Part shown: one piece after another, positions 1-64,000 of the stretch
Position numbering within the stretch: position 1 is the stretch's first letter
Layout of the letters: each line of letters begins with the position of its first letter
From: Cyanobium sp. ATX 6F1
GTDB lineage: Bacteria > Cyanobacteriota > Cyanobacteriia > PCC-6307 > Cyanobiaceae
DNA: 64,000 bases
Direction: 5' to 3'
NCBI RefSeq assembly: GCF_024346315.1
Contig: NZ_JAGQCS010000001.1
Location: forward strand, 372,001-436,000
Position numbers and translations under genes: made by a program
The notes under the pieces: generated by a model
The model's database searches: none
Seen by the model: only the letters and a program-made list of their open reading frames with translations
What the model was told of the DNA's origin: nothing

Positions 1-1340
1 AAGGGGAACCGGCCACCCGCTTCAGCAAGGCGTATCAGGAGCTGATCCGCTCGGCCTTCCCCAAGCTCAAGATGATCCACGGCAACTTCAGTGAAGCCAC
101 CGTGGCCAAGGTGGTGAAGGAGCAGGACGACCTGCTGGAGGGCTCGGCGATTCAGCTCTCAGAAGCGGAGCAAGAGGTGCTCGTGGAGGTGGAGCGCCAG
201 CAGAAGCTGGGCGAGCGGCTCAGTGCGGAAGATCTGGTGCGCAAGTTTGAGGCCAGGCCTTACGGGTGGGGCAACTGGGCGACGCTCACCTTTGTGGCGC
301 GGTTGTATCGGCTCGGGAAGCTCGAGCTGCGGGAGAAGGAACTGCTGAGCAACGCCCAGGTGATCGAGGCGCTCACCAACAGCCGCCGGCTGGCTGGTGT
401 GGGCGTGCGCAAGCAGGAGCAGTTCGATGCCAGTGCGGTGAATGCGCTCAAGCGTTTCCACCAGGAGCTGTTTGGCGTGCAGAGCAGCGGCACCGATGCT
501 CGCAGCACCGGTGAATCGTTCAGAATGGTGATGGCGAATGAAGCACAGGAGCTGCGGGAGATCGCCACCAAGGCTGATGCCTATCCCTTCCTGGCCGAGC
601 TGAAGCCCTGGGCCGCGAAGGCTGAGGAGCTGAGCAAGAAAGACGACGCTCATCTGCTCAACCAACTGACCAGCTTCAAGGGCGACTGGCTGGACGGCGA
701 GCAAGAGCTGCTGACCCCGATCAAGCAATTCCTCAAGGGCAACCAGAAGGCGGTGTTTGACCAGGTGAAGGCCTTCGAGGCCAGCTACCGCGATGAATTC
801 GCCGACTTGCCAGAACAGCTGGTGAAGAGCCTGACCACCTTGCTGGCGAGCACGAGGCCCTTTGCCGGTGGTCTCGTCCCCCAGGCCAACAACGCCATGG
901 TGGAACTGCAAGGCCAGCTCAAGCAAAAGCTGCAACAGGCCCAGGCTGCAGCCCTACTGGTGCTCGAGGAGCAGGAAACCCGCCTGAAGGCAGATGCCGC
1001 CTTCCAGAAGCTCAACGACGAACAACAGAGCCAGGTGCTTCAGGCCACCACCCAGGCGAAAGCGGATGTGAAAACCGCCGCACAACCGGGCCGCGTGGCC
1101 CTGCGGGTGAACCGTTACCGGCAGGAGGAGGTGCCCCGGCAACTGCAGCGGATCGCGGCCTTGAGCATGCCTCAGGGAGTCGAAGCGGTGGCGCCGATCA
1201 AGGTGGTAGCGGCCTCGAACCTGAAGGTGAACTGCCCGCTCAGCCAGATCACCAGCGGCCAGGAGCTGCAGCAGTGGCTCGATGCCCTACGGACAGCAGC
1301 CCAAACCGAGCTGGATCAGGGGCATCGGATCAGCCTTTGA
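1..1340 (+). CDS. brxC: BREX protein BrxC, C-terminal part (cut by window edge)
   Basis: The reading frame is open from base 3 at the left edge, so the gene begins outside the window; the ATG at 72 is internal. About 445 C-terminal residues are present. They are helix-rich, with many Lys/Glu/Gln and long coiled-coil-like stretches, as in the C-terminal half of BrxC. BrxC is the large P-loop ATPase (about 1200 residues) of type 1 BREX, a system that methylates host DNA and blocks phage replication. The ATPase motifs lie upstream of the window. Identification rests on the frame continuing into pglX 59 bases downstream and on the brxC-pglX-pglZ-brxL order. Codon use is GC-rich like the host. Confidence 0.85.
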   Translation, partial: GEPATRFSKAYQELIRSAFPKLKMIHGNFSEATVAKVVKEQDDLLEGSAIQLSEAEQEVLVEVERQQKLGERLSAEDLVRKFEARPYGWGNWATLTFVARLYRLGKLELREKELLSNAQVIEALTNSRRLAGVGVRKQEQFDASAVNALKRFHQELFGVQSSGTDARSTGESFRMVMANEAQELREIATKADAYPFLAELKPWAAKAEELSKKDDAHLLNQLTSFKGDWLDGEQELLTPIKQFLKGNQKAVFDQVKAFEASYRDEFADLPEQLVKSLTTLLASTRPFAGGLVPQANNAMVELQGQLKQKLQQAQAAALLVLEEQETRLKADAAFQKLNDEQQSQVLQATTQAKADVKTAAQPGRVALRVNRYRQEEVPRQLQRIAALSMPQGVEAVAPIKVVAASNLKVNCPLSQITSGQELQQWLDALRTAAQTELDQGHRISL

Positions 1341-1399
1341 GGTTCCAGACCGTTTTCATTGACCACGCGATTGACCCACCTGCTAACCCCTCCTGATCC

Positions 1400-4300
1400 A
1401 TGACCGTCAACACCGCTGCCCTGAAATCTTTCGCGCCGGCGATGCGCCGTCAGCTACTGGTGGCCGTGGGCCGAAAGCTCGATCTGCTGCTCAACAGCCA
1501 GACGACCGACACTCTGGCGACCTACGCCAGCCAGATCGCACAGCTTCGCGAGCAGGAGGCGGAAAACCGAGCGGTGCTGCTGGAGCGGGTGGCCTACAGC
1601 TGGTTCAACCGGCTGGCTGCGCTGCGATACCTAGATGCCAAAGGCTGGCATCCGTTTGGCTGCAGGGTTCTTATGCCCGCCAGTGAAGCCGAAACCCAGC
1701 CGGAGCTGCTCAAGCTGATGCGCTCGGGAGGCCTGCCAGCCGAGCTCAAGCTGCACACCAACGAAGATCGGCTCCATGGCCTACTCAATGGCCAGATCCC
1801 ACCGGCCATCGCTGGCGCCGACCCCCAGGGGGAGGTGTATCGGGAGCTGGTGCTGGCGGTGTGCCGCTTCTATCACCAGCTGCTACCAAACCTGTTCGAG
1901 GGGCTTGATGACGCCACTGAGCTGCTGCTGCCCGACGACCTGCTCACCGAAGGCTCGATCGCGGCAGGCTTCCGCCACTCGATCAGCGACACCGACTGCG
2001 ACGACGTGGAGATCCTCGGCTGGCTGTATCAGTTCTATATCGCCGAGAAGAAAGATGAGGTGATGGCCCGCAAGAAGGCGGTGCCCACGGAAGACATTCC
2101 TGCGGTAACCCAGCTGTTCACGCCCCACTGGATCGTGCGTTACCTGGTGGAGAACTCACTGGGGCGGCTGTGGCTGCTGAACCGCCCGGACTCGAAGCTG
2201 CGCGAGCAGATGCCTTACTACATCGAGGGCGAAGCAGAAACCGATTTCCTGAAGATCAATAGACCAGAAGAAATCAAGCTGCTGGATCCAGCCTGTGGCA
2301 GCGGGCACATGCTCACCTACGCCTTCGACCTGCTCAGCCTCATCTACGCGGAGGAAGGCTACGCGCCCAGCGAGATCCCAGCTCTGATCCTGCGGAACAA
2401 TCTGTATGGGCTGGAGATCTGCCCCCGTGCCGCCCAGCTCTCTGAGCTGGCTCTTGTGTTCAAGGCGCGGGAATCATCACGGCGTTTCTTCCAGCCGGAT
2501 CAGCTGGTGCGGCCGCAGATCATTGACCTGCAGGATGTGCGGTTTGGTGATGATGAGCTGAATGACTACATCCAGGCTTTGGATCTAGGCGAGCTCTTCG
2601 ATCAGCGCTTGCTCAAGCTGCTCCACCAGTTCGAGGACGCGAAGACCTTCGGTTCGTTGATCCAGCCCTGTATGGATGAGGGGAGTATCATCTTCGTGCG
2701 CCAAGCCATCGAGGCGAAGGACCTCGGCGGGCAGCTATTCCTTTCCGAGACGCACGGCAAAGTGTTGCGTTTGCTCGATCAAGCTGAGGCGCTCACCCAG
2801 CGGTGTCACGTCGTCGTGGCCAATCCGCCTTACATGGGCCAAGGTGTTATGAACCCAGAATTAAAGGCTTTTGTTTCCGAGCGGTATCCTGATTCAAAAT
2901 CAGATTTATTTGCTGCGTTTATCGAATCCAACAACGCTCGTCTCATCCCCAATGGAACAAATGCGATGATAACGATGCAGAGTTGGATGTTTTTGTCTTC
3001 ATACCAGAATCTCCGTAAAAAACTTCTTTCGCAGACTCGAATTCTTTCGATGGTACATCTTGGACCTCGTGGATTTGACAGCATTGGCGGCGCAGTCGTT
3101 CAAACGACAGCTTTCATTTTTGAGAAAAGACCTGCCAATAATTATCGAGGCTATTTCTTCCGTCTAGTTGAAGGGCAGAACGAATTTGCCAAAGAGACAG
3201 CCTTCGTCCAATCAGTTGAGTCTTTATCTCGCTCCACTAATTCAATGGTTTACCGTGCATCCACTTCAGACTTCTGCAAAATACCTGGCAGCCAGATCGC
3301 ATATTGGCTTAGTAAGCGTACGGGAACAATTTTCCAGTCAAACGAGAAACTTGGCAGTATCTTTAGCGTCAATCCGGGAATCCGCACAGGAAGAGATGAG
3401 CAGTTCTTGAGACTTTGGTTTGAAGTCTCACAGAATGCGATTCAGTTTGGCCTAACAGATGCGGCTCAAATGAGAGATGATCTACGTTGGTTTCCTCTGC
3501 ATAAGGGAGGTCCGTTTAGAAAGTGGTATGGCAATTCCGAACACGTTGTTAATTTGTATGATGACGCGATTGACATTAAAACAAAAAGTCCAGATTATCG
3601 GCTTCGTGACAAGTCCTGGTATTTTAAGCCATTCGTTACTTGGTCAAGGATTAGCTCGTCAGACGTTGCATTTCGAGTTATCGACAATGGAGTTCTTTTC
3701 TCAGATGCCGGACCAGGCATCTTTGCTAACGACCGATGTCATGAGGTAACAGGACTGCTTAACTCAAAACTCGGCAATCACTTTCTTGAAGCTATTAACC
3801 CTACGCTAAACTATCAAAAGCAAGACATCGAGGGAGTTCCATTTATTCAAAAATGTAAGGATACCTTCGTAGCAGAACTGATCGGTCTTGCCAAGCGTGA
3901 CTGGGACAACTTCGAGACTTCGTGGGACTTCCATGACCAGCCCTTGCTACGGCCGGGGCTGAAGGGCCAGGCGTTGAAGGCGAGCTGGCGGAATTGGGAG
4001 GCGCAGAGCACCGCCGCCATCCGCCGGATGCAGGAGCTGGAAACGGAAAACAACCGGCTCTTCATCGCCGCTTACGGCCTCGAGGATGAGCTTGAGCCGG
4101 AAGTGCCCGAAGAGCAAATCACCCTCGCCCGCGCCGACGCCCGCACGGATGTGGCCGCTTTCCTCTCCTATGCCGTCGGCTGCATGATGGGGCGCTACAG
4201 CCTCGATGAGCCAGGCTTGACCCTGGCCGATTCCCTCGATAGCCAAGCCGACCACCTCGCTGCCTACGAAGGCAAGGCGGGCAAGCCCCTCAGCGAAGTC

Positions 4301-4900
4301 CAGTACTTGCCCGATGCGGACGGCATCCTCCCCGTGCTCGATGGTGAATGGTTTGAAGACGACATCGTGGCCCGTAGCCGCGAGTTCCTGGCCGTCACCT
4401 TCCCAGAGAGCTCCCTGGCCGAGAATCTGCGCTTCATCGAAACCTCCCTCAGCAAAGACCTGCGCAAATACTTCTGCTCAGACTTCTACAAGGACCACCT
4501 GCAGACCTACAAGAAGCGGCCGATCTACTGGATGGTGCAGAGCCCAAAGAAGGGCTTCGGCTGCCTGATCTACCTGCACCGCTATACCAAGGACACCCTC
4601 AACCTTGTGCTCAACAACTACTTCCGCCCTTACCTCTCCAAACTGGAGGCTCGCCTCGCCCAGCTAGGCCTCGATCAACTCAACGACGATCTCCCCACCC
4701 GCGAGCGCACCGCCGCCCGCAAGGAGGCCGAGAAAATCACCAAGGTGTTGCGCGAATGCCAGGCCTGGGAGCAGGACGCCCTCCTCCCCCTGGCCCAGCA
4801 ACGCATCGAGCTCGACCTCGATGACGGTGTGAAGGTGAACTACCTCAAGCTTCAGGAGGTGCTTGCACCGATTCCTGGGCTGGCGGCGAAGGAGGACTGA
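1400..4900 (+). CDS. pglX: BREX-1 adenine-specific DNA methyltransferase PglX
   Basis: The 1166-residue length matches PglX (BrxX) of type 1 BREX, which methylates one adenine in a non-palindromic site to mark self DNA. The SAM-binding motif I (DPACGSG) is at residues 296-302 and the catalytic NPPY at 475-478, typical of a gamma-class N6-adenine methyltransferase. A long C-terminal part follows. Base composition changes sharply: about 2840 to 3900 (residues 480-835, after NPPY) is AT-rich with different codon choice, while both flanks are GC-rich. This stretch corresponds to the target-recognition part, which suggests exchange of the specificity region by recombination. The gene lies between brxC and an inserted ATPase-nuclease pair. 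Confidence 0.93.
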   Translation: MTVNTAALKSFAPAMRRQLLVAVGRKLDLLLNSQTTDTLATYASQIAQLREQEAENRAVLLERVAYSWFNRLAALRYLDAKGWHPFGCRVLMPASEAETQPELLKLMRSGGLPAELKLHTNEDRLHGLLNGQIPPAIAGADPQGEVYRELVLAVCRFYHQLLPNLFEGLDDATELLLPDDLLTEGSIAAGFRHSISDTDCDDVEILGWLYQFYIAEKKDEVMARKKAVPTEDIPAVTQLFTPHWIVRYLVENSLGRLWLLNRPDSKLREQMPYYIEGEAETDFLKINRPEEIKLLDPACGSGHMLTYAFDLLSLIYAEEGYAPSEIPALILRNNLYGLEICPRAAQLSELALVFKARESSRRFFQPDQLVRPQIIDLQDVRFGDDELNDYIQALDLGELFDQRLLKLLHQFEDAKTFGSLIQPCMDEGSIIFVRQAIEAKDLGGQLFLSETHGKVLRLLDQAEALTQRCHVVVANPPYMGQGVMNPELKAFVSERYPDSKSDLFAAFIESNNARLIPNGTNAMITMQSWMFLSSYQNLRKKLLSQTRILSMVHLGPRGFDSIGGAVVQTTAFIFEKRPANNYRGYFFRLVEGQNEFAKETAFVQSVESLSRSTNSMVYRASTSDFCKIPGSQIAYWLSKRTGTIFQSNEKLGSIFSVNPGIRTGRDEQFLRLWFEVSQNAIQFGLTDAAQMRDDLRWFPLHKGGPFRKWYGNSEHVVNLYDDAIDIKTKSPDYRLRDKSWYFKPFVTWSRISSSDVAFRVIDNGVLFSDAGPGIFANDRCHEVTGLLNSKLGNHFLEAINPTLNYQKQDIEGVPFIQKCKDTFVAELIGLAKRDWDNFETSWDFHDQPLLRPGLKGQALKASWRNWEAQSTAAIRRMQELETENNRLFIAAYGLEDELEPEVPEEQITLARADARTDVAAFLSYAVGCMMGRYSLDEPGLTLADSLDSQADHLAAYEGKAGKPLSEVQYLPDADGILPVLDGEWFEDDIVARSREFLAVTFPESSLAENLRFIETSLSKDLRKYFCSDFYKDHLQTYKKRPIYWMVQSPKKGFGCLIYLHRYTKDTLNLVLNNYFRPYLSKLEARLAQLGLDQLNDDLPTRERTAARKEAEKITKVLRECQAWEQDALLPLAQQRIELDLDDGVKVNYLKLQEVLAPIPGLAAKED

Positions 4901-4902
4901 GG

Positions 4903-4918
4903 TATAATAAGGTTATTA
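4903..4918 (+). promoter_or_regulatory. Candidate promoter -10 and operator of the inserted ATPase-nuclease pair
   Basis: A perfect TATAAT starts two bases after the pglX stop codon. It overlaps an inverted repeat TAATAA-GG-TTATTA (4905-4918). No good -35 is visible. The location, 46 bases before the ATPase GTG, suggests that the insert carries its own start site and perhaps a bound repressor. Inferred from sequence only. Confidence 0.45.
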
Positions 4919-4963
4919 CAAACAAGTAACGCTACTTATTCCTGCCGTGGCACACAAAAGCTT

Positions 4964-6214
4964 GTGAAAATAAAAAGGCTAGAAATTGAAAACTTCCGCT
5001 GCAAGGACAAGGCCACTCTTAAGCTTGGCTCACGTCTTACTCTACTTCTCGGCGAGAATGGGTCTGGTAAAACAACATTCCTTGATGCGATAGCGATCGC
5101 ATTAGGTGCCATCATTTCCTATTTACCCAAGGCTAAAGGGAGAAGCTTCCAGAAGCGTGGAGAGATTCGTCAAATTGGAGGGAGGACACTCAAATACGCG
5201 CGTATTGCTGTTGAAAGTATAGAGGGTATTTCTTGGGATTGCGTCGAGAAAGATCCGAAGTCAAGAGTCAAGATACCTGAGATTGGCAAGAGACAGCTGA
5301 AGGAATATCTTGACCAACAAATTCTCGAGCCACTCGCCAATGAAGATGATTTTGTTCTTCCAATCTTCGCTTTCTACGGGGTCAGCAGGGCCTTGCTTGA
5401 TATTCCAGAAAGGCGTCGTGGTTTTGACTTAGAGTCCGATCGAATTTTTGATGCCCTGGATCAAGCCCTGACATCTGGATCTAATTTCAGATCTGCTTTT
5501 ATATGGTATTTCAACAAAGAGATGGAAGAGTTGAGGCTACGCAATGAGATACGTAACTTTGACATTACGCTTCCACAGCTAAGGGCTGTACGTAAATGCT
5601 TAACGACACTTTTTCCAACTCTTACGAATCCTCGTTTTTCCGTGAAACCTCCCCTTCGTCTCATAGTCACTGAGAATAGAGAGGATCTAGAACTTTCACA
5701 ATTGAGCGATGGCTATAAAACCATGATCGGTGTAGCTATTGACCTGTCACGTCGCATGGCAGCAGGCAATCCTGACATGGATAACCCTTTGGAATCGCCC
5801 GCAATCGTAATGATTGATGAGGTGGATCTACATCTCCACCCAGCCTGGCAACAGAGGATTGTTTCGGATTTGCTCAAATGCTTTCCCAATACTCAATTTA
5901 TCGTAACGACTCATAGCCCGATTATTGTTGAAGGGATTAATAATCTCTTGAAAAGATATGCCATTGACAAACTGCTTCCAGCCTTCTTGGACGATGACTC
6001 GCTGATTAATATTAGGGCCCTGCACCCGCTCAATCCAGCGGAAACGGCAGTCTATCAGGTTACGCAATACGATCAAGTAGAGCTTATGGACATGGAAGAA
6101 GGCCTAACTGCTGACAGCTTAATTGAGAACTTTAATCAAGTCTCACTCACCTTTGAACACATGCGTGAGCTCGAGTGGAGATTGCAGAATGAACATCAAG
6201 AAGAAAATGGCTAG
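4964..6214 (+). CDS. AAA family ATPase (AAA_21/PtuA-like), inserted in BREX
   Basis: This is a 416-residue SMC/ABC-like ATPase of the class used by two-gene defence systems such as Septu, PARIS and retron effectors. The Walker A motif (GENGSGKT) is at residues 30-37. A signature-like LSDGYKTM precedes the Walker B region MIDEVDLHLHP near residue 285, and a TTHSP switch motif follows near 318. The start is GTG at 4964, since translation from there gives the usual N-terminal beta strand directly before Walker A. DNA is AT-rich, unlike brxC and pglZ. The downstream gene starts three bases after the stop, so the two probably act together, with the ATPase sensing or gating the nuclease. The exact subfamily is not certain. 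Confidence 0.85.
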   Translation: MKIKRLEIENFRCKDKATLKLGSRLTLLLGENGSGKTTFLDAIAIALGAIISYLPKAKGRSFQKRGEIRQIGGRTLKYARIAVESIEGISWDCVEKDPKSRVKIPEIGKRQLKEYLDQQILEPLANEDDFVLPIFAFYGVSRALLDIPERRRGFDLESDRIFDALDQALTSGSNFRSAFIWYFNKEMEELRLRNEIRNFDITLPQLRAVRKCLTTLFPTLTNPRFSVKPPLRLIVTENREDLELSQLSDGYKTMIGVAIDLSRRMAAGNPDMDNPLESPAIVMIDEVDLHLHPAWQQRIVSDLLKCFPNTQFIVTTHSPIIVEGINNLLKRYAIDKLLPAFLDDDSLINIRALHPLNPAETAVYQVTQYDQVELMDMEEGLTADSLIENFNQVSLTFEHMRELEWRLQNEHQEENG

Positions 6215-6217
6215 GAC

Positions 6218-6742
6218 ATGGCAGGAACCCCTCGTTTAGACCTTATTCCAGCCAGTCTGGTTCATTGTATTTGTTTGGCCAACAAGAATCCCTGTGATCT
6301 CTGCTGCGGTAAGATTTGTTTTCTAGATCAGGGGATACGTGTTACTATAAGGCCAAAAAAAGGAGAAATTGCCGCTGCCTTGGCGCTTGATGGATGTGTC
6401 TTTACGGATTACCAAAAAAAATGTGATGGACTTTTCGTCTTATTTAGATCTGGCCGCGTCGACATTATACTTGTTGAACTGAAGGCTAGTCATGTTGTTG
6501 ACGCATTTGAGCAGATCTCGCATGTTATGCAGAGTAGGAAGGAGTATCGCGATATAGTGTCGCACTTGACATCTTTAGTGGCAAATCCAAGGCAGATTGT
6601 GCAGAGGTCTTTCATTGTTACGACGGGATTTCTCAATCCACAAGTACGGCAGAAGTGGGAGAAGGCTTGCGGCGTTCTGCCCAGGGTGATTACTGTTGAA
6701 AAAACAGCTTCGTCCGCGCCCGATCTTCGAAATGAGCTATAA
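6218..6742 (+). CDS. Small PD-(D/E)XK-like nuclease with Cys cluster, partner of the ATPase
   Basis: The 174-residue protein starts 3 bases after the ATPase stop. It has a Cys cluster C26-x2-C29-C30-x3-C34 that may bind metal. A PD-(D/E)XK-like core follows: D70 in KCDG, then a hydrophobic strand ending in E87-L-K89, and a helix with Q99. That layout (Asp, beta strand, ExK, helix with Gln) is the nuclease signature; the activity is inferred. It is much shorter than the TOPRIM/DUF4435 partner AriB of PARIS and lacks the HNH of PtuB, so I do not match it to a described effector. DNA is AT-rich. The likely role is the toxic effector of the pair. Confidence 0.65.
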   Translation: MAGTPRLDLIPASLVHCICLANKNPCDLCCGKICFLDQGIRVTIRPKKGEIAAALALDGCVFTDYQKKCDGLFVLFRSGRVDIILVELKASHVVDAFEQISHVMQSRKEYRDIVSHLTSLVANPRQIVQRSFIVTTGFLNPQVRQKWEKACGVLPRVITVEKTASSAPDLRNEL

Positions 6743-6797
6743 AGTATGGTTAAATCATTATTCGCAATTCAGAATTGTCAGCTTTCTGTCGCTCATT

Positions 6798-6826
6798 TTG
6801 ACTTAATCGATATATCTGTGTATGAG
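6798..6826 (+). promoter_or_regulatory. Candidate sigma70 promoter ahead of pglZ
   Basis: TTGACT (6798-6803) and TATGAG (6821-6826) are separated by 17 bases in the AT-rich 153-base gap before pglZ. A separate promoter here would let pglZ-brxL be expressed independently of the upstream insert. The match is moderate. Confidence 0.35.
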
Positions 6827-6895
6827 ATCGCCTCGTTTTTAATGAAGTTGTGGTCAGCTATCTCAGGGTTCGTTGCAAATCAGGATTAAGTCAGC

Positions 6896-9433
6896 ATGAC
6901 CCGAACCCCCGCCTCCACATCCCGCATCCACGAGAGTCTGGACGCCGCAATTGCCCGTAAGCGCGTGGTGATCTGGTACGACCCCAGCGGTGAGTGGACA
7001 GAAGACTTCGAGAGCTTCCAGCCCAAAGGCACCGAGAAGCGGCGCGTGATCGGCAACGAATTCTCCACCAAGGTGGAGATCAGTCGGGCGCCACTGAACC
7101 AGCGCTTCCTGCTCTACATCCCTTCCGAGAAGCCTGCTGAGAAGGACAACTGGCTGCTGGATCTGCTCCTGGCAGGCCATGAATTCAAGGCCGACCGGGC
7201 CTCTCTCGATCTCCAGGAAGCGGGCCTCACCCTTGAGTTCAAGGAGTTGGCCCAGCAGCACAAGGCCTTTTTCCGCTCTCCCATCCGCACCCAGCAACTC
7301 AAAGAGCTGCTGCGCCCCAACGACGACGAGAGCGCCGTTCGGCTCAAGATGCTTGCCGTGGTGGCCAAGCAACCAGCCGACATCGACAAGCTGTTGCTCC
7401 ATGCCTTCAGGCAGCTGGATCCCACCGATACAGAGGCCGATGATCCGGTGCAGGCGGCCTACGGCAGCGCGCTCCTCAGCGAGCATTTCTGGAAAGCCGT
7501 GGCCAGCAAGTTCGGCTACCGCAGCATGGCCCCGAGCTTGCGCGATTTCGCTGTAGCGCTGTTCAAGAGCGTTAGCCCGATCGGTCCCCAAGGCGACCTG
7601 CAGCCCCACGGGCGCGTGTTCCTGAGCTTCTGGAAAGACAGCAACCGCAATCGAGCGGTCTTCGAGGCCTGGTCGCTAGCCATGGCTCAGCTGCTGGCCA
7701 TCGAGCCGCAGCTCAACGACGCGCCCCCGGAGTTCGATCCAGGCGAAGAGGACAGCTTCGAACTGATCGAGCGCTTCGTGTTGCATCGCCTCGTGAACGG
7801 GTTCACCGCCGGTGTGGCCGATGCCCAGCTGCTGCAGACCATCCGCAACCGGCGCCATTCCACCTGGTACGACAAGCACCAGCACGGCTACCAGGCGATT
7901 GAGCACGCCATCAGTCTGCGCAGCCTCTTGGAGAAGGCCGTACTCCAGGTGGAGAGCTTGGACGCTGGTCTGCAGCAATACATCAGCGGCTGGTGGCGCA
8001 TCGATGAGGCCTACCGCCGCTGCACCTTTCACGCCCGCACCTACCAACAGCCCGGCCTGCTCCAGAAACTCCGCCACTGGGTGGAGAGTCACTACGTGAA
8101 CAACTTCCTGCTGCCGCTCACCAACAACTGGAGTGATCAGGTGGCCGGCCTGAGTCAGTGGCGCTCACAGGCCCTGCCAGCGCAGAAGGAGTTCCACATG
8201 CGCTACGTGCATGCACCCCTGGGCTCCAGGGGCATCAAGCGGCTGTTTGTGGTGATCTCCGATGCCCTGCGCTACGAGGCCGCCCGCGATTTTGCCGATC
8301 GTCTCTTGAACCAACCAGGCAAGGGATGGCAGGTGGAGGTCGACGCGCTGCTGGGTTCGCTGCCCTCCTACACGCAGTTGGGCATGGCCTCCCTTTTGCC
8401 TGGGGCACAAGTGAGCATCAATCCCGCCGATGGTTCAGCCGTGGTCGATGGCCAGAGCGCCAGCGGCACCGTCAACCGCGACAAGATCCTCAAGACCTAC
8501 GCCAAGGGCCGCGCCAAGGCCCTGCTTGCCGATGACTTCCTCAGCCTCCCCACCAGCACCGCCGGAAAAGAGCTCACGCGAGACAACGACCTGATCGTCA
8601 TCTACCACAACCGCATCGATCAAGTAGGCGACAAGCAGGCCACCGAAGCCCAGACCTTCCAGGCGGTGGAGCAGGCCTTTGAGGAACTCGAGCAGATCCT
8701 GCGCAAGATCGCCAGCCTCAAGGGAAGCCAGGCCCTGATCACCGCCGACCACGGCTTCCTGTTCCAGCAGGAGCCCCTCGATGCCAACGACAAGGCGGTG
8801 TTCCCCCCAGCCGATCAGCTCCCAACCAAAAGTCGACGCTTCGCGCTGGGTGATGGCATCGAGCCGAGGCCTGGCCAGAAGATCTTCGCGGCCCAGGCCC
8901 TCGGCTTCACTGGCGGCTGGAGTGCTGTGTTCCCTCTGGGCCTCGATCGCTTCCCGATCAAGGGTTCGGGGTCCCGCTTCGTGCACGGCGGCACGTCTTT
9001 GCAGGAGGTGGTGGTGCCGGTGATCAAGCTCAAGCGAGAGACCAAAGAGGAGAGTCGCCTGGTGGAGGTGGAGGTGCTGCGACTGCCCGCCAAGATCACC
9101 ACAGTTCGCCTGTCATTGGCCCTGTTCCAGCACGATCCGGTGGAGGCCAAGAAGGTGATGCCCCTGCAGCTGCGCATTGGCCTATACGCCAAGGCCGATG
9201 GCGCCCCCCTCTGCGCGCCCCGCACGGTGCTGTTTGATTCGGCCGCCACCGATCCCCGTGAGCGCGAGCAGCCACTCATGCTGGAACTCTCCAACGCTGC
9301 CGACGACTACAACAACCAGATGGTGGAGCTGCGCCTAGAGCGGCTCGTGGAGGGTGTCGCCGATCCGGTTCCCTACAAGAGCGCTGAACTGAAGCTGCAG
9401 CGGCCCTTCGGCAGTGATTTCGATGAGTTCTGA
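6896..9433 (+). CDS. pglZ: BREX-1 phosphatase-superfamily protein PglZ
   Basis: This 845-residue protein is PglZ, an alkaline-phosphatase-superfamily member and the hallmark of BREX. It is required for defence and usually also for methylation. The N-terminus has the VVIWYDPSGEW stretch typical of type 1 PglZ (residues about 24-34). The metal-binding core shows VVISDALRYEAARDF near residue 452 and TADHGFLF near 620, matching the Asp and Asp-His metal ligands of the fold. Codon use returns to the GC-rich host pattern right at the start codon. A 12-base gap separates it from a Phd-type antitoxin gene placed before brxL. Confidence 0.93.
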   Translation: MTRTPASTSRIHESLDAAIARKRVVIWYDPSGEWTEDFESFQPKGTEKRRVIGNEFSTKVEISRAPLNQRFLLYIPSEKPAEKDNWLLDLLLAGHEFKADRASLDLQEAGLTLEFKELAQQHKAFFRSPIRTQQLKELLRPNDDESAVRLKMLAVVAKQPADIDKLLLHAFRQLDPTDTEADDPVQAAYGSALLSEHFWKAVASKFGYRSMAPSLRDFAVALFKSVSPIGPQGDLQPHGRVFLSFWKDSNRNRAVFEAWSLAMAQLLAIEPQLNDAPPEFDPGEEDSFELIERFVLHRLVNGFTAGVADAQLLQTIRNRRHSTWYDKHQHGYQAIEHAISLRSLLEKAVLQVESLDAGLQQYISGWWRIDEAYRRCTFHARTYQQPGLLQKLRHWVESHYVNNFLLPLTNNWSDQVAGLSQWRSQALPAQKEFHMRYVHAPLGSRGIKRLFVVISDALRYEAARDFADRLLNQPGKGWQVEVDALLGSLPSYTQLGMASLLPGAQVSINPADGSAVVDGQSASGTVNRDKILKTYAKGRAKALLADDFLSLPTSTAGKELTRDNDLIVIYHNRIDQVGDKQATEAQTFQAVEQAFEELEQILRKIASLKGSQALITADHGFLFQQEPLDANDKAVFPPADQLPTKSRRFALGDGIEPRPGQKIFAAQALGFTGGWSAVFPLGLDRFPIKGSGSRFVHGGTSLQEVVVPVIKLKRETKEESRLVEVEVLRLPAKITTVRLSLALFQHDPVEAKKVMPLQLRIGLYAKADGAPLCAPRTVLFDSAATDPREREQPLMLELSNAADDYNNQMVELRLERLVEGVADPVPYKSAELKLQRPFGSDFDEF

Positions 9434-9445
9434 TGGCCTTAGCCC

Positions 9446-9808
9446 ATGCCTAAGCTAATGGCATCATTGGAGCCCTTTGCCATGGAGCCAGCTGTCCCAC
9501 TGCCGCGTTCGGAGCCGCACACGGGGCCGCACTCAGGGCCTCGTCTGGTGAATGTGCATCAGGCCAAAACCCAGTTGTCTCGCCTGATCGATGATGCCCA
9601 TGCCGGCGAGACGATCGTTCTGGCCAAGGCCGGCAAGCCCTGGGCCAGGCTGATGCCATTGGCACCGCCACCCCCGCAGCGCCTTCCTGGTCGCCTGCGC
9701 AGCTATGGACCCCTGAGCGATCCCGGCATCCTCCTGGAGCCTTTGGAGGCTGATGAGCTCGCCAGCTGGGAAGAGAGCCCGCTGATCTCGGCAGCCCCCA
9801 ACCCGTGA
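9446..9808 (+). CDS. Phd/YefM-type antitoxin of a PIN toxin pair
   Basis: The 120-residue protein has a central Phd/YefM-like antitoxin segment (about residues 33-70): VNVHQAKTQLSRLID followed by GETIVLAKAGKP. The Pro-rich C-terminal half is the likely toxin-wrapping tail. The stop codon overlaps the downstream toxin start (GTGA), the usual translational coupling of a type II pair. The first 30 residues are poorly conserved-looking, so translation could begin at the internal ATG at 9461 or 9482. It sits inside the BREX gene order between pglZ and brxL, where it could act as an addiction module for the locus. Confidence 0.8.
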   Translation: MPKLMASLEPFAMEPAVPLPRSEPHTGPHSGPRLVNVHQAKTQLSRLIDDAHAGETIVLAKAGKPWARLMPLAPPPPQRLPGRLRSYGPLSDPGILLEPLEADELASWEESPLISAAPNP

Positions 9809-10203
9809 CGAACTCCGCGGCCTACCTGCTCGACAGCCATGTGCTGCTCTGGTGGTGGTTTGATCCTGATCGGCTCTCGGCCGCTGTGCGTGAACTGCTG
9901 ATCGAGCCCACCAACACGGTGCTGGTGAGTGCAGCCACGGTGTGGGAGCTCAGCCTCAAGTACCACCGCGGCAAGCTGCCTGAGCTGGAGCGCGCCATCG
10001 ATGACCTGCCGGGACTGCTGCAGGCTGATGGCTTCCAGCCCCTGCCGATCACCCACTCCCATGGGCTGAGGGCCGGCGCCTACAGCCAGGCCCACCGGGA
10101 TCCGTTTGATCGGGTGCTGGCCGCCCAGGCAGAACTGGATCGCCTGGTGCTGCTCACCGCCGATCCGCAGCTCTCCACCTTCCCCTGTCAGACCCTTTGG
10201 TGA
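9805..10203 (+). CDS. PIN-domain ribonuclease toxin (VapC-like)
   Basis: This 132-residue PIN-domain RNase starts with GTG at 9805, overlapping the antitoxin stop. The acidic Mg2+ site is visible: LLDSHVLLWW near residue 9, the mid-chain Glu in ATVWELSLKY near 47, and DPFDRVLAAQA near 97. The HVLLWW form is typical of the Phd-paired type II toxins that cleave RNA. It ends 6 bases before brxL and is on the same strand, so it is probably cotranscribed with the BREX operon. Confidence 0.85.
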   Translation: MTNSAAYLLDSHVLLWWWFDPDRLSAAVRELLIEPTNTVLVSAATVWELSLKYHRGKLPELERAIDDLPGLLQADGFQPLPITHSHGLRAGAYSQAHRDPFDRVLAAQAELDRLVLLTADPQLSTFPCQTLW

Positions 10204-10209
10204 CCTCGC

Positions 10210-12306
10210 ATGGCGATTGAGCACAGCCCCCTCGATCAGAAGATCCTCGAGCACTTCCCCGGCCTGGTGGTCCGCAAGGACCTCACCACCGAGCTCAAGC
10301 AGAACGCGGTGGTGCCCACCTACGTGCTCGAGTACCTGCTCGGCCAGCACTGCGCCACTGACGATCCGGCTTTGATTGCCGAAGGGCTCGAATCAGTGCG
10401 CCGCATCCTCGCAAAGCACTACGTGCACCGCAACCAGTCGGAGCTGGTGAAATCCACGATCAAGGACAAGGGAAGCCACAAGGTGATCGACAAGCTCACC
10501 GTTACCTTCAACGAAAGGGCTGGCTTCCACGAGGTGGAGTTCACCAACCTCGGCATCAAGAAAGTGCCGATCGACGATTCCTACGTCAAGCGCTACCCCA
10601 AGCTGCTGGTGGGTGGCATCTGGGCGATCACGGACGTGGAGTACGAACTCCCCGTCGACCCCAAGGCCAGCCCCTGGCAGATCTCAACAGTGAAGCCCAT
10701 CCAGGTGGCCGGCGTCGATCACGAGGAGTTCCTGGCGGCACGGGCGAAATTCAGCACCGATGAATGGATCGATGTGCTCATGCAGAGCGTGGGCTTCAAC
10801 CCTGAGCACTTCAGCCGCCGCGCCAAGCTACTCACTTTGATCCGGCTGATTCCTTTCTGCGAGCGCAACTACAACTTGCTCGAACTGGGACCAAAGGGAA
10901 CGGGTAAATCGCACATCTTTGCCGAGTTCTCACCCCACGGGATGCTTATTTCTGGTTCAGAGGTCACCGCACCAAAGCTTTTTGTCAGCAATATCAACGG
11001 CAAGATTGGCCTGGTGGGCTACTGGGATTGCATTTGTTTTGACGAGTTCGCCGGTAAAGACAAGAAGGTCGATAAGACATTGGTCGATATTATGAAGAAC
11101 TACATGGCTAACCGCACCTTCTCGCGCGGCATCGAGCAGCTTTCGGCCGAGGCCTCGATGGTGTTCATGGGAAACACCCAGAAGTCGGTGGCCTACATGC
11201 TTAAGCACTCTCATTTCTATGAGCCGCTGCCCGACAAATACATCGACTCGGCCTTCCTCGATCGCATCCACGCCTTCAACCCCGGCTGGGAAGTGGCACC
11301 GGTGCGCCATGAGCTGTTCTGCAAAGGCTATGGCTTTGTAGTCGACTACATCGCCGAGGTGCTCAAGCACCTGCGCACCGAGGATTTCACCAGTCGCTAC
11401 AAGACGTTCTTTGAGATCAGTTCAGAGGTCACCACTCGAGATCAGACCGGTTTCGAGAAAACCTTCTCCGGGCTGATGAAGATCATCCATCCCGATGGCA
11501 AGGCCAACAAGGAGGAAGTCGCCGAACTGCTGGAGTTCGCGATGGAGTGCCGCCGCCGAATCCGTGAGCAGATACTAAGAATCGACGACACCTTCAAGCC
11601 CAACGACTTCATCTTCCGCGACCTCAAAACCGGCAGTGAGGTAACGGTTCTGACCCCGGAAGAGAAGCAGTACCCTGCCTTCTCCGGTCTCCGTCCCCCC
11701 GCTTCCCAACCAGGTGGAGTGGCCACCGAACCGGCCCCTGGCGAAGGAGGCCTGGTTGCAGGAACAACGGACAGCGACCAAAGCGAGACAACCGATCCGC
11801 AGTCCGATTCCTCAACTCTCAAGGAGCACCATCTGGTCGTTCCTGAAAACTCCAAGGGTTGGAGCTACCGGCGGCTGTTTGGTGATTACCTTCGTGGTGC
11901 GACGGGGATCATCATTCGAGATCCCTACATCCGCCATTTCCACCAAGTCCGCAACATGGTGGAATTTCTACGCATGGTGAATGAGATTACACCTGTGGGC
12001 GATGAGGTGTCGGTCCACTTAATCACCGGATCTGATCAAGACACGATGGAGAAGCAGTTGGAGAACCTAGGCCAAGTGCAGGATTCATTCGCGGGCACCA
12101 GCACACCGTTTAGCTGGGAGATCGATGCCAGCGCCAACTTCCATGCCCGCAGCCTCACCACCAACACGGGCTGGAAAATCACCCTCGATCGAGGCCTGGA
12201 TTTCTTCCAATGGTTTGAATTCTCAGCCTTAAATGCCGCAGCGGCGGTGCAGGAGGCCAGGCTGGTGAAGGGTTGCGAGATCAACTACATCGCTGTGAAA
12301 CCCTGA
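10210..12306 (+). CDS. brxL: BREX Lon-like ATPase/protease-family protein BrxL
   Basis: The 698-residue protein is BrxL of type 1 BREX, a Lon-related AAA+ protein that forms ring assemblies on DNA and is needed for phage exclusion but not for methylation. Walker A (GPKGTGKSH) is near residue 226 and a Walker B-like CFDEFAG follows near 276. The N-terminus has the family stretch around HFPGLVVRKDLT. Residues about 490-540 form a Pro/Ser/Thr-rich linker before the C-terminal Lon-like domain. It is the last gene of the BREX operon, and its stop lies 4 bases from the stop of a convergent nuclease gene. Confidence 0.92.
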   Translation: MAIEHSPLDQKILEHFPGLVVRKDLTTELKQNAVVPTYVLEYLLGQHCATDDPALIAEGLESVRRILAKHYVHRNQSELVKSTIKDKGSHKVIDKLTVTFNERAGFHEVEFTNLGIKKVPIDDSYVKRYPKLLVGGIWAITDVEYELPVDPKASPWQISTVKPIQVAGVDHEEFLAARAKFSTDEWIDVLMQSVGFNPEHFSRRAKLLTLIRLIPFCERNYNLLELGPKGTGKSHIFAEFSPHGMLISGSEVTAPKLFVSNINGKIGLVGYWDCICFDEFAGKDKKVDKTLVDIMKNYMANRTFSRGIEQLSAEASMVFMGNTQKSVAYMLKHSHFYEPLPDKYIDSAFLDRIHAFNPGWEVAPVRHELFCKGYGFVVDYIAEVLKHLRTEDFTSRYKTFFEISSEVTTRDQTGFEKTFSGLMKIIHPDGKANKEEVAELLEFAMECRRRIREQILRIDDTFKPNDFIFRDLKTGSEVTVLTPEEKQYPAFSGLRPPASQPGGVATEPAPGEGGLVAGTTDSDQSETTDPQSDSSTLKEHHLVVPENSKGWSYRRLFGDYLRGATGIIIRDPYIRHFHQVRNMVEFLRMVNEITPVGDEVSVHLITGSDQDTMEKQLENLGQVQDSFAGTSTPFSWEIDASANFHARSLTTNTGWKITLDRGLDFFQWFEFSALNAAAAVQEARLVKGCEINYIAVKP

Positions 12307-12310
12307 CGAC

Positions 12311-13363
12311 TCAGTCGTTCTGAGTGGCCACCATCCATACCCGCTTGAGTGGAAGAGCCAGGCGGATCTCTTCCGGCAGCCTCTCGTAGTGCTCAAAGAG
12401 TTTCTCAAGCAGATCCTTGCGGCTCCAGAGCCGGACCCGGAAGAAATCCCGTGCCAGCTCTTTTTGAACATTGGGCTTGAAACCACCCCAGCTCACGAAG
12501 AGGCAGGTCTCGGCGCCGAATTTCTGCCCGGCGCCGATCAGCTTGTCCACCGTTGGCCGATCCGCTGGCTCGGATCCTGACTTCACCTCAACGCAAATCT
12601 TGGGCTTCCCGAAGCCCAACTCACCACCGCCAGCCAGGATGTCGGCACCTCCGTCAGCTCCCTCCGGGCTGCGGTAGGTGGTGTATCCCTCGGCCCGCAG
12701 GATCGCCTCCACAAGTTCGGTGAGGCCATGCCCCTTGAAGCGGGCCTCGATCAGCCGCTCCACTTGATCGCCGGCCAGCTCCTCCAGGTTGACGTTGATC
12801 GGGGCGCTGACGTCGCTGATAGTTTCACCCTGACCTGGCTGCTGCGGTGTGGCCACGCTCGCGCCAGCGCTCTCCGGCTTCCATTTGTTCGCAGCCATCG
12901 CCCGCACCCGTGCTTCCGCGTCGTTCCGCTGGATGCGACAGATGGTGAGGAACGCCCCGAATGAATAAAGAATGTCTTGCGGGAAGGCGCTGCGGGGGAT
13001 CAGGCCGCTGAACCAGTTGACGCTGCGCCAGTGGAAGTAGGGATCCGGGCCTCCCTGCTCGAAGTGATAGCCACTGGTGATCTCTCCGAAGTAGAGGCCC
13101 GACTGGAGCTTGGAGGGCATCACAACCCAGTCTCCCTGTGCCATGTCGCGCCCAAAGGCCCACACCTGCGCAGACCAGTTGATCAGCGCCTTGGCCTTCT
13201 CCTCTTGGTAGCGCTGCTCCATTGCATGGATCAGGGCCTGCCGGTCAGCCAGGGCAGCCAGATCCACATTCAGAGCATCCCAGGCCAAGTACACGCGACC
13301 CTCGTCGAGAAACTTCTGCTCCTGCTCGCCGTGGGAGCCGGCGCGGATCAGCCAAAGGGTCAT
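12311..13363 (-). CDS. Mrr-type restriction endonuclease-like protein
   Basis: This 350-residue protein has a C-terminal Mrr_cat-like PD-(D/E)XK nuclease domain (about residues 195-310): a helix ending LVEAILRAEGY, GADGGADIL with the catalytic Asp, then a strand with E-V-K (CVEVKSG). The N-terminal half (WLIRAGSHGEQEQ, later GDWVVMPS and YFGEI) resembles modified-base or nucleotide sensing domains fused to such nucleases, possibly a type IV-like enzyme that cuts modified DNA. Its ATG overlaps the stop of the upstream TPR gene (ATGA), so both are translated together. It converges with brxL. Confidence 0.82.
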   Translation of the reverse strand: MTLWLIRAGSHGEQEQKFLDEGRVYLAWDALNVDLAALADRQALIHAMEQRYQEEKAKALINWSAQVWAFGRDMAQGDWVVMPSKLQSGLYFGEITSGYHFEQGGPDPYFHWRSVNWFSGLIPRSAFPQDILYSFGAFLTICRIQRNDAEARVRAMAANKWKPESAGASVATPQQPGQGETISDVSAPINVNLEELAGDQVERLIEARFKGHGLTELVEAILRAEGYTTYRSPEGADGGADILAGGGELGFGKPKICVEVKSGSEPADRPTVDKLIGAGQKFGAETCLFVSWGGFKPNVQKELARDFFRVRLWSRKDLLEKLFEHYERLPEEIRLALPLKRVWMVATQND

Positions 13364-14478
13364 GGGCCTACTCCGTCACCACCAATCAGTCTGAGCGCTT
13401 CCTCGTATTCCGCCTCAATCCCCAGCCCTGAATCCTCATCAGGCGTGAGCCGCTTCATGCCCACATGGATCAGGCAGGCCAGGGCTAGGTCGCTCCAGCG
13501 GCCCGGCAGGGTCTTCAGGGTGCGGGAGGTGCCTGGCTCATTGATCTGCAGCCCGCTCTGGCCCACCGCCGCCACCTCGCTGATCACCGCCAGGAACTCG
13601 GCCTGGTCCATCGCCTGGAAGCGGCGCAGGGCATCGAGGCAGTAGGTCACCGCGTCCGGCCTCAAACCATTGCTGCTGGCCTGGCGTAGGTCCCGCGCGG
13701 CGACCTGCCCCCGCAGCGCCTTGGCCTGCTCGCCCAGCTCCCCAAACGGGTGCTGCTCGATCACCTGCAGCAGCAGCGCATCGGCCTCGTCGCGGTGCTC
13801 ACCTGGATCCAGCTCCAACAGCGCCTGGGCCAGGCTCAGGCTGGCCACCGCATCGTTCGGTGCCACCGCAAGGGCCTGCCGGAACCGTGCTGCCCCTGCC
13901 GCCAGTGCGCCCGCCGCGGTGAGCAGGCTCCCGAGGGTGCGCAGCGCATAGGGGTTGCCAGGCTCCAGCTCAATCGCGCTCTCAAGCGCCTGGCGTGCTT
14001 CTGCCTGGTCCTGGTCCCTCAGCGCTGCCACACCCAGGGCCACCTGGGCATTGGCAAACGAAGGATCCACCGCGACCGCCCGCCGCAGGAGTTCACGGGC
14101 CTCCTTCAGCTGACCCTCATCGCTGGCCACCATGCCCAGGTTGTAGAGCGCGTCTCGGTTCTCGGGTTCGGCTTCCAGCAGGGCCACCAGCAACGGCCGG
14201 GCCTCGCCGTAGCGGCGTTGCTTCAGCAGCGGTGTGATGGCCGCCATCGCCTCGGCTGTCGAAGTTGCACTCTCAGTGGCTGGGCTCCAGTTCACCTCGA
14301 TGCGCCCATTGGCGAACACCACATCCACCCGCCCGCCCATGGCGCCATAGGCCTGCTGGAAGTAGTCGGTCACCGCCCGGTGGAAGGCCGCGCTGCCCGG
14401 CTTACCGCTGTCTTCCGGCAGCAGCTTCCGATCGAAGGTTGTCTCCTCGATCGTGAACGAGGTGGCCTGCATGCCCAT
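13360..14478 (-). CDS. TPR-repeat protein in an operon with the Mrr-type nuclease
   Basis: The 372-residue protein has an N-terminal domain of about 75 residues not recognised. At least four tetratricopeptide repeats follow (about residues 80-235, for example DALYNLGMVASDEGQLKEA and ANAQVALGVAALRDQDQAEA), then a C-terminal helical domain. TPRs mediate protein-protein contacts. The ATG directly follows the stop of the upstream gene, and its own stop overlaps the nuclease start. The three minus-strand genes thus form one coupled unit, with this protein as a plausible scaffold or sensor; that role is inferred. Confidence 0.75.
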   Translation of the reverse strand: MGMQATSFTIEETTFDRKLLPEDSGKPGSAAFHRAVTDYFQQAYGAMGGRVDVVFANGRIEVNWSPATESATSTAEAMAAITPLLKQRRYGEARPLLVALLEAEPENRDALYNLGMVASDEGQLKEARELLRRAVAVDPSFANAQVALGVAALRDQDQAEARQALESAIELEPGNPYALRTLGSLLTAAGALAAGAARFRQALAVAPNDAVASLSLAQALLELDPGEHRDEADALLLQVIEQHPFGELGEQAKALRGQVAARDLRQASSNGLRPDAVTYCLDALRRFQAMDQAEFLAVISEVAAVGQSGLQINEPGTSRTLKTLPGRWSDLALACLIHVGMKRLTPDEDSGLGIEAEYEEALRLIGGDGVGP

Positions 14479-15261
14479 TCAGCAAACCCCAGCGGGATAG
14501 GCAGGCTGCCAGTTGTACCAGCGCGCAATCCCGAGCTTCTCGGCCCAGGCGTCGATCATCTCCCGATCCGGATCCGGCGTCGTGGCCTGCTCTCGGGTGC
14601 TGGCGATCAGCTCCCGCGCCAGCGCTTCGAACCCTGCCGCCTGATACGGCACCGCCAGTGGCGGCAGGCCCACCAGCTCAGCGGCCTGGAAGGCATAGGC
14701 CGCGTTCATCCCCCGGCTCGCCTTGACGACCGCGGCAGGAGCCAGTCGGTCGATATCGGCATTGAGGCTGGGCACGTTCTGCTGCACCTGCTCCTGCAGC
14801 ACCGCCGCCTGCAAGCCCCGCAACTCCGGTGCCTCCTCAAACAGCCACTGGTCAGCGCACAGCCCCGGTCCGATCGAGCGCAGCTGCACCATCAGGCCGT
14901 TGTAGAAGCCAAGCCCCAACTCCCGTACCCGGGCCAATGGCAGCTTGCCCTTGTGCAGCTTCTCCACCTGCGAGACCACCTGCTCGCGCGCCTCCCGCTT
15001 CTCCGTGAGGTTCACCCGCAGCTCCTGGGGCACCTCCACCAGCCGCAGCAGCAGGGCTGCCTCAAAGGCCACGTGGTAACTGCAGGCCTCGTCGTCCTGC
15101 CTGAACAGGATCAGGTGCGCCTGCCGTTCCTTGTTGGCGGGCTTGAGGGTGGCGAGGGTGCTCAGACCCGGCTCCTGAGCCACGGCCACCGGCAGTCCAC
15201 TGACCGCTTCCACCCGCTGGAGGATGCGGGACACGGCCGGTAGGAGCGCGTGCTCAACCAT
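14479..15261 (-). CDS. Unknown protein, first gene of the TPR/nuclease operon
   Basis: The 260-residue soluble protein is not recognised. I take the ATG at 15261 as the start, because the extra 27 residues from 15342 are low-quality and run towards the divergent gene. It has an N-terminal MVEHALLPAVSRIL helix, a mixed segment around LILFRQDDEACSYHVAFEAA, a charged helical middle and a C-terminal stretch with AGFEALARELIAS. There is no signal peptide or obvious catalytic motif. The next gene begins on the base after its stop codon. Its context beside BREX suggests a defence-related role; that is a guess. Confidence 0.6.
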   Translation of the reverse strand: MVEHALLPAVSRILQRVEAVSGLPVAVAQEPGLSTLATLKPANKERQAHLILFRQDDEACSYHVAFEAALLLRLVEVPQELRVNLTEKREAREQVVSQVEKLHKGKLPLARVRELGLGFYNGLMVQLRSIGPGLCADQWLFEEAPELRGLQAAVLQEQVQQNVPSLNADIDRLAPAAVVKASRGMNAAYAFQAAELVGLPPLAVPYQAAGFEALARELIASTREQATTPDPDREMIDAWAEKLGIARWYNWQPAYPAGVC

Positions 15262-15350
15262 CGCCAAGAGGCTGCTGCGGCAGGAGTGTCCCCACGGTAT
15301 CGGCCGCTCCTCGGCTCCCCAGCGAGGATGGGAGGCCTCCAACGGATGAA

Positions 15351-15611
15351 GTGGCGACGCCTTTGCAGATCGGTGCCACCGTGCGCCTCTCGCGGGCCTT
15401 CCTGCAATCCACCGCCATGGTCACCGGACCGGCGGCCCCCACCAGCGTGGGGCCGTTTGCCAGGGGCACCGTGACGGCGATGGCGCCGATCAGCCCTGGC
15501 AGCTCCCTCGTGCTGGCCACCGTCGCCTGGGCTGATGGCGAGAGCAGCCAGGTGAACGTGGGCAACCTGGAGCTTCAACCGGGCAACCCGCCGCTCAGCG
15601 ACTTCAGCTGA
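15351..15611 (+). CDS. Small hypothetical protein (86 aa), beta-rich
   Basis: Starts with GTG at 15351, diverging from the TPR/nuclease operon. The protein looks like a small beta-barrel, alternating hydrophobic strands with Gly and Pro turns (IGATVRLSR, FARGTVTAM, LVLATVAWADG). I do not recognise the family. Its last 8 bases overlap the 3' end of the convergent gene below. Confidence 0.5.
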   Translation: MATPLQIGATVRLSRAFLQSTAMVTGPAAPTSVGPFARGTVTAMAPISPGSSLVLATVAWADGESSQVNVGNLELQPGNPPLSDFS

Positions 15612-15975
15612 AGCCCCTCGCCGGTGGCCGCCGACCAGGAGGCAGCAGCGGCACCTCGATCGTGCAGCCCTCCTCCATCGGGTAGCCCTCCATCTCCAGA
15701 TGCAGGTCGCCGCAGAACACCGACAGGGGCGGATCCAGATCGATCGCCTCCAGCAGGGCCAGCACGATTTCCCCGGCGCTGTCGCTCGGATGCCGCTTCA
15801 GGGTCATGTGGAAGCGGATGGAAGTGAAGCGTTTGAGATCGGGCCGTGCCGAGAGCACATTGGTGCGCAGGAACCGGCCGATCCCGTACTCGGTCTGGTT
15901 GACGAACATCACATAGGGACGATCGTCACCGGGGCCTGGCAGTTCGTCCTGGGTGGTGATCGTGAGGTCGGCCAT
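15604..15975 (-). CDS. Hypothetical protein (123 aa)
   Basis: A 123-residue soluble protein with an N-terminal MADLTITTQDELPG, a central RFHMTLKRHPSD segment and a Pro/Arg-rich C-terminus. No known domain is recognised. The start is the ATG at 15975, nine bases after a possible small gene upstream. It converges with and slightly overlaps the 86-residue gene. Confidence 0.5.
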   Translation of the reverse strand: MADLTITTQDELPGPGDDRPYVMFVNQTEYGIGRFLRTNVLSARPDLKRFTSIRFHMTLKRHPSDSAGEIVLALLEAIDLDPPLSVFCGDLHLEMEGYPMEEGCTIEVPLLPPGRRPPARGFS

Positions 15976-15983
15976 GGTGCTGC

Positions 15984-16172
15984 TCAGGCCTCGTTGCAGC
16001 TTGTGTTCCCGCTCTGAGCGTCGAACAGCGGCCCCAGCGGCACCACTCCCAACTGGCCTTGTTCCGCTACTTGGAGTCCAGATGGGTTGGGCTGCTCCGG
16101 TCCGAACAGCTCCACCGGCGGAGCATCAGGACCGAGCGGCAGTGGGTTCTGCCGGTAGCGCTGGCGCGGCAT
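15984..16172 (-). CDS. Possible small proline-rich protein (62 aa)
   Basis: A 62-residue Pro/Gln-rich frame beginning MPRQRYRQNPLPLGP, on the same strand and just upstream of the 123-residue gene. There is no recognised domain. It is retained because of the tight spacing and the natural-looking N-terminus, but it could be a chance frame in GC-rich DNA. Confidence 0.3.
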   Translation of the reverse strand: MPRQRYRQNPLPLGPDAPPVELFGPEQPNPSGLQVAEQGQLGVVPLGPLFDAQSGNTSCNEA

Positions 16173-16255
16173 GAAGGGAACTCATCGAGGCGGCCTCCAG
16201 CATTGAACATCCGATCGGCCTCGCTGGTGCAGATCTCCTTCCGGGAGATGAGAGC

Positions 16256-16912
16256 TCAGTGCATCAGACGCTCCCGCAGGAACTGATCGCTCAAGGCCAC
16301 CGCCGTGGCCCAGTTCTCCGCCTCGCTGAGCCCGGAGCTGCGGGTGGACTTGAAGCTGTGGTCACCGCTGGGGATCCAGCGCAGTTGCACCTGCGGCGAG
16401 AGGACGTAGGTCTCCACCTCCTCGCGGCGACCGAACGTATCCCGCTCCCCCTGCAGGATCAGGGTGGACGTCTGCAAGGCGCTCAGGTGCTCGGTGCGCA
16501 GCTGCAGCGGTTTGCCGGGCGGGTGAAAGGGATAGCCCAGACAGATGCAGCCGCGCACCCGATCGCTGGCGGCCAACTCATCGACCAGCAGGCTTGCCAC
16601 TCGGCCGCCCATCGACTTGCCGCCGATAAACAGCGGCCGGTCCGGCTCCTCCATCTGCTCGAGCCGCGCCTGCTGGCGGAACGCCTCCTGCAGCACCGGC
16701 ATCCGGTCGGGTCCCTGACGCCTGCCCAGGATTCGCTGCCGGGCCATGTAGGGGAATTCAAAGCGCACCACCCGCCAGCCCTGCTGCGCCAGGCCGCCGG
16801 CGATCGCCGCCATGAACGGGCTGTCCATCGGTGCACCGGCCCCATGGGCCAGCAGCACGGAGGCCGGCGCGGCGTCGGGTCCATCGATCAAGGGAAACGC
16901 CTCGGCTTCCAT
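16256..16912 (-). CDS. Alpha/beta hydrolase (TEX30/KANL3-like)
   Basis: This 218-residue alpha/beta hydrolase has LLAHGAGAPMDSPFM (oxyanion region, near residue 20-34), the nucleophile elbow GGKSMGGR near residue 95, an acid-bearing LQGERDTFG near 155 and the catalytic His in SGDHSF near 180. The start is the ATG at 16912. The 25 residues upstream are not family-like and would run into the divergent acetyltransferase promoter. The substrate is unknown. It diverges from the GNAT gene with only 73 bases between the start codons. Confidence 0.85.
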   Translation of the reverse strand: MEAEAFPLIDGPDAAPASVLLAHGAGAPMDSPFMAAIAGGLAQQGWRVVRFEFPYMARQRILGRRQGPDRMPVLQEAFRQQARLEQMEEPDRPLFIGGKSMGGRVASLLVDELAASDRVRGCICLGYPFHPPGKPLQLRTEHLSALQTSTLILQGERDTFGRREEVETYVLSPQVQLRWIPSGDHSFKSTRSSGLSEAENWATAVALSDQFLRERLMH

Positions 16913-16985
16913 AATTAGGCACGAAAGCAACGTTTGCAGCCGCAACATCTGGAGCCTGCTCCAGCAACCTTCCCAAACCTCGCCC

Positions 16986-17879
16986 ATGTCCGGTTATTCG
17001 ATCCGGCCCATGCGGCCTGCAGATCTGCCCCAGGTGACCGAGTGGGCGCGGCGGGAAGGCTTCTGCCCAGGCCCATGCGATGTCGACGACTATCGCGACA
17101 CCGATTCTGACGGCCTATGGGTGGGCTGCCTTAACGGCGAGCCTGTGGGGTGTATCGCCGGCGTCCGCTACGACGACCAATACGGCTTTATCGGCCTGTT
17201 CCTGGTCCGCCCTGAGCACCGGGGCCATGGTTACGGCGTGGCCCTCTGGGAGCGGGCCCTGGCCCACCTTGAGGGGGTGGCCTGCGTGGGACTGGAGGCG
17301 GCCGATGCGCGATTGGTGGACTACACCGGCTGGGGGTTCACCGCCGCAGGCGCAACCCTGCGCTGGCGTCGGGACACAGGTGGCCGGGGGGATCGCGACG
17401 CCGCTGCGCCCGAACCACAGGGGATCAACCTGCTGCCGGCAGCCGCCGTGCCCAAGGATGTGGTGCAGGACTATGACGCCCGCCACGAGGCCACTCCCCG
17501 GCCGCTCTTCTTGGGCCTCTGGCTGGGGGAGCCGAATCCCGGCACTGTGGTGGTAGCTCTCGACGCCGAGGGCTGCTGTCGCGGGTACGGCCGCATCAGG
17601 CCCTGCCTGCTGGATGGCCCAGAGCGGGCAGGGGGCTGGCGGCTAGGGCCGTTGATCGCTGACAGCAGCCCCATTGCGCAGGCCCTGATCGATCAGCTGA
17701 CCGCCCACCGCCATGGCCCGGTGTTGATCGACGCTCCGGATGCCAACCCCCACTCCGGTCCGCTGCTGCGGTCGGCGGGCTTCTCGGTAGTGAGCCATAC
17801 GGTGCGCATGTACCGAGGTGGGCCGCCCCAGCTACCGCTGCAAGACCTCTACGGCTTGGCCTGCCTTGAGCTGGGCTGA
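16986..17879 (+). CDS. GNAT family N-acetyltransferase
   Basis: A 297-residue protein. The N-terminal GNAT domain has YSIRPMRPADLPQVTEW (first strand and helix) and the acetyl-CoA loop FLVRPEHRGHGYGVALWERA (about residues 77-96). The C-terminal half is a second GNAT-like domain (ends PVLIDAPDANPHSGPLL, RSAGF, VRMYRG), as in the YitH/HolE-type family of two-domain acetyltransferases. The start is the ATG at 16986; the longer frame to 16812 overlaps the divergent hydrolase. The substrate cannot be read from sequence. Confidence 0.88.
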   Translation: MSGYSIRPMRPADLPQVTEWARREGFCPGPCDVDDYRDTDSDGLWVGCLNGEPVGCIAGVRYDDQYGFIGLFLVRPEHRGHGYGVALWERALAHLEGVACVGLEAADARLVDYTGWGFTAAGATLRWRRDTGGRGDRDAAAPEPQGINLLPAAAVPKDVVQDYDARHEATPRPLFLGLWLGEPNPGTVVVALDAEGCCRGYGRIRPCLLDGPERAGGWRLGPLIADSSPIAQALIDQLTAHRHGPVLIDAPDANPHSGPLLRSAGFSVVSHTVRMYRGGPPQLPLQDLYGLACLELG

Positions 17880-17941
17880 AATGGTTGGGAACAGGAAGGA
17901 TCTGGTGTCAGCCGAGTGGCCTGCGGGCAGCCATCCCCTGC

Positions 17942-18286
17942 TGGCTTAGCAGAGGGTCTGCCCAACAGCCGCCGCCTGCGCGCCCGCCAGCTGGATTCGC
18001 TCAAGCAGTGCTGCCGAACGTGCTCCACCAGCAGCTGTTCCAACCCGGCGGCAGCGGAGCGCAGCTCTGGGAGCTGAACCTGGTGAGCCGCCTGTTGAAC
18101 GATCCCACCATCGGTGAGTGCACCAGCGGGCTGCTGACCTTGATCGAAACCCCCGAGGCGATGGAGGCCTACCTGCTGCGGGCCCAGGGCCAGGATGACC
18201 TCAAACGGCGTGCCAAGCGCTGCATCGAGGCGGTCCAGGAAGCAGGCCGGCTGGCCCGGATCCGGGGCTGGCTGACTCAGGCATAA
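17942..18286 (+). pseudogene. Frameshifted small hypothetical gene
   Basis: Two overlapping frames give one plausible protein. The first (about 17942-18010) reads LPNSRRLRARQLDSLKQ; the second continues with VLPNVLHQQLFQPGG up to IRGWLTQA at 18286. A single-base shift near 18010 would join them. The continuing frame is helical (AMEAYLLRAQGQDDLKRRAKR) and host-like in codon use. The family is unrecognised, and the second part could also be a short intact gene. Confidence 0.4.
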
Positions 18287-18599
18287 ACCCCTATTGCCCC
18301 CATCAGCTGGCCGGCCGATTGTGAACTCATCGACAACCGGGAGGCTCCAGACCATGGAAGACACCCCACCTGAGCATCAGTTAGGAGTGCGCTGACGATC
18401 CGGTCCCTGCTCCAACACTCTCGACGGATCACTGACTTCCCTGGCGCGTGACGCGGCTGTTTGATTTGCTGCAACGCCGTCCATTGCACCGTTAACGGCC
18501 TCGCCTCAGGTGCCCCGGACCCAACGGGAGGTCCCACTTGTCAACTGGCCCCAGGTGCCAGCGTCAGCAGCTCCGCCCCCACCAAACAAACTGCTTCAG
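18287..18599. other. Intergenic region without recognisable gene
   Basis: No convincing coding sequence is seen on either strand. The stretch leads into the hairpin at 18600 and then the toxin-antitoxin pair. Confidence 0.5.
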
Positions 18600-18626
18600 A
18601 GCCCGGTGGCCTCGTCACCGGGCTTT
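18600..18626 (+). terminator. Rho-independent terminator candidate
   Basis: A perfect 9-base stem AGCCCGGTG / CACCGGGCT with a 7-base loop is followed by a short TTT. The weak T-run makes it a modest terminator. Confidence 0.5.
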
Positions 18627-18835
18627 GTCGTGCAGCTCCCTGAACCATGGAGAACCTGGCCCAACCAGGTGGTGCCGTCAGCATCGGGCCGAGACCGGAA
18701 TGACGTCTAACGTTGAAGCCTCAGCCCATGAGGTTGGCGAAAGCCGCTGCCGTCATGACCCCAGCCGATCAAGCCAGCCAAAACCTCGAAGCTCCCTTCT
18801 CCGTCCGCCGCCGGCAACGTGGGGGGAGAAGCGTC

Positions 18836-18985
18836 ATGCAGGTGAGCAGTTCGGTGAGCGCCATGGAGGCTCTGCGGGCACGGATTCGGGCCCAGAGCAA
18901 AACCGTGGCCGAGCACATCGCGGCTGATCCGGACGCCAACTCTTTCATCGGCGACTGGGCCACACCTGAACTCCTCGGCCGCTGA
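18836..18985 (+). CDS. Small antitoxin of a MazF/PemK-type pair (49 aa)
   Basis: A 49-residue protein starting at the ATG at 18836, which has a GGGGGGA-type ribosome site 6-10 bases upstream. It is helical and charged (MEALRARIRAQSKTVAEHI), ending in a short acidic tail (IGDWATPELLGR) of the kind that binds MazF-like toxins. The gap to the toxin start is 8 bases. A longer frame to 18713 exists but lacks family-like sequence. Confidence 0.6.
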   Translation: MQVSSSVSAMEALRARIRAQSKTVAEHIAADPDANSFIGDWATPELLGR

Positions 18986-18993
18986 GCGCAAGC

Positions 18994-19374
18994 GTGGAGC
19001 TGAAGGCAGGGCAAATTGTCACGGTCGACTGGCGCAAAGATCCAGATGACCCCGATCAAGACCCTCACCCCCCGGAGCCCAACAAGCTCAGACCGGCTGT
19101 GGTCGTGCAGGATTGCGAACTGTTTGACTTTGCTTATCCCACAGTCCTGGTGGTGCCGATGACGAGCGACCCCGAACTGGCCATTCCCGACCTGACTGTG
19201 GTGCTGCAACCCAGCGCGACCAACGGCTGCAAGAAGGTGAGCTATCTGCTCCCTCAGAATCTCACCTGTGTCGCCAAGACACGCATCACCACAGCCACTG
19301 ACTCCTGCGTCACCCCCGCCGAGCTACAGCAACTGCGCCAGCTGGTGGTGCTGGCCATCGGAGGGCTCACCTGA
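18994..19374 (+). CDS. MazF/PemK-family mRNA interferase toxin
   Basis: A 126-residue MazF/PemK-like toxin starting with GTG at 18994. Visible family features are GQIVTVDWRKDP at the N-terminus, KLRPAVVVQD (the R-P-A-V-V strand), VLVVPMTSDP and the C-terminal VTPAELQQLRQLVVLAIG. These RNases cut mRNA at short motifs. An insertion of Asp/Pro-rich residues (about 16-27) lengthens the first loop. It forms a two-gene unit with the antitoxin upstream. Confidence 0.85.
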   Translation: MELKAGQIVTVDWRKDPDDPDQDPHPPEPNKLRPAVVVQDCELFDFAYPTVLVVPMTSDPELAIPDLTVVLQPSATNGCKKVSYLLPQNLTCVAKTRITTATDSCVTPAELQQLRQLVVLAIGGLT

Positions 19375-19406
19375 AGGATGAGGCGGCCATCGCCAGTTTC
19401 AGCAGA

Positions 19407-19530
19407 TCACTCCTCCTCGTCGACCGCACCAGCAGGAATCAGGCGGATCTGCTTGCGACCCAGCTTGATCTCGAACTCATCGCCGGGCTTGAGGTCGAGC
19501 AGACCTGTGTAGGCCTTGCCCACCAGAAGA
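19407..19530 (-). pseudogene. 3' fragment of a cyAbrB-type regulator gene
   Basis: Reading the minus strand gives only the last ~40 residues of an AbrB-like protein (GDEFEIKLGRKQIRLIPAG, then acidic DEEE and stop at 19407). The final ~80 bases are almost identical to the end of the intact copy at 25416. Upstream of about 19530 the similarity stops abruptly. No start or N-terminal domain is present, so this is a remnant left by duplication or recombination. Confidence 0.75.
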
Positions 19531-19688
19531 AGGCCTCAAGGAACCAAGGCGTCTGGCGCCACTTGCCCTGAAGCCTGCTCTCCAAAGGACTCCGTAGGCA
19601 TCACTCGTTCGTCCAAACACGTCCAGCGCCGACTCGGCTGAGTTGCCACAAGGCCCGAATACCCAAGTCAAAGCTCAAGGTTTTATGC

Positions 19689-19704
19689 CATGATGATCAT
19701 CATG
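19689..19704. promoter_or_regulatory. 16-bp perfect palindrome over the TetR gene start
   Basis: CATGATGATCATCATG is a perfect 16-base palindrome covering the start codon of the TetR-type gene. TetR dimers bind such dyads, so it is a candidate autoregulatory operator. Confidence 0.4.
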
Positions 19705-20271
19705 CGATACCCCGAAGGCCACAACCAAGCCGTGCGCGAGCGAATCCTCAGTTCTGCCGCTGAGGAGTTGCGCCGTAACGGCCTTTCGGGCATCGGCATC
19801 CCCGCCCTGATGAAGCGCGCCGGCCTCACCCATGGAGCCTTCTATTCCCATTTCCCCAACCGTGAGGCCCTTGTCGCCGAGGCCATTCGTGCAGCGGCCG
19901 CCGCCAGTGCTGACGGTCCACTGGCAGGGTCTTCCACCCTCGAGCAGAGCCTCGCCCAATACCTCTCTCCTGAGCACCTTGCCCACCCAGAGCGTGGCTG
20001 CGTCATTGCTGCGCTCGGCGGCGAGGGCGCCCGTCAGCCGGCCCCGGTGCGCTCAGCCTTCGCGGCGGCTGCCCGAGGCTTGCTGACGGCGATCGAGCGC
20101 AAGCTGCATCCCCGCCGTCCTTCCCGTCTGCCCAGCGACCAGGCCCTGCGCCTGGTGTCCACCATGGTGGGAGCCGTGGTACTGGCTCGCCTGGTAGACG
20201 ATCCCGCTCTGGCCCAGCGGTTGTTGGAGGTGGCGGCACATTCGGCTGAACCTTCTCCTGGCAGGGCTTGA
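19690..20271 (+). CDS. TetR/AcrR family transcriptional regulator
   Basis: A 193-residue TetR-type repressor. The N-terminal helix-turn-helix domain is clear: RERILSSAAEELRRNGLSGI, then KRAGLTHGAFYSHFPNREAL (recognition helix, about residues 38-57). The C-terminal ligand-binding part contains PERGCVIAALGGE, typical of the TetR_C subgroup that controls oxidoreductase genes. An AAGG box lies 9 bases ahead of the first ATG (19690); the ATG at 19702 is an alternative. It precedes an iron-sulfur protein and an SDR on the same strand. Confidence 0.9.
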   Translation: MMIIMRYPEGHNQAVRERILSSAAEELRRNGLSGIGIPALMKRAGLTHGAFYSHFPNREALVAEAIRAAAAASADGPLAGSSTLEQSLAQYLSPEHLAHPERGCVIAALGGEGARQPAPVRSAFAAAARGLLTAIERKLHPRRPSRLPSDQALRLVSTMVGAVVLARLVDDPALAQRLLEVAAHSAEPSPGRA

Positions 20272-20313
20272 GTCGGGGCTTCTCTTTTTTTGTCCAATTG
20301 CATGACAAGCATC

Positions 20314-21648
20314 ATGGCAACCACCTACGACCATCCCGCCCTCGCCGCTGCCCGCTCCCGAGGACCAGCGCCACCGCCTCCACCGCTCACCCTCGAGGAG
20401 GTGCGCGCCATCGCGCTTGCCGCCGGTGCCGATGACGCCGCCTGGGTGTCGCTGGATCACCCCGACCTGAGCGAGGAGCTACCCCACGTTCTTGCCGCCA
20501 TGCCGGGGGCTCGCTCGCTGGTGCCGATCGTGCTGCGCATGCATCCCGAAAACGTGCGCAGCCCTCGCCGCAACGTGGCCAACCTCGAGTTCCACCGCAG
20601 CGGCCACGAGGTGGATGAGATCGCTGCCCGAATCGCCCGGGCCCTTGACGAACGGGGCCACCGGGCCATGAACCCGCCCATGGCCTTCCCCATGGACATG
20701 AGCACGTTCCCGGGCCGCTCCTGGATCGTCTCCCACAAGCGCGTCGCCGAGGCGGCCCAGCTCGGAAAGATGGGGCTGCACCGCAACCTGATCCATCCCC
20801 GTTTCGGGTCCTTCGTGCTGCTGGGCACGGTGATCACCAGCGCGGAGGTAGCCCAGGCAATTGCCCCGCTCACCTACAACCCCTGCATCGACTGCCAGCT
20901 CTGCGTGGTGGCCTGTCCCGTGGGCGCCATCGAGCCCAGCGGCGCTTTCCGCTTCTCCGCCTGTTACGACCACAACTACCGCGAGTTCATGAGCGGTTTC
21001 GCCGACTTCGTTGAAGATGTGGTGGAGAGCCGCAACCGCCAGGACTTCCGCGATCGCGTTCCCCTCGACCAGGCTGTCACCACCTGGCAAGGCCTGGCCT
21101 ACAAACCCAGCTACAAGGCCGCCTACTGCGTGGCCGTCTGCCCTGCCGGCGACGACGTCATCGGAAACTTCGTCCACGACCGCCCAGGCCATCTGCGTCG
21201 GGTCGTCAAGCCCCTTACCGAGCGGGAGGAAACCATCTACGTGGTGGAAGGCTCAGACGCCGAGGCCCACGTGCGCCGTCGCTTTCCCCACAAGCGGGTG
21301 CAACGGATCCGCTCCAGCCTGCGGGCCACCCGGCCCCAGGAGTTCTTCGGCGCTCTGGCCTTGATCTTCCAGCGGGGGCCGGCGAGGGGTTGGGCCGCCA
21401 CCTACCACTTTGATCTGAGCGGAACCGATGCGGTGCGTGCCACCGTGCGCATCAACGATGGACAGCTGGAGGTGGAGCCCGGGGTGCTGGCGGGAACGCC
21501 CGATCTGCTGGTGCGCGCCGATGCCCGCCTCTGGATCGACATCGTCAGCGGGCGGCGAAGCCCTGTGCTGGCGGTGCTGCGGCGCCGACTACGGATCACG
21601 GGCGACCGGCGTCTGCTGGATCGGTTCGCGGCCTGTTTCCCCCGCTGA
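20314..21648 (+). CDS. 4Fe-4S protein with QueG-like fold and C-terminal SCP2-like domain
   Basis: A 444-residue protein. A dicluster ferredoxin part is visible: C-x2-C-x2-C-x3-C-P in CIDCQLCVVACPVG (about residue 190), then CYDHN and CVAVCPAGDD (about residue 272), an arrangement resembling epoxyqueuosine reductase (QueG) and related reductases. A C-terminal ~100-residue segment (GTDAVRATVRINDGQLEVEP, PDLLVRADARLWIDIVSG) looks like an SCP2 sterol-carrier domain. The start is the ATG at 20314; an upstream TTG at 20290 is possible. It is probably controlled by the adjacent TetR protein. The electron acceptor and substrate are unknown. Confidence 0.8.
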   Translation: MATTYDHPALAAARSRGPAPPPPPLTLEEVRAIALAAGADDAAWVSLDHPDLSEELPHVLAAMPGARSLVPIVLRMHPENVRSPRRNVANLEFHRSGHEVDEIAARIARALDERGHRAMNPPMAFPMDMSTFPGRSWIVSHKRVAEAAQLGKMGLHRNLIHPRFGSFVLLGTVITSAEVAQAIAPLTYNPCIDCQLCVVACPVGAIEPSGAFRFSACYDHNYREFMSGFADFVEDVVESRNRQDFRDRVPLDQAVTTWQGLAYKPSYKAAYCVAVCPAGDDVIGNFVHDRPGHLRRVVKPLTEREETIYVVEGSDAEAHVRRRFPHKRVQRIRSSLRATRPQEFFGALALIFQRGPARGWAATYHFDLSGTDAVRATVRINDGQLEVEPGVLAGTPDLLVRADARLWIDIVSGRRSPVLAVLRRRLRITGDRRLLDRFAACFPR

Positions 21649-21665
21649 GAGGCAAATCCACATTG

Positions 21666-22487
21666 ATGAACCCACCGATGACACCCTTTCGAACCCATCA
21701 CCAGCAGCGCTTCTTTGATCGCTATGGCCCCTGGGCCATCGTCACGGGCGCTTCCTCTGGCATCGGCCGCGCCATCGCCGGCCGTCTGGCCGAGGCAGGG
21801 CTGAACCTTGTGATCGTGGCCCGAAGCCGGGGCGTTCTTGAGGATCTGGCGGCAAGCCTCGCAGCCGAAAACAGCATTCAGGTGAGAACCATCGACGTCG
21901 ACGTCGCACTCGAGGCAAGTCTTGAGACGATCCGAACAGCGACGGCTGACCTGGATGTGGGCTTGCTGGTGGCCTCCGCAGGGTTTGGCACCTCCGGGCC
22001 CTTCCTTGAGGCCGACATCAAGTCAGAAGAGGAGATGCTGATGGTCAACTGCCGTGCGGTCCTCAATGCCTGCTTCCATTTCGGACGCCGCTTCTCGCAG
22101 CGGGGCCGAGGCGGCCTTGTGCTGCTGAGCTCGATCGTTGGCTTTCAGGGGATGCCCTATGCGGCTCACTACGCCGCCACCAAGGCCTACGTGCAGGCCC
22201 TGGCTGAGGCCCTCAACGTTGAACTCAGGGGTTGTGGTGTCGATGTCCTCTCCGCTGCCCCGGGCCCAACTCACAGCGGTTTTGCAGACAGGGCTGGCCA
22301 GCGGATGGGGATGGCCCTGGCACCGGAAGAGATTGCTCAACCGATCCTCGATGCTCTCGGGCACCGAGCGACGATCTTTCCAGGGTTCCTGTCGAAGCTG
22401 CTGACCTATGCGCTCGTGCCTCTGCCGCGATGGGCGCGGGTTCGGATCATGGGGCGGGTGATGGCCGACATGACCAAGCATCACTGA
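21666..22487 (+). CDS. Short-chain dehydrogenase/reductase (SDR)
   Basis: A classical 273-residue SDR. The NAD(P)-binding TGASSGIGRA is near residue 28-37, VASAGFG replaces the NNAG motif near 104, the catalytic Ser lies in LLSSIVGF near 155, and YAATKA carries the Tyr and Lys near 167-171. The start is the ATG at 21666, with GAGAGG about ten bases upstream. It follows the iron-sulfur protein by 17 bases, so TetR regulator, iron-sulfur protein and SDR probably form one operon. Confidence 0.9.
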   Translation: MNPPMTPFRTHHQQRFFDRYGPWAIVTGASSGIGRAIAGRLAEAGLNLVIVARSRGVLEDLAASLAAENSIQVRTIDVDVALEASLETIRTATADLDVGLLVASAGFGTSGPFLEADIKSEEEMLMVNCRAVLNACFHFGRRFSQRGRGGLVLLSSIVGFQGMPYAAHYAATKAYVQALAEALNVELRGCGVDVLSAAPGPTHSGFADRAGQRMGMALAPEEIAQPILDALGHRATIFPGFLSKLLTYALVPLPRWARVRIMGRVMADMTKHH

Positions 22488-22641
22488 CCATCAAAATCAG
22501 AGGACGATGTTCGAATGACGGCACCCAGCACGCGATTGTGATGATCCCAGCTGGGTATGTGCCCAGGTCAATCTGCTACTCCCGGCATCTCAAAACCACC
22601 CAGCAGCCGAGTGCTCAACCTGGATCTCATGAAGCGAACTC

Positions 22642-23013
22642 TCACTCCTCATCTTCTGATGTACCAGCCGGGATCAGACGGATCTGCTTCTTGCCCAGCT
22701 TGATCTCGAACTCATCGCCAGGCTTGAGGTCAAGCAGGGACGTGTAGGCCTTGCCCACCATGAGGTTGCCGTTGAACTGAATCTTGGTGGTGTAGCTCAA
22801 GCTGCGGCCGGCCCTTCCCTTGCCGTTGCCACCGCCATCTCCGAGGCTGACGCCCTTGGCTTCCAGCAGCGCCTCATAGAACGCCGTGAAGTTCAGCCGC
22901 TCGCTGCCGTCCTTCTTGGTGCTGAGGTAGCCGGCGGCTCGCACCAGATCGGACTTGGAGGCATCACCAAGCTCCTTGACTTTGGCGAGCAGTTCAGGTC
23001 CGGTTAGCGCCAT
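22642..23013 (-). CDS. cyAbrB family DNA-binding regulator (copy 1)
   Basis: A 123-residue cyanobacterial AbrB-like protein. The N-terminal part (LLAKVKELGDASKSDLVRAAGY, about residues 9-30) is the helical cyAbrB-specific segment. A Gly-rich linker follows (near residue 60), and the C-terminal swapped-hairpin DNA-binding domain has KIQFNGNLMVGKAYTSLLDL and GDEFEIKLGKKQIRL. It ends in an acidic tail. In cyanobacteria these proteins globally repress carbon and nitrogen genes. A second intact copy lies 2.4 kb away and a fragment at 19407. Confidence 0.92.
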   Translation of the reverse strand: MALTGPELLAKVKELGDASKSDLVRAAGYLSTKKDGSERLNFTAFYEALLEAKGVSLGDGGGNGKGRAGRSLSYTTKIQFNGNLMVGKAYTSLLDLKPGDEFEIKLGKKQIRLIPAGTSEDEE

Positions 23014-23185
23014 AGATCTCTAAAGAAGATTCAATACATGTTACATCCTCCTCAAGCATATCCGCTGCATTGGCCACTCCTTTGAGTCCGATGTATTTAC
23101 AAGCCGAGATCCAATTCCCGCATGGATCACCATCGGGCGCTCATGGGTTGGCTAGGTATGGAGTACTCCCACCTGTGCCACCGCC

Positions 23186-23878
23186 ATGGTCAAGCCATCT
23201 GCAGCCCCTGGGGCCAGTATCACCATCTGCCCCAACGGCCCGTATGTGGTTAGCGGCGGGGTGCCACTGAGCGAGCAGTCCATCGTGGTGAACGCCGCTG
23301 GTGACTCCATTGATTACCAGCAGGGCCGCCTGTATCCGTCCCAGGCCACCTTTGAACTATGCCGTTGTGGCCAGTCCTCGACCAAGCCGTTCTGCGATGG
23401 AACCCACGCCACAGTGAGCTTCGATGGCACCACCACCTGCAGCCATGCCCCATACCTAGAGCAGGCCGAAACCATCGCAGGTCCCGTGCTCTCGATCACC
23501 GATGCCAAGGCGCTGTGCTCCAATGCCCGTTTCTGCGACCCCCACGGCGGCATCTGGGCACTCGTGAAGCAGTCGGACGAACCAGACGCACACCAGCTGG
23601 TGGTCTTCCAGGCCAGCCATTGCCCCTCAGGGCGATTGATCGCCTGGGAGCGTGCCACGGGTCAATCGATCGAATCCGCCCACCCGCCATCGATCGCCTT
23701 GATCGTGGATACGAAGGAAGGCGTGAATGGCCCCATATGGGTGCGAGGTGGCATTCCCATCCACTCGGAGATGGGGCTCGCCTATGAGGTTCGCCAGCAG
23801 TGCACCCTCTGCCGCTGCGGCCGATCAGCCAACAAGCCGTTCTGCGATGGAGCCCACACGCCAACACACTCGGCCTGA
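23186..23878 (+). CDS. Iron-sulfur protein with two CDGSH-type domains
   Basis: The 230-residue protein carries two CDGSH signatures: CRCGQSSTKPFCDGTH (about residues 59-74) and CRCGRSANKPFCDGAH (about residues 207-222). Each has the three Cys and one His that hold a redox-labile 2Fe-2S cluster. Between them is a segment (KALCSNARFCDPHGG) resembling the iron-binding domain found in related bacterial double-CDGSH proteins. The start is the ATG at 23186. It stands alone, divergent from the cyAbrB gene; a redox or Fe-S transfer role is likely, but the partner is unknown. Confidence 0.9.
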   Translation: MVKPSAAPGASITICPNGPYVVSGGVPLSEQSIVVNAAGDSIDYQQGRLYPSQATFELCRCGQSSTKPFCDGTHATVSFDGTTTCSHAPYLEQAETIAGPVLSITDAKALCSNARFCDPHGGIWALVKQSDEPDAHQLVVFQASHCPSGRLIAWERATGQSIESAHPPSIALIVDTKEGVNGPIWVRGGIPIHSEMGLAYEVRQQCTLCRCGRSANKPFCDGAHTPTHSA

Positions 23879-24173
23879 CGAGTCCGATTGCCCGATCCAT
23901 CCATCCCACCAATTGGATCACCATCAGGCTGGACCCTTCCGCCAGGTTTTTAGGTCAAGCAGCTTGGTCACCACCAGCTCCTGTCAGAGCAGCAGGGCGA
24001 GCTTCTGCCCGCCCTCGCCGCTGAGGGGCACGTCGTGAGCTGAACCCCTCCCCTGGATCGGATCGCCTAAGCACTGGCACCCAAGAGCCGTCGAAGCGAT
24101 GTGATGGCTGAACAAGCCCCTCACGCTGCTCTCCTTGCGGAGCTGCGCTGGCACTGGGGAGAGTGAACACTCC

Positions 24174-24404
24174 TCAGGCTGTATGGAGCATCGTCAATGG
24201 CGCCTGAGGGGCACGGCGCAGCGCGACTTTCTTGGAAACCGCAGCAATAGCGAGCCCCTTGGGCCCAGAAGCTCCGACTGTTTCACCCGTGGTCCGCATA
24301 AGACCAGGCAGGAAGATCATCAAAAAGAGGACTGCCGGCAAGCCTACAAACAGGACAAGGGTAAAGCCGTAACCAAGAATGATCTCAGCAATTGAGTTTG
24401 TCAT
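24174..24404 (-). CDS. Small membrane protein (76 aa), unknown
   Basis: The first 40 residues form one strong hydrophobic helix (ILGYGFTLVLFVGLPAVLFL) after a short MTNSIAE start, and a Lys/Arg-containing tail follows. It resembles small photosystem or cytochrome-complex subunits in size and layout, but I cannot name it. The C-terminal 25 residues look random and may reflect read-through after a mutation. The ATG is at 24404. Confidence 0.45.
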   Translation of the reverse strand: MTNSIAEIILGYGFTLVLFVGLPAVLFLMIFLPGLMRTTGETVGASGPKGLAIAAVSKKVALRRAPQAPLTMLHTA

Positions 24405-24865
24405 CAGAAGTCTCTAACCTTTACGTGGAATGTGAAGGGAGAAGAAGATTATCCTCTCCACATTTCGGCCTATCCCCACATCTCTTCTTCTGATCACAAT
24501 CTAGCCACGTCTTGGGCATGGAGCCCGTTGCAGGAAAATCAAGTGAAAATATTTGCTCTCCTTAACTCATCGATCCAACAAGAGCCTCCGAGGAGCCTGG
24601 AGAGCTGCTTGTAGGCCGTGCGAAGGCCGATCCAGGGTTGCGCTTCAGGGGCTGAGAGTGCCACGGCCTAATCAAGATGCCGGCGGAAAAGCCGTACCAA
24701 ACTGGTGGTTGTCAGACGAGTCATCTGGTTGCCAGGCATGGTGTGTGATGTCTTAGGACGGCGGTGACACTCCAACCCTGGCGACCTCACACCCCCTTGT
24801 GAGTTGAACAACCTGGTGGGACTACACAGCTAGGGTTTGGGCAACGCCCTGCACATCTGGTCGCC
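24405..24865. other. Intergenic region ahead of the aldolase fragment
   Basis: No gene is seen in this 461-base stretch. It contains a short hairpin CTCACA-CCCCCT-TGTGAG (24786-24803) without a T-run. The segment just before 24866 is presumably the original aldolase leader. Confidence 0.45.
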
Positions 24866-25393
24866 ATGGCACTCGAGGCCTTCCGCCAGGAGCTCATCGC
24901 CACCGCCACCACCATCGCTTCCCCGGGCAAGGGATTGCTGGCGGCCGATGAATCCACCGGCACGATCGGCAAGCGCTTCGAGGCGATCGCCCTCGAGAAC
25001 ACCGAGAACCATCGCCGCGCCTACCGCTCTCTGCTGGGCACAACCAGCGGGCTGGGCGAGTACATCAGCGGCGTGATCCTCTACGAGGAAACCCTCTTCC
25101 AGGACGCCAGCGATGGCACGCCGATCCTGGAGCTTTTCCGCCGCCAGGGGATCATTCCCGGCATAGAGGCCTACGACCAGTGCCTGGCTGAACAGGGGCA
25201 GGAGTTCGTCGACGCCTGCGAAGCCGCCAAGCGGGGAAAACCCCTGGTCACCGACGACAACCTCGCCGAGTTCACCGCCCTCTCCCAGAATGGGTTTGCC
25301 CGCGAGCCCCGGGAATTACTAGCGCTGGCCCAGTGGCCCGACCATGTCACCGGCTTCCTGGTGTCATGTGAGCCCTTTCATCGACCTGAGTGA
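24866..25393 (+). pseudogene. Truncated class I fructose-bisphosphate aldolase fused to unrelated sequence
   Basis: The frame encodes 175 residues; class I aldolases have about 340-360. Residues 1-98 match the family N-terminus: APGKGLLAADEST-like SPGKGLLAADESTGTIGKRF, then GLGEYISGVILYEETL and RRQGIIPGI. After residue 98, where the family continues with the active-site barrel, the sequence becomes an unrelated helical stretch (EAYDQCLAEQGQEFVDACEA). The active-site lysines are missing, so it cannot be a working aldolase. The fused part could be the tail of another gene. A recombination origin is likely. Confidence 0.75.
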
Positions 25394-25415
25394 GGCGGAC
25401 CCACCGCCATCCGCT

Positions 25416-25784
25416 TCACTCCTCCTCGTCGGCCGCACCAGCAGGAATCAGGCGGATCTGCTTGCGACCCAGCTTGATCTCGAACTCATCGCCGGGCTGC
25501 AGATCCAGAAAAGCGGTGTAGGCCTTTCCGATCAGCAGATTGCCGTTGCCCTGAACCGTGGCCACGTAGCTCAGCTTGCGGCCGCCCTTGCCCACCGCAG
25601 CCGTGGCTGAGCCCAGGGTGACGCCTTTGGCCTCCAGTAGCGCCTCGTAAAAGGCGGTGAAGTTCAGCCGCTCGCTGCCGTCCTTCTTGGTGCTGACGTA
25701 GCCAGCGGCCCTGACCAGATCGGACTTGCTGGCATCGCCTAGCTCTTTCACCTTGCTCAGCAGATCAGCACCAGAGAGGGGCAT
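25416..25784 (-). CDS. cyAbrB family DNA-binding regulator (copy 2)
   Basis: A 122-residue cyAbrB protein, clearly paralogous to copy 1. It has the same N-terminal segment (KVKELGDASKSDLVRAAGY), a shorter Ala/Gly linker, VQGNGNLLIGKAYTAFLDL and GDEFEIKLGRKQIRLIPAG. The start is the ATG at 25784 (MPLSG); the 20 residues further upstream are not family-like. It converges with the aldolase fragment. Its last ~80 bases are nearly identical to the remnant at 19407. Confidence 0.92.
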   Translation of the reverse strand: MPLSGADLLSKVKELGDASKSDLVRAAGYVSTKKDGSERLNFTAFYEALLEAKGVTLGSATAAVGKGGRKLSYVATVQGNGNLLIGKAYTAFLDLQPGDEFEIKLGRKQIRLIPAGAADEEE

Positions 25785-25882
25785 GGGTCGTGTTGTTGTT
25801 GTAACCCAAACATACAGGCTGGTTCGTTGAGTACCAGCCCCCAATTGTGGTCATCGATAGTAAGGCTTTGTGTCGTGGTCGT

Positions 25883-26340
25883 TCAGCGCAGGCTCTCGCA
25901 GGCCTCGCCATCACCATTCGAGTCCAAATAGGTGTGTCCCTGGCGCAACGGCAGCTGGGCTTGCTGATAAGCGCCAATCTCCTTGCAGCGATACTTCCGG
26001 CCATCAGGAACTGACCCCGGTGCTACGAGCTGAGCGCCCTGCTGCTCTGCCGCGGCGGATGTCCTAAGGGCGGGTGATGCTGCCGGGCACTTGCCATACT
26101 CCATAGCGGCTGCGGAAACCCCAGAACTCCGCCTCCAGATACTCCTTGGCATCGCATTGGCCCAGGTACTTGAGATAGGCGTAGCCGCAGGCTCGCGAAG
26201 AGGATACGCCAGGCCGTACTCCGCCATCGCCAGGCCGAGATTGATCTCTCCGATCACCTCGGCCACGGTGCGGCCGTAGCGATGCACCGTCTGCGTCAGA
26301 AGTGTGACCGGGGCCCCGATCCGCAGCCGCGATTTCAGAG
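25883..26340 (-). pseudogene. Decayed thermonuclease-like gene with Excalibur tail
   Basis: The minus strand reads RYGRTVAEVIGEINLGLAMA near 26287-26220, matching the gene at 31254, then shifts frame. DNA similarity to that paralogue continues through another frame to about 26070. The frame ends in an Excalibur-type calcium-binding motif (YLDSNGDGEACESL) after a Cys/Lys-rich stretch. The N-terminal half with signal peptide and first catalytic residues is missing. The parent was a secreted nuclease with an Excalibur domain. Confidence 0.7.
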
Positions 26341-26353
26341 TTGCCCCATCTGC

Positions 26354-27397
26354 TTAGCGAAATTCTGGCCGCTTGTGCTGGTCGAAGCTGCGCTGAAGGG
26401 CGTCGCGGATCGTCAGCCCCACAGGGAGGTCACCGCCGAAGGAAGTGCCCAGCACATGCCGATAAAGTTTGGTCTCCACCAGACGAATGGTGGAGTCAGG
26501 AAACGGAATGTAGTTGGTTTTGGCCACCATCGCGGGGGCGTTTCGGATCAGGAAGGTGGTGAAGCTACGGACCTCGGCACTTTCGAGCAAGGCCTGATCG
26601 TTGACATAAATGAACAGGGGTCTAGAGAGGGGCTGGTATTGACCCTGCAATACCGACTGAATGGAGGGCAGCACAGGTTTCCCCTTGGGATTGACCACCG
26701 CCAGGGCCTTGAGCCGGCCACTGTTGCTGCGGAACCAGCCATAGCCAAGGTAGCCAAGGGCCTGGGGATCACCGGCCACGCAGTTCACCACCACATTGTC
26801 ATCCTCGCTGGCGGTGTAATCGCGGCGGGAGTTGTCTTCATCGCCGTTGATCGCCTTGTTGAAGTAGTCGAAGGTGCCTGAATCGCCGCCCGCTCCGCAC
26901 AGCTTGATCGGCCGCTTTGGCCATGCCGGGTTCACCTGGTTCCAGCGGTTGATGCGCCCTTGGGCGTTGCGGTTCCAGAGGAGCGAGAGCTGCTGGGTGC
27001 TCACGGCTTTCGCCCAGTTGTTGCCGGGATGGACCACCACCGAGAGGGCATCGAAGGCCAGGGGCACTTCAATGAAGCGGATCCCCTTGGCGGCACAGGC
27101 CTTGAGTTCTTTGGTGTTGATGGGCCTGGAAGCATTGCTGATCTCCACCCGTCCGCTGCAGAGATCCCTGAAACCTGCGGTGCTGCCCGTTTCCTTGAGG
27201 CTGATGCGGACGCCCTTGCCGGCCGTCGTCTGGCGGAAGGCGCTGATGCCCGCCTGCACGATCGGATACACGGTGCTGGAGCCGCTGATGCGGATCGGCC
27301 GGGTGGATGCCTGCTGCTGGGCGAGAGCAGCTCCGGAGGCAACGGGGAAGACGAGCGTGACCGCCAGGGTCAGGCTGAGCCTGAAGGGTCGAGACAT
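26354..27397 (-). CDS. PstS-like phosphate-binding protein at the end of the ars operon
   Basis: A 347-residue periplasmic binding protein of the PstS/SphX group. It starts at the ATG at 27397 with a signal peptide (SLTLAVTLVFPVASGAALA). The N-terminal ISGSSTVYPI is the classic phosphate-binding loop, and a GAGGDSGTFDYF motif supplies further anion contacts. It lies 51 bases after acr3 on the same strand, so it is probably part of the arsenic operon. There it could help selective phosphate capture when arsenate is present; that is inference. Confidence 0.85.
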   Translation of the reverse strand: MSRPFRLSLTLAVTLVFPVASGAALAQQQASTRPIRISGSSTVYPIVQAGISAFRQTTAGKGVRISLKETGSTAGFRDLCSGRVEISNASRPINTKELKACAAKGIRFIEVPLAFDALSVVVHPGNNWAKAVSTQQLSLLWNRNAQGRINRWNQVNPAWPKRPIKLCGAGGDSGTFDYFNKAINGDEDNSRRDYTASEDDNVVVNCVAGDPQALGYLGYGWFRSNSGRLKALAVVNPKGKPVLPSIQSVLQGQYQPLSRPLFIYVNDQALLESAEVRSFTTFLIRNAPAMVAKTNYIPFPDSTIRLVETKLYRHVLGTSFGGDLPVGLTIRDALQRSFDQHKRPEFR

Positions 27398-27448
27398 GCA
27401 TGCAGCGTCCAACCACATGACTTTGACCCATCAACCCGTGTTGATGAG

Positions 27449-28540
27449 TTAAGGAGTGGTTATGGCGGGGCGATTCGTGTTGGCCTGGAAGCGGCGCCTG
27501 AGCCACAGCGACACATACACCAGCGCCACTAGCACCGGCACCTCGATCAAGGGGCCGATCACCCCGGCCAGGGCCTGGCGGGAGCTGACCCCCCAGACGC
27601 TGATGCTCACGGCGATGGCCAGCTCGAAGTTGTTACCAGCGGCGGTGAAGGCAAGCGTCGCTGTTTTCGCATAGCTGAGGCCGCTGCGCCGGCCCACCGC
27701 GAAGGCCACGGTCCACATGACTGCGAAGTAGAGCACCAAAGGCACGGCCACCCTGGCCACCGTGAGCGGATCGGAGGTGATCGCCTGACCCTGCAGGGCG
27801 AACATCACCACGATCGTGAACAGCAGGCCGTAGAGCGCGAAGGGGCTGATCCAGGGGATGAAGCGCTGCTCGTACCAGCGGGGGCCCTTGAGGCGCAGCC
27901 CGATCCGCCGGCTGAGGTAGCCCGCGGCCAGCGGCAGCCCCAGGAACACCAGCACCGCCTTGGCGATCTCCGCCATCGAAAAGGCCACATCCTGGGTGGC
28001 CAGGCCCAGCCAGCCGGGGAGGATCTTCAGATAGAACCCGCCCAGAAGGGCGTAGGCCAGCACCTGCACGATCGAATTGATCGCCACCAGCAGGGCCGCC
28101 GCTTCCCGATCGCCCTGGGCCAGATCGATCCAGATCAGCACCATGGCGATGCAGGGAGCCAGGCCGATCAGGATCAGCCCGGTGCGGAACGCCGGCTGAC
28201 CCGGAAGAAAGATCCAGGCCAGGGCGAACATCAGCGCCGGTCCCAGGCCCCACACCAGCAGCAACGACAGCCGCAGCAGGCGCCGGTCCCGCGCCGCCCG
28301 GCCCAGCTCCTCGTAGTGCACCTTCGCCAGCACCGGGTACATCATCAGCAGCAGTCCCAGGGCGATCGGCAGGGAGGTGTTTCCGATCCTCACGGCATCG
28401 AGCACCCCCTGGATGGCTGGGAAGAAGCGGCCCAGCAGCAGGCCGCCGGCCATCGCCAACAGGATCCAGAGCGGCAGGAATCGATCCAGCAGCGACAGCC
28501 TGGCCAGCACGGCACGTTCTTCAGGAGCCGGGCCGCTCAC
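27449..28540 (-). CDS. acr3: ACR3-family arsenite efflux transporter
   Basis: A 363-residue, 10-helix membrane protein of the ACR3 (BART) family, which exports As(III). The conserved Cys-containing helix GLAPCIAMVLIWIDLAQG is near residue 130, and FTAAGNNFELAIAV near 300 is another family hallmark. The start is GTG at 28540, overlapping the arsR stop codon (GTGA), which gives the normal length. Cotranscribed with arsR. Confidence 0.92.
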   Translation of the reverse strand: MSGPAPEERAVLARLSLLDRFLPLWILLAMAGGLLLGRFFPAIQGVLDAVRIGNTSLPIALGLLLMMYPVLAKVHYEELGRAARDRRLLRLSLLLVWGLGPALMFALAWIFLPGQPAFRTGLILIGLAPCIAMVLIWIDLAQGDREAAALLVAINSIVQVLAYALLGGFYLKILPGWLGLATQDVAFSMAEIAKAVLVFLGLPLAAGYLSRRIGLRLKGPRWYEQRFIPWISPFALYGLLFTIVVMFALQGQAITSDPLTVARVAVPLVLYFAVMWTVAFAVGRRSGLSYAKTATLAFTAAGNNFELAIAVSISVWGVSSRQALAGVIGPLIEVPVLVALVYVSLWLRRRFQANTNRPAITTP

Positions 28541-28869
28541 GTGCAAGGAGCGGCGGGCTTGCCGCACTGGGCGCCCAGCTCCGCCAGCCAACTGCGCAGC
28601 TGTTCGATCGCTTCTGGGCGCAGGCTGTAGTAGATCCAGCGGCCCTCCTGCCGATCGGCGAGCAGCCCCGCCTCCTTGAGCACTTTGAGGTGGAAGGAGA
28701 GCTTCGACTGGGCCAGCCCGAGATCGGCGGTGAGATCGCAGACGCAGCGCTCGCCGCCGCCCAGGGCCTCAATCACCTGCAGGCGCAGCGGCTCGGCGAG
28801 GGCCCTGAGGAGTGCCCGGGCCTGCTCGGACTGGAGGGGTGGGCTGGCAACAGCCCCTGGATCGGCCAT
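28537..28869 (-). CDS. arsR: ArsR family arsenic-responsive repressor
   Basis: A 110-residue winged-helix ArsR/SmtB repressor. The ERCVCDLTADLGL stretch contains the C-V-C metalloid ligands, followed by the recognition helix QSKLSFHLKVLKEAGL and the wing EGRWIYYSL. The C-terminal CGKPAAPC could supply a further ligand. The start is the ATG at 28869. It diverges from gapdh-arsJ across a 66-base gap that contains a dyad, so it likely controls both directions and releases on As(III) binding. Confidence 0.92.
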   Translation of the reverse strand: MADPGAVASPPLQSEQARALLRALAEPLRLQVIEALGGGERCVCDLTADLGLAQSKLSFHLKVLKEAGLLADRQEGRWIYYSLRPEAIEQLRSWLAELGAQCGKPAAPCT

Positions 28870-28890
28870 GTGATCGGCAACACGTCTTGA

Positions 28891-28906
28891 ATCAACTCTA
28901 GTTGAT
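28891..28906. promoter_or_regulatory. ArsR operator candidate
   Basis: The inverted repeat ATCAAC-TCTA-GTTGAT lies midway between the divergent arsR and gapdh starts. It fits the ATCAA-N6-TTGAT pattern of ArsR/SmtB operators. Confidence 0.7.
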
Positions 28907-28935
28907 CTATGGTCAGAGCACCGCAGGCTTTCCGA

Positions 28936-29982
28936 ATGAAGATCGGCATCAATGGATTCGGTCGCATCGGCCGCCTGGTGTTCCGCGCCCTCTGGGGCCG
29001 CCCTGGCATTGAGCTGGTGCACGTCAATGACCCGGCGGGAGACGCCGCCGCCGCGGCTCATTTGCTTGAGTTCGACTCGGTGCATGGCCGCTGGCCCCTT
29101 GCTGTGGAAGCTGGCGGGGCAGGCTTCCTTGTTGGGAATCAGTCCGTGGGCTATAGCCAGCAGAAGGATCCCACCGCCGTGCCCTGGCTTGAGGCCGATG
29201 TGGATCTGGTACTCGAATGCAGCGGCAAGATCAAAACCCCCGAAACCCTCGAGCCCTACTTCTCCCTGCCCGGCCTCAAGCGCGTGATCGTGGCCTGCCC
29301 AGTCAAGGGGGTGATCGCCGGAGAAGAAGCACTCAACATCGTCTATGGCGTCAATCACCACCTCTACGACCCCATCCGCCACCGCCTGCTGACCGCCGCT
29401 TCGTGCACCACCAATTGCCTCGCACCGGTGGTGCAGGTGGTGCAGGAAAGCTTCGGCATCCGCCACGGTTCGATCACCACCCTGCACGATGTGACCAACA
29501 CCCAGGTGGTGGTGGATGCCTTCAAAAGCGACCTGCGTCGGGCCCGGTCCTGCCTGCAATCACTGATCCCCACCACCACCGGTTCGGCGCGGGCGATTGG
29601 GATGATCTTCCCTGAACTGCAGGGCAAGCTCAACGGCCATGCCGTGCGGGTGCCGCTGCTCAATGCCGCCCTCACCGATGCGGTGTTCGAGTTGCAGCAG
29701 GAGGTGAGCACTGAGCAGGTGAACGCCGCCTTCGAGGCCGCCGCCAACGGCCCCTTGCAGGGAATCCTGGGCTATGAAACCCGGCCGCTGGTGTCGATCG
29801 ACTACGTCAACGATTCGCGCAGCGCCATCGTTGATGGCCTTTCGACGATGGTGATCAATGGCACCCAGCTCAAGGTTTACGCCTGGTACGACAACGAGTG
29901 GGGCTACAGCTGCCGGATGGCAGATCTGGCCTGCCACGTGGCTGCGTTGGAACGTGAAGCCCTGGAGGGTGCCGCCCGATGA
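28936..29982 (+). CDS. gapdh: ArsJ-associated glyceraldehyde-3-phosphate dehydrogenase
   Basis: A 348-residue GAPDH. The Rossmann motif INGFGRIGR is at the N-terminus, the catalytic Cys in [10 protein letters not shown] near residue 156, and DNEWGY near the C-terminus. In ars operons this enzyme uses arsenate in place of phosphate to make 1-arseno-3-phosphoglycerate, the substrate of ArsJ. The start is the ATG at 28936, after a 9-residue non-family extension. Its stop overlaps the arsJ ATG (ATGA), which fixes the functional pairing. Confidence 0.92.
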
Positions 29983-31232
29983 AACACCTCACGGGATTGC
30001 AGCAGTACGCGGTCGTGACGGCCAACTACTGGGCCTTCACCCTCACCGATGGGGCCCTGCGCATGCTCGTGGTGTTCCACTTCCACCAGCTCGGCTACTC
30101 CACCCTGGAGATCGCCTTTCTGTTTCTCTTCTACGAATTCTTCGGAATCATCACGAACCTCTACGGCGGCTGGCTGGGGGCCCGCTTCGGGCTGCGGCTC
30201 ACCCTCTGGGCCGGAACGCTCATGCAGGTGGCGGCCCTGCTGATGCTGATTCCGGTGGCCGACGACTGGCCGCGCTGGTGGAGCGTGGCCTACGTGATGG
30301 TGGCCCAGGCGATCAGCGGCATCGCCAAGGACCTCAACAAGATGAGTGCCAAGAGCGCCATCAAGACGGTGGTGGCGGAAACCCCCGAGGACCCCAGCAG
30401 GGGCGAGAACCAGCTGTTCAAATGGGTGGCGATCCTCACCGGCTCCAAAAACGCCCTTAAGGGGGTGGGCTTCTTCCTTGGCGGCCTGCTGCTCACCACG
30501 ATCGGCTTCAGTGCGGCCGTTGGGGCCATGGCCGCCGGTCTGTTTCTTTCCTTTCTGATGACTTTGGTGCTGCCCGGCGAGATCGGCCGCATGAAGGAGA
30601 AGCCCGCCATCACGGCCCTGTTCTCCAAATCGAAGGGCATCAATGTGCTGTCGCTGGCTCGCTTCTTCCTGTTCGGCGCTCGTGATGTCTGGTTCGTGGT
30701 GGCCCTGCCGGTCTTCCTGCAGGCGGCCCTGGGTTGGAAGTACTGGGAGGTGGGCGGTTTCATGGGCCTGTGGGTGATCGGCTACGGGATCATTCAGGCC
30801 TCGGCCCCGGCCCTGCGGCGCAGCTGGGGGAAGAGTGCGCCTCCGGGAGTGTCCGCCGTGCAGTTCTGGAGCGCCGTGCTGACGGCCATCCCCGCTCTGA
30901 TCGCGATCAGCCTGTGGCGCGACGTGAGCAACCCCGGCATCGCCGTGGTGGTGGGCCTGGCGGCCTTTGGGGCCGTGTTCGCGATGAATTCCTCGATTCA
31001 CAGCTACATGGTGCTGGCCTACACCGATGCCGAATCGGTGAGCCTCAACGTGGGCTTCTATTACATGGCCAATGCGGCCGGCCGGCTGGTGGGCACCCTG
31101 CTCTCCGGTGCCCTGTTCCTGGTGGGCGGCCTGCAGGCCTGCCTGTGGGCCTCGTGCCTGCTGGTGGCCCTGGCCTTCCTTTCGGGGATTCGCTTGCCAC
31201 CGCCAATGCGACAGCAGCTCGAGGCGGCTTGA
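29979..31232 (+). CDS. arsJ: ArsJ, organoarsenical (1-arseno-3-phosphoglycerate) efflux MFS permease
   Basis: A 417-residue major-facilitator protein with about 12 hydrophobic helices. Its N-terminus ([16 protein letters not shown], then [16 protein letters not shown]) is typical of ArsJ, as is [13 protein letters not shown] near residue 112. ArsJ exports the arsenate adduct made by the partner GAPDH, so this arm gives arsenate resistance without reduction. Translationally coupled to gapdh. Confidence 0.93.
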
Positions 31233-31253
31233 TCTCAGGCATCAGCAGGGCAA

Positions 31254-31850
31254 TCAGGAGTTGCCGCCCGATCGGGGGGGGGGTGATCTGCGGCATCGAA
31301 AGTCCCAGGGGCGGGTGATACCGCCGGGCACCTGCCACACGCCGTAGCGGCTGCGGGAGGCCCTGAATTCAGCATCGAGATACTCCTTGGCGTCGCACTG
31401 GCCCAGGTACTTCCGGTAGGCGAAGGCCATGCCGTCTTCCACCAGGGCCAGGTTGATATTCACGCCACCGATCACCTCGGCCACGGTGCGGCCGTAGCGA
31501 TCCACTGTCTGCGGCCTGAGGGTCACGCTGGAGCCCAGCCGCAGGTGGCTTTGCAGGTAGCTGCGGGCCTCGGCGCCATAGGGGGCCTGGGCCATCTCGG
31601 GCGCATCAATGCAGGCCAGCCGCACCGTGATCCGCTGTTGGCCGTGTTGCAAGCGGATGGTGTCGCCGTCGCCGATCGAGAGCACCGTGGCGGAAGCCTG
31701 TTGGTTGGCCTGCGCCGTGCCTACAAAGAAAACGTTGCCCCACCCAGCGATGAACGCAGCGGCACCGATCAGCAGCCAACTGATCAAAGGCCGAGCACAG
31801 GCTCGATCTGCTCCAGCAGCGCTGGCAATTGCTCGCTCAACGTGATCCAC
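31254..31850 (-). CDS. Secreted thermonuclease-like protein (SNase family)
   Basis: A staphylococcal-nuclease-like protein with an N-terminal hydrophobic segment (LISWLLIGAAAFIAGW). Core motifs are IGDGDTIRL (Ca2+ Asp), VRLACIDAPEMAQ (catalytic Arg and acidic pair), GAEARSYLQ and DRYGRTVAEV. It cleaves DNA or RNA outside the cell or in the periplasm. The start is uncertain: GTG at 31850 overlaps hepT by 67 bases, while a TTG at 31787 overlaps the hepT stop and would be coupled. A run of ten G at 31274-31283 lies in the C-terminal tail. A decayed paralogue is at 25883. Confidence 0.8.
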   Translation of the reverse strand: MDHVERAIASAAGADRACARPLISWLLIGAAAFIAGWGNVFFVGTAQANQQASATVLSIGDGDTIRLQHGQQRITVRLACIDAPEMAQAPYGAEARSYLQSHLRLGSSVTLRPQTVDRYGRTVAEVIGGVNINLALVEDGMAFAYRKYLGQCDAKEYLDAEFRASRSRYGVWQVPGGITRPWDFRCRRSPPPRSGGNS

Positions 31851-32119
31851 ACCTCTTCGAGGTCCACGCGGTCATAGGCATGGATGAGTACGTCCCGCAT
31901 TCCGGCCATCTCCCGCCAGGGAATCTGCGGATGTTGCTGGCGGCACGAGTCGCTCAGACGCTTTGTGGCTTCTCCGATGATCTCAAGATTGCGCACCACC
32001 GCGTCCTGTAGAACGTCGCTGGCCAGGAACGTCTCGCGATCGGGGATGGTGAAGCCTTGAACCCGCCTGATCGCGGTCAGGATGTCGCCCAGGGCATCAC
32101 GGTCCCTTGGCTCGATCAC
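31784..32119 (-). CDS. hepT: HepT-like toxin (HEPN RNase) of a type VII pair
   Basis: A 111-residue HEPN protein with the R-x4-H-x-Y active site visible in RDVLIHAY. Preceding helices contain RRVQGF, AVVRNLEIIGEATKRLSD and PWREMAGM, typical of DUF86/HepT. The start is GTG at 32119, overlapping the mntA stop codon (GTGA). HepT is neutralised by AMPylation near the HEPN active site by MntA. Confidence 0.9.
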   Translation of the reverse strand: MIEPRDRDALGDILTAIRRVQGFTIPDRETFLASDVLQDAVVRNLEIIGEATKRLSDSCRQQHPQIPWREMAGMRDVLIHAYDRVDLEEVWITLSEQLPALLEQIEPVLGL

Positions 32120-32403
32120 AGGGGAATGGCGTCCCGCTCGGCAGAAGCCAGTGCGGCTGGCTTGAGATTGCGTCGGCGAATCAGATCCACGCGGCAATGC
32201 AACGTGTCTTCCAAAGCCAGCTTCAGGGCGATGCGTTCCAGCAGACCCGTGCGTGCAGGCAGATCCACCAGGAGATCCAGGTCACTGTCGGCTCCAGCCT
32301 GATCACGGACCACCGAGCCAAACGCCGCCAGATTGGTGGCGCCGTGGGCAGTTGCGATCTCCCTGATCCTTGGAGCCTGAGCCAGCAGGTCGTCGAGGCG
32401 CAT
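32116..32403 (-). CDS. mntA: MntA-like nucleotidyltransferase antitoxin
   Basis: A 95-residue minimal nucleotidyltransferase. The FGSVVRDQAGADSDLDLLVD stretch holds the G-S motif and the D-x-D metal ligands, and a third Asp lies in CRVDLI near residue 72. Paired with the downstream HEPN toxin through overlapping stop and start codons, as in HepT/MntA type VII systems. Confidence 0.9.
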   Translation of the reverse strand: MRLDDLLAQAPRIREIATAHGATNLAAFGSVVRDQAGADSDLDLLVDLPARTGLLERIALKLALEDTLHCRVDLIRRRNLKPAALASAERDAIPL

Positions 32404-32494
32404 GGCAACCCAGAAGCCTTGGTCAGCTTAAGAGAGACAGCTCAGCACGACTTGCCTCCTCGTGGCCTTGTCAGGGCCGAACTCAGTTCCAATG

Positions 32495-32520
32495 AAAAGG
32501 GCGCCCCGTGTCGGGCGCCC
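32495..32520 (-). terminator. Terminator-like hairpin
   Basis: GGGCGCCC repeated around a 6-base loop makes an 8-base stem. Read on the minus strand it is followed by TTTT. No complete minus-strand gene lies directly upstream, so it may be left over from a lost gene. Confidence 0.45.
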
Positions 32521-32575
32521 TCGGGCCGGTTGCAGGGAACTGGTTTGAACCGCCCTGGTCGAGACCTCTGATTCA

Positions 32576-32788
32576 TTGATAGATCCGTTTGGCCGTGGTG
32601 TCAGTACGGCAAACCTCACTCCTGGGCCACACCCCATCACCGCTGGGGCTCGCAGGGCCTCAAAAACGGGCGAGGAGGTGCGCCTGCGCGGGAGCTTCCG
32701 GGATTTTTCGGGTCGCACTGTCTACCACTGCAACAACCTCGACCACGAGGATCTGGGGCTGATGGGGGTGCTGCAGATCGATGAGTGA
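32576..32788 (+). pseudogene. C-terminal remnant of a multicopper oxidase
   Basis: The last ~36 residues resemble the C-terminal copper site of multicopper oxidases: GRTVYHCNNLDHEDLGLMG against the usual H-C-H-x3-H-x3-G-M pattern. One His is replaced by Asn and the axial Met position is Leu. The upstream ~35 residues do not match and the other cupredoxin domains are absent. It is therefore a decayed fragment of a probable copper oxidase. Confidence 0.65.
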
Positions 32789-32858
32789 ATGGTCTGACTC
32801 TTCTCAAGATGATCACTTCCATAGTCGCCAAAGACACAGGACTCGAATTGATCCGTGC

Positions 32859-33269
32859 ATGCGCCACGTCCTGACCCTGTTAATGAGCTGTTGGTGGCTG
32901 GCAGCCCCGGTGATGGCGGCTGAATTGGAGCCGTGTCAGAGACTGCTGGATCAACGCAATGCCCTGGCCGAGCAGGCCATGAAGGCCGAAATCGCCCTGG
33001 TCCGTACCACCCGTGAACGGATCTGCCCGGTGCTCAGCCAGCAGGCCGATGGGGCCAATGCCAACGACCGCAACGGGCTGACCATCGACTACCAGGCCCT
33101 GCTCGACTGCCGCCACAAGGCGGAAAAACAGCTGCTGCGCAACCAGCGGGTTCTCTACGTCAACCGCCAGTTGTTCAGGTTTTACACGGCGGCTGGAGCA
33201 AAGCTGGCCCGGCAAGCCGATCGGCTGATGCAGCCGTTGCGGGATCAGGAGTGCCCCCAGCTGCGTTGA
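32859..33269 (+). CDS. Secreted hypothetical protein with signal peptide
   Basis: A 136-residue protein starting at the ATG at 32859. A signal peptide (RHVLTLLMSCWWLAAPVMAA) precedes a helical mature part rich in Gln/Arg/Leu with four Cys (EPCQRLL, RICPVL, LLDCRHK, DQECPQL), which could form two disulfides. The family is not recognised. It lies just ahead of the P-type ATPase on the same strand, which hints at a metal-stress role, unproven. Confidence 0.65.
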   Translation: MRHVLTLLMSCWWLAAPVMAAELEPCQRLLDQRNALAEQAMKAEIALVRTTRERICPVLSQQADGANANDRNGLTIDYQALLDCRHKAEKQLLRNQRVLYVNRQLFRFYTAAGAKLARQADRLMQPLRDQECPQLR

Positions 33270-33356
33270 TCAACAACCTGTGGCCATGAGGTGATGGCCA
33301 GACCCTTGACCCTGAAGCGACTACAGGCTGTTTGCTGGGGTCTGGATGACAACTCC

Positions 33357-35564
33357 ATGGCGGATCCTTGCTGCAGCAGCGGAACCAGCGGGCAGACGGC
33401 CGGAGCCCTCCCAGCGCCGCAGCCGGCCGCCGGTACCGAAAGGTTGTATCGGATCAGCGCCATGGATTGCGCCACCGAAGAAACCGAAATTCGCCATGCC
33501 CTCTCAGCGCTCGACGGCATCCGAGGTCTGAGGTTCCTGCTGGCCGAGCGGATTCTGGCGATCGATGCCGAAACAGCTGCGCTCAACTCCGCGCTCGCCG
33601 CGATCCGCCGGCTGGGGTTCAACCCGGAGCCGATCAGCCCCGATCACCGGCCGTCCGCCGCCCAGACCCGCGCCGAACGGCGCCGTGAACGGCTCCGCCT
33701 GGCGGGCTCCCTGGCGCTGGCGATCACGGCGGAGCTGCTGCATCTGGTCGTTCCCGCCTACCCGGGCCATGAGCTGCTGGAGATCGGGATCGCCATCGCC
33801 GCGATCGCCCTGGCGGGCTTCTCCGTGTTTCGCAAGGGCCTCGCGGCCCTGCGCCAGGGCCGGCTGAACATCAATGCGCTGATGAGCGTGGCGGTCACGG
33901 GTGCTTTCCTGATCGGCCGCTTCCCGGAAGCCGCCATGGTGATGGCGCTCTATGCCGTCGCCGAGGCGATCGAAGCGCGGGCGGTAGAGCGGGCCCGCCA
34001 GGCGATCACCAGCCTGATGGCCCTGGCCCCCGATCAGGCGGAGATCCGCCAGAGCGATGGCCGCTGGCAACGCGTGTCAGCCACTGCTGTGGCCATCGGA
34101 GCTGTGGTGCGTGTCCGCCCGGGCGAACGGCTGCCGCTCGATGGCACGGTGCTGAGCGGCGAGAGTGCGATCAACCAGGCCCCGATCACCGGCGAAAGCC
34201 TGCCGGTCGACAAAAGGCCAGGGGATGGGGTGTTTGCGGGCACGATCAACCAGGGCTGCGCCCTCGAAATCCAGGTGACGGCGCCGGCTTCCCACAGCAC
34301 GCTGGCGCAGATCATCCAGGCCGTGGAGGAAGCCCAGGCCTCCCGTGCCCCAATCCAGCGCTTCGTCGATCGCTTTGCGGCCCGCTACACCCCGGCCGTG
34401 TTCGTCATGGCCCTGGCTGTTGCCCTGCTGGCGCCGCCCTTACTGGGGTTCACCCCACTCCAGGCGATCTACAAGGCCCTGGTGCTGCTGGTGATCGCCT
34501 GCCCCTGCGCGCTGGTGATCGCCACCCCAGTCACGCTGGTGAGTGGCCTGGCCACCGCCGCCCGTCGCGGCATCATCATCAAAGGCGGCCTTTACATCGA
34601 GGAGGCCCGCAAGATCAAGGTGCTGGCCCTCGACAAGACCGGCACGATCACCCTGGGGCAGCCCAAGCTCGTGGCCTTCTCCCCACGGCAAGAAGGAGCA
34701 GACGCTGGCGCTCTGAAACAGCTGGCCAGCAGCCTGGCGGAGCGCTCCGACCATCCGGTGTCGCGGGCGGTGGCCGCCGGCCTCGATGGCGAGCGGCTGG
34801 CCGTGGAGGCCTTCGAGGCCCTGCCGGGGCGGGGGGTGCGCGGCCTGATCGCGGGGCGGCCGCTGATGCTGGCCAACCACCGCTGGATCGAGGAGCTGGG
34901 GCTCTGCTCCAGCGACCTGGAAGCCTCGATGCAGGTTCACGAGCGCCAGGGCCATTCGCTCAGCCTGCTGGCGGATGACAGCGGCGTGCTCGCCCTGATC
35001 GCCGTCGCCGACACCGTTCGGCCCAGCTCCGCGGCAGCCATGGAGGCCCTGCGGAGCCTGGGTGTCACTCCGGTGATGCTCACGGGCGACAACGCAGCCA
35101 CCGCGACTGCGATCGCGGCCCTTTCAGGAATTGAGGAGGTGAGGAGCAACCTGCTGCCTCAAGACAAGCTCGAGGCGGTGGCCGATTTGCAGGCCCGCTA
35201 CGGATTCGCGGCCATGGCCGGCGATGGCATCAACGATGCGCCGGCTCTGGCCCAGGCGGACATTGGCTTTGCGATGGGGGCCGCGGGCACCCACATCGCC
35301 ATCGAAGCCGCCGATGTGGTGATCATGAACGACGATCTGATGCGCGTACCAGAAACGATCGCCCTCTCTCGCCGCACCTTCCGAATCCTCCGCCAGAACA
35401 TTGCGCTCGCGCTGGGAATCAAGGCCCTTTTCCTCGTGCTCACCGTGGCGGGCAATGCCACGATGTGGATGGCGGTCTTTGCTGACATGGGCACCAGCCT
35501 GATTGTGATCGCCAATGGCCTGCGTCTGCTCCGCAGCCCCAATCTCCTGACCCATCGCCGCTAA
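33357..35564 (+). CDS. Zn/Cd/Pb-exporting P1B-type ATPase (ZntA/CadA-like)
   Basis: A 735-residue P-type ATPase starting at the ATG at 33357, with an N-terminal Cys pair (DPCCSSG) and an HMA domain with MDCATEE. TGES is near residue 282, the CPC ion motif near 381, the phosphorylated DKTGT near 425 and GDGINDAP near 622. The last two helices have Lys in LGIKALF and Asp in FADMGTS, which mark Zn/Cd/Pb rather than Cu transport. It exports divalent soft metals from the cytoplasm. A CadR/PbrR-like regulator lies 350 bases downstream. Confidence 0.93.
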   Translation: MADPCCSSGTSGQTAGALPAPQPAAGTERLYRISAMDCATEETEIRHALSALDGIRGLRFLLAERILAIDAETAALNSALAAIRRLGFNPEPISPDHRPSAAQTRAERRRERLRLAGSLALAITAELLHLVVPAYPGHELLEIGIAIAAIALAGFSVFRKGLAALRQGRLNINALMSVAVTGAFLIGRFPEAAMVMALYAVAEAIEARAVERARQAITSLMALAPDQAEIRQSDGRWQRVSATAVAIGAVVRVRPGERLPLDGTVLSGESAINQAPITGESLPVDKRPGDGVFAGTINQGCALEIQVTAPASHSTLAQIIQAVEEAQASRAPIQRFVDRFAARYTPAVFVMALAVALLAPPLLGFTPLQAIYKALVLLVIACPCALVIATPVTLVSGLATAARRGIIIKGGLYIEEARKIKVLALDKTGTITLGQPKLVAFSPRQEGADAGALKQLASSLAERSDHPVSRAVAAGLDGERLAVEAFEALPGRGVRGLIAGRPLMLANHRWIEELGLCSSDLEASMQVHERQGHSLSLLADDSGVLALIAVADTVRPSSAAAMEALRSLGVTPVMLTGDNAATATAIAALSGIEEVRSNLLPQDKLEAVADLQARYGFAAMAGDGINDAPALAQADIGFAMGAAGTHIAIEAADVVIMNDDLMRVPETIALSRRTFRILRQNIALALGIKALFLVLTVAGNATMWMAVFADMGTSLIVIANGLRLLRSPNLLTHRR

Positions 35565-35586
35565 GCAGCCCTGGATCTCCCCAGGC

Positions 35587-35616
35587 TTGACTCTCCCCTT
35601 GGGTGGAGGCTATATG
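35587..35616 (+). promoter_or_regulatory. MerR-type promoter of the tetra-cysteine peptide gene
   Basis: TTGACT (35587-35592) and TATATG (35611-35616) are 18 bases apart. Between them CTCTCCCC-TT-GGGTGGAG forms a dyad (6 of 8 positions). This is the arrangement activated by MerR-family regulators such as the CadR-like protein encoded 300 bases away. Confidence 0.55.
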
Positions 35617-35642
35617 GTGAGTTGCCTTTTAATGACTGTGTG

Positions 35643-35861
35643 ATGAAAATCACCCCGCTGGCTACTTTGCTGTTTGCAGGCCTTGCCATTGGCTTCATGG
35701 CTGCGCCAGCTCAGGCAAGCACTCAACCCAAACCAACTGGTAATGAGCAGATTCGGGTATCCAGCGCTGATCTGGCGGCAATCCCACAACAACCGGCTGA
35801 CAGCACACCTTCTCAAGGTGGATGTTGCTGCTGCAAGCAACCTATGAAGAATATGAACTGA
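35643..35861 (+). CDS. Secreted small peptide with C-terminal Cys4 cluster
   Basis: A 72-residue precursor with a signal peptide (TLLFAGLAIGFMAAPAQA). The short mature part ends GGCCCCKQPMKNMN, with four adjacent cysteines (61-64) and two Met. It may bind soft metal ions in the periplasm. The start is the ATG at 35643. A dyad-containing promoter lies upstream and a strong terminator downstream, so it is its own transcription unit, likely metal-induced. No family is recognised. Confidence 0.7.
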   Translation: MKITPLATLLFAGLAIGFMAAPAQASTQPKPTGNEQIRVSSADLAAIPQQPADSTPSQGGCCCCKQPMKNMN

Positions 35862-35883
35862 CATCGCCAGGCTTGTAAGTTCT

Positions 35884-35937
35884 GCCAGTCTTCTGATCAT
35901 CCACTGCGAGTTTTTCAGATGACTGGCTTTTTGTTTT
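35884..35937 (+). terminator. Strong rho-independent terminator after the Cys4 peptide
   Basis: The stem GCCAGTC / GACTGGC (35884-35890, 35921-35927) is extended inward by TCTGA / TCAGA, and followed by TTTTTGTTTT. It overlaps the 3' end of the convergent merR-type gene. Confidence 0.75.
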
Positions 35938-36331
35938 CAGTGCAACGATTCAGCTCGGCGAGAATACCGCAGGTCTCCCCCTGATCCGGCTGCCGGCAGA
36001 ACCCTCTGAGCTGCCGCAGCTGATCCTGGAGTTGATGCAATTCATCCACGCGGGCATCGACCTCGGCGATCTTCTCGTCCAGCAGGACATTCACCGTCAG
36101 ACAGCTTCCGGTCGGTGTGTCGAGCGCCCCGATGAGGACGCGGACCTCCTCCAGGCTCATGTCAAGGCCGCGGCAGTAGCGGATGAAACGCAGCTGCTCC
36201 ACATGCCGCGGCGAATAGAGGCGGTAGTTGCTATCCGTGCGCTGTGGCACCGGCAGCAAGTGCTCCCGTTCGTAATAGCGGATGGTTTCGATCTTCACCC
36301 CGGTGGACCGTGCCAACTCGCCGATCTGCAT
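35915..36331 (-). CDS. MerR-family metal regulator, CadR/PbrR-like
   Basis: A 138-residue regulator starting at the ATG at 36331. The winged helix has MQIGELARSTGVKIETIRYYE and RTDSNYRLYS, followed by GLDMSLEEVRVLI. Three cysteines at 77, 112 and 121 (GSCL, FCRQPDQGETCGI) match the metal-binding Cys pattern of CadR/PbrR-type Cd/Pb sensors. It sits between two plus-strand promoters with MerR-type dyads, so it probably activates the Cys4 peptide, the VKOR fusion and perhaps the P-type ATPase. Confidence 0.9.
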   Translation of the reverse strand: MQIGELARSTGVKIETIRYYEREHLLPVPQRTDSNYRLYSPRHVEQLRFIRYCRGLDMSLEEVRVLIGALDTPTGSCLTVNVLLDEKIAEVDARVDELHQLQDQLRQLRGFCRQPDQGETCGILAELNRCTENKKPVI

Positions 36332-36382
36332 CGATCCTCCCTCCCCGGTAGGTGGCAACCCCTTCTCGAGCACATTAGGTCC

Positions 36383-36413
36383 TTGACCCTGGAGCCACTT
36401 CAGGCTTTTCAAT
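36383..36413 (+). promoter_or_regulatory. MerR-type promoter with 19-base spacer before the VKOR gene
   Basis: TTGACC (36383-36388) and TTCAAT (36408-36413) are 19 bases apart. CCTGGAG-CCA-CTTCAGG (36388-36404) forms a dyad with one mismatch. The long spacer is the hallmark of promoters remodelled by MerR proteins. It points away from the merR gene. Confidence 0.65.
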
Positions 36414-37362
36414 GGCGGCATCTCCAACCTTCTCTCAGCCTGTGAGCAGTGCTACGCGAACCAAACCTCTCTCCCGCCGGGCCGGCCAGGAGCAAGGCCG
36501 GCCCTGGGTGCGGCTCACCATGGCCGTGCTCGCCACGATCGGCATGATCGACACTGGCTCGATCACCGCCAAGCGCTGGGGTTGGATCGGCAGCCTGTCC
36601 TGTCCGGGCGGCAGCGATGGCTGCGACAAGGTGCTCGGCAGCGCCTGGGGCACGCTGCTGGGCCAGCCGCTTTCTCTCTTTGGATTTTTTGCCTACGCCA
36701 CGGTGCTCCTGCTGGCCCTGATGCCGTTGCTGCGAGGAGGTCTGCGGTCCCCTGGATCGGAGGGCAATCGGTGGGCTCTGTTCCTCACCTGCAGCGGCAT
36801 GGCCGTCTTCAGCTTGGTGCTGATGGGGCTCCTGGTGTTCGAGATCAAGGCCTTCTGCACCTTCTGTGTGGTGTCAGCCGCCCTTAGCCTCGCGCTGTTC
36901 CTGTTGAGCCTTGTTGGAGGTCTCTGGATCGACCGCAGCCAAGTGATCTTTCGCGGAATGATGACGGCCTTTCTTGTCGCTCTGCTGGGGCTGGGCTGGG
37001 CGGCCTCGGCGGACCAGTCTGTCGCTCAAAGCGGGCGGGTGGCTCCAGCTGTCATCAGCGCCAGCTCGCAAGCCAAGATTGCGCTGGCGGAGCATCTGAG
37101 CAGCAGTGGTGCCCGGGTGTTCACGGCGTACTGGTGCCCCCACTGCCATGACCAGAAGGAGGCCTTCGGCAAGGAAGCCGCCGCCAAGCTCCAGGTGATC
37201 GAATGTGCCGAAGACGGCGTCAACAGCCAGGCCGCGCTCTGCAAGCAGCAGGGGGTTCAGGGCTATCCCAGCTGGCAGATCAAGGGCGTTGTGGATTCAG
37301 GCGTCAAGCCGCTGAATACTCTCGCTGATCTCAGTGGCTACACCGGTTCCCGCGACTTCTGA
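36412..37362 (+). CDS. VKOR-family thiol oxidase fused to thioredoxin-like domain
   Basis: A 316-residue membrane protein. The VKOR part has four to five helices, with the loop Cys pair around SCPGGSDGC and the active-site C-T-F-C near residue 150. After a linker, a C-terminal thioredoxin-like domain carries YWCPHCHDQ (CxxC near residue 243). Such cyanobacterial fusions oxidise thiols in lumen or periplasmic proteins. The start is ambiguous: the ATG at 36412 overlaps the -10 of the MerR-type promoter, so GTG 36442 or ATG 36520 may be used. Confidence 0.88.
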   Translation: MAASPTFSQPVSSATRTKPLSRRAGQEQGRPWVRLTMAVLATIGMIDTGSITAKRWGWIGSLSCPGGSDGCDKVLGSAWGTLLGQPLSLFGFFAYATVLLLALMPLLRGGLRSPGSEGNRWALFLTCSGMAVFSLVLMGLLVFEIKAFCTFCVVSAALSLALFLLSLVGGLWIDRSQVIFRGMMTAFLVALLGLGWAASADQSVAQSGRVAPAVISASSQAKIALAEHLSSSGARVFTAYWCPHCHDQKEAFGKEAAAKLQVIECAEDGVNSQAALCKQQGVQGYPSWQIKGVVDSGVKPLNTLADLSGYTGSRDF

Positions 37363-37463
37363 ACTGGCGGTGATCCCTTCATCAGGGCGGGGTCAGGCCA
37401 GCTGTGCCCCGGCAGGATCGCAGCCTCCCTCGCCTTACCCTCCAGCTCCGCTGGCATCACTTC

Positions 37464-38774
37464 ATGCCTGATGCACCGCTCGGCACCGCCGCCCGCATCG
37501 ACGCGCAGACCGTGGAGGTGCCCGCCGGCCTGGGCACCCTGCGCACCTTCCTGCGGGTGCTCGGCCCCGGGTACCTGGTGGCCGTGGGCTACATGGATCC
37601 AGGCAACTGGGCCACGGATCTGGCGGCCGGTTCACAGTTCGGCTACCGCCTGCTGTGGGTGATCGGGCTCTCCAGCCTGATGGCGATGGTGCTCCAGTCG
37701 CTCTGCTGCCGGCTGGGCATCGCCACGCGGCTGGATCTGGCCCAGGCCTGCAGCCAGCTGCTGCCGCGGTTCTGGCGGATTCCCCTGTGGCTACTGGCCG
37801 AGGTGGGCATCATTGCCTGCGACCTGGCCGAGCTGGTGGGCAGCGCCATTGCCCTGCAGCTGCTCTTCGGTCTCCCCTTGCTCTGGGGGGTGGGGCTCAC
37901 GGCCGCCGACACCCTGTTGCTGCTGGCCTTGCAGCGCTTCGGGATCCGCCGATTGGAGGCCCTGGTGATCGCCCTGGTGGCTCTGGTGGGCGGTTGTTTC
38001 GCCGTCGAGATGCTGCTGCTCCAACCCGATTGGAGCCAGGTGGGCCTGGGCTTTCTTCCCCAGGCCGCCAGCCTCAGGGACGGCCAGCAGCTGTTCCTGG
38101 CCGCCGGCATTCTCGGGGCCACGGTGATGCCCCACAACCTCTATCTGCATTCCTCGCTGGTGCAATCCCGCCTTTGGGTCGGCGGCCAGGGAACGCAGCG
38201 CAGGGCCCTGGCTTTCAGCACCTGGGACACCCTGATCGCCCTCAGCCTGGCTTTTCTGATCAATGTCTCGATCCTGGTGCTGGCCGCAGGCAGCTTCTAC
38301 GGACGGCTGCCGCTGCCGGTCACGGACCTGAGCGAGGCCTACCGGCTGCTGACGCCGATGCTGGGCACCTCGCTGGCCAGCGTGCTCTTCGGGGTGGCCC
38401 TGCTGGCGGCGGGCCAGAGCTCAACGCTCACCGCCACCATGGCTGGCCAGATCGTGATGGAGGGGTTCCTGCAGATCCGTCTTCCCGACTGGAAGCGGCG
38501 GCTGCTCACCCGCGGCCTGGCCCTGATTCCGGCGATGGCCACCGTGATCCTGTTCGGGGAACGGGCCACCACCAACCTGCTGGTGCTGAGCCAGGTAGTG
38601 CTGTCGCTGCAGTTGCCGTTCGCGGTGATCCCGCTCGTGTGGTTCTGCGGGCGGCGCGCTCTGATGGGCGAGCTCAGAGCGCCGCTCGCTCTGCAGGCCG
38701 CGGGCTGGCTGTGCGCCGGTGTGATTGTGATGATCAACCTCTCCTTGCTCAGCGCGGTGCTGCGGGGCGGCTGA
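37464..38774 (+). CDS. mntH: Nramp divalent metal transporter (MntH-like)
   Basis: A 436-residue, roughly 11-helix Nramp protein. The metal-binding MDPGNW is in the first helix, and the sixth-helix motif ATVMPHNLYLHSS carries the Met and His ligands for Mn2+ or other divalent cations. The start is taken as the ATG at 37464, with a GTG at 37404 possible. It follows the VKOR gene on the same strand after 101 bases and imports metals with protons. Confidence 0.9.
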   Translation: MPDAPLGTAARIDAQTVEVPAGLGTLRTFLRVLGPGYLVAVGYMDPGNWATDLAAGSQFGYRLLWVIGLSSLMAMVLQSLCCRLGIATRLDLAQACSQLLPRFWRIPLWLLAEVGIIACDLAELVGSAIALQLLFGLPLLWGVGLTAADTLLLLALQRFGIRRLEALVIALVALVGGCFAVEMLLLQPDWSQVGLGFLPQAASLRDGQQLFLAAGILGATVMPHNLYLHSSLVQSRLWVGGQGTQRRALAFSTWDTLIALSLAFLINVSILVLAAGSFYGRLPLPVTDLSEAYRLLTPMLGTSLASVLFGVALLAAGQSSTLTATMAGQIVMEGFLQIRLPDWKRRLLTRGLALIPAMATVILFGERATTNLLVLSQVVLSLQLPFAVIPLVWFCGRRALMGELRAPLALQAAGWLCAGVIVMINLSLLSAVLRGG

Positions 38775-38803
38775 ACTGTTGACAGCAGCCTCTGCATGGG
38801 CCC

Positions 38804-39424
38804 ATGACGAGCAAAAAGCACTGGGAGACGATCTACGCAACCAAGGCCCCTGAGTCATTGAGTTGGTATCAAGCCCATGCCGATGACTCACTCCAGCTGC
38901 TTCAGGCTGCCGGCCTACCACTGGATGCGGCAATCATTGATGTGGGCGGCGGTGCCTCCACGCTTGTGGATGACCTCCTGAACCTTGGCTATCAACGGAT
39001 CACGGTTCTGGACCTTTCCGGCACGGCACTGGCCGTGACCAAAGAGCGGCTTGGCGCTCGCGCGGCTGCGGTGCAGTGGCTGGAGGCCGACATCCTCACG
39101 GCCACCCTGCCCGATGCTGCCTATGACGTCTGGCATGACCGGGCGGTGTTTCATTTCCTCACCAGCCCCGCCGATCAGCAGGCCTATGTCCAGGCCGTGC
39201 TGCAGGCGCTCAAGCCTGGTGGCACTCTTCTCCTGGCCACCTTTGCAGAAGATGGCCCCACCACTTGCAGTGGCTTGCCAGTGGTGCGGTACAGCCCTGA
39301 GAGGCTCCTGGAAACCCTGGGGACTGCATTTTCGCTGCTCAGCCATGAGCGGTTCCGCCATCGCACACCAGGCGGCGCGGAGCAACACTTTCTCTCCTGT
39401 CGGTTCCAACTGACTTCCCCATAG
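38804..39424 (+). CDS. Class I SAM-dependent methyltransferase
   Basis: A 206-residue methyltransferase. The SAM motif I is IIDVGGGASTLVDDL (near residue 45-60), followed by TVLDLSGTALAVTKERL, an acidic LEADILTATLP, and YDVWHDRAVFHFLT. It resembles a family of small bacterial methyltransferases with thiopurine/tellurite-type relatives; the substrate is not readable. It begins 29 bases after mntH on the same strand, consistent with a metal or metalloid stress unit. Confidence 0.85.
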   Translation: MTSKKHWETIYATKAPESLSWYQAHADDSLQLLQAAGLPLDAAIIDVGGGASTLVDDLLNLGYQRITVLDLSGTALAVTKERLGARAAAVQWLEADILTATLPDAAYDVWHDRAVFHFLTSPADQQAYVQAVLQALKPGGTLLLATFAEDGPTTCSGLPVVRYSPERLLETLGTAFSLLSHERFRHRTPGGAEQHFLSCRFQLTSP

Positions 39425-39463
39425 TTTTGCAATGGAGCCCGTCCGGTTGCTGTGGTGATCCTG

Positions 39464-39647
39464 ATGACCTCCCAGACGCGAGAACAGCGCCGTGGCTGGC
39501 TGTCGGGCCTGCTCGCCGCCGCGCTGTTCGGCTCCAGCGCTCCGCTGCTCGGCAGCTTCAGCCACGGGCCTTCTCCTGTGCTCGTGGCGGGTCTGCTGTA
39601 CGCCGGTGCGGCGTTGGTGTTGCTGCCCCTGGCCGTGGCCGAGGCCC
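39464..39647 (+). pseudogene. N-terminal fragment of an EamA/DMT-family transporter
   Basis: About 60 residues from the ATG at 39464 read like the first two helices of an EamA transporter (WLSGLLAAALFGSSAPLLG, VLVAGLLYAGAALVLLPLAV). Similarity stops near 39647, where the opposite strand begins to encode RecD2-like sequence. The remaining eight helices are absent. Confidence 0.7.
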
Positions 39648-39860
39648 CGACGATCTCGGCGGCATGGCCCACCACCGTCACCAGGTCGCGGTGGCCACGG
39701 GCCTTGATCCTCAACACGCAGAAACCGTTCTCAGCGTTGTGGAAGGTGACACGCTCGATCGATCCCGACAGCACATCACTGGTTTGCGGGCTGGCCTGGG
39801 CAGGTTCGGTGGGAGACGGGCGTGCCAGGGCGGAGGTGGCTTGTGGCCTCACCTTTGCAG
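39648..39860 (-). pseudogene. N-terminal fragment of a RecD2-like helicase
   Basis: The minus strand encodes SGSIERVTFHNAENGFCVLRI and ARGHRDLVTVVGHAAEI, the characteristic OB-like N-terminus of RecD2 helicases. It breaks off near 39648 at the EamA fragment. The helicase core is absent. Confidence 0.75.
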
Positions 39861-39863
39861 GGT

Positions 39864-40109
39864 TCAGCCTTGCGGGTGGCGAAGGGTGCGCCAGCTGCCG
39901 CTCTCGGTGCTCACCTCCAGGCCAAGGCCAACCTGCGTCGCCGTTACGCCAGCGGGTTGCTGCTGCTGCCACCAGTGGGTAGCGAAGCCCCAGGCCTCGT
40001 CGATCGAATCGAAGTGCTCATCAAGCTCAAGGTGGGGTAACCCGTGATGATCCACCAAGCGATAACGCCGTGGCTGGTTGCTGCTGCTCATCGGCAAGGA
40101 GGTGGCCAT
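39864..40109 (-). CDS. Small hypothetical protein (81 aa)
   Basis: An 81-residue protein from the ATG at 40109. A compact domain with RRYRLVDHHGLPHLELDEHF, DEAWGFATHWWQ and a final GSWRTLRHP looks conserved and well ordered. I associate this kind of short protein with picocyanobacteria but cannot name the family. It lies on the minus strand directly ahead of the RecD2 fragment. Confidence 0.6.
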   Translation of the reverse strand: MATSLPMSSSNQPRRYRLVDHHGLPHLELDEHFDSIDEAWGFATHWWQQQQPAGVTATQVGLGLEVSTESGSWRTLRHPQG

Positions 40110-40162
40110 TGGTTCTGAGCTCAGCTTGGTGGAGTTGCGATCGGTTTGGGTGGTGATGGTGA

Positions 40163-40270
40163 TCACCACTGGGGCTCGCAGGGGCTCCAGCCCTCCTGGC
40201 GCTTGCTGGCCCACAGCTTGAGGGCGTCTTCTCGGCTGATCTCCCGGCGTAATTGGAACCCCTTGCTCAC
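40163..40270 (-). CDS. Very small DUF1651-like protein (35 aa)
   Basis: GTG at 40270 overlaps the stop codon of the upstream M28 peptidase gene (GTGA). The 35 residues include SREDALKLWASKRQEGW and end S-P-C-E-P-Q-W, the C-terminal signature of the picocyanobacterial DUF1651 proteins. The N-terminal half of the family is missing. Coupling to the peptidase suggests it is translated. Confidence 0.6.
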   Translation of the reverse strand: MSKGFQLRREISREDALKLWASKRQEGWSPCEPQW

Positions 40271-41076
40271 AGCGCCCCCAGCCCAGCCTTCAACCCCTCG
40301 GTGACAGCGGCGAGAAAGGGCAGATCGAGGGTGTCGATCGTGTCGCTCATCTGGTGGTAGTGCGGGTTGCGCAGGAAGGAGGTGTCGGTGACCATCACGG
40401 CGTCGTAACCCGCATCCCAGAAGGGGCTGTGGTCGCTCAGGCGCACATCAGGCATCGAGCGGCCCCCATCGGGCACCGGCAGCACCTTGGTGACCACGTG
40501 CTTCCCCATGTGGCTCGCCAGGCCAGGCAACATCGTTGCGGCACCGAGGTTGCCCACCACGGCGATGAAGTCGCCCCGATCGCCGTAGAGCGCCCGCATC
40601 GCCGGATGGGGATAGCTCTGGGTGGCGGCGGTGTAGGCGAGCATCTCCAGACTCACCATCAACTTCAACTTCTGGCCGCTGGCCTGGAGTTCGCGGGCCA
40701 GGGCGCTGCTGCCGACCATGCCCCATTCCTCCTGATCGAAGGCCACGATCCACACCGGCCGCCGGGGCGCCTGGCGGGCCCAGTGCCGGGCCAGTTCGAT
40801 CAGGGCCGCCAGACCGGAGGCATTGTCGTCGGCGCCGATCGAGTGCAAGGGGCCGTCGTAGTGGGCCGCCACCAGCAGGGGATCGAGCTCCGGGTGCTGG
40901 CCGGGGAGCTTGAGGATCAGGTTGGTGCCCGCATCGATTCCCTCACGGAAGTGGTGCTCTTCCACCGGCCCCAGGGCGCCCAGCTGTTCGCCCAGGTAGG
41001 CGCGCACCGCCATCAGGCCCAGGGGATCCCAGCGGGCATGGCGGGGCCGGGCCAGGTGCTGCAAGTGCTCCAGCAA
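40267..41076 (-). CDS. M28-family zinc aminopeptidase-like protein
   Basis: A 269-residue protein of the M28 peptidase family. Zinc ligands are visible: AAHYDGPL (His, Asp), GADDNASGLAAL, FDQEEWGMVGS (Glu pair) and a C-terminal HYHQMSDT. An N-terminal ARPRHARWDPLGL precedes the catalytic core. The start is uncertain: TTG at 41076 is used here because an in-frame stop lies about 75 bases upstream with no ATG between. There is no signal peptide, so it is probably cytoplasmic. Confidence 0.85.
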   Translation of the reverse strand: MLEHLQHLARPRHARWDPLGLMAVRAYLGEQLGALGPVEEHHFREGIDAGTNLILKLPGQHPELDPLLVAAHYDGPLHSIGADDNASGLAALIELARHWARQAPRRPVWIVAFDQEEWGMVGSSALARELQASGQKLKLMVSLEMLAYTAATQSYPHPAMRALYGDRGDFIAVVGNLGAATMLPGLASHMGKHVVTKVLPVPDGGRSMPDVRLSDHSPFWDAGYDAVMVTDTSFLRNPHYHQMSDTIDTLDLPFLAAVTEGLKAGLGAL

Positions 41077-41153
41077 GCGGGTGTGGCCTTGTACGTGGTC
41101 GGGGGCGGGGTGGTTGATGGCGAGTTGGTCACTGGGGGATCAAGCTTAATCGC

Positions 41154-41182
41154 TTGACACCTGCAATGCAAGTGTGCATAAT
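41154..41182 (+). promoter_or_regulatory. Sigma70 promoter with MerR-type dyad, apparently leaderless
   Basis: TTGACA (41154-41159) and CATAAT (41177-41182) are 17 bases apart. The spacer holds the dyad ACACCTGC-AAT-GCAAGTGT (41157-41175), one mismatch. Transcription would begin about 7 bases after the -10, at the ATG (41189). Confidence 0.75.
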
Positions 41183-41188
41183 GAAGCG

Positions 41189-41878
41189 ATGGTGAAGGTC
41201 TCCACTCCAGCTGACGCCCTCTACGGCCTCGAGGAACTCCTCCTCGTTGCCGGCAAGCTGCTGGGAGAGGTGATCTCATCTCGCACCGTGCGTCTGTACG
41301 CCACCCAGGGGTTGATCGATCGCCCCGGCAAGGAGGGCCGCAGTGCGGTCTATTCCCACCGCCACCTCCTGCAATTGGTGCTGGTGCGTGCCCTGGCCCG
41401 GCGCGGTCTCAGTCTTTCGGCCATTGCTCCCCTCTGCGTTCTGGCCGACGCCGATCTGGAGCAACAGCTGGAGCTGCTCGATGGGGTGGGGGCGGCGGCC
41501 ACCGTTCCTTCCCCGCCTGCTTCCCGTGCCGCCCTCGACTACCTCCAGGATCTGCAGTCCTCAAAGGAATCCACCCCAACCACCGACGACTTCCCTGCCC
41601 ACCTGTTGAGCAAAACCCATTCGCTCAGTCCCGTTCTCGGGATGCTCAGCGAACCCCTCTCCACCCAGGCCCGTTCGGAACGTTCTCCATCTGGCTCCCG
41701 ATTTGGGGGCAGCACTCGGGAGGCCTCCAGCCGCTGGCTGCGCTTCACCCTCGCCCCCGGGATCGAAGTTCACGTCCGCGAATCCGTTTCCCTTCCTCCT
41801 GCTGGTTCCCGCCGTCAGCAGTGGCTCAAGCGGCTACTGGATCGGCTCAACGAACTGATCGACGACCCCTTCAGCTGA
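41189..41878 (+). CDS. MerR-like HTH regulator of the VWA/phosphatase operon
   Basis: A 229-residue protein. The N-terminal winged HTH of MerR type shows ISSRTVRLYATQGLIDRPGK and RSAVYSHRHLLQLVLVRALA (about residues 31-72). A Ser/Pro-rich linker follows, then a C-terminal domain (about residues 175-228, LRFTLAPGIEVHVRESV) unlike usual metal sensors; no Cys cluster is present. The start is the ATG at 41189, where the predicted mRNA begins. A dyad between -35 and -10 suggests self-control. It is followed after 36 bases by a VWA gene. Confidence 0.82.
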   Translation: MVKVSTPADALYGLEELLLVAGKLLGEVISSRTVRLYATQGLIDRPGKEGRSAVYSHRHLLQLVLVRALARRGLSLSAIAPLCVLADADLEQQLELLDGVGAAATVPSPPASRAALDYLQDLQSSKESTPTTDDFPAHLLSKTHSLSPVLGMLSEPLSTQARSERSPSGSRFGGSTREASSRWLRFTLAPGIEVHVRESVSLPPAGSRRQQWLKRLLDRLNELIDDPFS

Positions 41879-41914
41879 ATCCCTTTTTTTCCAAGCACCA
41901 CCGCCTAACCAGCC

Positions 41915-43171
41915 ATGACCCAACCCACCCTGCGCTTCCGGCCCCTGCGGCCGGCGGTGGCTTCTGATCGCCCGTCACGCCTTGATCTGCTGCTCACGAT
42001 CACACCACCAGCCTTGAAGGCTGAGCCCCAACGTCAGCAGCGACCGCCGCTGAACCTGGCTCTGGTGATCGACCGCTCCGGCTCGATGAGCGGCACCAAG
42101 CTCAGCTATGCGCGCAAGGCGGCACGCTTCCTGGCCGGGGAACTCACCAACCGTGATCGCCTCGCCATCGTCAGCTTCGACGACGAGGTGAAGGTGGTCG
42201 TGCCCTCCACTCCCGTTATCGATCCCCAGCCCTTCATCGACGCGATCAACACGATCCACAGCGGCGGCTGCACGGACCTCTTTGATGGCTGGCTGGCTGG
42301 AGCCACCCAGGTGGCTGAACACCTCGATCCCACCCAGATGAACCGGGTGCTGCTGCTCTCCGATGGCCAGGCCAATGAGGGCCTCACCGACCACGAACAG
42401 ATCGCCACCAAGGTGGCAGGCCTCACCCAGCGGGGCATCAGCACCAGTGCCTTTGGCCTGGGCGCGGACTTCGATGAAGACCTGATGGGGGCCATGGCCG
42501 CTGCAGGCGATGGCACCTTGGCCCACATCGAAAGCCCCAGCCAGCTGGCGGATCTCTACGCCTCCGAGCTTCAGGGCCTGGCCACCACCTTCGGGCGTCG
42601 GGTGAGCCTCGGCCTACGGGGCAAGCATGGCGCCGAGGTGGTCGATCTGCTCAACGACCTCAAGCCCACCGGTGCAGGCAACCACCAGCTCCCCAACCTG
42701 CGCGCCGGCCAGGAGCTCAATGTGGGTGTGCAGCTCCAACTGCCCGCCTGGATCCCCAATCAGGAGATCCTCAGCGTGCGGCTGGCCTGGGATGCCCCCG
42801 GTGGCAGCGAACGCCAGACCCTGATCGAGCATCTGACGTTGCCGGTGATGGAAAGCGAGGAGATCAAGCAGCTTGACCCCGATGAGGCGGTGGCTGAACA
42901 ACTGGCGCTGCTGCGGGCCAACCGGGAGCGCAGACATGTCATCGCCGAACTTGATCGGGGGGATATCAGCAGCGCCAGCCTCAACCTGAGCCAGCTGTAT
43001 GAGGAGCTGTCGGCCATGCCCGCCAGCCCAAAGCTCTCGCGGGAACTCGACCTGCTGAACGAAAAGCTGGCCATGCTCAAGAGCGACCCGAACCGCAGCC
43101 GCAAGAACTTGAAGCGGGAGTCGCAGCGCTCCAGCCTGAACGTCTGGGATAGCGCCGATGACCAGAACTGA
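41915..43171 (+). CDS. VWA-domain protein
   Basis: A 418-residue soluble protein with a von Willebrand A domain (about residues 45-220). The MIDAS motif D-R-S-G-S in ALVIDRSGSMSG is near residue 52-56, with later LLLSDGQANEG and STSAFGLGADFDEDL. A beta-rich middle domain and a charged helical C-terminus (EQLALLRANRERRHVIAEL) follow. VWA proteins bind partners through a metal ion. Its last 14 bases overlap the phosphatase gene, so both are made together. Confidence 0.88.
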   Translation: MTQPTLRFRPLRPAVASDRPSRLDLLLTITPPALKAEPQRQQRPPLNLALVIDRSGSMSGTKLSYARKAARFLAGELTNRDRLAIVSFDDEVKVVVPSTPVIDPQPFIDAINTIHSGGCTDLFDGWLAGATQVAEHLDPTQMNRVLLLSDGQANEGLTDHEQIATKVAGLTQRGISTSAFGLGADFDEDLMGAMAAAGDGTLAHIESPSQLADLYASELQGLATTFGRRVSLGLRGKHGAEVVDLLNDLKPTGAGNHQLPNLRAGQELNVGVQLQLPAWIPNQEILSVRLAWDAPGGSERQTLIEHLTLPVMESEEIKQLDPDEAVAEQLALLRANRERRHVIAELDRGDISSASLNLSQLYEELSAMPASPKLSRELDLLNEKLAMLKSDPNRSRKNLKRESQRSSLNVWDSADDQN

Positions 43172-43811
43172 TGTGGTGGCCATCGGGGATGTGCACGGCT
43201 GCGCCTCCCTGCTGGAGCAGGAACTATGGCCGCACCTAGATACGGGGGCGGAGCTGATCTTCCTGGGGGACCTGATCGATCGCTCCCCTGAACCGGAGGG
43301 CGACCGGAAGGTGCTGGAGCAGGTGTGGCTGCTGCAGGAGAACCCCGCCGCCTTCGGCCTGGCGGCGGTGACGGTGCTGCGGGGCAACCACGAGCAGATG
43401 CTGCTGAAGGCGCTGGCGCCAAGAGCGCAGGACCAGGACGTGGATCTGTGGCTGTGCAACGGCGGCAACCCCGACCTCCTGCCCCTGGCCCGCGAGCGCC
43501 GGGACTGGTTCGAGCAGCTGCCGTTCACGGCCATCCGCGGCGACCATTTGTTCGTCCATGCCGGCGTGCGCCCCGGAATCCGCCTAGAGCACCAGGCCAC
43601 AGACGATCTGATCTGGATCCGGAGGCCGTTTCTAACCAAGCCCCACGGGTTGGCCTACACCGTGGTGCATGGACACACGTTTCGGCATGACTACAAGGTG
43701 ACGCGGCTGCCGCATCGGATTGGGATCGACACCGGGGCGTATCTGAGTGGAACGCTGACGATCATGCGGTTTGAACTTCAATCCGAGCCAACTGGGGAGG
43801 CGGACGCATGA
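43158..43811 (+). CDS. PPP-family metallophosphatase
   Basis: A 217-residue calcineurin-like phosphatase of the bacterial PPP type (lambda-phosphatase/PrpA-like). The motifs are in order: GDVHG (residues 10-14), GDLIDR (about 37-42), GNHEQ (about 77-81), HAGVRPG (about 136) and a late VVHGHT. These hold two metal ions for Ser/Thr phosphate or Ap4A hydrolysis. It is embedded between the VWA gene (14-base overlap) and an unknown gene (ATGA overlap), so its substrate may be within this system. Confidence 0.9.
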   Translation: MTRTDVVAIGDVHGCASLLEQELWPHLDTGAELIFLGDLIDRSPEPEGDRKVLEQVWLLQENPAAFGLAAVTVLRGNHEQMLLKALAPRAQDQDVDLWLCNGGNPDLLPLARERRDWFEQLPFTAIRGDHLFVHAGVRPGIRLEHQATDDLIWIRRPFLTKPHGLAYTVVHGHTFRHDYKVTRLPHRIGIDTGAYLSGTLTIMRFELQSEPTGEADA

Positions 43812-44170
43812 GGCAACAGGAGATCTGCTGTGAGGCACGGCTGGCCTATCTGGACTATTTCTCCAGGACTGTGGCTGCCTCGATCTGCAGCCCACATCAC
43901 TACCTGATTTTCGACGAGGCGCTCTCGCCTCTTGTGCAGGCGCTGACCTTAAAGGAGATTCTGACCCTGCATCCAACCGATGCCTGCTGTCGGATTAAGG
44001 TGTGGTGTTGCGAGGATGTGGCTGATTTCACGGCTATGAAACAACGCGCCTGGAGCGAGGACGGCCGGAGGATCAAGCCCATGACCGCCATGCTTTACGT
44101 ACCACAGTTAGATGTGACAGGGTCAAGGCCTGCTGGGATGATCGATGAGATTTTCGGTCTTACTAATTAG
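43808..44170 (+). CDS. Unknown protein, last gene of the VWA/phosphatase operon
   Basis: A 120-residue protein whose ATG overlaps the phosphatase stop (ATGA). It has seven Cys, including CCRIKVWCC, and a mixed alpha/beta look. No family is recognised. A 7-base hairpin (CGGTCTT / AAGACCG, 44155-44178) covers its stop codon but lacks a T-run. Coupled translation implies a shared function with the phosphatase and VWA protein. Confidence 0.6.
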   Translation: MRQQEICCEARLAYLDYFSRTVAASICSPHHYLIFDEALSPLVQALTLKEILTLHPTDACCRIKVWCCEDVADFTAMKQRAWSEDGRRIKPMTAMLYVPQLDVTGSRPAGMIDEIFGLTN

Positions 44171-44341
44171 CAAGACCGATTGAGATGGCCTATAGTATTT
44201 TTGCATAACAGGTGAATGTGCGCCATGAGCTCATTGTTGGAAGCGATGCTTTAGTAAGCAGCCTGTAGCCACTAGGCCCACTTCACGACTGCCCAGCCTT
44301 CAAGTCAAGAACACTTCCAATTTCAGCATTCACACTCCCCA

Positions 44342-45364
44342 ATGCCAGTTCTTCAACAATCTCAATCAGTTCCAGATCTACAAGCAGTCAACGAGATTCG
44401 CTACATCAAGCTAGGAGACAAAGGCAGGCAAGAGATAGCATGTATCCAAAATGACTTTTGTTACATTGGATTTTGCTCATCAGATCCAGATTGTTTTCAG
44501 CTCATGATGGAGGCAAAGAGCGCTGGCGCCTCCAATAAGGATAAGGCCTGGAAACTCGTATGGGACTTCCATTTCTCAGAAGCGAAGGGTACAGACAATA
44601 AACGTAAACAGAATGCAACATCAGCGACAAACCAGTTGCGTTACTTCTTTGAATCAGGAGAGGAAACGCTCTGGATAACCTTCCATGCGCGAAAGCTCTA
44701 CTTTGCAATTCTAGACCCCTCTATTCCGCCAAGACGCGCAGAGGATGGTAGCCATCGCTCAGTTCTCGGCCAATGGCGCTGCACAGATATCGAAGGAAAT
44801 GAATTCCTGGAAGAGAAGCTTTCGGGTCGAATAACCCAAACAAAGTCCTATAGAGGAACCTCATGTAAAATTGCAAATGATGCGAAAGAATATCTTCTTC
44901 GGAGAATTCTCTGCCAACTGCACCCTTATCAAAAAACGGTTGTTTTGGCAATGGGGCAATTAAGCCGCGGCATCACAGCAGCAATACGCTCACTCACGCC
45001 TGGGGACTTTGAGCTTCTTGTGGAGCTTATTTTCTCGCAAACCCTCCGAAGAATAAGCACAACTGGCAAAGTGCAGGACTTTGTAGATCTTGTGTTCGAG
45101 AATCCACTAGACGAAAGCAAGGTGAGTGTTCAGGTAAAATCAAGAACAACTCCCGCTGAATTCCATGAATACGCAACGTCTCCCGGCCTAGAAACTTATC
45201 AGTTCTTCTACTTCGTATATCATTCATCAGAATGTCTTCTGGAAGACTTCACCATCCCTTCTGGTGTTGACGGCACTAAAATCAAGATTCTCGATATCTC
45301 TAAAATTGCCTCCATGGCCATTGACGTGGGTCTCATCTCATGGGTAATGGATAAAGCAGGCTGA
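44342..45364 (+). CDS. PD-(D/E)XK-like restriction endonuclease, AT-rich island gene
   Basis: A 340-residue protein with an unrecognised N-terminal two-thirds and a C-terminal Mrr-like nuclease region (about residues 215-290). That region has LTPGDFELLVELIFSQTLRR, a VQDFVDLVFE strand with Asp, then SVQVKSRTT, where Q-x-K takes the E-x-K place, a known Mrr variation. A helix YATSPGLETY follows. The DNA is strikingly AT-rich next to GC-rich neighbours, a sign of transfer. It lies 31 bases before the large nuclease-helicase gene on the same strand. Confidence 0.65.
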   Translation: MPVLQQSQSVPDLQAVNEIRYIKLGDKGRQEIACIQNDFCYIGFCSSDPDCFQLMMEAKSAGASNKDKAWKLVWDFHFSEAKGTDNKRKQNATSATNQLRYFFESGEETLWITFHARKLYFAILDPSIPPRRAEDGSHRSVLGQWRCTDIEGNEFLEEKLSGRITQTKSYRGTSCKIANDAKEYLLRRILCQLHPYQKTVVLAMGQLSRGITAAIRSLTPGDFELLVELIFSQTLRRISTTGKVQDFVDLVFENPLDESKVSVQVKSRTTPAEFHEYATSPGLETYQFFYFVYHSSECLLEDFTIPSGVDGTKIKILDISKIASMAIDVGLISWVMDKAG

Positions 45365-45395
45365 GCGAGCCACGTCTCACATTTATGACCTCTCG

Positions 45396-48300
45396 ATGAC
45401 CTCTCGCCCCACCACCCCTAGCCAGCTCGCCCTCTTCAGCCGTAGCCCACGGATCGGTGCCTGGTGGGAGGAGCTCAAATCCAGGGGTCTTTTCACGGGC
45501 AAGCAACCACCTCCCTCCTCCCTTGATGAGCAACTGTTCGCCGATGGTCTGCGCCTTGAGCAGGTGTTGCTCAACCGGTTGGAAGCCGAGGGCTATCGCA
45601 TCGCCCGCCTGGCCGGCAAGCAGAGCGAGGCTGATTACGTCGCCACCCGCGAGGCGATGGCAGCAGGGTTCGACTTCATCCATCAGGCCTCACTGAACAA
45701 CGGAGAGATCCGCGGCTCGGCCGATGTGCTGCGCAGGATTCCCCAGCCCTCGGCCCTGGGTGACTGGAGCTACATCCCGATCGAATGCAAGCTGGCCAGT
45801 AAGCCACGCACCACCTTTCTGGTCCAGGCTTGTGCCTATTGCGAACTGCTCACCCCATTGCTGGGGCACCGGCCCGATCGCTTCGAGTTGTTTCTCGGCG
45901 GTGGCCGCTTCCAGACCTATGACACTGACCGCTTCTGGGCCTGGTACCAACAGCTCCGCAACCGCTACCGCGATTTCTGTGCTTCCTTCGATTCCGCCTC
46001 GCCGCCGGAGGATGAACCCGGTGATCACGGCAGCTGGAGCGCCTTCATCGAGGAGCGGCTGATCGCCGAGCGGGATCTTGTGTTGGTGGCGAACATGCGC
46101 CAGAACCAGCGCCTCAAGCTCAAGGCCGCCGGCATCCACACAATCGAGCAGCTGGCCGAACTGCCTCCCGCCGCCAGCATCGCTGGCCTGGCGGCCGAGG
46201 TCCTGTTCGAGTTACGTCAGCAGGCCCAGCTGCAACTCACACCCCATGGGGCCGATGGCAAGCCCGCGTTCCTGGTGCGCCCCCTGCAGCAGGGCAAGGG
46301 CTTAGCCGCCCTCCCCGCCGCCGATGCCGGCGACATCTGGTTCGACATGGAGGGACTCCAGGATGCCGTTGCCGCCAAGAAGCTCGAATACCTTTTTGGG
46401 GCCTGCTACCGGGAGGCCCCGGCTGAGCCGGCAGCCTTCATCGCCTGGTGGGGCCATCGCCCCCTGGAAGAGAAGCGGGCCTTCGAGGGGTTTGTGGATT
46501 GGGTGGAGGAACGAAGACGCCGTCATCCAGGCCTGCACGTCTACCACTACGCCAGCTATGAAAAAGCGGCGATGCGACGCCTCTCCCAGCAACACTCCAC
46601 CCGAGAAGCGGTGATCGATGACTGGTTGCGCAGTGATCTGCTCTGTGACCTGCTGCCGGTCGTCACCCGCTCAATCGTGCTCGGTGAAGGCAGCTACTCG
46701 ATCAAGAAAGTGGAGGGGCTCTACATGGGCCCCCGTGGCGCCGATGTCACCAATGCCGGTGATTCCGTCGTCGCGTACCTGCACTGGCAATCCTCCGGTG
46801 AGCCTCCCCTGCCGGGCGCAGCTCCCGAAGGCAGCCCCAGGCTTCAGGCCATCGAGGACTACAACCGCGACGACTGCGTCTCCACGGTGCTGCTGCATGA
46901 CTGGCTGCTGGTTCTGCGCCGCGCCCAGGGCCTGCCCGATCAACCGCTTGAACAGGCTGAGGAGGAACGCCCTGATGCGGAACCCTGGCCCCTGGAAGCC
47001 CTCAGCGCCCGGTTGATCGCCGAGTTGCCTGAGCAGCTCCAGAGCGATCCCGCCGCCAATGCTCCAGAAGCCGACCTGCTCGACCAGGAACGACTGGGTC
47101 CCCGGGGCCTGAGCTGGCGGGTGCAACGGCTACTGGCCCAGCTGCTGCCGTTCCATCACCGCGAGGCCAAGGTGGCCTGGTGGGCCTACTTCGATCGCAG
47201 GGGTAAGGCCCTGCAGAGCCCGGAGGAACTCGACGCCGATGGCGAGGCGATCAACGGAGTCGTATGGCAAGGCTCCGAGAGTGTGCCGAGTGCGCGCACC
47301 GGCGCCGATCTGCACACCTTCGCCTTCGATCCGAGTCAGACCCTCAAACTCCATGTCGCCCATGGAGATGGGTCCATCAAGCTGGAGATCCCCGAGACCG
47401 GCCAGAAGCTCCAGGCCGTGGTGATCGACGGCGAACAGGGCACCCTCACCCTCAAGTACCCCTGGAGCACGAGAGACAAGCGGCAGGCCGCCGGCCAGGC
47501 GGTGGAACTTCCCAAGGGTCCCATCCCTCTGATCAAGGTGCCCGAGGACATCAGCGAGCTTCTACGCGACAGCCTGCTGGCCCAGGCCGAGAGCTGGGTG
47601 GATGGTGGCAAGCCCATCCCTGCCGCCATCGTTCACCTGCTGGAGCGCCGTGCCATTGAGCCACTGATCTCGCTCAATCATGCCCTCGCAGCCGATCCGA
47701 GCGCCTTGCCGGCCCATCTGGCGGCGTTTCTTGCCTCCCACAGCAATCTGACCCTGGCGCTCCAGGGCCCCCCCGGCACGGGCAAAACCACCGTCACCGC
47801 TGAGGTCATTGCCGAGTTGGTGGAGCGCGGTCTGCGGGTGGCGATCAGCTCGAACAGCCACGCCGCGATCAACAACCTGCTGCTCAAGGCCCACAGCACC
47901 TGCGCAGGCCGTGGCCTCAGCCAGCAGGTGGTGAAATGCAGCACCGCTAAAGACGACAAAGGTCTGGTCGGCCAGCCCGTGGCGCTCTGCAAACCCGATG
48001 CCCTCGCCGGATCGATGGCCGTGGTGGGCGGCACGGCCTGGATGTTCGCTCGCCCCGTGATGGAGGAGGCCTTCGACTGGCTGGTGGTGGATGAGGCGGG
48101 GCAGATGTCCCTGGCCAATCTGCTGGTGATGGCTCGCTGCGCCCGAGGAATCCTGCTGGTGGGCGACCAGCAGCAACTGGCCCAGCCCAGCCAGGCCGAT
48201 CACCCGGGAGAAAGCGGCCGCTCCTGCCTGGAGTATCTGATGCAGGACAAAGCGGTGGTGCCGGCAGATCGGGGCGTGTTCCTGGCCACCAGCTGGCGGA

Positions 48301-48941
48301 TGGAACCCTCGCTCACCTCGATGGTTTCGGCGCTCTTCTACAACGGCCGGCTCAAGGCCAGCCCCGCCAATGCGATCAACCGGATCGAGTGGCGGGAGCC
48401 CTTCACCGGCAGCGATGGTGGAGTCGTCCCCAGCCAAGGGTTGGTGTTTGAGGCGGTTGAGCACACCGGCTGCAGCGTCAGCTCAGAAGAAGAAATCGAG
48501 CGCATCGCTCGGCTGGTGGAATCCCTGCTGGGCTCCAGCTACCGCCATGCCAGCAGCGGCGCTGAACGCAGTGGGGTTCTAACCCCGATCGACATCCTGG
48601 TGACAGCTCCCTACAACGTTCAGGTGAACCGGCTGCAGCAAAGGCTGGGCAACCGTGCCCGGGTGGGAACGGTGGACCGATTCCAGGGCCAGGAAGCCCC
48701 CGTGGCCATCCACTCCCTCACCGCCAGTGACGGAGATGCCGCCCCCCGAGGCCTGGGTTTCCTGTTGCAGCCCAACCGGCTCAACGTGGCCATCAGCCGT
48801 GCCCGTTGCCTCTCGATCGTTGTCGGCTCACCCGGCCTCGTAACGGGTATCGCCAACACGGTGGAGGAGGCGGAGCAGATCAATCGGTTGTGCCGCTTGG
48901 TCCAAGCTTCCATGGAAGATGATCGCCGAGATATCAGCTGA
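45396..48941 (+). CDS. TM0106-type RecB-like nuclease / DEDDh exonuclease / SF1 helicase
   Basis: A three-part protein of 1181 residues. N-terminal RecB/Cas4-like nuclease: GSADVL with Asp, then IPIECKLASK (E-x-K) near residue 130. Middle RNase H-like exonuclease: DIWFDMEG (near 315), later HYASYEKAAM and EDYNRDDC (near 490). C-terminal SF1 (Upf1/AAA_12-like) helicase: Walker A GPPGTGKTT near 793, VVDEAGQMS, LVGDQQQLAQ, GTVDRFQGQE and LNVAISRAR. The family is common near defence genes and is thought to process DNA or RNA ends. Codons are host-like. Confidence 0.9.
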   Translation: MTSRPTTPSQLALFSRSPRIGAWWEELKSRGLFTGKQPPPSSLDEQLFADGLRLEQVLLNRLEAEGYRIARLAGKQSEADYVATREAMAAGFDFIHQASLNNGEIRGSADVLRRIPQPSALGDWSYIPIECKLASKPRTTFLVQACAYCELLTPLLGHRPDRFELFLGGGRFQTYDTDRFWAWYQQLRNRYRDFCASFDSASPPEDEPGDHGSWSAFIEERLIAERDLVLVANMRQNQRLKLKAAGIHTIEQLAELPPAASIAGLAAEVLFELRQQAQLQLTPHGADGKPAFLVRPLQQGKGLAALPAADAGDIWFDMEGLQDAVAAKKLEYLFGACYREAPAEPAAFIAWWGHRPLEEKRAFEGFVDWVEERRRRHPGLHVYHYASYEKAAMRRLSQQHSTREAVIDDWLRSDLLCDLLPVVTRSIVLGEGSYSIKKVEGLYMGPRGADVTNAGDSVVAYLHWQSSGEPPLPGAAPEGSPRLQAIEDYNRDDCVSTVLLHDWLLVLRRAQGLPDQPLEQAEEERPDAEPWPLEALSARLIAELPEQLQSDPAANAPEADLLDQERLGPRGLSWRVQRLLAQLLPFHHREAKVAWWAYFDRRGKALQSPEELDADGEAINGVVWQGSESVPSARTGADLHTFAFDPSQTLKLHVAHGDGSIKLEIPETGQKLQAVVIDGEQGTLTLKYPWSTRDKRQAAGQAVELPKGPIPLIKVPEDISELLRDSLLAQAESWVDGGKPIPAAIVHLLERRAIEPLISLNHALAADPSALPAHLAAFLASHSNLTLALQGPPGTGKTTVTAEVIAELVERGLRVAISSNSHAAINNLLLKAHSTCAGRGLSQQVVKCSTAKDDKGLVGQPVALCKPDALAGSMAVVGGTAWMFARPVMEEAFDWLVVDEAGQMSLANLLVMARCARGILLVGDQQQLAQPSQADHPGESGRSCLEYLMQDKAVVPADRGVFLATSWRMEPSLTSMVSALFYNGRLKASPANAINRIEWREPFTGSDGGVVPSQGLVFEAVEHTGCSVSSEEEIERIARLVESLLGSSYRHASSGAERSGVLTPIDILVTAPYNVQVNRLQQRLGNRARVGTVDRFQGQEAPVAIHSLTASDGDAAPRGLGFLLQPNRLNVAISRARCLSIVVGSPGLVTGIANTVEEAEQINRLCRLVQASMEDDRRDIS

Positions 48942-48958
48942 ACTGAATTGGATACCCT

Positions 48959-49375
48959 ATGTCGTTCAACGTCAAGTCTTGGTTGGTAGATGCGGTAGTC
49001 GATTCTGTACTCGCCAAGCCATCTGGCTCATGCCACGGAATTACTGGTTTCTGGCTTGCATCGCTGAACCGCGTACGCAATGAGCGCATCCTGAGAATTG
49101 GCACGCTCAATGGGCATCACTTCTTGCTTGCTGCTGAGATTGACACGGATGCGACGCACGTCATGGACCCGAAGCGTCTTGATGAGTACGTCGAGCACGA
49201 GATGCTCAAGCACTCGAAAGACAAGGACTCCTTTTCCATACAAGCTGCTAGCGCCCACGTACAAGAATGCGTCGATAAAGGGCGTATCGTCGTCGCCTTC
49301 CGGAATGCTCGTGCATTTACCGGAGAGTTCAAGAGCAATGGGCGAAACTCCGTTTGGTATGAGGAAGATCAGTGA
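48959..49375 (+). CDS. Hypothetical protein (138 aa), foreign-looking
   Basis: A 138-residue soluble protein starting 17 bases after the helicase stop (ATG 48959). Recognisable blocks are SWLVDAVVDSVLAKPSG, GFWLASLNRVRNERILRIG and IVVAFRNARAF, but no family is evident. Base and codon use differ from the helicase gene, which points to a separate origin. It could be a small immunity or accessory gene of the nuclease-helicase cluster. Confidence 0.55.
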   Translation: MSFNVKSWLVDAVVDSVLAKPSGSCHGITGFWLASLNRVRNERILRIGTLNGHHFLLAAEIDTDATHVMDPKRLDEYVEHEMLKHSKDKDSFSIQAASAHVQECVDKGRIVVAFRNARAFTGEFKSNGRNSVWYEEDQ

Positions 49376-49693
49376 CATTGAAACCCACCCCAATACTGTA
49401 AGCCTTGAGTTCACAGTGACCAAACTGGAGTTGTGTTCTAAGCCAGCCACAATGTCACACTGGAACTCAACGAACTAGGAATTGGCATGCCAACTGGGAA
49501 CGGTGCAGTGGAAGCATGTGCGCTTAACTTAAGAGCAATGGGTACAATATTGTCTCATTTAGGCTAAATAGCTAATCGGGTAACGATATTGAGACGACCA
49601 AGGACGGTAAAACCTTATATGTAGAATGCAAAGGTGGGTCGTCAAGAAGGACGGGCGATACTTTTAGCGGGAGGGATGGCATCGTCCCTCCGC
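49376..49693. other. Intergenic region with a 13-bp bulged hairpin
   Basis: No gene is seen. The 3' end contains an imperfect palindrome, 49405-49470: TTGAGTTC-a-CAGTG pairs with CACTG-GAACTCAA, leaving a single unpaired A. A 9-base inverted pair GTGACATTG (49372-49380) / CAATGTCAC (49450-49458) overlaps it. It may be a recombination or transcription-stop element. Confidence 0.5.
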
Positions 49694-50377
49694 TCACGCT
49701 TGTGAGGAGGTGGCGTGAGCCGGTTCAGCGGCGACTCCGTCCTCCCGGTGGGCAAACGCGGGATGGATCACCCCGGTCGAGCTGTAGCGCAGGCGCTGGT
49801 TGATCCCATCCATCGTGAAGTCGTAAAGCTCTCCATCATTGAGGTCGATGAACTGCCCCGTCAGCACGATGACGTCGTGCTCGTCCACCGCGGCCATGAA
49901 GACTCCATAGTCCAGGCGATGGAGATGAGCGTGGTTGCCGTAAGCCTGCTTGAGATCCTGAAAAATCTCGGCCAGCACCTCCAGCACCTCCTCGCTGAGA
50001 ACCTCCTCCGAACTGCTGCCCTCCGGCAGGTTGTAGGCCGTGGGCATCAGCGCGACCAGGGAACCGGGAACGATGGGCTCTTCTTCCGGCGCATAGACCT
50101 TCGGACAGAAACCCCGGCTCTCCAGCATCCACTCGAGCAGCTCGTCCAGACCCGTCACATCGGCGGTCATCAGGGCGACCTCTCCCTCTCCATCCGGCTT
50201 GGTCTTGACCCAGGTGATCCGGCTGATGGCCTCAAACGAGCGGGCCTCAGCCAACCAGGGGAGCAGATCCTGCTCGGAGCAGCCCATGAAGCCCTCCTCC
50301 ACAAGGTTGTCGATGCTGCGTGCGGTCACGGTCAGCTGATCAAGCCAGTTCTGGGCCAAAGGAGGAAGTTGATCCAT
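49694..50377 (-). CDS. Hypothetical acidic protein (227 aa)
   Basis: A soluble protein of 227 residues, strongly acidic, with blocks such as NWLDQLTVTARSIDNLVEEG, LDELLEWMLESRGFCPKVY and HDVIVLTGQFIDLNDGELYD. There is no signal peptide, helix-turn-helix or catalytic motif that I recognise. Codon use is host-like. The ATG is at 50377. It stands alone between the hairpin region and small genes. Confidence 0.65.
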   Translation of the reverse strand: MDQLPPLAQNWLDQLTVTARSIDNLVEEGFMGCSEQDLLPWLAEARSFEAISRITWVKTKPDGEGEVALMTADVTGLDELLEWMLESRGFCPKVYAPEEEPIVPGSLVALMPTAYNLPEGSSSEEVLSEEVLEVLAEIFQDLKQAYGNHAHLHRLDYGVFMAAVDEHDVIVLTGQFIDLNDGELYDFTMDGINQRLRYSSTGVIHPAFAHREDGVAAEPAHATSSQA

Positions 50378-50512
50378 GGGGGCTTCAGGACGTCATTGAG
50401 GATCTCACTATTTTAGCACTTGCACTGCCACTGTTGTCTTGCGTGTCGATTGGGACGATGCCGGCCATTCACCCATCCGATCGGAGCAGCCCCTGAAACA
50501 GCGCCAGGGCAA

Positions 50513-50671
50513 TCACGTAGCCCAGTTGTTTGAGGCGAAAGGCCCGGGCAGGACGCCAACGATGCGGAAGCGGTTGCGCTCCCAGCGCGTGGGGCGGAAA
50601 CGCAGCACCTGGCGGCCGTCGCTGAGCCACCCTTCTTTGGGCGACAGGGGTGGTCCCTTGCTGATGGCCAT
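50513..50671 (-). CDS. DUF1651-like small protein, shortened (52 aa)
   Basis: The 52 residues from the ATG at 50671 contain KEGWLSDGRQVLRFRPTRW, the N-terminal signature of the picocyanobacterial DUF1651 family. The family C-terminus (G-W near a final P-Q-W) is absent; the frame stops early at 50513, so it is likely truncated. It begins seven bases after the stop of the Cys-rich gene upstream on the same strand. Confidence 0.5.
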   Translation of the reverse strand: MAISKGPPLSPKEGWLSDGRQVLRFRPTRWERNRFRIVGVLPGPFASNNWAT

Positions 50672-50677
50672 GCCTGC

Positions 50678-51001
50678 TCATGCCACCTCCGGACACCAGC
50701 CCCGCTGGCGCGTCATGTCATCGGTCCAGCCCTTGCAGCGGTGCGTGAGGTGCTCGCCCTGGGCCAGCAGTCCCTGGTGCAGCTGACAGGTGAGCAGGGG
50801 AATGCAGTTCACCCCGGCGTGGTGGCGAAAGAAGTGGCAGGTCATGCAGACCTTGCGGCTGCGGCTGGGGCGCAGCACGGCCTGATCCAGATAGGGCCAG
50901 TCCTCGACGGTCACTTCCTCCGCGCTGGGGTTCGTGTCCCGATGGGAACCGCGAGAGCGAGCAGGGGGAGCAGACACCAGAGCGCCAAGCGAGAGGTACA
51001 C
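50678..51001 (-). CDS. Small Cys-rich hypothetical protein
   Basis: The C-terminal ~55 residues look conserved and metal-binding: VCMTCHFFRHHAGVNCIPLL, TCQLHQGLLAQGEHL, RCKGWTDD and GWCPEVA, giving six Cys and several His. The upstream part is low complexity. The start is uncertain: GTG 51001 is used here, and GTG 50914 after GGAGGAA is an alternative. The family is unrecognised, though similar short Cys proteins occur in picocyanobacteria. Confidence 0.55.
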   Translation of the reverse strand: MYLSLGALVSAPPARSRGSHRDTNPSAEEVTVEDWPYLDQAVLRPSRSRKVCMTCHFFRHHAGVNCIPLLTCQLHQGLLAQGEHLTHRCKGWTDDMTRQRGWCPEVA

Positions 51002-51138
51002 CTGTACTAGCAGGAGTTCGCTTGGGTTGGCCAGCGCCGACCGGGCGTCGTGCACCAGTGGCGGCTGGATGGCGGCTCGGCACCACGGCCAGGATGCCCC
51101 TGGCGGGGCGCGGCGCGGGTGTCCGTCGCTCGCCATCC

Positions 51139-51336
51139 ATGTCCGCCATTGCCTGCATCGGCGTCGAGTTCCTCGAGCCGGCCGATAACCCCGGCGCCCA
51201 AGCCCGCATCTGGTTCCTCGATGCCACCGGCCAGGTGGTGCGGCCCTGCCGCCTGGTGCCCGCTCCGATCGCCAAGCTGCGCGGCCAGCAGCTGCAGCGC
51301 TTCTTTGGCGGCGAGTGCTCGCTCTGGTTTCGCTGA
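51139..51336 (+). CDS. Small hypothetical protein (65 aa)
   Basis: A 65-residue frame starting at the ATG at 51139 (MSAIACIGVEFLEP). It is beta-rich with RIWFLDATGQVVRPCRL and LQRFFGGECSLWFR. It looks like a compact real domain, but no family is recognised. It diverges from the Cys-rich gene. Confidence 0.45.
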   Translation: MSAIACIGVEFLEPADNPGAQARIWFLDATGQVVRPCRLVPAPIAKLRGQQLQRFFGGECSLWFR

Positions 51337-51595
51337 GCACCCGATCCAGAGGCTCTTGGAGTGGGCCAGACGCTTGGCGTCCCCCATCGCGCTCACAGCT
51401 CGTGGCGGGAGCACGGCCGAACGGCGTCAACTGGGGCTGCTGCAGAACCTCAGGGCATGGCGATGGGTCCCCCACGGTGGCCTCCTGCTCGGCTCGGCAA
51501 GGGCTACGCAAGCGGCCTGCCGCGCTGCGGCGAAGCCGCCCCTGCCTTCTCCTGTGCGGGAGGCCAGCACCGAGGGGTCCCTCGCCACACGCACC

Positions 51596-51811
51596 ATGAA
51601 AGTTCCATCCGGCCCGAGCAGCCCAATCCGCTGCGTCGTCGTTCACTTCTATCCCGGTGGCCTCAAGGGCAGCGCCCACCCGTGTGAGCTGCAGTTCTTC
51701 GGGAAGCGCGGCAAGCCCGTCAAGAAGATGCGCTTCATTCCCGCCGAAAAGGCGCACGCGATCGCCCGCAAGTTGCAGGGCACCAAGGGCTGCACCGTTT
51801 CGGTCATCTGA
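51596..51811 (+). CDS. Small basic hypothetical protein (71 aa)
   Basis: The 71 residues from the ATG at 51596 include IRCVVVHFYPGGLKGSAHP, RGKPVKKMRFIPAEKA and a final GTKGCTVSVI. It is basic, which suggests nucleic-acid contact, unproven. A strong terminator begins eight bases after its stop, which supports it as the end of a transcription unit. Confidence 0.5.
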   Translation: MKVPSGPSSPIRCVVVHFYPGGLKGSAHPCELQFFGKRGKPVKKMRFIPAEKAHAIARKLQGTKGCTVSVI

Positions 51812-51818
51812 GGCCCAA

Positions 51819-51843
51819 GGGCCGCTGCGGCGGCCCTTTTTTT
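51819..51843 (+). terminator. Strong rho-independent terminator
   Basis: A perfect stem GGGCCGC-TGCG-GCGGCCC (51819-51836) is followed by seven T. Confidence 0.88.
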
Positions 51844-52232
51844 CAACTCGCCAACAGCACTGGTCTCGCATTGGGAGAAATGACGTTCAAGGGCTGCCTG
51901 CGGCAACCATGAATCCCACGCAGTTCCTCAATCAATGGCCTGCGGGGGTGTAGAGATTGGCAAAACTTCCCAGAGTGAGAGGTTGGATAGGCTGACAGTG
52001 TTAAACAGGTATCGTGAGCTACACCCATTGAGGCAAGGAGTTGCAGTTGGAGGATTCTGGGGGCAATGTGGTTGTTGAGCGAGGAATGATGGGCTGAATG
52101 GGATAGGAAGATCGGCAGGATGGACGTTCTGCCGAAGTAGAGTTAGCCTGCTGACCTGTATCTTTTGTGCTGGGTCAGCGATTGCTGCTCAACCCACTCT
52201 AAGTTGTTCCTCATCCTTACTCGAACCTCAGA
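51844..52232. other. Intergenic region, composition changes to AT-rich
   Basis: No coding sequence is visible. GC-rich host sequence gives way to a lower-GC stretch from about 51950 leading into the EF-hand gene, which likely marks the left edge of an island. Confidence 0.45.
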
Positions 52233-52967
52233 ATGGAAGATCCACGTAAGGTTCTACAGCAAGCACGATTGATCGCCGCATTCATTCGTCATGCCGATAC
52301 AGAGGGGCACATCGACTCGAAAAACGAGGATTTCTGGCGTGATCTCGACACAATCATACCTAAGCCATACCAACTTGATACCGCCCTCTACGACCTAAAC
52401 GGCAACGGAACTCTCACATACGAAGAGATCGGAGAGGATGGCTTTGCCCCTATCGTGATTGCAGGCATCACAGAACACAGCGCACAAAGGCTAACTGAGC
52501 TCTTGACGGTAATTGATACGGAGCTCACATCGCTACGCGGAGATCTCAAGGATATCTTGACATTTGACCCTCACCAACTCTCCGAAGAGTTGATGGGCGC
52601 TCAACTCCAAATTAAGAATGTCAAGAAAGAGGCCTTGAAAAGCGATCTTCTTAAACCGCTACTGCGCCCGCTTGAACAGATTGAGGGACAACTGGGGAGC
52701 GTTAACACGGTTGCGTCTAATTATATTGATGTATACAAGAACATAATCCGCCCGGTTCAAAAAGAGGGTGAATCAGGAATTAAGGCTACGGTACGATGGG
52801 CCGTCTTTAGTATCTTGGCTTCAACGTTCTTATCCTGGCTTGTCAGTAACTGGTCCGCCTTGAAGAGCGCACCAGCGCCATCAGATTCTACTTCTCAATC
52901 GCAAACAGTCAGGCACCAGAGGTCGAACCTTATCGGAACAACCGCAGGCATTAAGGAAGACTCCTAA
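52233..52967 (+). CDS. EF-hand-like protein with C-terminal membrane helix
   Basis: A 244-residue protein. The N-terminal part contains an EF-hand-type loop DLNGNGTLTYEE (about residues 54-65), and a helical middle (LTELLTVIDTELTSLRGDL) follows. One transmembrane helix (AVFSILASTFLSWLVSNW, about 190-207) precedes a Ser/Thr-rich tail. The layout (sensor-like soluble part, then one membrane helix) resembles small membrane-disrupting effectors, but no defence motif is recognised. DNA is AT-rich compared with the host. Confidence 0.6.
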   Translation: MEDPRKVLQQARLIAAFIRHADTEGHIDSKNEDFWRDLDTIIPKPYQLDTALYDLNGNGTLTYEEIGEDGFAPIVIAGITEHSAQRLTELLTVIDTELTSLRGDLKDILTFDPHQLSEELMGAQLQIKNVKKEALKSDLLKPLLRPLEQIEGQLGSVNTVASNYIDVYKNIIRPVQKEGESGIKATVRWAVFSILASTFLSWLVSNWSALKSAPAPSDSTSQSQTVRHQRSNLIGTTAGIKEDS

Positions 52968-53256
52968 TCCCTAGGCCAACAAAGTCTGCGATATTCACTG
53001 CTATATCTTGTGCGAAGCAGTGTTGCGGCGGTAGGGAGCGGTTGATTGCTGTTAACAAGTAGTTCTCAATGGCACGCTGGCTAACATGGCCATGCACCTG
53101 GCCCGCATCCGCAGATTCATTGCGCTCTCTTGGATATTCTTCCTTCAGCTCTTTGTGGGCAGGTGATGGCCAGCGTCTCTCTGTCTTGTGGATCAACCCC
53201 AAGTCCATAAGTTGTAGCTGTCCTGGGATCTCGCAAGGGAGATCTCCACATGGCAT
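52951..53256 (-). CDS. Possible gene fragment (101 aa), unknown
   Basis: A 101-residue minus-strand frame converging with and overlapping the EF-hand gene by 17 bases. Segments such as SQRAIENYLLTAINRSL recall a motif in TOPRIM-containing OLD-type ATPases (R-x-IENYL), so it may be a leftover of such a gene. No ATPase or TOPRIM core is present. It could also be a chance frame. Confidence 0.28.
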   Translation of the reverse strand: MPCGDLPCEIPGQLQLMDLGLIHKTERRWPSPAHKELKEEYPRERNESADAGQVHGHVSQRAIENYLLTAINRSLPPQHCFAQDIAVNIADFVGLGIRSLP

Positions 53257-53355
53257 TACGACGTTACAGTTCTGATCAATCTCATTGATAAGTTGCAGGT
53301 CTTCCCCAAATCTGCTCCATCCCGGCTAGGACCAGGGCCGTTCAAGAGCGACGGG

Positions 53356-54234
53356 ATGAGAGCCAAGTCAGGGTCGACCTACACAGCCAGCGGAAACTTC
53401 AGTGACTGGTGGATGGCCCTTCCCATGATCCCTCCCGAGCCCGACGGGCTGCAGCACCGAAGGCTTGGCCGCCTCTGGCGTGACACCACGCGATTCAGCG
53501 GAACGCCTCCAAAGGATGGGGAAACCAGGGAATACCTCAACAAGCGTTCCCATGAGTTCGTCAACCCAAGGCACGAGACCTACCTCACTGTGGGGGCCTG
53601 GGAGAACTTCACGTTGTTTGAGCCCGATCAATGGATCCCAGCGATTGTTGAACTCGCAGGCCTGGAGCCGCCATCAGAAGTTGTGGACTGCCGCTGGAGC
53701 TACGAGTGGGAACAGGGGGAGAACGGTCGGCCGATGGCCGATGTCGTGATCCACTACCGCGATGGTCGTGGGGTTCTTGGACTCCTTGTGATTGAAGCGA
53801 AGAATCTTGGCAAAACGCTTACCGGCGATAAGAACCAGAATCCTGGCTACTACCTTGATCAGGATGAATTCGAGGAGGCCGCAGAGAGCCGTCGGCTCAT
53901 CTACTGCATTGATGAAGCCTTCATTCCTGATGACGCAGCCCACTTCATTGGTCCACAACATCGTTCTGGGATCATCACTTGGCAGCAGCTGGCGGGCCTG
54001 CAGATCAAGCTCGCCGGCCAGCTTCCGGTGCCACCGCTGATCCGGGCTTTCATCGCAGGCTCCATACAGCACCAAGCTGCCTTGCGTGGCATCAAGCCCA
54101 CAGCTCTGGCATTTGAGTACTTAGAGACCGAACGGAGCATGATCGAGGTGGATCAGGCTCTGAAAGAAGATCGACAGAAGCAACCCGAGCGCAGCGAGCA
54201 GTTATGGAAGCTGCCTGAGCTCGACGTCAGCTGA
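53356..54234 (+). CDS. PD-(D/E)XK-like nuclease-family protein, unknown role
   Basis: A 292-residue protein starting at the ATG at 53356, with a purine-rich GCGACGGG just upstream. A restriction-endonuclease-like core is visible: MADVVIHYRDGRG (Asp near residue 137) followed by LLVIEAKNLGK (E-x-K near 153) and a helix with Gln/Asp (YYLDQDEFEEAA). N-terminal tryptophan-rich stretches (FSDWWMALPMIP) are unassigned. It stands alone, with codon use close to the host. Confidence 0.6.
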   Translation: MRAKSGSTYTASGNFSDWWMALPMIPPEPDGLQHRRLGRLWRDTTRFSGTPPKDGETREYLNKRSHEFVNPRHETYLTVGAWENFTLFEPDQWIPAIVELAGLEPPSEVVDCRWSYEWEQGENGRPMADVVIHYRDGRGVLGLLVIEAKNLGKTLTGDKNQNPGYYLDQDEFEEAAESRRLIYCIDEAFIPDDAAHFIGPQHRSGIITWQQLAGLQIKLAGQLPVPPLIRAFIAGSIQHQAALRGIKPTALAFEYLETERSMIEVDQALKEDRQKQPERSEQLWKLPELDVS

Positions 54235-54372
54235 GCCTGGGCTTTGGTGAGCGACAAGGGCGGCGGCGGCCTGCTTCAGCGTGCGCGGCGGCGCAAGGGC
54301 CAGGCGAGTTCGCTTCGCTCACCCTTGCCCTCGCCGCGCCAACGCTTTGCGTCCTTCGCCTGGTTCACAACC

Positions 54373-54792
54373 ATGGCACACACACTTCACGATTCCACGA
54401 TGAGCGGAATCACCTGGAAAGCAGCCGTCAGCGAGCAGATCAGCGAGCACCTGGTCATGGTCCTGTTCACCAAGGCCGGCAAAAACGGCCTGCTGCTGAA
54501 AGAATCCAGGCCCTGGGATGCCACCTGCAAAGCCTGGCGAGGCACAAGGCCCAGCAAGATCCCCAAATACCTCTGGGCGCTGGTTGAAAGCCGGCTGCAG
54601 GAGTTCGAGCCCAGGGAGAAACTGCCAGCCACCAAGCCACCCAGCCGCCCGCTGGCGTTGAGGCGGTCCTTCCCAGGCGCAAGCGAATCGATCGGCAACG
54701 GCCGCATCAGCTTTCCCTCGTTCCTCGCCATGGAGCTGATCGAGGGCTACTGCGCGGATCCGTTCCGGAACCACACGGCCCAGGCCCACTGA
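54373..54792 (+). CDS. Hypothetical protein (139 aa)
   Basis: A protein of 139 residues from the ATG at 54373 (MAHTLHDSTMSG). Basic, with ITWKAAVSEQISEHLVMVLF, CKAWRGTRPSKIPKYLWALV and a C-terminal FPSFLAMELIEGYC. No known domain. A longer frame back to 54244 crosses a low-complexity Arg/Gly stretch and is unlikely. Confidence 0.5.
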   Translation: MAHTLHDSTMSGITWKAAVSEQISEHLVMVLFTKAGKNGLLLKESRPWDATCKAWRGTRPSKIPKYLWALVESRLQEFEPREKLPATKPPSRPLALRRSFPGASESIGNGRISFPSFLAMELIEGYCADPFRNHTAQAH

Positions 54793-55080
54793 GCGCTCCA
54801 CTGCAGGGGCGGTCAGCGCAAGCTGGCTGCCCTTTTTCTTCTCGCGGCAAGCGGCAACCCGGCCAGGTGGACAACAACCGCAGCCTTCTCAGACACAGCA
54901 AGTCAGCACTGAGGCGGCCGGGACTCAGAGGGGATCCACGGGGGTCAGCAAAACGCGCCCGAGTTTGCACCAGAGCGCCAGCAACCGATCGCTGCACTCC
55001 CGGGCTGGCAGCGCGGAGGCGTCAAGGGCTGCGCAAGCGGCTCGTTCCTCGCCGCCCTTGTCTCCTCCTCGTTCCGGTGC

Positions 55081-55440
55081 GTGACGGCGGCGTTCTTCGC
55101 TTCGCCTCTCGTGGATTTCACCAGCCTGCGCCCCTTGCTCCGCTCCGCTCTCGCGCATTCGATCGCGGTGATCTGGTTCGCCTGTCTCCTCACCTATGAG
55201 GCCGGGTTCACCGCCGGCTACGCCGCCCGGCGCATCAAACCGCCAGCAAAAGCAGCCGCTGATCGTCCTGATCCGCAGCAGGAAGCCGCCTTCAGCGGCT
55301 GGGAAGCCGAGGTGGCCGCCGGCCGGTGGGTCGAACCCAAGCCGGTCGAGCCCATCTGCCCCGGCTCCTGGTGGGATCTGATCGATCCCAGTGAGCTCGA
55401 TGAGGCCGATCTGGAGCTCCCGCTGCGCTGGGCCGTGTGA
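55081..55440 (+). CDS. Possible small membrane-anchored protein (119 aa)
   Basis: Starts with GTG at 55081. One hydrophobic helix (AHSIAVIWFACLLTYEAGF, about residues 25-43) is followed by a basic then acidic soluble tail (GSWWDLIDPSELDEADLEL). The layout is natural for a small inner-membrane or phage accessory protein, but the region is GC-rich and rich in false frames. Confidence 0.4.
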   Translation: MTAAFFASPLVDFTSLRPLLRSALAHSIAVIWFACLLTYEAGFTAGYAARRIKPPAKAAADRPDPQQEAAFSGWEAEVAAGRWVEPKPVEPICPGSWWDLIDPSELDEADLELPLRWAV

Positions 55441-56157
55441 GCACGCCTCCAGCTCCGCTCAAAGGCCCTGCGGGGCCCTTTCACCCGACACGTGGGCAAC
55501 GCAGGGACCAACAGCCGGGGCGGCTGCGGCAACGCTCCACCCACTCGCTCCCGCTCGGGATTGCGCTTTCTGCCGCTCGTGCCGCCCCTCAATCCAGCAG
55601 CCGGGACTCCTGCCGCTGCGCTCCGCCTCTCGCGCCTGCTCGGGCTTCACTCCGCTGGCTCGTGGAGGCCCCGACACTTGCGCGATGCGCTGCAGAAGTA
55701 AATTTCCAGATTTTGCGACATTTGAGAAGCGCTGTCCGCGCGATTCTCGTTTTCGGGGGTATTACCCCCCTTTTGTGGATGTGGTTGTTCGATTGATTGA
55801 TCGAATGTCTGGATTGGTTGGTTGGTTGACAATCTCCCTCGCTCCGCTCGCGGCAGCCACTGCTACAGCCAGGAGCGGTAGCGGCTGCGCTGGCGCCGTG
55901 CCGCTGCCTTCTGCGCTCGGCTGCCGAATTGGGGGCTGCTGCCATCACGGCGGCGACGCACCCAGGTTCCCTTCTCGATCAGCCGGCTGTCCTGAGCATT
56001 CGCTCGCCTCAGACTCACCAGGGTTCCGTAACCGGCCCGGTGCCTGGCAGTTGCACGCGAGCGCGCCGATGAGCGCGTTGCCGCACTGACCACCGTGGCG
56101 GTTGTGCGGCGACTCCAGAAGGCGAGGTACGGCGGCATCGCGGCAGCTCAGCTCAGC
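55441..56157. other. Low-information region beside the prophage block
   Basis: No convincing gene except a doubtful Arg-rich frame on the minus strand. Short repeated CGCTCCG/CTCGCG words, a TTGATT/TTGGTT-rich stretch (55780-55840) and an inverted pair TTCGAT/ATCGAA are seen. It looks like degraded prophage or boundary DNA. Confidence 0.45.
55863..56138 (-). CDS. Doubtful arginine-rich frame (91 aa) after the prophage genes
   Basis: The ATG at 56138 is 19 bases downstream of the phage coiled-coil gene, on the same strand. The product is very Arg-rich (TWVRRRRDGSS, RRQRSRYRSW). It may be a remnant of a capsid-region gene or non-coding. Confidence 0.25.
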   Translation of the reverse strand: MPPYLAFWSRRTTATVVSAATRSSARSRATARHRAGYGTLVSLRRANAQDSRLIEKGTWVRRRRDGSSPQFGSRAQKAAARRQRSRYRSWL

Positions 56158-57027
56158 TCAGCTCCGTGCGCCGGTTGGCTTGCGGGCGTAGCTGGCCAGA
56201 TAGAGCTCACTGGCGCTCATGCTCTGCAGGTTGGTGGCCTGTCCGTTGCCATCGAATTCGGCGATCACCGTGGTGGGGCCGATGCCGCCGCGCTGCTGGA
56301 ACAGAAAGCCCAGCACCGGATGGGTGCGCAGGCTCTCGACATGCTCAGCGGCTTGGAGGTTGCCGTTGTCGCTGAGCAGGGCATTGCCCTTGGAATCGAT
56401 CGGCTCCAGCACGTCACGGCTATTGCCGTCCTTGGTCAGGCGGAACTCGCCGCCCACCTGCTGCTTGAAGATCTCAAAGAAGGAGCCGCGGTTGTCACCA
56501 CCGGGACGCCCCTCGGCGTCGACGAACAGGCGCTCCAGCAGCCGGTCCTTGCGCAGTTGCTGCACTTCGGCCAGGGCGTCGTCGCGCTCCTTGGCGACAG
56601 CCTTCACCTTGCGGGCCGCAGCGGCCTCCAGTTGGCGTTCGCGGGTCGCGATCTCGCGCTCCAGCTGCACCTTCTGGCGTTCGGCCTCCTGGAGACGCTC
56701 GTACTCGTCGGGGTTGATCTTGGAGAACTGGGAGAGCTGACGCTTGAGGGTGCGCAGATCCCGCTCCAGCTGGTTGGTCTTGCGGCGCTCGGCCTTGAGG
56801 GCATCGGGTTCTGCTGCCGGTTCATCGCCCGTGGTGGCAGGCTCCTCGATTGGATCGAGGGGCTCGTCATCGAGTGGATCGAGCTCAGAGTCATCAACGG
56901 CATCGAGCTCCTCGCCCTCAGAAAGCGACGAGTCCTGATTGGGCCACTGCTGCTGCTGCGCGTAGGTGACGTAGGACTGCGATGCGGCCTCGGGCTGGGG
57001 CTGGAGCTCTCTAGTTCGCTTGGTCAT
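56158..57027 (-). CDS. Phage scaffold-like coiled-coil protein
   Basis: A 289-residue protein from the ATG at 57027 (MTKRTREL). The N-terminal 75 residues are very acidic (DPLDDEPLDPIEEP), then a long coiled coil (about 80-170, with LERDLRTLKRQLSQ and QLEREIATRERQLEAAAARK), and a C-terminal globular part (GSFFEIFKQQVGGEF). Acidic plus coiled coil is typical of capsid scaffolding proteins. It lies downstream of portal and connector genes as in tailed-phage head modules, but no major capsid gene follows. Confidence 0.6.
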   Translation of the reverse strand: MTKRTRELQPQPEAASQSYVTYAQQQQWPNQDSSLSEGEELDAVDDSELDPLDDEPLDPIEEPATTGDEPAAEPDALKAERRKTNQLERDLRTLKRQLSQFSKINPDEYERLQEAERQKVQLEREIATRERQLEAAAARKVKAVAKERDDALAEVQQLRKDRLLERLFVDAEGRPGGDNRGSFFEIFKQQVGGEFRLTKDGNSRDVLEPIDSKGNALLSDNGNLQAAEHVESLRTHPVLGFLFQQRGGIGPTTVIAEFDGNGQATNLQSMSASELYLASYARKPTGARS

Positions 57028-57102
57028 GGGTCCACCCATCACGGCTGTGGTTGACGCGAGCACCCCATCCGGGCTGCGCTCACGCTTCCTATTGCCAGCA
57101 GC

Positions 57103-58209
57103 TCAGAGGCTCAGCGGCGCCGAGCTGCGCAGCATGGCCACCGGCGGTGGCGGCGCGGCGTCCAGGTCGATCTCGTCAGGGAAGGAGACCGCCCGCTGCT
57201 GCGGCAGGTAGATCCAACCGCCAGCCGGCAGCACGGTTGATGGCGTGACGCTGGGCACCAGCAGCTCCTGGCCGGGGTCCAGCGGTGACGACGGCCGGAT
57301 CGCTGGCACGTTCACCACCATGGCCAACGGAAGCTGATCACCGCTCGGGTACTCCGCCAGGGGCGGGTTGTACTTGCGGATCGTGCGGTTGGTGGTGTCG
57401 TACAGCTCAGCAATCGTGGCGATCGTGTCGCCCTCCACCACCGTGTGGCCATCGGCCCGGAGCAGCTCCGGGTTGTGCTTGCGCAGGGTCTCGACGGTGG
57501 TGCCGTAGGTGCCGGCCAACAGGGTGAGCGTGTCCCCCGGGGCTGTCTCGATCGTCTGCAGCTCCTGCAGGTCCTGGTTGACGCGCCGCAGTGTCGGCAC
57601 CGTCGTACCGAAGCGATAGGCGATCGAATTCAGCGTGTCGCCCGCCTCCAACACGTAGACGCGGTGAGGCTTGATCGCAAAGGTCAGCTTCTCGCCCAGC
57701 TCCGGCTGCACCAGGGCGCCGATCCCACCGGGTCCGTAGGCGGCGCCGATCATCAGCAGGCTGGCAGCAGCAAAGAGCGCCCGGGGCGCATGGGGCAGCA
57801 CGCCAGGCGTCTGGAGCAGTGAGAGATCACCCAGCCAGCAGGCGCCATCGGCAGGAGCCTGGACGGTGGAGCTGGGCGGCAGCACGCCACCGGTGGCCGG
57901 CGGCTGGTACTCACCTCGCACGGCGGCGCCCTGCCAGTCGAGATCAGCATCGAGCCAGTCCCAGGCGTCCACGGCCGGATGGGGCAGCACCGCGGCACGA
58001 CACAGGTAGCCCTCGCAGAGGATGTCGCCGGTGTCGACGCCGGGGCCGTTGTCGCGGCTGGAAATCAGCTTGGTCTGCTGGATGAAGCACTCAAAGACGT
58101 GGCGAGCCAGCGTCAGCGGCTCCCTGGCGCCGGTGTGATCCACCTGGCGCAGCAGCAGCCGCACGTTGGCGACGAACTGCAGCGGGGAGCTGGTGGGAGT
58201 CGGTGCCAT
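57103..58209 (-). CDS. Phage-module protein with three LysM-like repeats
   Basis: A 368-residue protein. The central part has LysM-type repeats: YVLEAGDTLNSIAYRFGTTV, TAPGDTLTLLAGTYGTTV and TVVEGDTIATIAELYDTT (about residues 185-290). LysM domains bind peptidoglycan-like glycans, so it may be a virion or baseplate protein contacting the cell wall. The N-terminal ~180 residues are unassigned. ATG 58209, three bases after the connector-like gene stop. Confidence 0.7.
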   Translation of the reverse strand: MAPTPTSSPLQFVANVRLLLRQVDHTGAREPLTLARHVFECFIQQTKLISSRDNGPGVDTGDILCEGYLCRAAVLPHPAVDAWDWLDADLDWQGAAVRGEYQPPATGGVLPPSSTVQAPADGACWLGDLSLLQTPGVLPHAPRALFAAASLLMIGAAYGPGGIGALVQPELGEKLTFAIKPHRVYVLEAGDTLNSIAYRFGTTVPTLRRVNQDLQELQTIETAPGDTLTLLAGTYGTTVETLRKHNPELLRADGHTVVEGDTIATIAELYDTTNRTIRKYNPPLAEYPSGDQLPLAMVVNVPAIRPSSPLDPGQELLVPSVTPSTVLPAGGWIYLPQQRAVSFPDEIDLDAAPPPPVAMLRSSAPLSL

Positions 58210-58211
58210 GG

Positions 58212-58709
58212 TCAGCCGCGGGCGAGCTGGCCCTGGAAGGGCGTGGGCTGCGGCGCCTGCCAGTTGCGCAGCCGCGGAAGGATCAGCAGCAGAGATTCGA
58301 CATGCGCCCGCCGCAGAGCGCCGGGACTGAGAGATCCATTGGCGGCGGTCGGTTCGGCGTATTCCGTCGACACCTCCTCCATGAGTAGCTCAGTGGCGTA
58401 CTCGATCACATCGAGTTTCCGCTTGGGCAATTGGTTGGGGTCGGCCGGGCTGACGGCCGCCTTGCGAGTGGTCTTGATCACGAACGGATCGGCCGCCGTC
58501 TGACCGCCGACCAGGGCGGCATCGATCGCGGCAATGGCATCGAGGCTGGCCTTGGCGCCTGGAATGGCGTCGGGGTAGCTGCGCTCCAGGGCCGCCATCT
58601 CGTCGTTGATGGCGCGGATGCTGGCCGGCGACACAGGGATCGTCAGCGCCCGGCGGATCGCTTCTAGATCAGACGGCCGCCAGGCGTAGGGGTTGGGGGT
58701 TTCGCTCAC
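58212..58709 (-). CDS. Small phage head-tail connector-like protein
   Basis: A 165-residue helical protein starting with GTG at 58709, overlapping the portal stop (GTGA). Blocks include SDLEAIRRALTIPVSPASIR and LDVIEYATELLMEEVS. Size, helix content and position directly after the portal gene suggest a head-tail adaptor or completion protein; the assignment is by context. Confidence 0.5.
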   Translation of the reverse strand: MSETPNPYAWRPSDLEAIRRALTIPVSPASIRAINDEMAALERSYPDAIPGAKASLDAIAAIDAALVGGQTAADPFVIKTTRKAAVSPADPNQLPKRKLDVIEYATELLMEEVSTEYAEPTAANGSLSPGALRRAHVESLLLILPRLRNWQAPQPTPFQGQLARG

Positions 58710-60325
58710 GTTGCCTCCGGAGCCGAGGCAGCAAAGCTGTCGGCGCTGCTGCTGCCGATCGGTGTCACCAACCCCGGAGAAGCAGCCAGAGCCAGCTGGT
58801 GGCGCAGCTCATCGGTGCTGATCACACCGCGCTCGTGGAGGGTGAGCCACTCGCCAACAGACGGCAGCGGCCTGGGCGGAGGGGTGAGCGGCGTCACGAT
58901 CAGAGACACGCCAGCACCCTGCTGGAGAACGTCACCCGTGGCCCGGCACCAATGCTCCAGCAGGGTGGAGAACACCGAGGTCTTCTGGGTGGCAAGTGAC
59001 TGGAGCAGGGCGTAGGCCTGGCCAGCGGTGAGGCTCACCTCCTGCTCGCTCTTGCCTGGTCCGCGGTTCTGGGTCGGCACCAGCGCATCACGGCGCATGG
59101 TTTCATCCAGCAAGCTCAGGTAAGCGCGGTGCTCGGCGAGTGAGCGGGCGCGGATCTCCTTCCAGTTGAAGTCCGCACCCTCAGGCAGGTCCATGAAGGT
59201 GGAGGTGGAGAGCACGAGCTGCTCAGGGGCGCGAGCTTCGCCGTCCTCGGTGCGCTGGAAGCCGTACTGATCCACCAGGCCGCTGCGCACACCCACCGGC
59301 AGGGCGCAGCGGGAGAGAAGGTCCTCGTATTCGCTCTTGAGCCGGTAGTGGGTGAGGTACTGGTTGGCCAGGCCCAGGTGAGGCAGATCACCTTCCCCGA
59401 AGGCCGCTCCGTCGGCGGCGTACCAGACGCAGGGCATGGTGTGCTGGCCCTCCAGCAGCACCGCAGGCCCGAGGGGCTCAGCCTGGTAGCCGCAGGAAGC
59501 CGAGGTCGATGGCACGGCCCGGTACGCCTGAAATCGCAGGCCATCGGCGGCCAGCTCCGCCACCCGGTAGGTCCAGTTGGAGAGGTCGTAGGCCGGCGTG
59601 TTGTTCGGCGTGAGGTAATGAACCGGGACCCCCCCAAAGTGGTCGGGTCTGATCGGGTTGTGAACGTCCACCCGCCAGGCCACGCGCACCGGCAGACCGT
59701 TGGGATTGGGGAGTTGCCAGTCGAGGAAGTCAGCGCGAGGCACCAGGGCCAGCCGAGGCAACGAGAGGCGATCACCACGGTGCAGAGCATCAAGCCTGTG
59801 CCCTTCTGAGGGCCAGCGATGTTCCGGCGGCAGAACCAGGATCAGGCAGCCGCCATCACGCAGCACCAGCAGGTCTGCGATGAACAGGAACACCCCCAGA
59901 TCGGTGCCGCGTCCATCCACGTCACCGATCACCGCCTGCAGCGACGGCGGCAGCGCTTGCCAGTGCAGGAAAGAGAGCATCCCGGCATAAGTGCGCAGCG
60001 CGTCGCGGAAGAACCCGGTGGGCCTGGCGTTTTCGATCCGGTTGCGATAGGAGGAATCCGGCTCCTTGACGCCTGGGGGCAGGTAGACCGTGCGGCGGCT
60101 GGTGCCGTCAGGGGCATCGAGCAGGTTCCAGCAATCGAAGGCCAGCTGCAACCGATCGCGCAGGCCACGCAGGGTGTTGTGCTCGCGCCAGGGCTCCAGC
60201 AGCGGGGTGCCCTTGGCGGCAGCGCGTGCCCGCTGCTCGCTCGCAGAGAGCGGCAGCCACTTGTTGCGGGATCGGCTGCGACTCCTGGAGGCCAAGGGCT
60301 TGGTGCGGCTGGGAGCTATTGCCAC
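58706..60325 (-). CDS. Phage portal protein (DUF4055-like)
   Basis: A 539-residue protein starting with GTG at 60325. Portal-like features are an N-terminal basic tail, RRTVYLPPGVKEPDSSYRNR, TGFFRDALRTYAGMLSF, a central HNPIRPDHFGGVPVHYL beta domain and C-terminal TDELRHQLALAASPGLVTP. It most resembles the DUF4055 group of portals through which DNA enters the head. It begins the prophage head block, whose terminase is absent upstream and has been replaced by an integrase remnant. Confidence 0.75.
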   Translation of the reverse strand: MAIAPSRTKPLASRSRSRSRNKWLPLSASEQRARAAAKGTPLLEPWREHNTLRGLRDRLQLAFDCWNLLDAPDGTSRRTVYLPPGVKEPDSSYRNRIENARPTGFFRDALRTYAGMLSFLHWQALPPSLQAVIGDVDGRGTDLGVFLFIADLLVLRDGGCLILVLPPEHRWPSEGHRLDALHRGDRLSLPRLALVPRADFLDWQLPNPNGLPVRVAWRVDVHNPIRPDHFGGVPVHYLTPNNTPAYDLSNWTYRVAELAADGLRFQAYRAVPSTSASCGYQAEPLGPAVLLEGQHTMPCVWYAADGAAFGEGDLPHLGLANQYLTHYRLKSEYEDLLSRCALPVGVRSGLVDQYGFQRTEDGEARAPEQLVLSTSTFMDLPEGADFNWKEIRARSLAEHRAYLSLLDETMRRDALVPTQNRGPGKSEQEVSLTAGQAYALLQSLATQKTSVFSTLLEHWCRATGDVLQQGAGVSLIVTPLTPPPRPLPSVGEWLTLHERGVISTDELRHQLALAASPGLVTPIGSSSADSFAASAPEAT

Positions 60326-60340
60326 AGGGGGGGTGCCTCA

Positions 60341-60523
60341 ATGTCAGCCTCCAACGGCATGAAGTGGCGCTACCTGTATTCCATCCGCCTACTGCAGGGC
60401 AGTCTGGACATTCGCACGATCAAGGAGCTTCTGGGTCATCGGGACGTGAGCACGACCATGATCAACAGACATGAATTGAACCAGAGCAAACTCGGTTTTC
60501 GAAGCCCAGCCGCCCCTTTTTAA
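60341..60523 (+). pseudogene. C-terminal remnant of an integron-type tyrosine recombinase
   Basis: The 60 residues from 60341 end with LDIRTIKELLGHRDVSTTM, then INRHELNQSKLGFRSP. This aligns with the IntI-type end D-I-R-T-V-Q-x-L-L-G-H ... STTMIYTH ... GVRSP. The catalytic Tyr (in M-I-Y-T-H) is Asn here, and the upstream His-x-x-Arg box is also lost (WRYLYSIRLL). It is thus inactive and truncated. It abuts the portal gene start and faces the cassette genes. Confidence 0.75.
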
Positions 60524-60743
60524 CTTTAAGAACAGTTGGTTCTCAGACCCGGTTAAAGTTCAGAACAAGCCACATAGGTCTCTGTGATCAGTTGGCCATA
60601 AATGGATCTAGGCTCCTACACTGCAGGAATTGAGGGTTTTATCTGGTTGGATGGTGAGCCTGTAGGGAGGTTGCGGACCCGCCCAATCATTGTTAGCCAG
60701 TTACAATTTTGGTACGCCAGGCTATTCCTTCAGATAACACATC

Positions 60744-61523
60744 ATGCCTGAAATGCGCACGTACAATCAGATTGACGTCACGTTTGATTTCAGGTCAGAC
60801 ACACCCGGCTATCCGAAGAAAGATCCAGACTCCTACAGCCCAGCTCTTCGTCGACATCATCGGCATTTGTGGAGTAAACACCTACCTAATGGCGTGTTGT
60901 TCACACTCGATGACATCGGCCAGCACTACCTACACCACAGGTCCGGATTGGGGGAATTCTTCCTTGCCAGCGATGCGGTGATCCCTACGTTCAGGAAAGA
61001 ATCGCGTCTGGAGAAGGTCCTCAGTTCGATCCCTACCGCAGAGCAGGAGTCCTTTCTACGGGTGGGCTACACGATCGGCGGGATGATGGTGTTCCCAGCA
61101 GAGCGGGTTGGCCGAAAGATGACAATCAACGGCGCACGCGGTTTCCACCCACGGATCAAAGATCGGTTCGACCTTACGGTCGAGTGTATCCGTCGACACT
61201 ACCGCAGCGAGCCAAGTCCGTTGGGTGACGTTCTCCAGCGATACGGTTCCTTTTTGGGTCTGTTCGGTGACTTTCGCGGATACGTTGAGTTCTTCCTGTT
61301 ACAAGACCTCGTCACCGAGGACTGTTCGGCAGTGAGATTCTTCTCCTCATTCATGGACTTCAACACATCACCGGTCCCGCAGGACCTTGATGGCTATCTG
61401 GCATATCGGCAGGCCGCAATAGAGTTCATCGAATCCAGGAATCGTCGAATTTACCTGTGGAGTGCTGAACAACAAGCTGGCCAACACGCCGTGCAGCCGA
61501 CGGAGGCGAATGTAACCAGTTGA
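60744..61523 (+). CDS. DUF6994-like protein, probable integron cassette gene
   Basis: A 259-residue protein. The N-terminal FDFRSDTPGYPKKDPDSYSP, LRRHHRHLWSKHLPNG and FTLDDIGQHYLHH, then GGMMVFPAERVGRKMTINGA, match a conserved bacterial family I recall as DUF6994, function unknown. Start ATG 60744. A putative attC-like hairpin (61513-61551) overlaps its stop, and an 11-base repeat AATTTTGGTAC precedes both it and the next gene. Composition differs from the host. Confidence 0.75.
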   Translation: MPEMRTYNQIDVTFDFRSDTPGYPKKDPDSYSPALRRHHRHLWSKHLPNGVLFTLDDIGQHYLHHRSGLGEFFLASDAVIPTFRKESRLEKVLSSIPTAEQESFLRVGYTIGGMMVFPAERVGRKMTINGARGFHPRIKDRFDLTVECIRRHYRSEPSPLGDVLQRYGSFLGLFGDFRGYVEFFLLQDLVTEDCSAVRFFSSFMDFNTSPVPQDLDGYLAYRQAAIEFIESRNRRIYLWSAEQQAGQHAVQPTEANVTS

Positions 61524-61551
61524 TGCCACCGCGGCTGACGGCTATCGGTTA
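61513..61551 (+). repeat. Degenerate attC-like hairpin
   Basis: TAACC / GGTTA outer arms, then GAT / ATC and GCC / GGC inner arms with an extra T, at the end of the first cassette gene; GTTAGAA (61548-61554) resembles the GTTRRRY core. Shorter than typical attC, so tentative. Confidence 0.35.
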
Positions 61552-61633
61552 GAAAAAACGGAATTTTGGTACCTTCTCTTCGCATTGTGCATCTCTCTCA
61601 ATACACGTCAGAATGCCTTCTTGAGTTGTGAAC

Positions 61634-62494
61634 ATGAATATACGTCTATTGACCTGGAACGTGAACTTCCGTCCCGCGAAGGTTCTCAACGCGTTCATTG
61701 TCGATGGTCAGATTGCCTTTGATCTATTGACGTTTCAGGAGGTGAAGAACAAGTACGCCACGGAGTTCATGCAACGTCTTTCAGAACTAGGGTTTCACGC
61801 GATACACACTGGAGACTCGGGGGATGGTGGAAAAACATACGGTAACTTAATTGCGAGCAGGTGGCCGATTGAACAAAAGCCACTCGGTTTGTCCAATCCA
61901 CCGCCGTTTCCTTGCCTCATCGGTCGTGCACATGTTTCAATTGGCACCAATGAGGGTGTAGATATCCTGACCGTACATGCACCAAATGGATCCAACAATG
62001 GCTGGGACAAGATCCATACGCTAGAGGCGGTTCAGCGAGTAATTCGATCGATCTCTCCTGGCCCAGTAATCGTTACTGGCGACTACAATGAACCACAGTT
62101 CTTTCCTGGCAAACTTCCTGTTCGTAGTTGGGCGTGGACAAGCGAGAAAAGCTGGGCGAGTCGCCGAGATGAGCTGATGACTCGCGAGAACGCTCGAGGC
62201 GGTATGGAAGGTCATCCGCGTCAACGCTGGGACAATGCGGTCGGCTGGTTCTTCGATGATGGTGCCCTGCATGACCTCCAGCACGCCTTTTGGGCAAAGT
62301 ACGGTACCGGTGCGATGGAAGCAACCTATTTGACACGCTCAGCTTCGCGTCCTGAGCGGTGGTTTGACCACGCATTCATATCATCTCACTTCGAAGTTAT
62401 CGAGTGTGCTTACAGGCACGACGTACGTCGTCCAGGCGGCGAGAGCGACCATAGCGCGTTGTGCATCGAACTCGCTTTTCGACCACCTAACTAA
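61634..62494 (+). CDS. Endonuclease/exonuclease/phosphatase (EEP) family protein, cassette gene
   Basis: A 286-residue EEP hydrolase. Catalytic residues are in order: LTWNVNFRP (Asn, near residue 10), LLTFQEVKN (Glu, near 40), VTGDYNEP (Asp and Asn, near 150), WFDHAFIS near 245 and ESDHSALCI (Asp-His, near 273). The family cleaves phosphodiester bonds in nucleic acids or lipids. No signal peptide is present. Start ATG 61634; GTG 61628 is also possible. A clear attC lies 120 bases after its stop. Confidence 0.85.
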   Translation: MNIRLLTWNVNFRPAKVLNAFIVDGQIAFDLLTFQEVKNKYATEFMQRLSELGFHAIHTGDSGDGGKTYGNLIASRWPIEQKPLGLSNPPPFPCLIGRAHVSIGTNEGVDILTVHAPNGSNNGWDKIHTLEAVQRVIRSISPGPVIVTGDYNEPQFFPGKLPVRSWAWTSEKSWASRRDELMTRENARGGMEGHPRQRWDNAVGWFFDDGALHDLQHAFWAKYGTGAMEATYLTRSASRPERWFDHAFISSHFEVIECAYRHDVRRPGGESDHSALCIELAFRPPN

Positions 62495-62616
62495 TGTGCA
62501 ACAGTGCAAGAGCAATGATGGAGATACTCCCAAAAGCATCCTCGAATCGTCGCATGCCACGATCTAGTGTTTTTGAGTTCACATGAAATTTCGCTCTTAC
62601 AATGTTCATTTGATCT

Positions 62617-62702
62617 GCCTAACATCAAGGCGCAGCGGGCGGATCCATAAAGCTCGATGCCAGCATGGAGATCCTTCCCGGCGCTGATCTTAAGCGTTAG
62701 GA
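62617..62702 (+). repeat. Integron attC recombination site
   Basis: The 86-base site starts with R' GCCTAAC (62617-62623, fits RYYYAAC) and ends with R'' GTTAGGA (62696-62702, near GTTRRRY). The inner boxes AAGGCGCAGCG and CGCTGATCTT pair with a one-base bulge, as in attC. Orientation matches the cassette genes. Confidence 0.75.
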
Positions 62703-62737
62703 TTACTCGCTGACAAGGAATTTAGGGAAGAATCCCA

Positions 62738-63652
62738 ATGAGCGTGCCGGATTTTCAGACATTTATGCGACCACTCCTCGAGGTTATCGATGGTCTACCT
62801 GAGCAAGAACTAAAGGTCGTCAAAAAGAAGCTTATTGAATTATTCAAGTTAACGGAGGACGACCTAAGAGAAAAAATCCCTAGCGGAAGAGCCTTCCTTT
62901 TTGACAATCGACTAGGATGGGCGAACACGTATCTGAAGAAAGCAGGGCTGATTGGGTCTGATAGGCGCGCATATCTACAAATAACAAAAAGTGGTCATGA
63001 GTTTCTTGCCAATCATAATGGAGAGATTAAGGTTGGCGACCTAAAGAAGATTCCACGTTTCAAAGAATTTCATCAAGCCAAAGGCAAAGAGTCCGTCGAT
63101 GCTGAAGCGGAATCCGCGGTTGAAGAACAAACTAGATCGCCCGAGGAGATTATCTTCGCTGCATACGAAATCGTCAACCGTGGACTGGTAAGTGAGCTGC
63201 TGAAAATAGTGAAGGGCTGCTCCCCCGCCTTCTTTGAAAAACTCGTCATCGATCTCATGATTGAAATGGGATATGGTGGTTCACGTAAAGAGGCCGGTAG
63301 CGCCATAGGGAAGTCTGGAGACGGAGGAATTGACGGAATTATAAACGAGGATAAACTTGGCTTGGATACTATTTACTTGCAGGCGAAACGCTGGGAAAAC
63401 ACAGTTCCAGTCAAGGAAATTCGTGATTTCGCTGGAAGTCTGATGGGCAAGAACGCAAGAAAAGGAGTGTTCATTACTACTTCGGACTTTCCCAAGAGCG
63501 CCCATGAGTTTGTCAGTTCCATTGATCGCAAGATCATCCTTATTGACGGAGAACGCCTCGCTAGACTGATGATTACAAACAACATAGGTGTCAACCCACG
63601 CGAAATCTTTGAATTGAAGAATGTGGACAACGACTATTTTGAAGAAACCTAA
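62738..63652 (+). CDS. mrr: Mrr-family restriction endonuclease, cassette gene
   Basis: A 304-residue protein with the full Mrr layout. N-terminal winged helix Mrr_N (residues about 5-95, VPDFQTFMRPLLEVIDG, YLQITKSGHEFL), then the catalytic domain: SPAFFEKLVIDLMIEMGYGG, GDGGIDGII with Asp near 196 and Q-A-K in IYLQAKRW near 215. Mrr cuts methylated or modified DNA (type IV restriction). Start ATG 62738, 36 bases after the attC, so it is probably the next cassette. DNA is AT-rich. Confidence 0.92.
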   Translation: MSVPDFQTFMRPLLEVIDGLPEQELKVVKKKLIELFKLTEDDLREKIPSGRAFLFDNRLGWANTYLKKAGLIGSDRRAYLQITKSGHEFLANHNGEIKVGDLKKIPRFKEFHQAKGKESVDAEAESAVEEQTRSPEEIIFAAYEIVNRGLVSELLKIVKGCSPAFFEKLVIDLMIEMGYGGSRKEAGSAIGKSGDGGIDGIINEDKLGLDTIYLQAKRWENTVPVKEIRDFAGSLMGKNARKGVFITTSDFPKSAHEFVSSIDRKIILIDGERLARLMITNNIGVNPREIFELKNVDNDYFEET

Positions 63653-63747
63653 GGAGTCAAACCACCCGATACTCTGACTTCACCAGGTTGAAGATCTTTA
63701 AGACTGTCAGGAAAGGCCATGAATGGGCCACAACTGCTTTTCGATCC

Positions 63748-64000
63748 TCAGCTATCCGCCTGTAGCGCAATCACGGTGACCGAGCAGGCATCATGGATCT
63801 CCCGCCAGCGCTCGGCGGTGATCCCCAGCCGCTGCGGCACAGCATGGGGCGGCTGTCCTTCCCGCAGCAACTTCTGGCCACTGGCGTAGAGGTCACGCCA
63901 GGACGGCGGCACTTTGATCGCAAAGCCGTGGTCTCGTAAGTAGTGCGTGATCTCGCCGTTGGCGTAGGTGCGGGCGTAGGGCCGAAAGGAGCGCCCGCCC
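63748..64000 (-). CDS. Sigma-factor-like protein, C-terminal part (cut by window edge)
   Basis: The minus-strand frame is open to the window edge and stops at 63748, giving 83 residues. RSFRPYARTYANGEITHYLR and DHGFAIKVPPSWRDLYASGQ resemble sigma70 region 2.4 into region 3 of cyanobacterial alternative sigma factors (usual form S-S-Y-A-x-P-x-I-R-G-E-I-x-H-Y-L-R-D). No region 4 follows before the stop, so it may be a short or specialised type. Codons are host-like. Confidence 0.6.
   Translation of the reverse strand, partial: GGRSFRPYARTYANGEITHYLRDHGFAIKVPPSWRDLYASGQKLLREGQPPHAVPQRLGITAERWREIHDACSVTVIALQADS

Follow-up and report, generated by a model that had tools for sequence, protein, structure and literature searches.

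Four closely packed genes of Cyanobium sp. ATX 6F1 place a MerR-like regulator in front of a vWA protein, a phosphatase and a small protein of no family, and raise the question of what such a combination does and how it is controlled. We analysed them within a window of 64,000 nt, the whole stretch of DNA studied here. An earlier note had read the genes as an operon behind a leaderless promoter, encoding a signalling or conflict system that it could not match to a described one.

Operon layout and promoter

All genes discussed lie on the forward (+) strand. The MerR-like regulator (229 aa; 41189..41878; PF13411 at 35.7 bits, cut-off 21.6) is followed after a 36-nt gap by the vWA protein (418 aa; 41915..43171; PF00092, 1.1e-15), whose gene overlaps by 14 nt that of a PPP-family (lambda/PrpA-type) metallophosphatase (217 aa; 43158..43811; PF00149, 1.3e-11; 1g5b, 4.9e-8). 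An ATGA overlap leads on to ORF4 (120 aa; 43808..44170), which has no match in Pfam, NCBIfam or PADLOC. The close packing was thus re-found as claimed. Across a 172-nt gap stands a weak Mrr_cat-like gene (340 aa; 44342..45364; PF04471 at E 0.011, below the curated cut-off), probably a separate unit, and then a TM0106 RecB-like nuclease/IGHMBP2-type helicase (1181 aa; 45396..48941; TIGR03491, 2.3e-59) whose best PADLOC match, MkoA, covers part of the protein length.

The promoter TTGACA-N17-CATAAT (41154..41182; -35 at 41154-41159, -10 at 41177-41182) has the hexamers and 17-nt spacer first described, and is the sole 11/12 consensus match in a scan of 4.5 kb; shuffled versions of the 4.5 kb gave 0.8 ± 1.0 sites at 9/12 or better. 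The dyad reported in its spacer was also recovered. This element, ACACCTGCAATGCAAGTGT (41157..41175), overlaps the -35 hexamer and the spacer, and its arms pair at 8/9 positions; when 41151-41188 was shuffled by mononucleotide 5000 times, 19 shuffles did as well. The dyad is modest by itself and becomes convincing because it is conserved: 24 loci from the picocyanobacterial set retain it, and the homologous site of locus L150 pairs at 9/9 positions. As it overlaps the -35 and is the only such site in the genome with up to 2 mismatches allowed, it points to local autorepression, with the dyad as the predicted MerR operator. The conserved promoter makes the self-controlling regulator of the earlier note probable.

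ORF calling favoured GTG at 41174 as the MerR start, but comparative promoter spacing places it at the ATG at 41189. The -35 lies 29 or 30 nt upstream of the MerR start codon in 58/58 loci (29 MerR clusters at 70% identity, counting L108 despite its degenerate TCGACG), against a background of 2/1514 in which TTGACA/G/T only were counted. The same spacing is found in 15/15 testable Deinococcota loci, and 11 of the 16 plasmid loci have 28/29 nt. The promoter spacer is 17 or 18 nt in 58/58 loci, and with either length the -10 sits 6 nt 5' of the ATG (55/58). For the -10, the best among four spacings was taken, or 17 where spacings tied, a choice that favours regularity; the total of 29/30 nt is independent of it. 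The fixed distance of the -10 strongly supports leaderless transcription of the MerR gene, so that the leaderless promoter proposed earlier is very probable by comparison across the 58 loci. Leaderless expression is rarely demonstrated by comparison, as it would be here, with the start codon following the -10 across two phyla.

Distribution of the gene pair and its partners

The MerR gene stands immediately 5' of the vWA gene in 56/61 cyanobacterial loci and 18/20 Deinococcota regions. Judged from sequence comparison, MerR-vWA is the conserved core pair in Cyanobacteriota and Deinococcota, and PPP is a clade-restricted addition. The pair is common on plasmids and recurs beside genes resembling defence genes; one genome (G032) keeps the MerR gene, has lost the leaderless ATG and gives no vWA match. 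The 72 named loci come from a pattern-based scan biased toward close relatives, and include duplicate genomes (Morenito 9A2, L091 and L113; CZS25K, L094 and L107; LEGE 07298, L124 and L125). Regions with G handles overlap named records, and the named-locus counts and the count of 23 PPP relatives given below are not independent. For Deinococcota, 20 regions were taken from 22 matches (Meiothermus, L156, was already in the set and one was left out), and for plasmids 16 regions from 20 records.

The phosphatase has the Metallophos fold and, by reading, the catalytic motifs GDVHG, GDLID, RGNHE, FVHAG and HGHT expected of the lambda/PrpA type. Its overlap with the vWA gene is exactly 14 nt in 12/13 named loci. 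The 400 family genomes contain 23 close PPP relatives, of which 17 follow a vWA gene, one a decayed vWA and another a decayed MerR gene, while four have neither vWA nor MerR; the phosphatase is a variant limited to one picocyanobacterial clade. A phage origin was rejected, the best phage matches being about 36% identical.

Elsewhere other enzymes accompany vWA. A Macro domain is fused to vWA in 12/61 cyanobacterial loci and 7/20 Deinococcota regions. Behind the vWA gene there is a PARG in Deinococcus ficus (PF10021, 6.6e-38; 91 nt downstream) and a PTP-SAK phosphatase in D. deserti (PF22784, 2.2e-10; 275 nt downstream), each at one locus, and both could be chance neighbours. Neither PPP nor Macro occurs in 34 of the 61 cyanobacterial loci with downstream sequence, so such an eraser of modifications is not obligatory. 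Nor did a fixed third partner emerge: at eleven of these loci the genes following vWA either matched nothing or belonged to unrelated families (ADH, trypsin/PDZ, PTPS, DUF2834, DUF697, alkyl sulfatase). A hidden Macro partner in Cyanobium was rejected since its genome has no Macro gene. The operon contains no ADP-ribosyltransferase, and the partner kinase that the earlier note had proposed to look for is not among its genes; two Pkinase genes lie elsewhere in the genome.

MerR, vWA and PPP do co-occur in other genomes, so the objection that the gene set is not shared falls away for these three; ORF4 follows in a few loci only. In 99 relatives its sole credible match was ORF4 itself (a second, at E 0.009, has an internal stop), which ended its candidacy as a core member. 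ORF4 relatives behind PPP were found at L095, L106 and L265 (long) and L100, L101 and L103 (partial), and ORF4 is best described, by sequence, as an occasional rider gene.

Protein folds and likeness to described systems

The MerR-like protein consists of a MerR-type winged HTH, a dimer helix, a disordered linker and a conserved C-terminal beta-hairpin/helix (183-225). Its model (pLDDT 77) is disordered at residues 132-178, and because it is partly disordered beyond the HTH a ligand pocket could not be argued. The top fold neighbours are MerR-type, with HiNmlR (5d90) as the best Foldseek match. Metal-responsive MerR activators of the CueR/ZntR type have conserved metal-binding cysteines and a long spacer of 19–20 nt. 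This class was rejected: no Cys occupies an invariant or nearly invariant column of 39 MerR sequences, which bears out the claim that metal ligands are lacking, the promoter spacer is 17/18 nt, and the CueR/ZntR models score far under cut-off.

The vWA model (pLDDT 82) has a split beta-sandwich, a vWA domain and a helical bundle, the full architecture of the ArnB/Sec23-24 core. It matches the ArnA/ArnB-complex entry 8s05 with Z 29.2 across 375 residues, followed by 4fx5 (Z 27.7) and the ArnB paralogue 5a8j (Z 24.4). Nearly all 26 picocyanobacterial sequences inspected share a tail of the type RKxLxxESxRSSxNVW, equally conserved with and without PPP. Sulfolobus ArnB is dephosphorylated by the PPP-type phosphatase PP2A (PMC7472852), and the ArnB blueprint is described as widespread and mostly without a tie to multi-phosphorylation (PMC12852372). 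The Cyanobium module shares with ArnA-ArnB/PP2A the three-domain vWA fold and a PPP partner, but differs in encoding the phosphatase within the operon and in its bacterial MerR control. Sequence identity is about 16%, and a Pfam scan of the operon found no FHA/zinc-finger partner; the FHA-domain partner in ArnAB is ArnA. In bacteria, the operon connects the ArnB/Sec23-24-core fold with a dedicated PPP phosphatase.

The TerY-P triad joins a vWA protein, a PP2C phosphatase and a kinase in one operon, whereas the Pfam scan of the Cyanobium operon returned a PPP phosphatase and no kinase. The vWA-MoxR/VMAP ternary conflict systems combine vWA with varied effectors, Macro included (PMC7159879), but the operon has no MoxR AAA+ ATPase by Pfam scan. 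ARG-centred host systems, which are themselves a prediction, would reverse viral ADP-ribosylation (PMC9503650). They share with our locus a one-component repressor, a vWA gene, an optional Macro, variable nucleases and helicases, and a phosphatase, theirs including the calcineurin-like or rhodanese-phosphatase type; phosphatase and vWA are coupled here through their overlapping genes. Over 42% of them have a Nudix or WYL sensor regulator (PMC9503650), whereas MerR_1 was the sole regulator domain in the Pfam scan, and the PPP form has no ADP-ribose enzyme. The ARG domain, their core, is absent from the four operon genes and their neighbours (Pfam scan). On the best reading, the module resembles these anti-ADP-ribosylation systems in architecture and is not a member.

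Two cyanobacterial examples also resemble the operon in part. CvkR (PMC9938897), which represses type V-K CAST, is a leaderless MerR-type protein with a palindromic site and a tie to mobile or defence genes, but its motif is AnnACATnATGTnnT, its targets are other, and its structure (7xn2) is a weak fold match to our model (Foldseek E 0.029). In Synechocystis pSYSA, slr7060 is described as fusing a YmdB-type Macro domain to a YfbK-type vWA (PMC10989914). The pSYSA vWA-Macro gene is homologous in its vWA half, with 40.9% identity over 97%, and follows a MerR gene whose promoter is spaced in the same way, but it has Macro where Cyanobium has PPP. The statement that the locus matches no described system held for the operon as a whole among the systems compared, although it resembles two of them, the ARG-centred and ArnAB/PP2A systems.

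Possible functions

We tentatively favour, with less than even confidence, a vWA scaffold under autorepression, paired with an exchangeable enzyme that erases modifications. MerR, translated from a leaderless mRNA, would bind the dyad overlapping its own -35 to hold the operon low, a strong inference from conservation. A signal, perhaps brought by the vWA protein, would release it, perhaps via the C-terminal hairpin/helix. The 14-nt overlap would let vWA and PPP be co-produced by translational coupling. The vWA protein might be a MIDAS-dependent scaffold or chaperone holding a covalently modified client, or itself a modified switch, and the partner enzyme would strip the modification: phosphate with PPP, ADP-ribose adducts with the fused Macro or PARG of relatives. 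The likely though speculative setting is recovery after attack or stress that modifies proteins or RNA, e.g., by phage enzymes. This reading draws on the two-phylum pair, the fixed promoter spacing, the unique operator, the overlap, the position of PPP relatives behind vWA, the partner swap and the ArnB precedent. Against it stand the eraser-less loci, the single PARG and PTP loci, PPP genes without vWA or MerR, the PPP gene behind a decayed MerR, genome G032, and the lack of an ADP-ribosyltransferase or kinase in the operon and of a Macro gene in the genome.

A bacterial phosphoswitch of the ArnB-PP2A type, in which a Hanks kinase from elsewhere phosphorylates the helical bundle or Ser-rich tail of vWA, PPP is dedicated to removing that phosphate, and the phosphorylation state of vWA controls the activity of MerR, or another target, with no ADP-ribose chemistry in this lineage, seems to us possible but rather unlikely. 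The full-length fold matches to 8s05 and 5a8j, the action of PP2A on ArnB, the overlap, the shared tail and the two Pkinase genes agree with it. However, the tail is equally conserved where PPP is lacking, the operon has no FHA partner, the ArnB blueprint is mostly untied to multi-phosphorylation (PMC12852372), and such a switch leaves the Macro fusions in sister clades unexplained. Somewhat less probable is a core stress or plasmid-maintenance pair of MerR and a vWA co-regulator, with PPP, Macro, PARG, PTP and ORF4 as independent passengers behind a well-regulated promoter. MerR-vWA does stand alone in most loci, the pair is common on plasmids, its partners vary, and solo PPP genes occur; yet passengers would rarely achieve an exact 14-nt overlap in 12/13 PPP loci or a Macro fusion in two phyla.

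The variable nucleases and helicase nearby, plasmid carriage and the Synechocystis CRISPR neighbourhood make a signalling or conflict system, as first suggested, plausible. An anti-phage operon extending into the same-strand cassette at 44342-48941, with PPP-vWA as sensor and nuclease as effector, is very improbable: the nuclease slot varies among relatives (Mrr_cat-like, GmrSD, PDDEXK_4) and MkoA models match part of the helicase, but the 172-nt gap intervenes, the helicase occurs without the MerR-vWA-PPP triad in 4/6 genomes carrying it, and several loci have the triad without the helicase.

The scaffold-and-eraser reading has a wider form, which we consider unlikely as a whole: an undescribed MerR-vWA system of two phyla, with Macro, PARG, PTP or PPP as swappable eraser behind a leaderless self-repressed promoter, that reverses phage- or plasmid-inflicted ADP-ribosylation or phosphorylation of host proteins or RNA. 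If true, the PPP form would mean that phosphatases and ADP-ribose hydrolases are interchangeable on one vWA scaffold. The module is a testable candidate for bacterial undoing of hostile protein or RNA modifications. Synechocystis 6803, a model open to genetics, carries a homologue on pSYSA, where it adjoins CRISPR genes.

A MerR–vWA pair across phyla

The four-gene layout proposed in the earlier note was borne out in the window, which comes from a Cyanobium-like picocyanobacterium. The genes for a MerR-like regulator (41189–41878), a vWA protein (41915–43171), a lambda/PrpA-type metallophosphatase (PPP, 43158–43811) and ORF4 (43808–44170), all on the plus strand, are joined by a 36-nt gap, a 14-nt overlap and an ATGA overlap, respectively. 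The first three were assigned to the MerR_1, vWA and Metallophos (PPP, lambda type) families, and 1g5b is the nearest solved structure to the PPP; the family search of the operon genes gave no family for ORF4. A second MerR-type regulator, ordinary looking, is present in the ORF list 5 kb upstream of the operon (35915–36427, minus strand).

The conserved core of the gene set is the MerR–vWA pair. Scanning with a vWA alignment gave 72 named loci (65 cyanobacterial, five from Planctomycetota, one from Meiothermus and one from Gemmatimonas). Of the 61 cyanobacterial loci having at least 700 nt upstream, 56 have a MerR gene of the window's family directly before vWA, and L099, L105, L115, L144, and L147 lack it. 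It is also present in the Meiothermus locus and in none of the five Planctomycetota loci or the Gemmatimonas locus. Within Deinococcota, vWA was found in 21 of 111 genomes (22 matches), with MerR upstream in 18 of the 20 regions fetched; the exceptions are L234, which has no MerR, and L243, which stops at a contig edge. Twenty plasmid records match vWA, five of them Synechocystis plasmids that are largely mutual copies, and all 16 plasmid regions fetched contain MerR. A phylum-wide sample of Cyanobacteriota had a vWA match in 38 of 386 genomes (E 1e-38 or better). The pair was also seen on a contig that IMG/VR classifies as viral (L195), with a vWA that is 43% identical over part. No description of the pair was found in the open-licence literature (MerR with vWA/Macro; the Synechocystis locus), where absence is weak evidence.

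The MerR promoter and its predicted operator

The promoter claimed for the operon, TTGACA-N17-CATAAT, is present in the window as described, and so is the claimed dyad (41157–41175), which lies in and beside the promoter spacer. The spacing comparison covered 58 loci in which the start of MerR could be read (57 named loci and the window, L108 being counted with TCGACG), and these form 29 clusters at 70% MerR identity. The −35 element and the MerR ATG are exactly 29 or 30 nt apart in all 58; among 1514 other ORF starts of the same loci, 2 show this distance. The best −10 spacer is 17 nt in 40 loci and 18 nt in 18, and the distance from the −10 element to the ATG is 6 nt in 55 loci, 7 in two and 5 in one. 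Because this distance is nearly constant whether the spacer is 17 or 18 nt, the start codon tracks the −10 element, the pattern that transcription beginning on the A of the ATG would give. The same spacing is seen in 15 of 18 Deinococcota MerR genes, two of them with GTG starts, the remaining three being truncated by contig ends. Among 16 plasmid loci, 11 have a spacing of 28 or 29 nt, and five divergent Deinococcus plasmids have no TTGACA at that distance.

In the picocyanobacterial set (24 loci), 12 nt separate the dyad centre from the initial base of the −35 element, and eight of the nine arm pairs are kept in 67–100% of the loci, with pair 7/17 in only 25%. The other 34 loci have a weaker dyad centred at 9.5. 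The dyads of both sets overlap the −35 element, which suits repression, and with up to two mismatches allowed the predicted operator is found in the window's own genome solely at the operon promoter. Gene order, its conservation and the promoter spacing are direct observations; from the sequence patterns we strongly infer a leaderless MerR start with local autorepression. In cyanobacteria, the MerR-type repressor CvkR of type V-K CAST offers an earlier example of leaderless expression (PMC9938897). The same-genus relative G001 has one extra operator-promoter (L071, about 12490–12511, minus strand) with a correctly spaced −10 element and ATG and no recognisable gene behind it, perhaps a relic of another copy.

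Partners of vWA and the likeness to ArnB

The PPP behind vWA is confined to a picocyanobacterial clade (tree support 100/100, 27 rows). In this clade, the 25 named loci with 800 nt downstream comprise 13 with PPP, two with remnants and 10 with none. Close PPP relatives number 23 and come from 21 of the 400 family genomes; a vWA gene precedes 17 of them (16 directly, L265 with about 490 nt between). The other six follow a decayed vWA (one), follow a decayed MerR (one) or are solitary (four, one of them decayed). A PPP next to a decayed vWA in G038 (L074, about 5350–6553) and one next to a decayed MerR in G782 (L271, 3677–4899) show that the PPP can outlive its partner genes.

In another clade, vWA carries a fused Macro domain; this holds for 12 of the 61 cyanobacterial loci and for 7 of the 20 Deinococcota regions. 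Both PPP and Macro are absent from 34 of those 61 loci. Single cases are a microbial PARG behind MerR–vWA in Deinococcus ficus (L213, 6348–7187) and a PTP-SAK-type phosphatase behind vWA in D. deserti (L214, 6532–7026). On Synechocystis 6803 pSYSA (L211, 5360–7767), MerR and vWA-Macro are flanked by HNH-nuclease genes and the CRISPR-associated csx2, and the MerR promoter has the same 29-nt spacing. According to a review, slr7060 is a fusion between a YmdB-type domain and a YfbK-type protein (PMC10989914).

The vWA and PPP probably act together. By analogy with systems centred on ADP-ribosylglycohydrolase (PMC9503650), one might speculate that the shared theme is the erasing of a covalent mark. 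The strongest alternative reading is a phosphoswitch purely of the ArnB type. Sulfolobus PP2A is reported to bind and dephosphorylate the vWA protein ArnB and to dissociate the complex (PMC7472852), and ArnB combines vWA, a split beta-sandwich and a regulatory helical bundle, an architecture reported from many lineages (PMC12852372). Our vWA model (pLDDT 82) aligns over near full length to the ArnA/ArnB-complex entry 8s05 (Z 29.2, 375 residues, 4.4 Å, 16% identity), to 4fx5 from Catenulispora (Z 27.7) and to the ArnB paralogue 5a8j (Z 24.4). In the MerR model, the wHTH is confident and is followed by a disordered linker and a small C-terminal hairpin-helix.

ORF4 and the downstream cassette

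Long relatives of ORF4 are found behind PPP in L095, L106, and L265, and partial ones in L100, L101, and L103. Downstream (44342–48941) are a variable nuclease slot, whose contents differ between close relatives, and next to it a TM0106-type nuclease-helicase. The slot holds a weak Mrr_cat match in the window, a relative in L091 (a locus of G001) and L093, GmrSD in L095 and PDDEXK_4 in L106. The nuclease-helicase is patchy (6 of 60 relatives); in the four genomes bearing it besides the window's own and G001, a vWA match at E 1e-12 is absent from three and remote only in G069. This pattern resembles a defence hot spot.

The window and L091 are related as a mosaic. DNA identity is 92–99% in the vWA-PPP segment and 89–100% in the helicase segment, about 41–82% in MerR and 53–70% in the nuclease slot, and the near-identical stretches are 41950–43650 and 45400–49400.

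Follow-up and report, generated by a model that had tools for sequence, protein, structure and literature searches.

Within the window (the whole stretch of 64,000 nucleotides that was analysed), the region 60326-63747 consists of an integron-integrase fragment, an attI site and three intact plus-strand genes. This region is probably a prophage-borne integron platform that has no integrase of its own and is loaded in trans by the integron integrase (IntI) of the host. Past insertion of the IntI type is well supported, and the host IntI may be the enzyme that acts on the phage attI and may still do so. Read from the sequence, the elements of this picture are an intI remnant, an attI, two attC sites, the boundaries of the cassettes, a location in a prophage, recurrence of the slot and an intact intI in the host.

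In the proposed mechanism, the prophage family carries the 3' tail of intI together with attI between the portal gene and a sigma-like/terminase ORF, in antisense to both, and cassettes enter between the phage attI and the point at which the sigma-like ORF ends. The intI copy of the phage is truncated and dead, and a complete chromosomal IntI (here that of contig 9) must therefore have inserted them in trans. The slot of the window holds three cassettes (DUF6994, an EEP nuclease and Mrr), two of them still with attC, and its attI would have turned host-type through recombination with the host integron.

Integrase remnant, attI and cassettes in the window

The left side of the slot holds a plus-strand 3' remnant of intI (60341-60523), in which about the last 50 residues are recognisable. 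It matches positions 265-311 of the integron-integrase model TIGR02249, which has 315, with an E value of 2.4e-11, whereas the XerC model reaches 1.1e-6, and the TIGR02249 match extends beyond the position of the catalytic tyrosine into the IntI-type tail. The remnant reads '...HRDVSTTMINRH...', so that the catalytic tyrosine is replaced by asparagine; nothing is left of the N-terminal domain or of the remaining catalytic residues. Beside the attI there is thus no functional integrase gene of the kind found in a complete integron. The preliminary description had recognised an IntI-type C-terminus without the catalytic tyrosine at 60341, and it had named as contrary results a grouping of the fragment with phage or XerC integrases and a lack of attC at 62617-62702; neither was obtained.

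The remnant is followed by an attI (60524-60694, plus strand), predicted by homology to the host attI up to the crossover G|TT, which lies between 60692 and 60693. Over the last 109 bp of intI and the attI, the window and contig 9 match at 77% of nucleotides up to G|TT. Homology to the host attI thus ends at 60692|60693, the junction expected of IntI insertion. The attI of the window is 80% identical to that of its own host and at most 65% identical to those of other hosts. Selection on the attI boxes has weak support (p 0.02, with boxes picked by eye) and plays no part in the argument.

Three cassettes follow on the plus strand. Cassette 1 (60693-61548) contains a DUF6994 gene at 60744-61523 (Pfam PF22507, 2.4e-89), and its attC (61479-61554, plus strand) overlaps the 3' end of that gene. 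Cassette 2 (61549-62696) contains an endonuclease/exonuclease/phosphatase (EEP) gene at 61628-62494 (PF03372, 3.3e-13) and ends in an attC at 62617-62702 (plus strand). Cassette 3 (62697-63747) contains a gene for an Mrr type IV restriction endonuclease at 62738-63652 (PADLOC mREase_IV, 9.6e-79), in which both domains expected of a type IV enzyme are predicted (Mrr_cat, 5.8e-35; Mrr_N, 1.7e-24). Neither the two covariance models described below nor a fold check found an attC 3' of mrr (lost or deleted). Homology to prophage relatives picks up again at 63739-63748, after the Mrr cassette. The GC content of the slot is 0.50, as compared with 0.62 for the window and its flank. The three same-strand genes and the foreign composition had been described before; the genes proved intact and were confirmed by Pfam. 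The second attC, the attI, the prophage context and the complete intI elsewhere had been overlooked.

The attC sites were scored with a first covariance model (R1), for which 10 attCs from related genomes and none from the window were selected by R''/R' motifs and folding, and with a second-round model (R2; 62 matches outside prophage slots). A scanner based on motif plus fold gave excess background at loose settings, and its role was limited to picking seeds for the covariance models. Both attC sites of the window were detected by models with neither site in training. The site at 62617-62702, already proposed as an attC, scored 49.0 bits with R1 (E 6.3e-11 in the 3.8-kb stretch; 4.9e-8 genome-wide) and 46.7 bits with R2. 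The site at 61479-61554 scored 23.5 bits with R1 and 29.4 bits with R2 (E 5.6e-7 over 3.8 kb), and its bottom strand has a fold z of -3.2. Covariation in the R2 alignment is strong: 90.9% of cells are paired, versus 68% after shuffling and at most 37% after sliding, and 13 of 18 pairs show changes on both sides. These figures are helped by the fact that the sequences had been aligned to the structure. An Rfam scan of the window, which does not test attC, gave no match.

As in a complete integron, cassettes here are bounded by attC, with two sites present and the borders of cassette 1 backed by a relative in another phylum. The two sites also make up a CALIN, that is, at least two nearby attC sites without a complete intI, since the complete intI lies on another contig. 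The relative of cassette 1 occurs in an Acidobacteria metagenome-assembled genome (MAG) from Lake Baikal (L116, 3001-3811), as a single cassette with its own attC and with unrelated genes on its flanks. It is 83% identical to the window at the nucleotide level over the exact cassette interval, from TGTTAGCC into the attC, and the offset between gene and attC is nearly equal in the two. The shared interval, near-equal offset and unrelated flanks indicate that the DUF6994 unit is truly mobile as a cassette and has passed between phyla, in a recent transfer. The EEP gene has no strong relative among 389 other genomes of the class, and a plasmid search with the EEP cassette gave no match. Mrr occurs widely in the other families of this class, and the Mrr matches in the class include no genome of the same family besides the host's own; a plasmid search with the Mrr cassette returned partial gene matches only.

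Prophage setting and recurrence of the slot

The left border of the slot is a minus-strand phage portal gene (58706-60325; 539 aa; PHROG 145 portal, 6.8e-21), the start codon of which lies about 16 bp from the intI remnant. The right border is the stop codon of a sigma-factor-like phage ORF, whose 3' end (63748-64000, minus strand; PHROG 36098, 1.5e-10) is in the window and which runs past it; the terminase large subunit (TerL; PHROG 38, 1.4e-71 in locus L008) comes next. The array is therefore antisense to both its flanking sigma-like/terminase ORF and the portal gene. Portal, scaffold, TerL, primase and helicase genes around the array identify a prophage that carries both packaging and replication functions. 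GenBank relatives of the portal belong to Synechococcus and Prochlorococcus phages, and on this basis the host is taken to be picocyanobacterial. The cyanophages S-CBS2 and PSS2 were considered as examples of an empty slot and set aside, since their portals are distant (about 29%) and their neighbours differ. Relative to locus L068, the prophage has a second insertion at 51824-54257, with ORFs of unknown family at 52233-52967 and 53293-54234 and a solitary plus-strand attC at 53079-53182 (39 bits with R2), the R' box of which looks decayed.

These surroundings bear on the reading of the preliminary description, in which a cyanobacterial chromosomal integron, unrelated to phage biology, had lost its integrase and kept defence cassettes. 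The IntI-type remnant, the attC sites and Mrr are all real, and to that extent the idea of a decayed integron with at least one defence-type cassette (Mrr, by PADLOC) held. It is not the chromosomal integron of this genome: phage genes lie on both sides, the slot recurs in many prophages, and the search for an intI elsewhere, which had been proposed, led to contig 9, where a complete intI is accompanied by an attI and cassettes that are separate from the prophage-borne array. We regard a chromosomal integron bereft of its integrase as scarcely credible. Decay as a single event likewise fails, given the recurrence of the slot in the prophage family.

Relatives of the portal were found in 26 of 151 genomes of the family, and one of them (G146) is 95% identical to that of the window. 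The order TerL, sigma-like ORF, variable slot and portal is retained in all loci with both borders, while the cargo differs. The 24 related slots that were measured span 0.5-8.8 kb and have a GC content below that of their surroundings. C-terminal IntI remnants lie near the portal in ten loci, namely the window, contig 3 of the same genome, the sister species, G146, G106 (two loci), G105, G159, G019 and G164, and the remnants of G159, G105 and G019 share a truncation junction. An attC adjoins the stop codon of the sigma-like ORF in several loci. Of 15 R2 matches in the prophage loci, 14 are inside slots, which make up 17% of the bases (p 2e-10); the lone match outside is the one at 53079-53182 in the window. 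All attC sites in slots have a single orientation, equal to the direction of the array.

The cargo of related slots comprises HEC-01AB, IetAS, Lamassu LmuB (two loci), a dGTPase, an OLD/AriA-like ATPase, type I restriction genes, an FRG protein and PDC-S14; Mrr is the defence-type cargo of the window's own slot. At another locus (L069, 6731-12046), the slot is filled by one ORF of 1772 aa with a weak AAA/Avs4-like match, a candidate defence protein. Because slot proteins are often anti-phage, the slot is similar to the hotspots for defence genes in P2 and P4 prophages, as a variable locus between conserved phage genes that carries predicted anti-phage systems. It probably provides the prophage with cargo that can be exchanged and is often anti-phage, and this cargo may protect the lysogen.

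About half of the slots have neither an intI remnant nor an attC, so that IntI is not the sole route and other routes of exchange exist. This also lends weight to a different explanation, in which a fragment of a chromosomal integron was joined to the prophage once, by illegitimate recombination, and has been inert since. The variable slots of relatives would then be an ordinary prophage hotspot, in which the phage genes on either side allow exchange by homologous recombination and IntI has no role. The remnants are truncated or decayed, the intI and attI of the window are themselves a mosaic made by homologous recombination, and P2 and P4 hotspots are known without integron parts (PMC9122126). 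Against this stand the attI G|TT junctions in the window and on contig 3 of two species, the attC at the right border of several slots and the enrichment of attC in slots in one orientation, and a slot cassette shared, with exact cassette borders, with a main integron. On balance, an inert fragment seems unlikely.

The host integron and exchange with the slot

The complete intI on contig 9 of the host genome scores 445 bits, above the curated cut-off, and its product aligns nearly end to end, catalytic motifs included, with IntI4 of known structure. It has its own attI and is followed by two attCs and by several cassettes, among them PIN domain and toxin-antitoxin types. The slot of the window and this integron have no cassette in common. 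In the host integrons (L007, 7748-11174; L025, L031 and L033), intI is co-directional with the cassettes and the attI lies past the 3' end of the gene, whereas class 1 integrons have the opposite arrangement. The sister species has a further decayed remnant of IntI (L026, 9344-9520; G001 contig 25), which was considered as the counterpart locus of the window and rejected, since it has no prophage genes in common with the window. Proteins related to the integron integrase, many of them almost complete in length, are also encoded on 44 viral contigs of IMG/VR (L128-L171); either integrons are common on viruses or these contigs are misclassified.

At the orthologous locus on contig 3, two species have matching sequences up to the attI crossover and differ after it. 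In one species, this locus holds a cassette (two small genes, by eye HicB/HicA-like) to which a main-integron cassette of the other species is 84% identical, from TT onward in both. Several slot attIs form a phage-type group, while those of G159 and G105 are nearest to the host attI of G019 (87-89%), and by alignment the intI remnant of the window is a mosaic, prophage-type up to about 60465 and host intI-like beyond. Judging from the mosaic remnant and the host-like slot attIs, homologous recombination with the integron of the host seems to renew the phage dock.

Elsewhere in the host genome, a cluster of four attC sites lies on contig 11 (G000, 22530-25224; L091), and isolated sites lie on contig 4 (82566-82649), contig 5 (231268-231354) and contig 16 (22933-23022). 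Those on contigs 4, 5 and 11 have no portal, TerL or IntI match nearby, and cassettes are thus scattered outside the main integron. It could then be that the host IntI used a secondary, non-attI site in the prophage and that the neighbouring intI remnant is irrelevant; the attC at 53079-53182 and the solitary state of the DUF6994 cassette in the Acidobacteria MAG agree with this, as do the scattered sites on all four contigs. We consider it very improbable, since insertion took place at the crossover of an attI that is homologous to that of the host over about 170 bp, and the same position is reused throughout the prophage family.

We therefore favour a prophage platform served in trans. Against it count the divergence of the phage attI copies, the last cassette of the window with no attC, the slots that have no integron parts and the lack of a cassette common to the window slot and the contig-9 integron. 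A complete intI and the prophage co-occur more often than chance would give (14 of 151 genomes; odds ratio 11, p 1.6e-6). Genus and genome size confound this association, and a complete intI is absent from 12 of the 26 portal-bearing genomes. With somewhat less than even confidence, we put forward a wider proposal, that a temperate phage lineage domesticated an integron dock by keeping attI and discarding the integrase, so that the host IntI loads and swaps defence cassettes at a fixed slot of the packaging operon and the attI is refreshed from the host. If this is true, prophages would carry an integron dock between hosts, beyond cassettes alone.

Comparison with known systems

Qi et al. 2023 (PMC9892861) reported integrons and CALINs from phage genomes, among them the CALIN of Shewanella prophage M16-3, which has its own attI. 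Like the array of the window, those elements have phage-borne attC cassettes, in some cases with an attI and with no intI nearby. However, the reported cases are scattered, with no cyanophage in the main text, whereas here a whole prophage family makes repeated use of one fixed position, where a truncated intI and an attI lie beside the portal and an attC lies beside the sigma-like ORF.

Sedentary chromosomal integrons store anti-phage genes, according to Darracq et al. 2025 as cited in PMC13064858, and by that account they resemble the window in holding defence genes as attC cassettes. The arrays described there are chromosomal, whereas the dock described here is carried by a prophage and lacks an integrase.

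The hotspots of P2 and P4 prophages (2022, PMC9122126) are, like the slot of the window, small variable loci between two conserved phage genes and rich in anti-phage systems. How their cargo is exchanged is addressed in PMC9122126 by speculation only, and integron parts go unmentioned there, whereas in the present prophage family many slots are bordered by attI and attC. For the fast exchange of cargo in prophage defence hotspots, such borders point, in one phage family, to a specific enzyme, and the intact integron integrase of the host could be what swaps the cargo of the slot.
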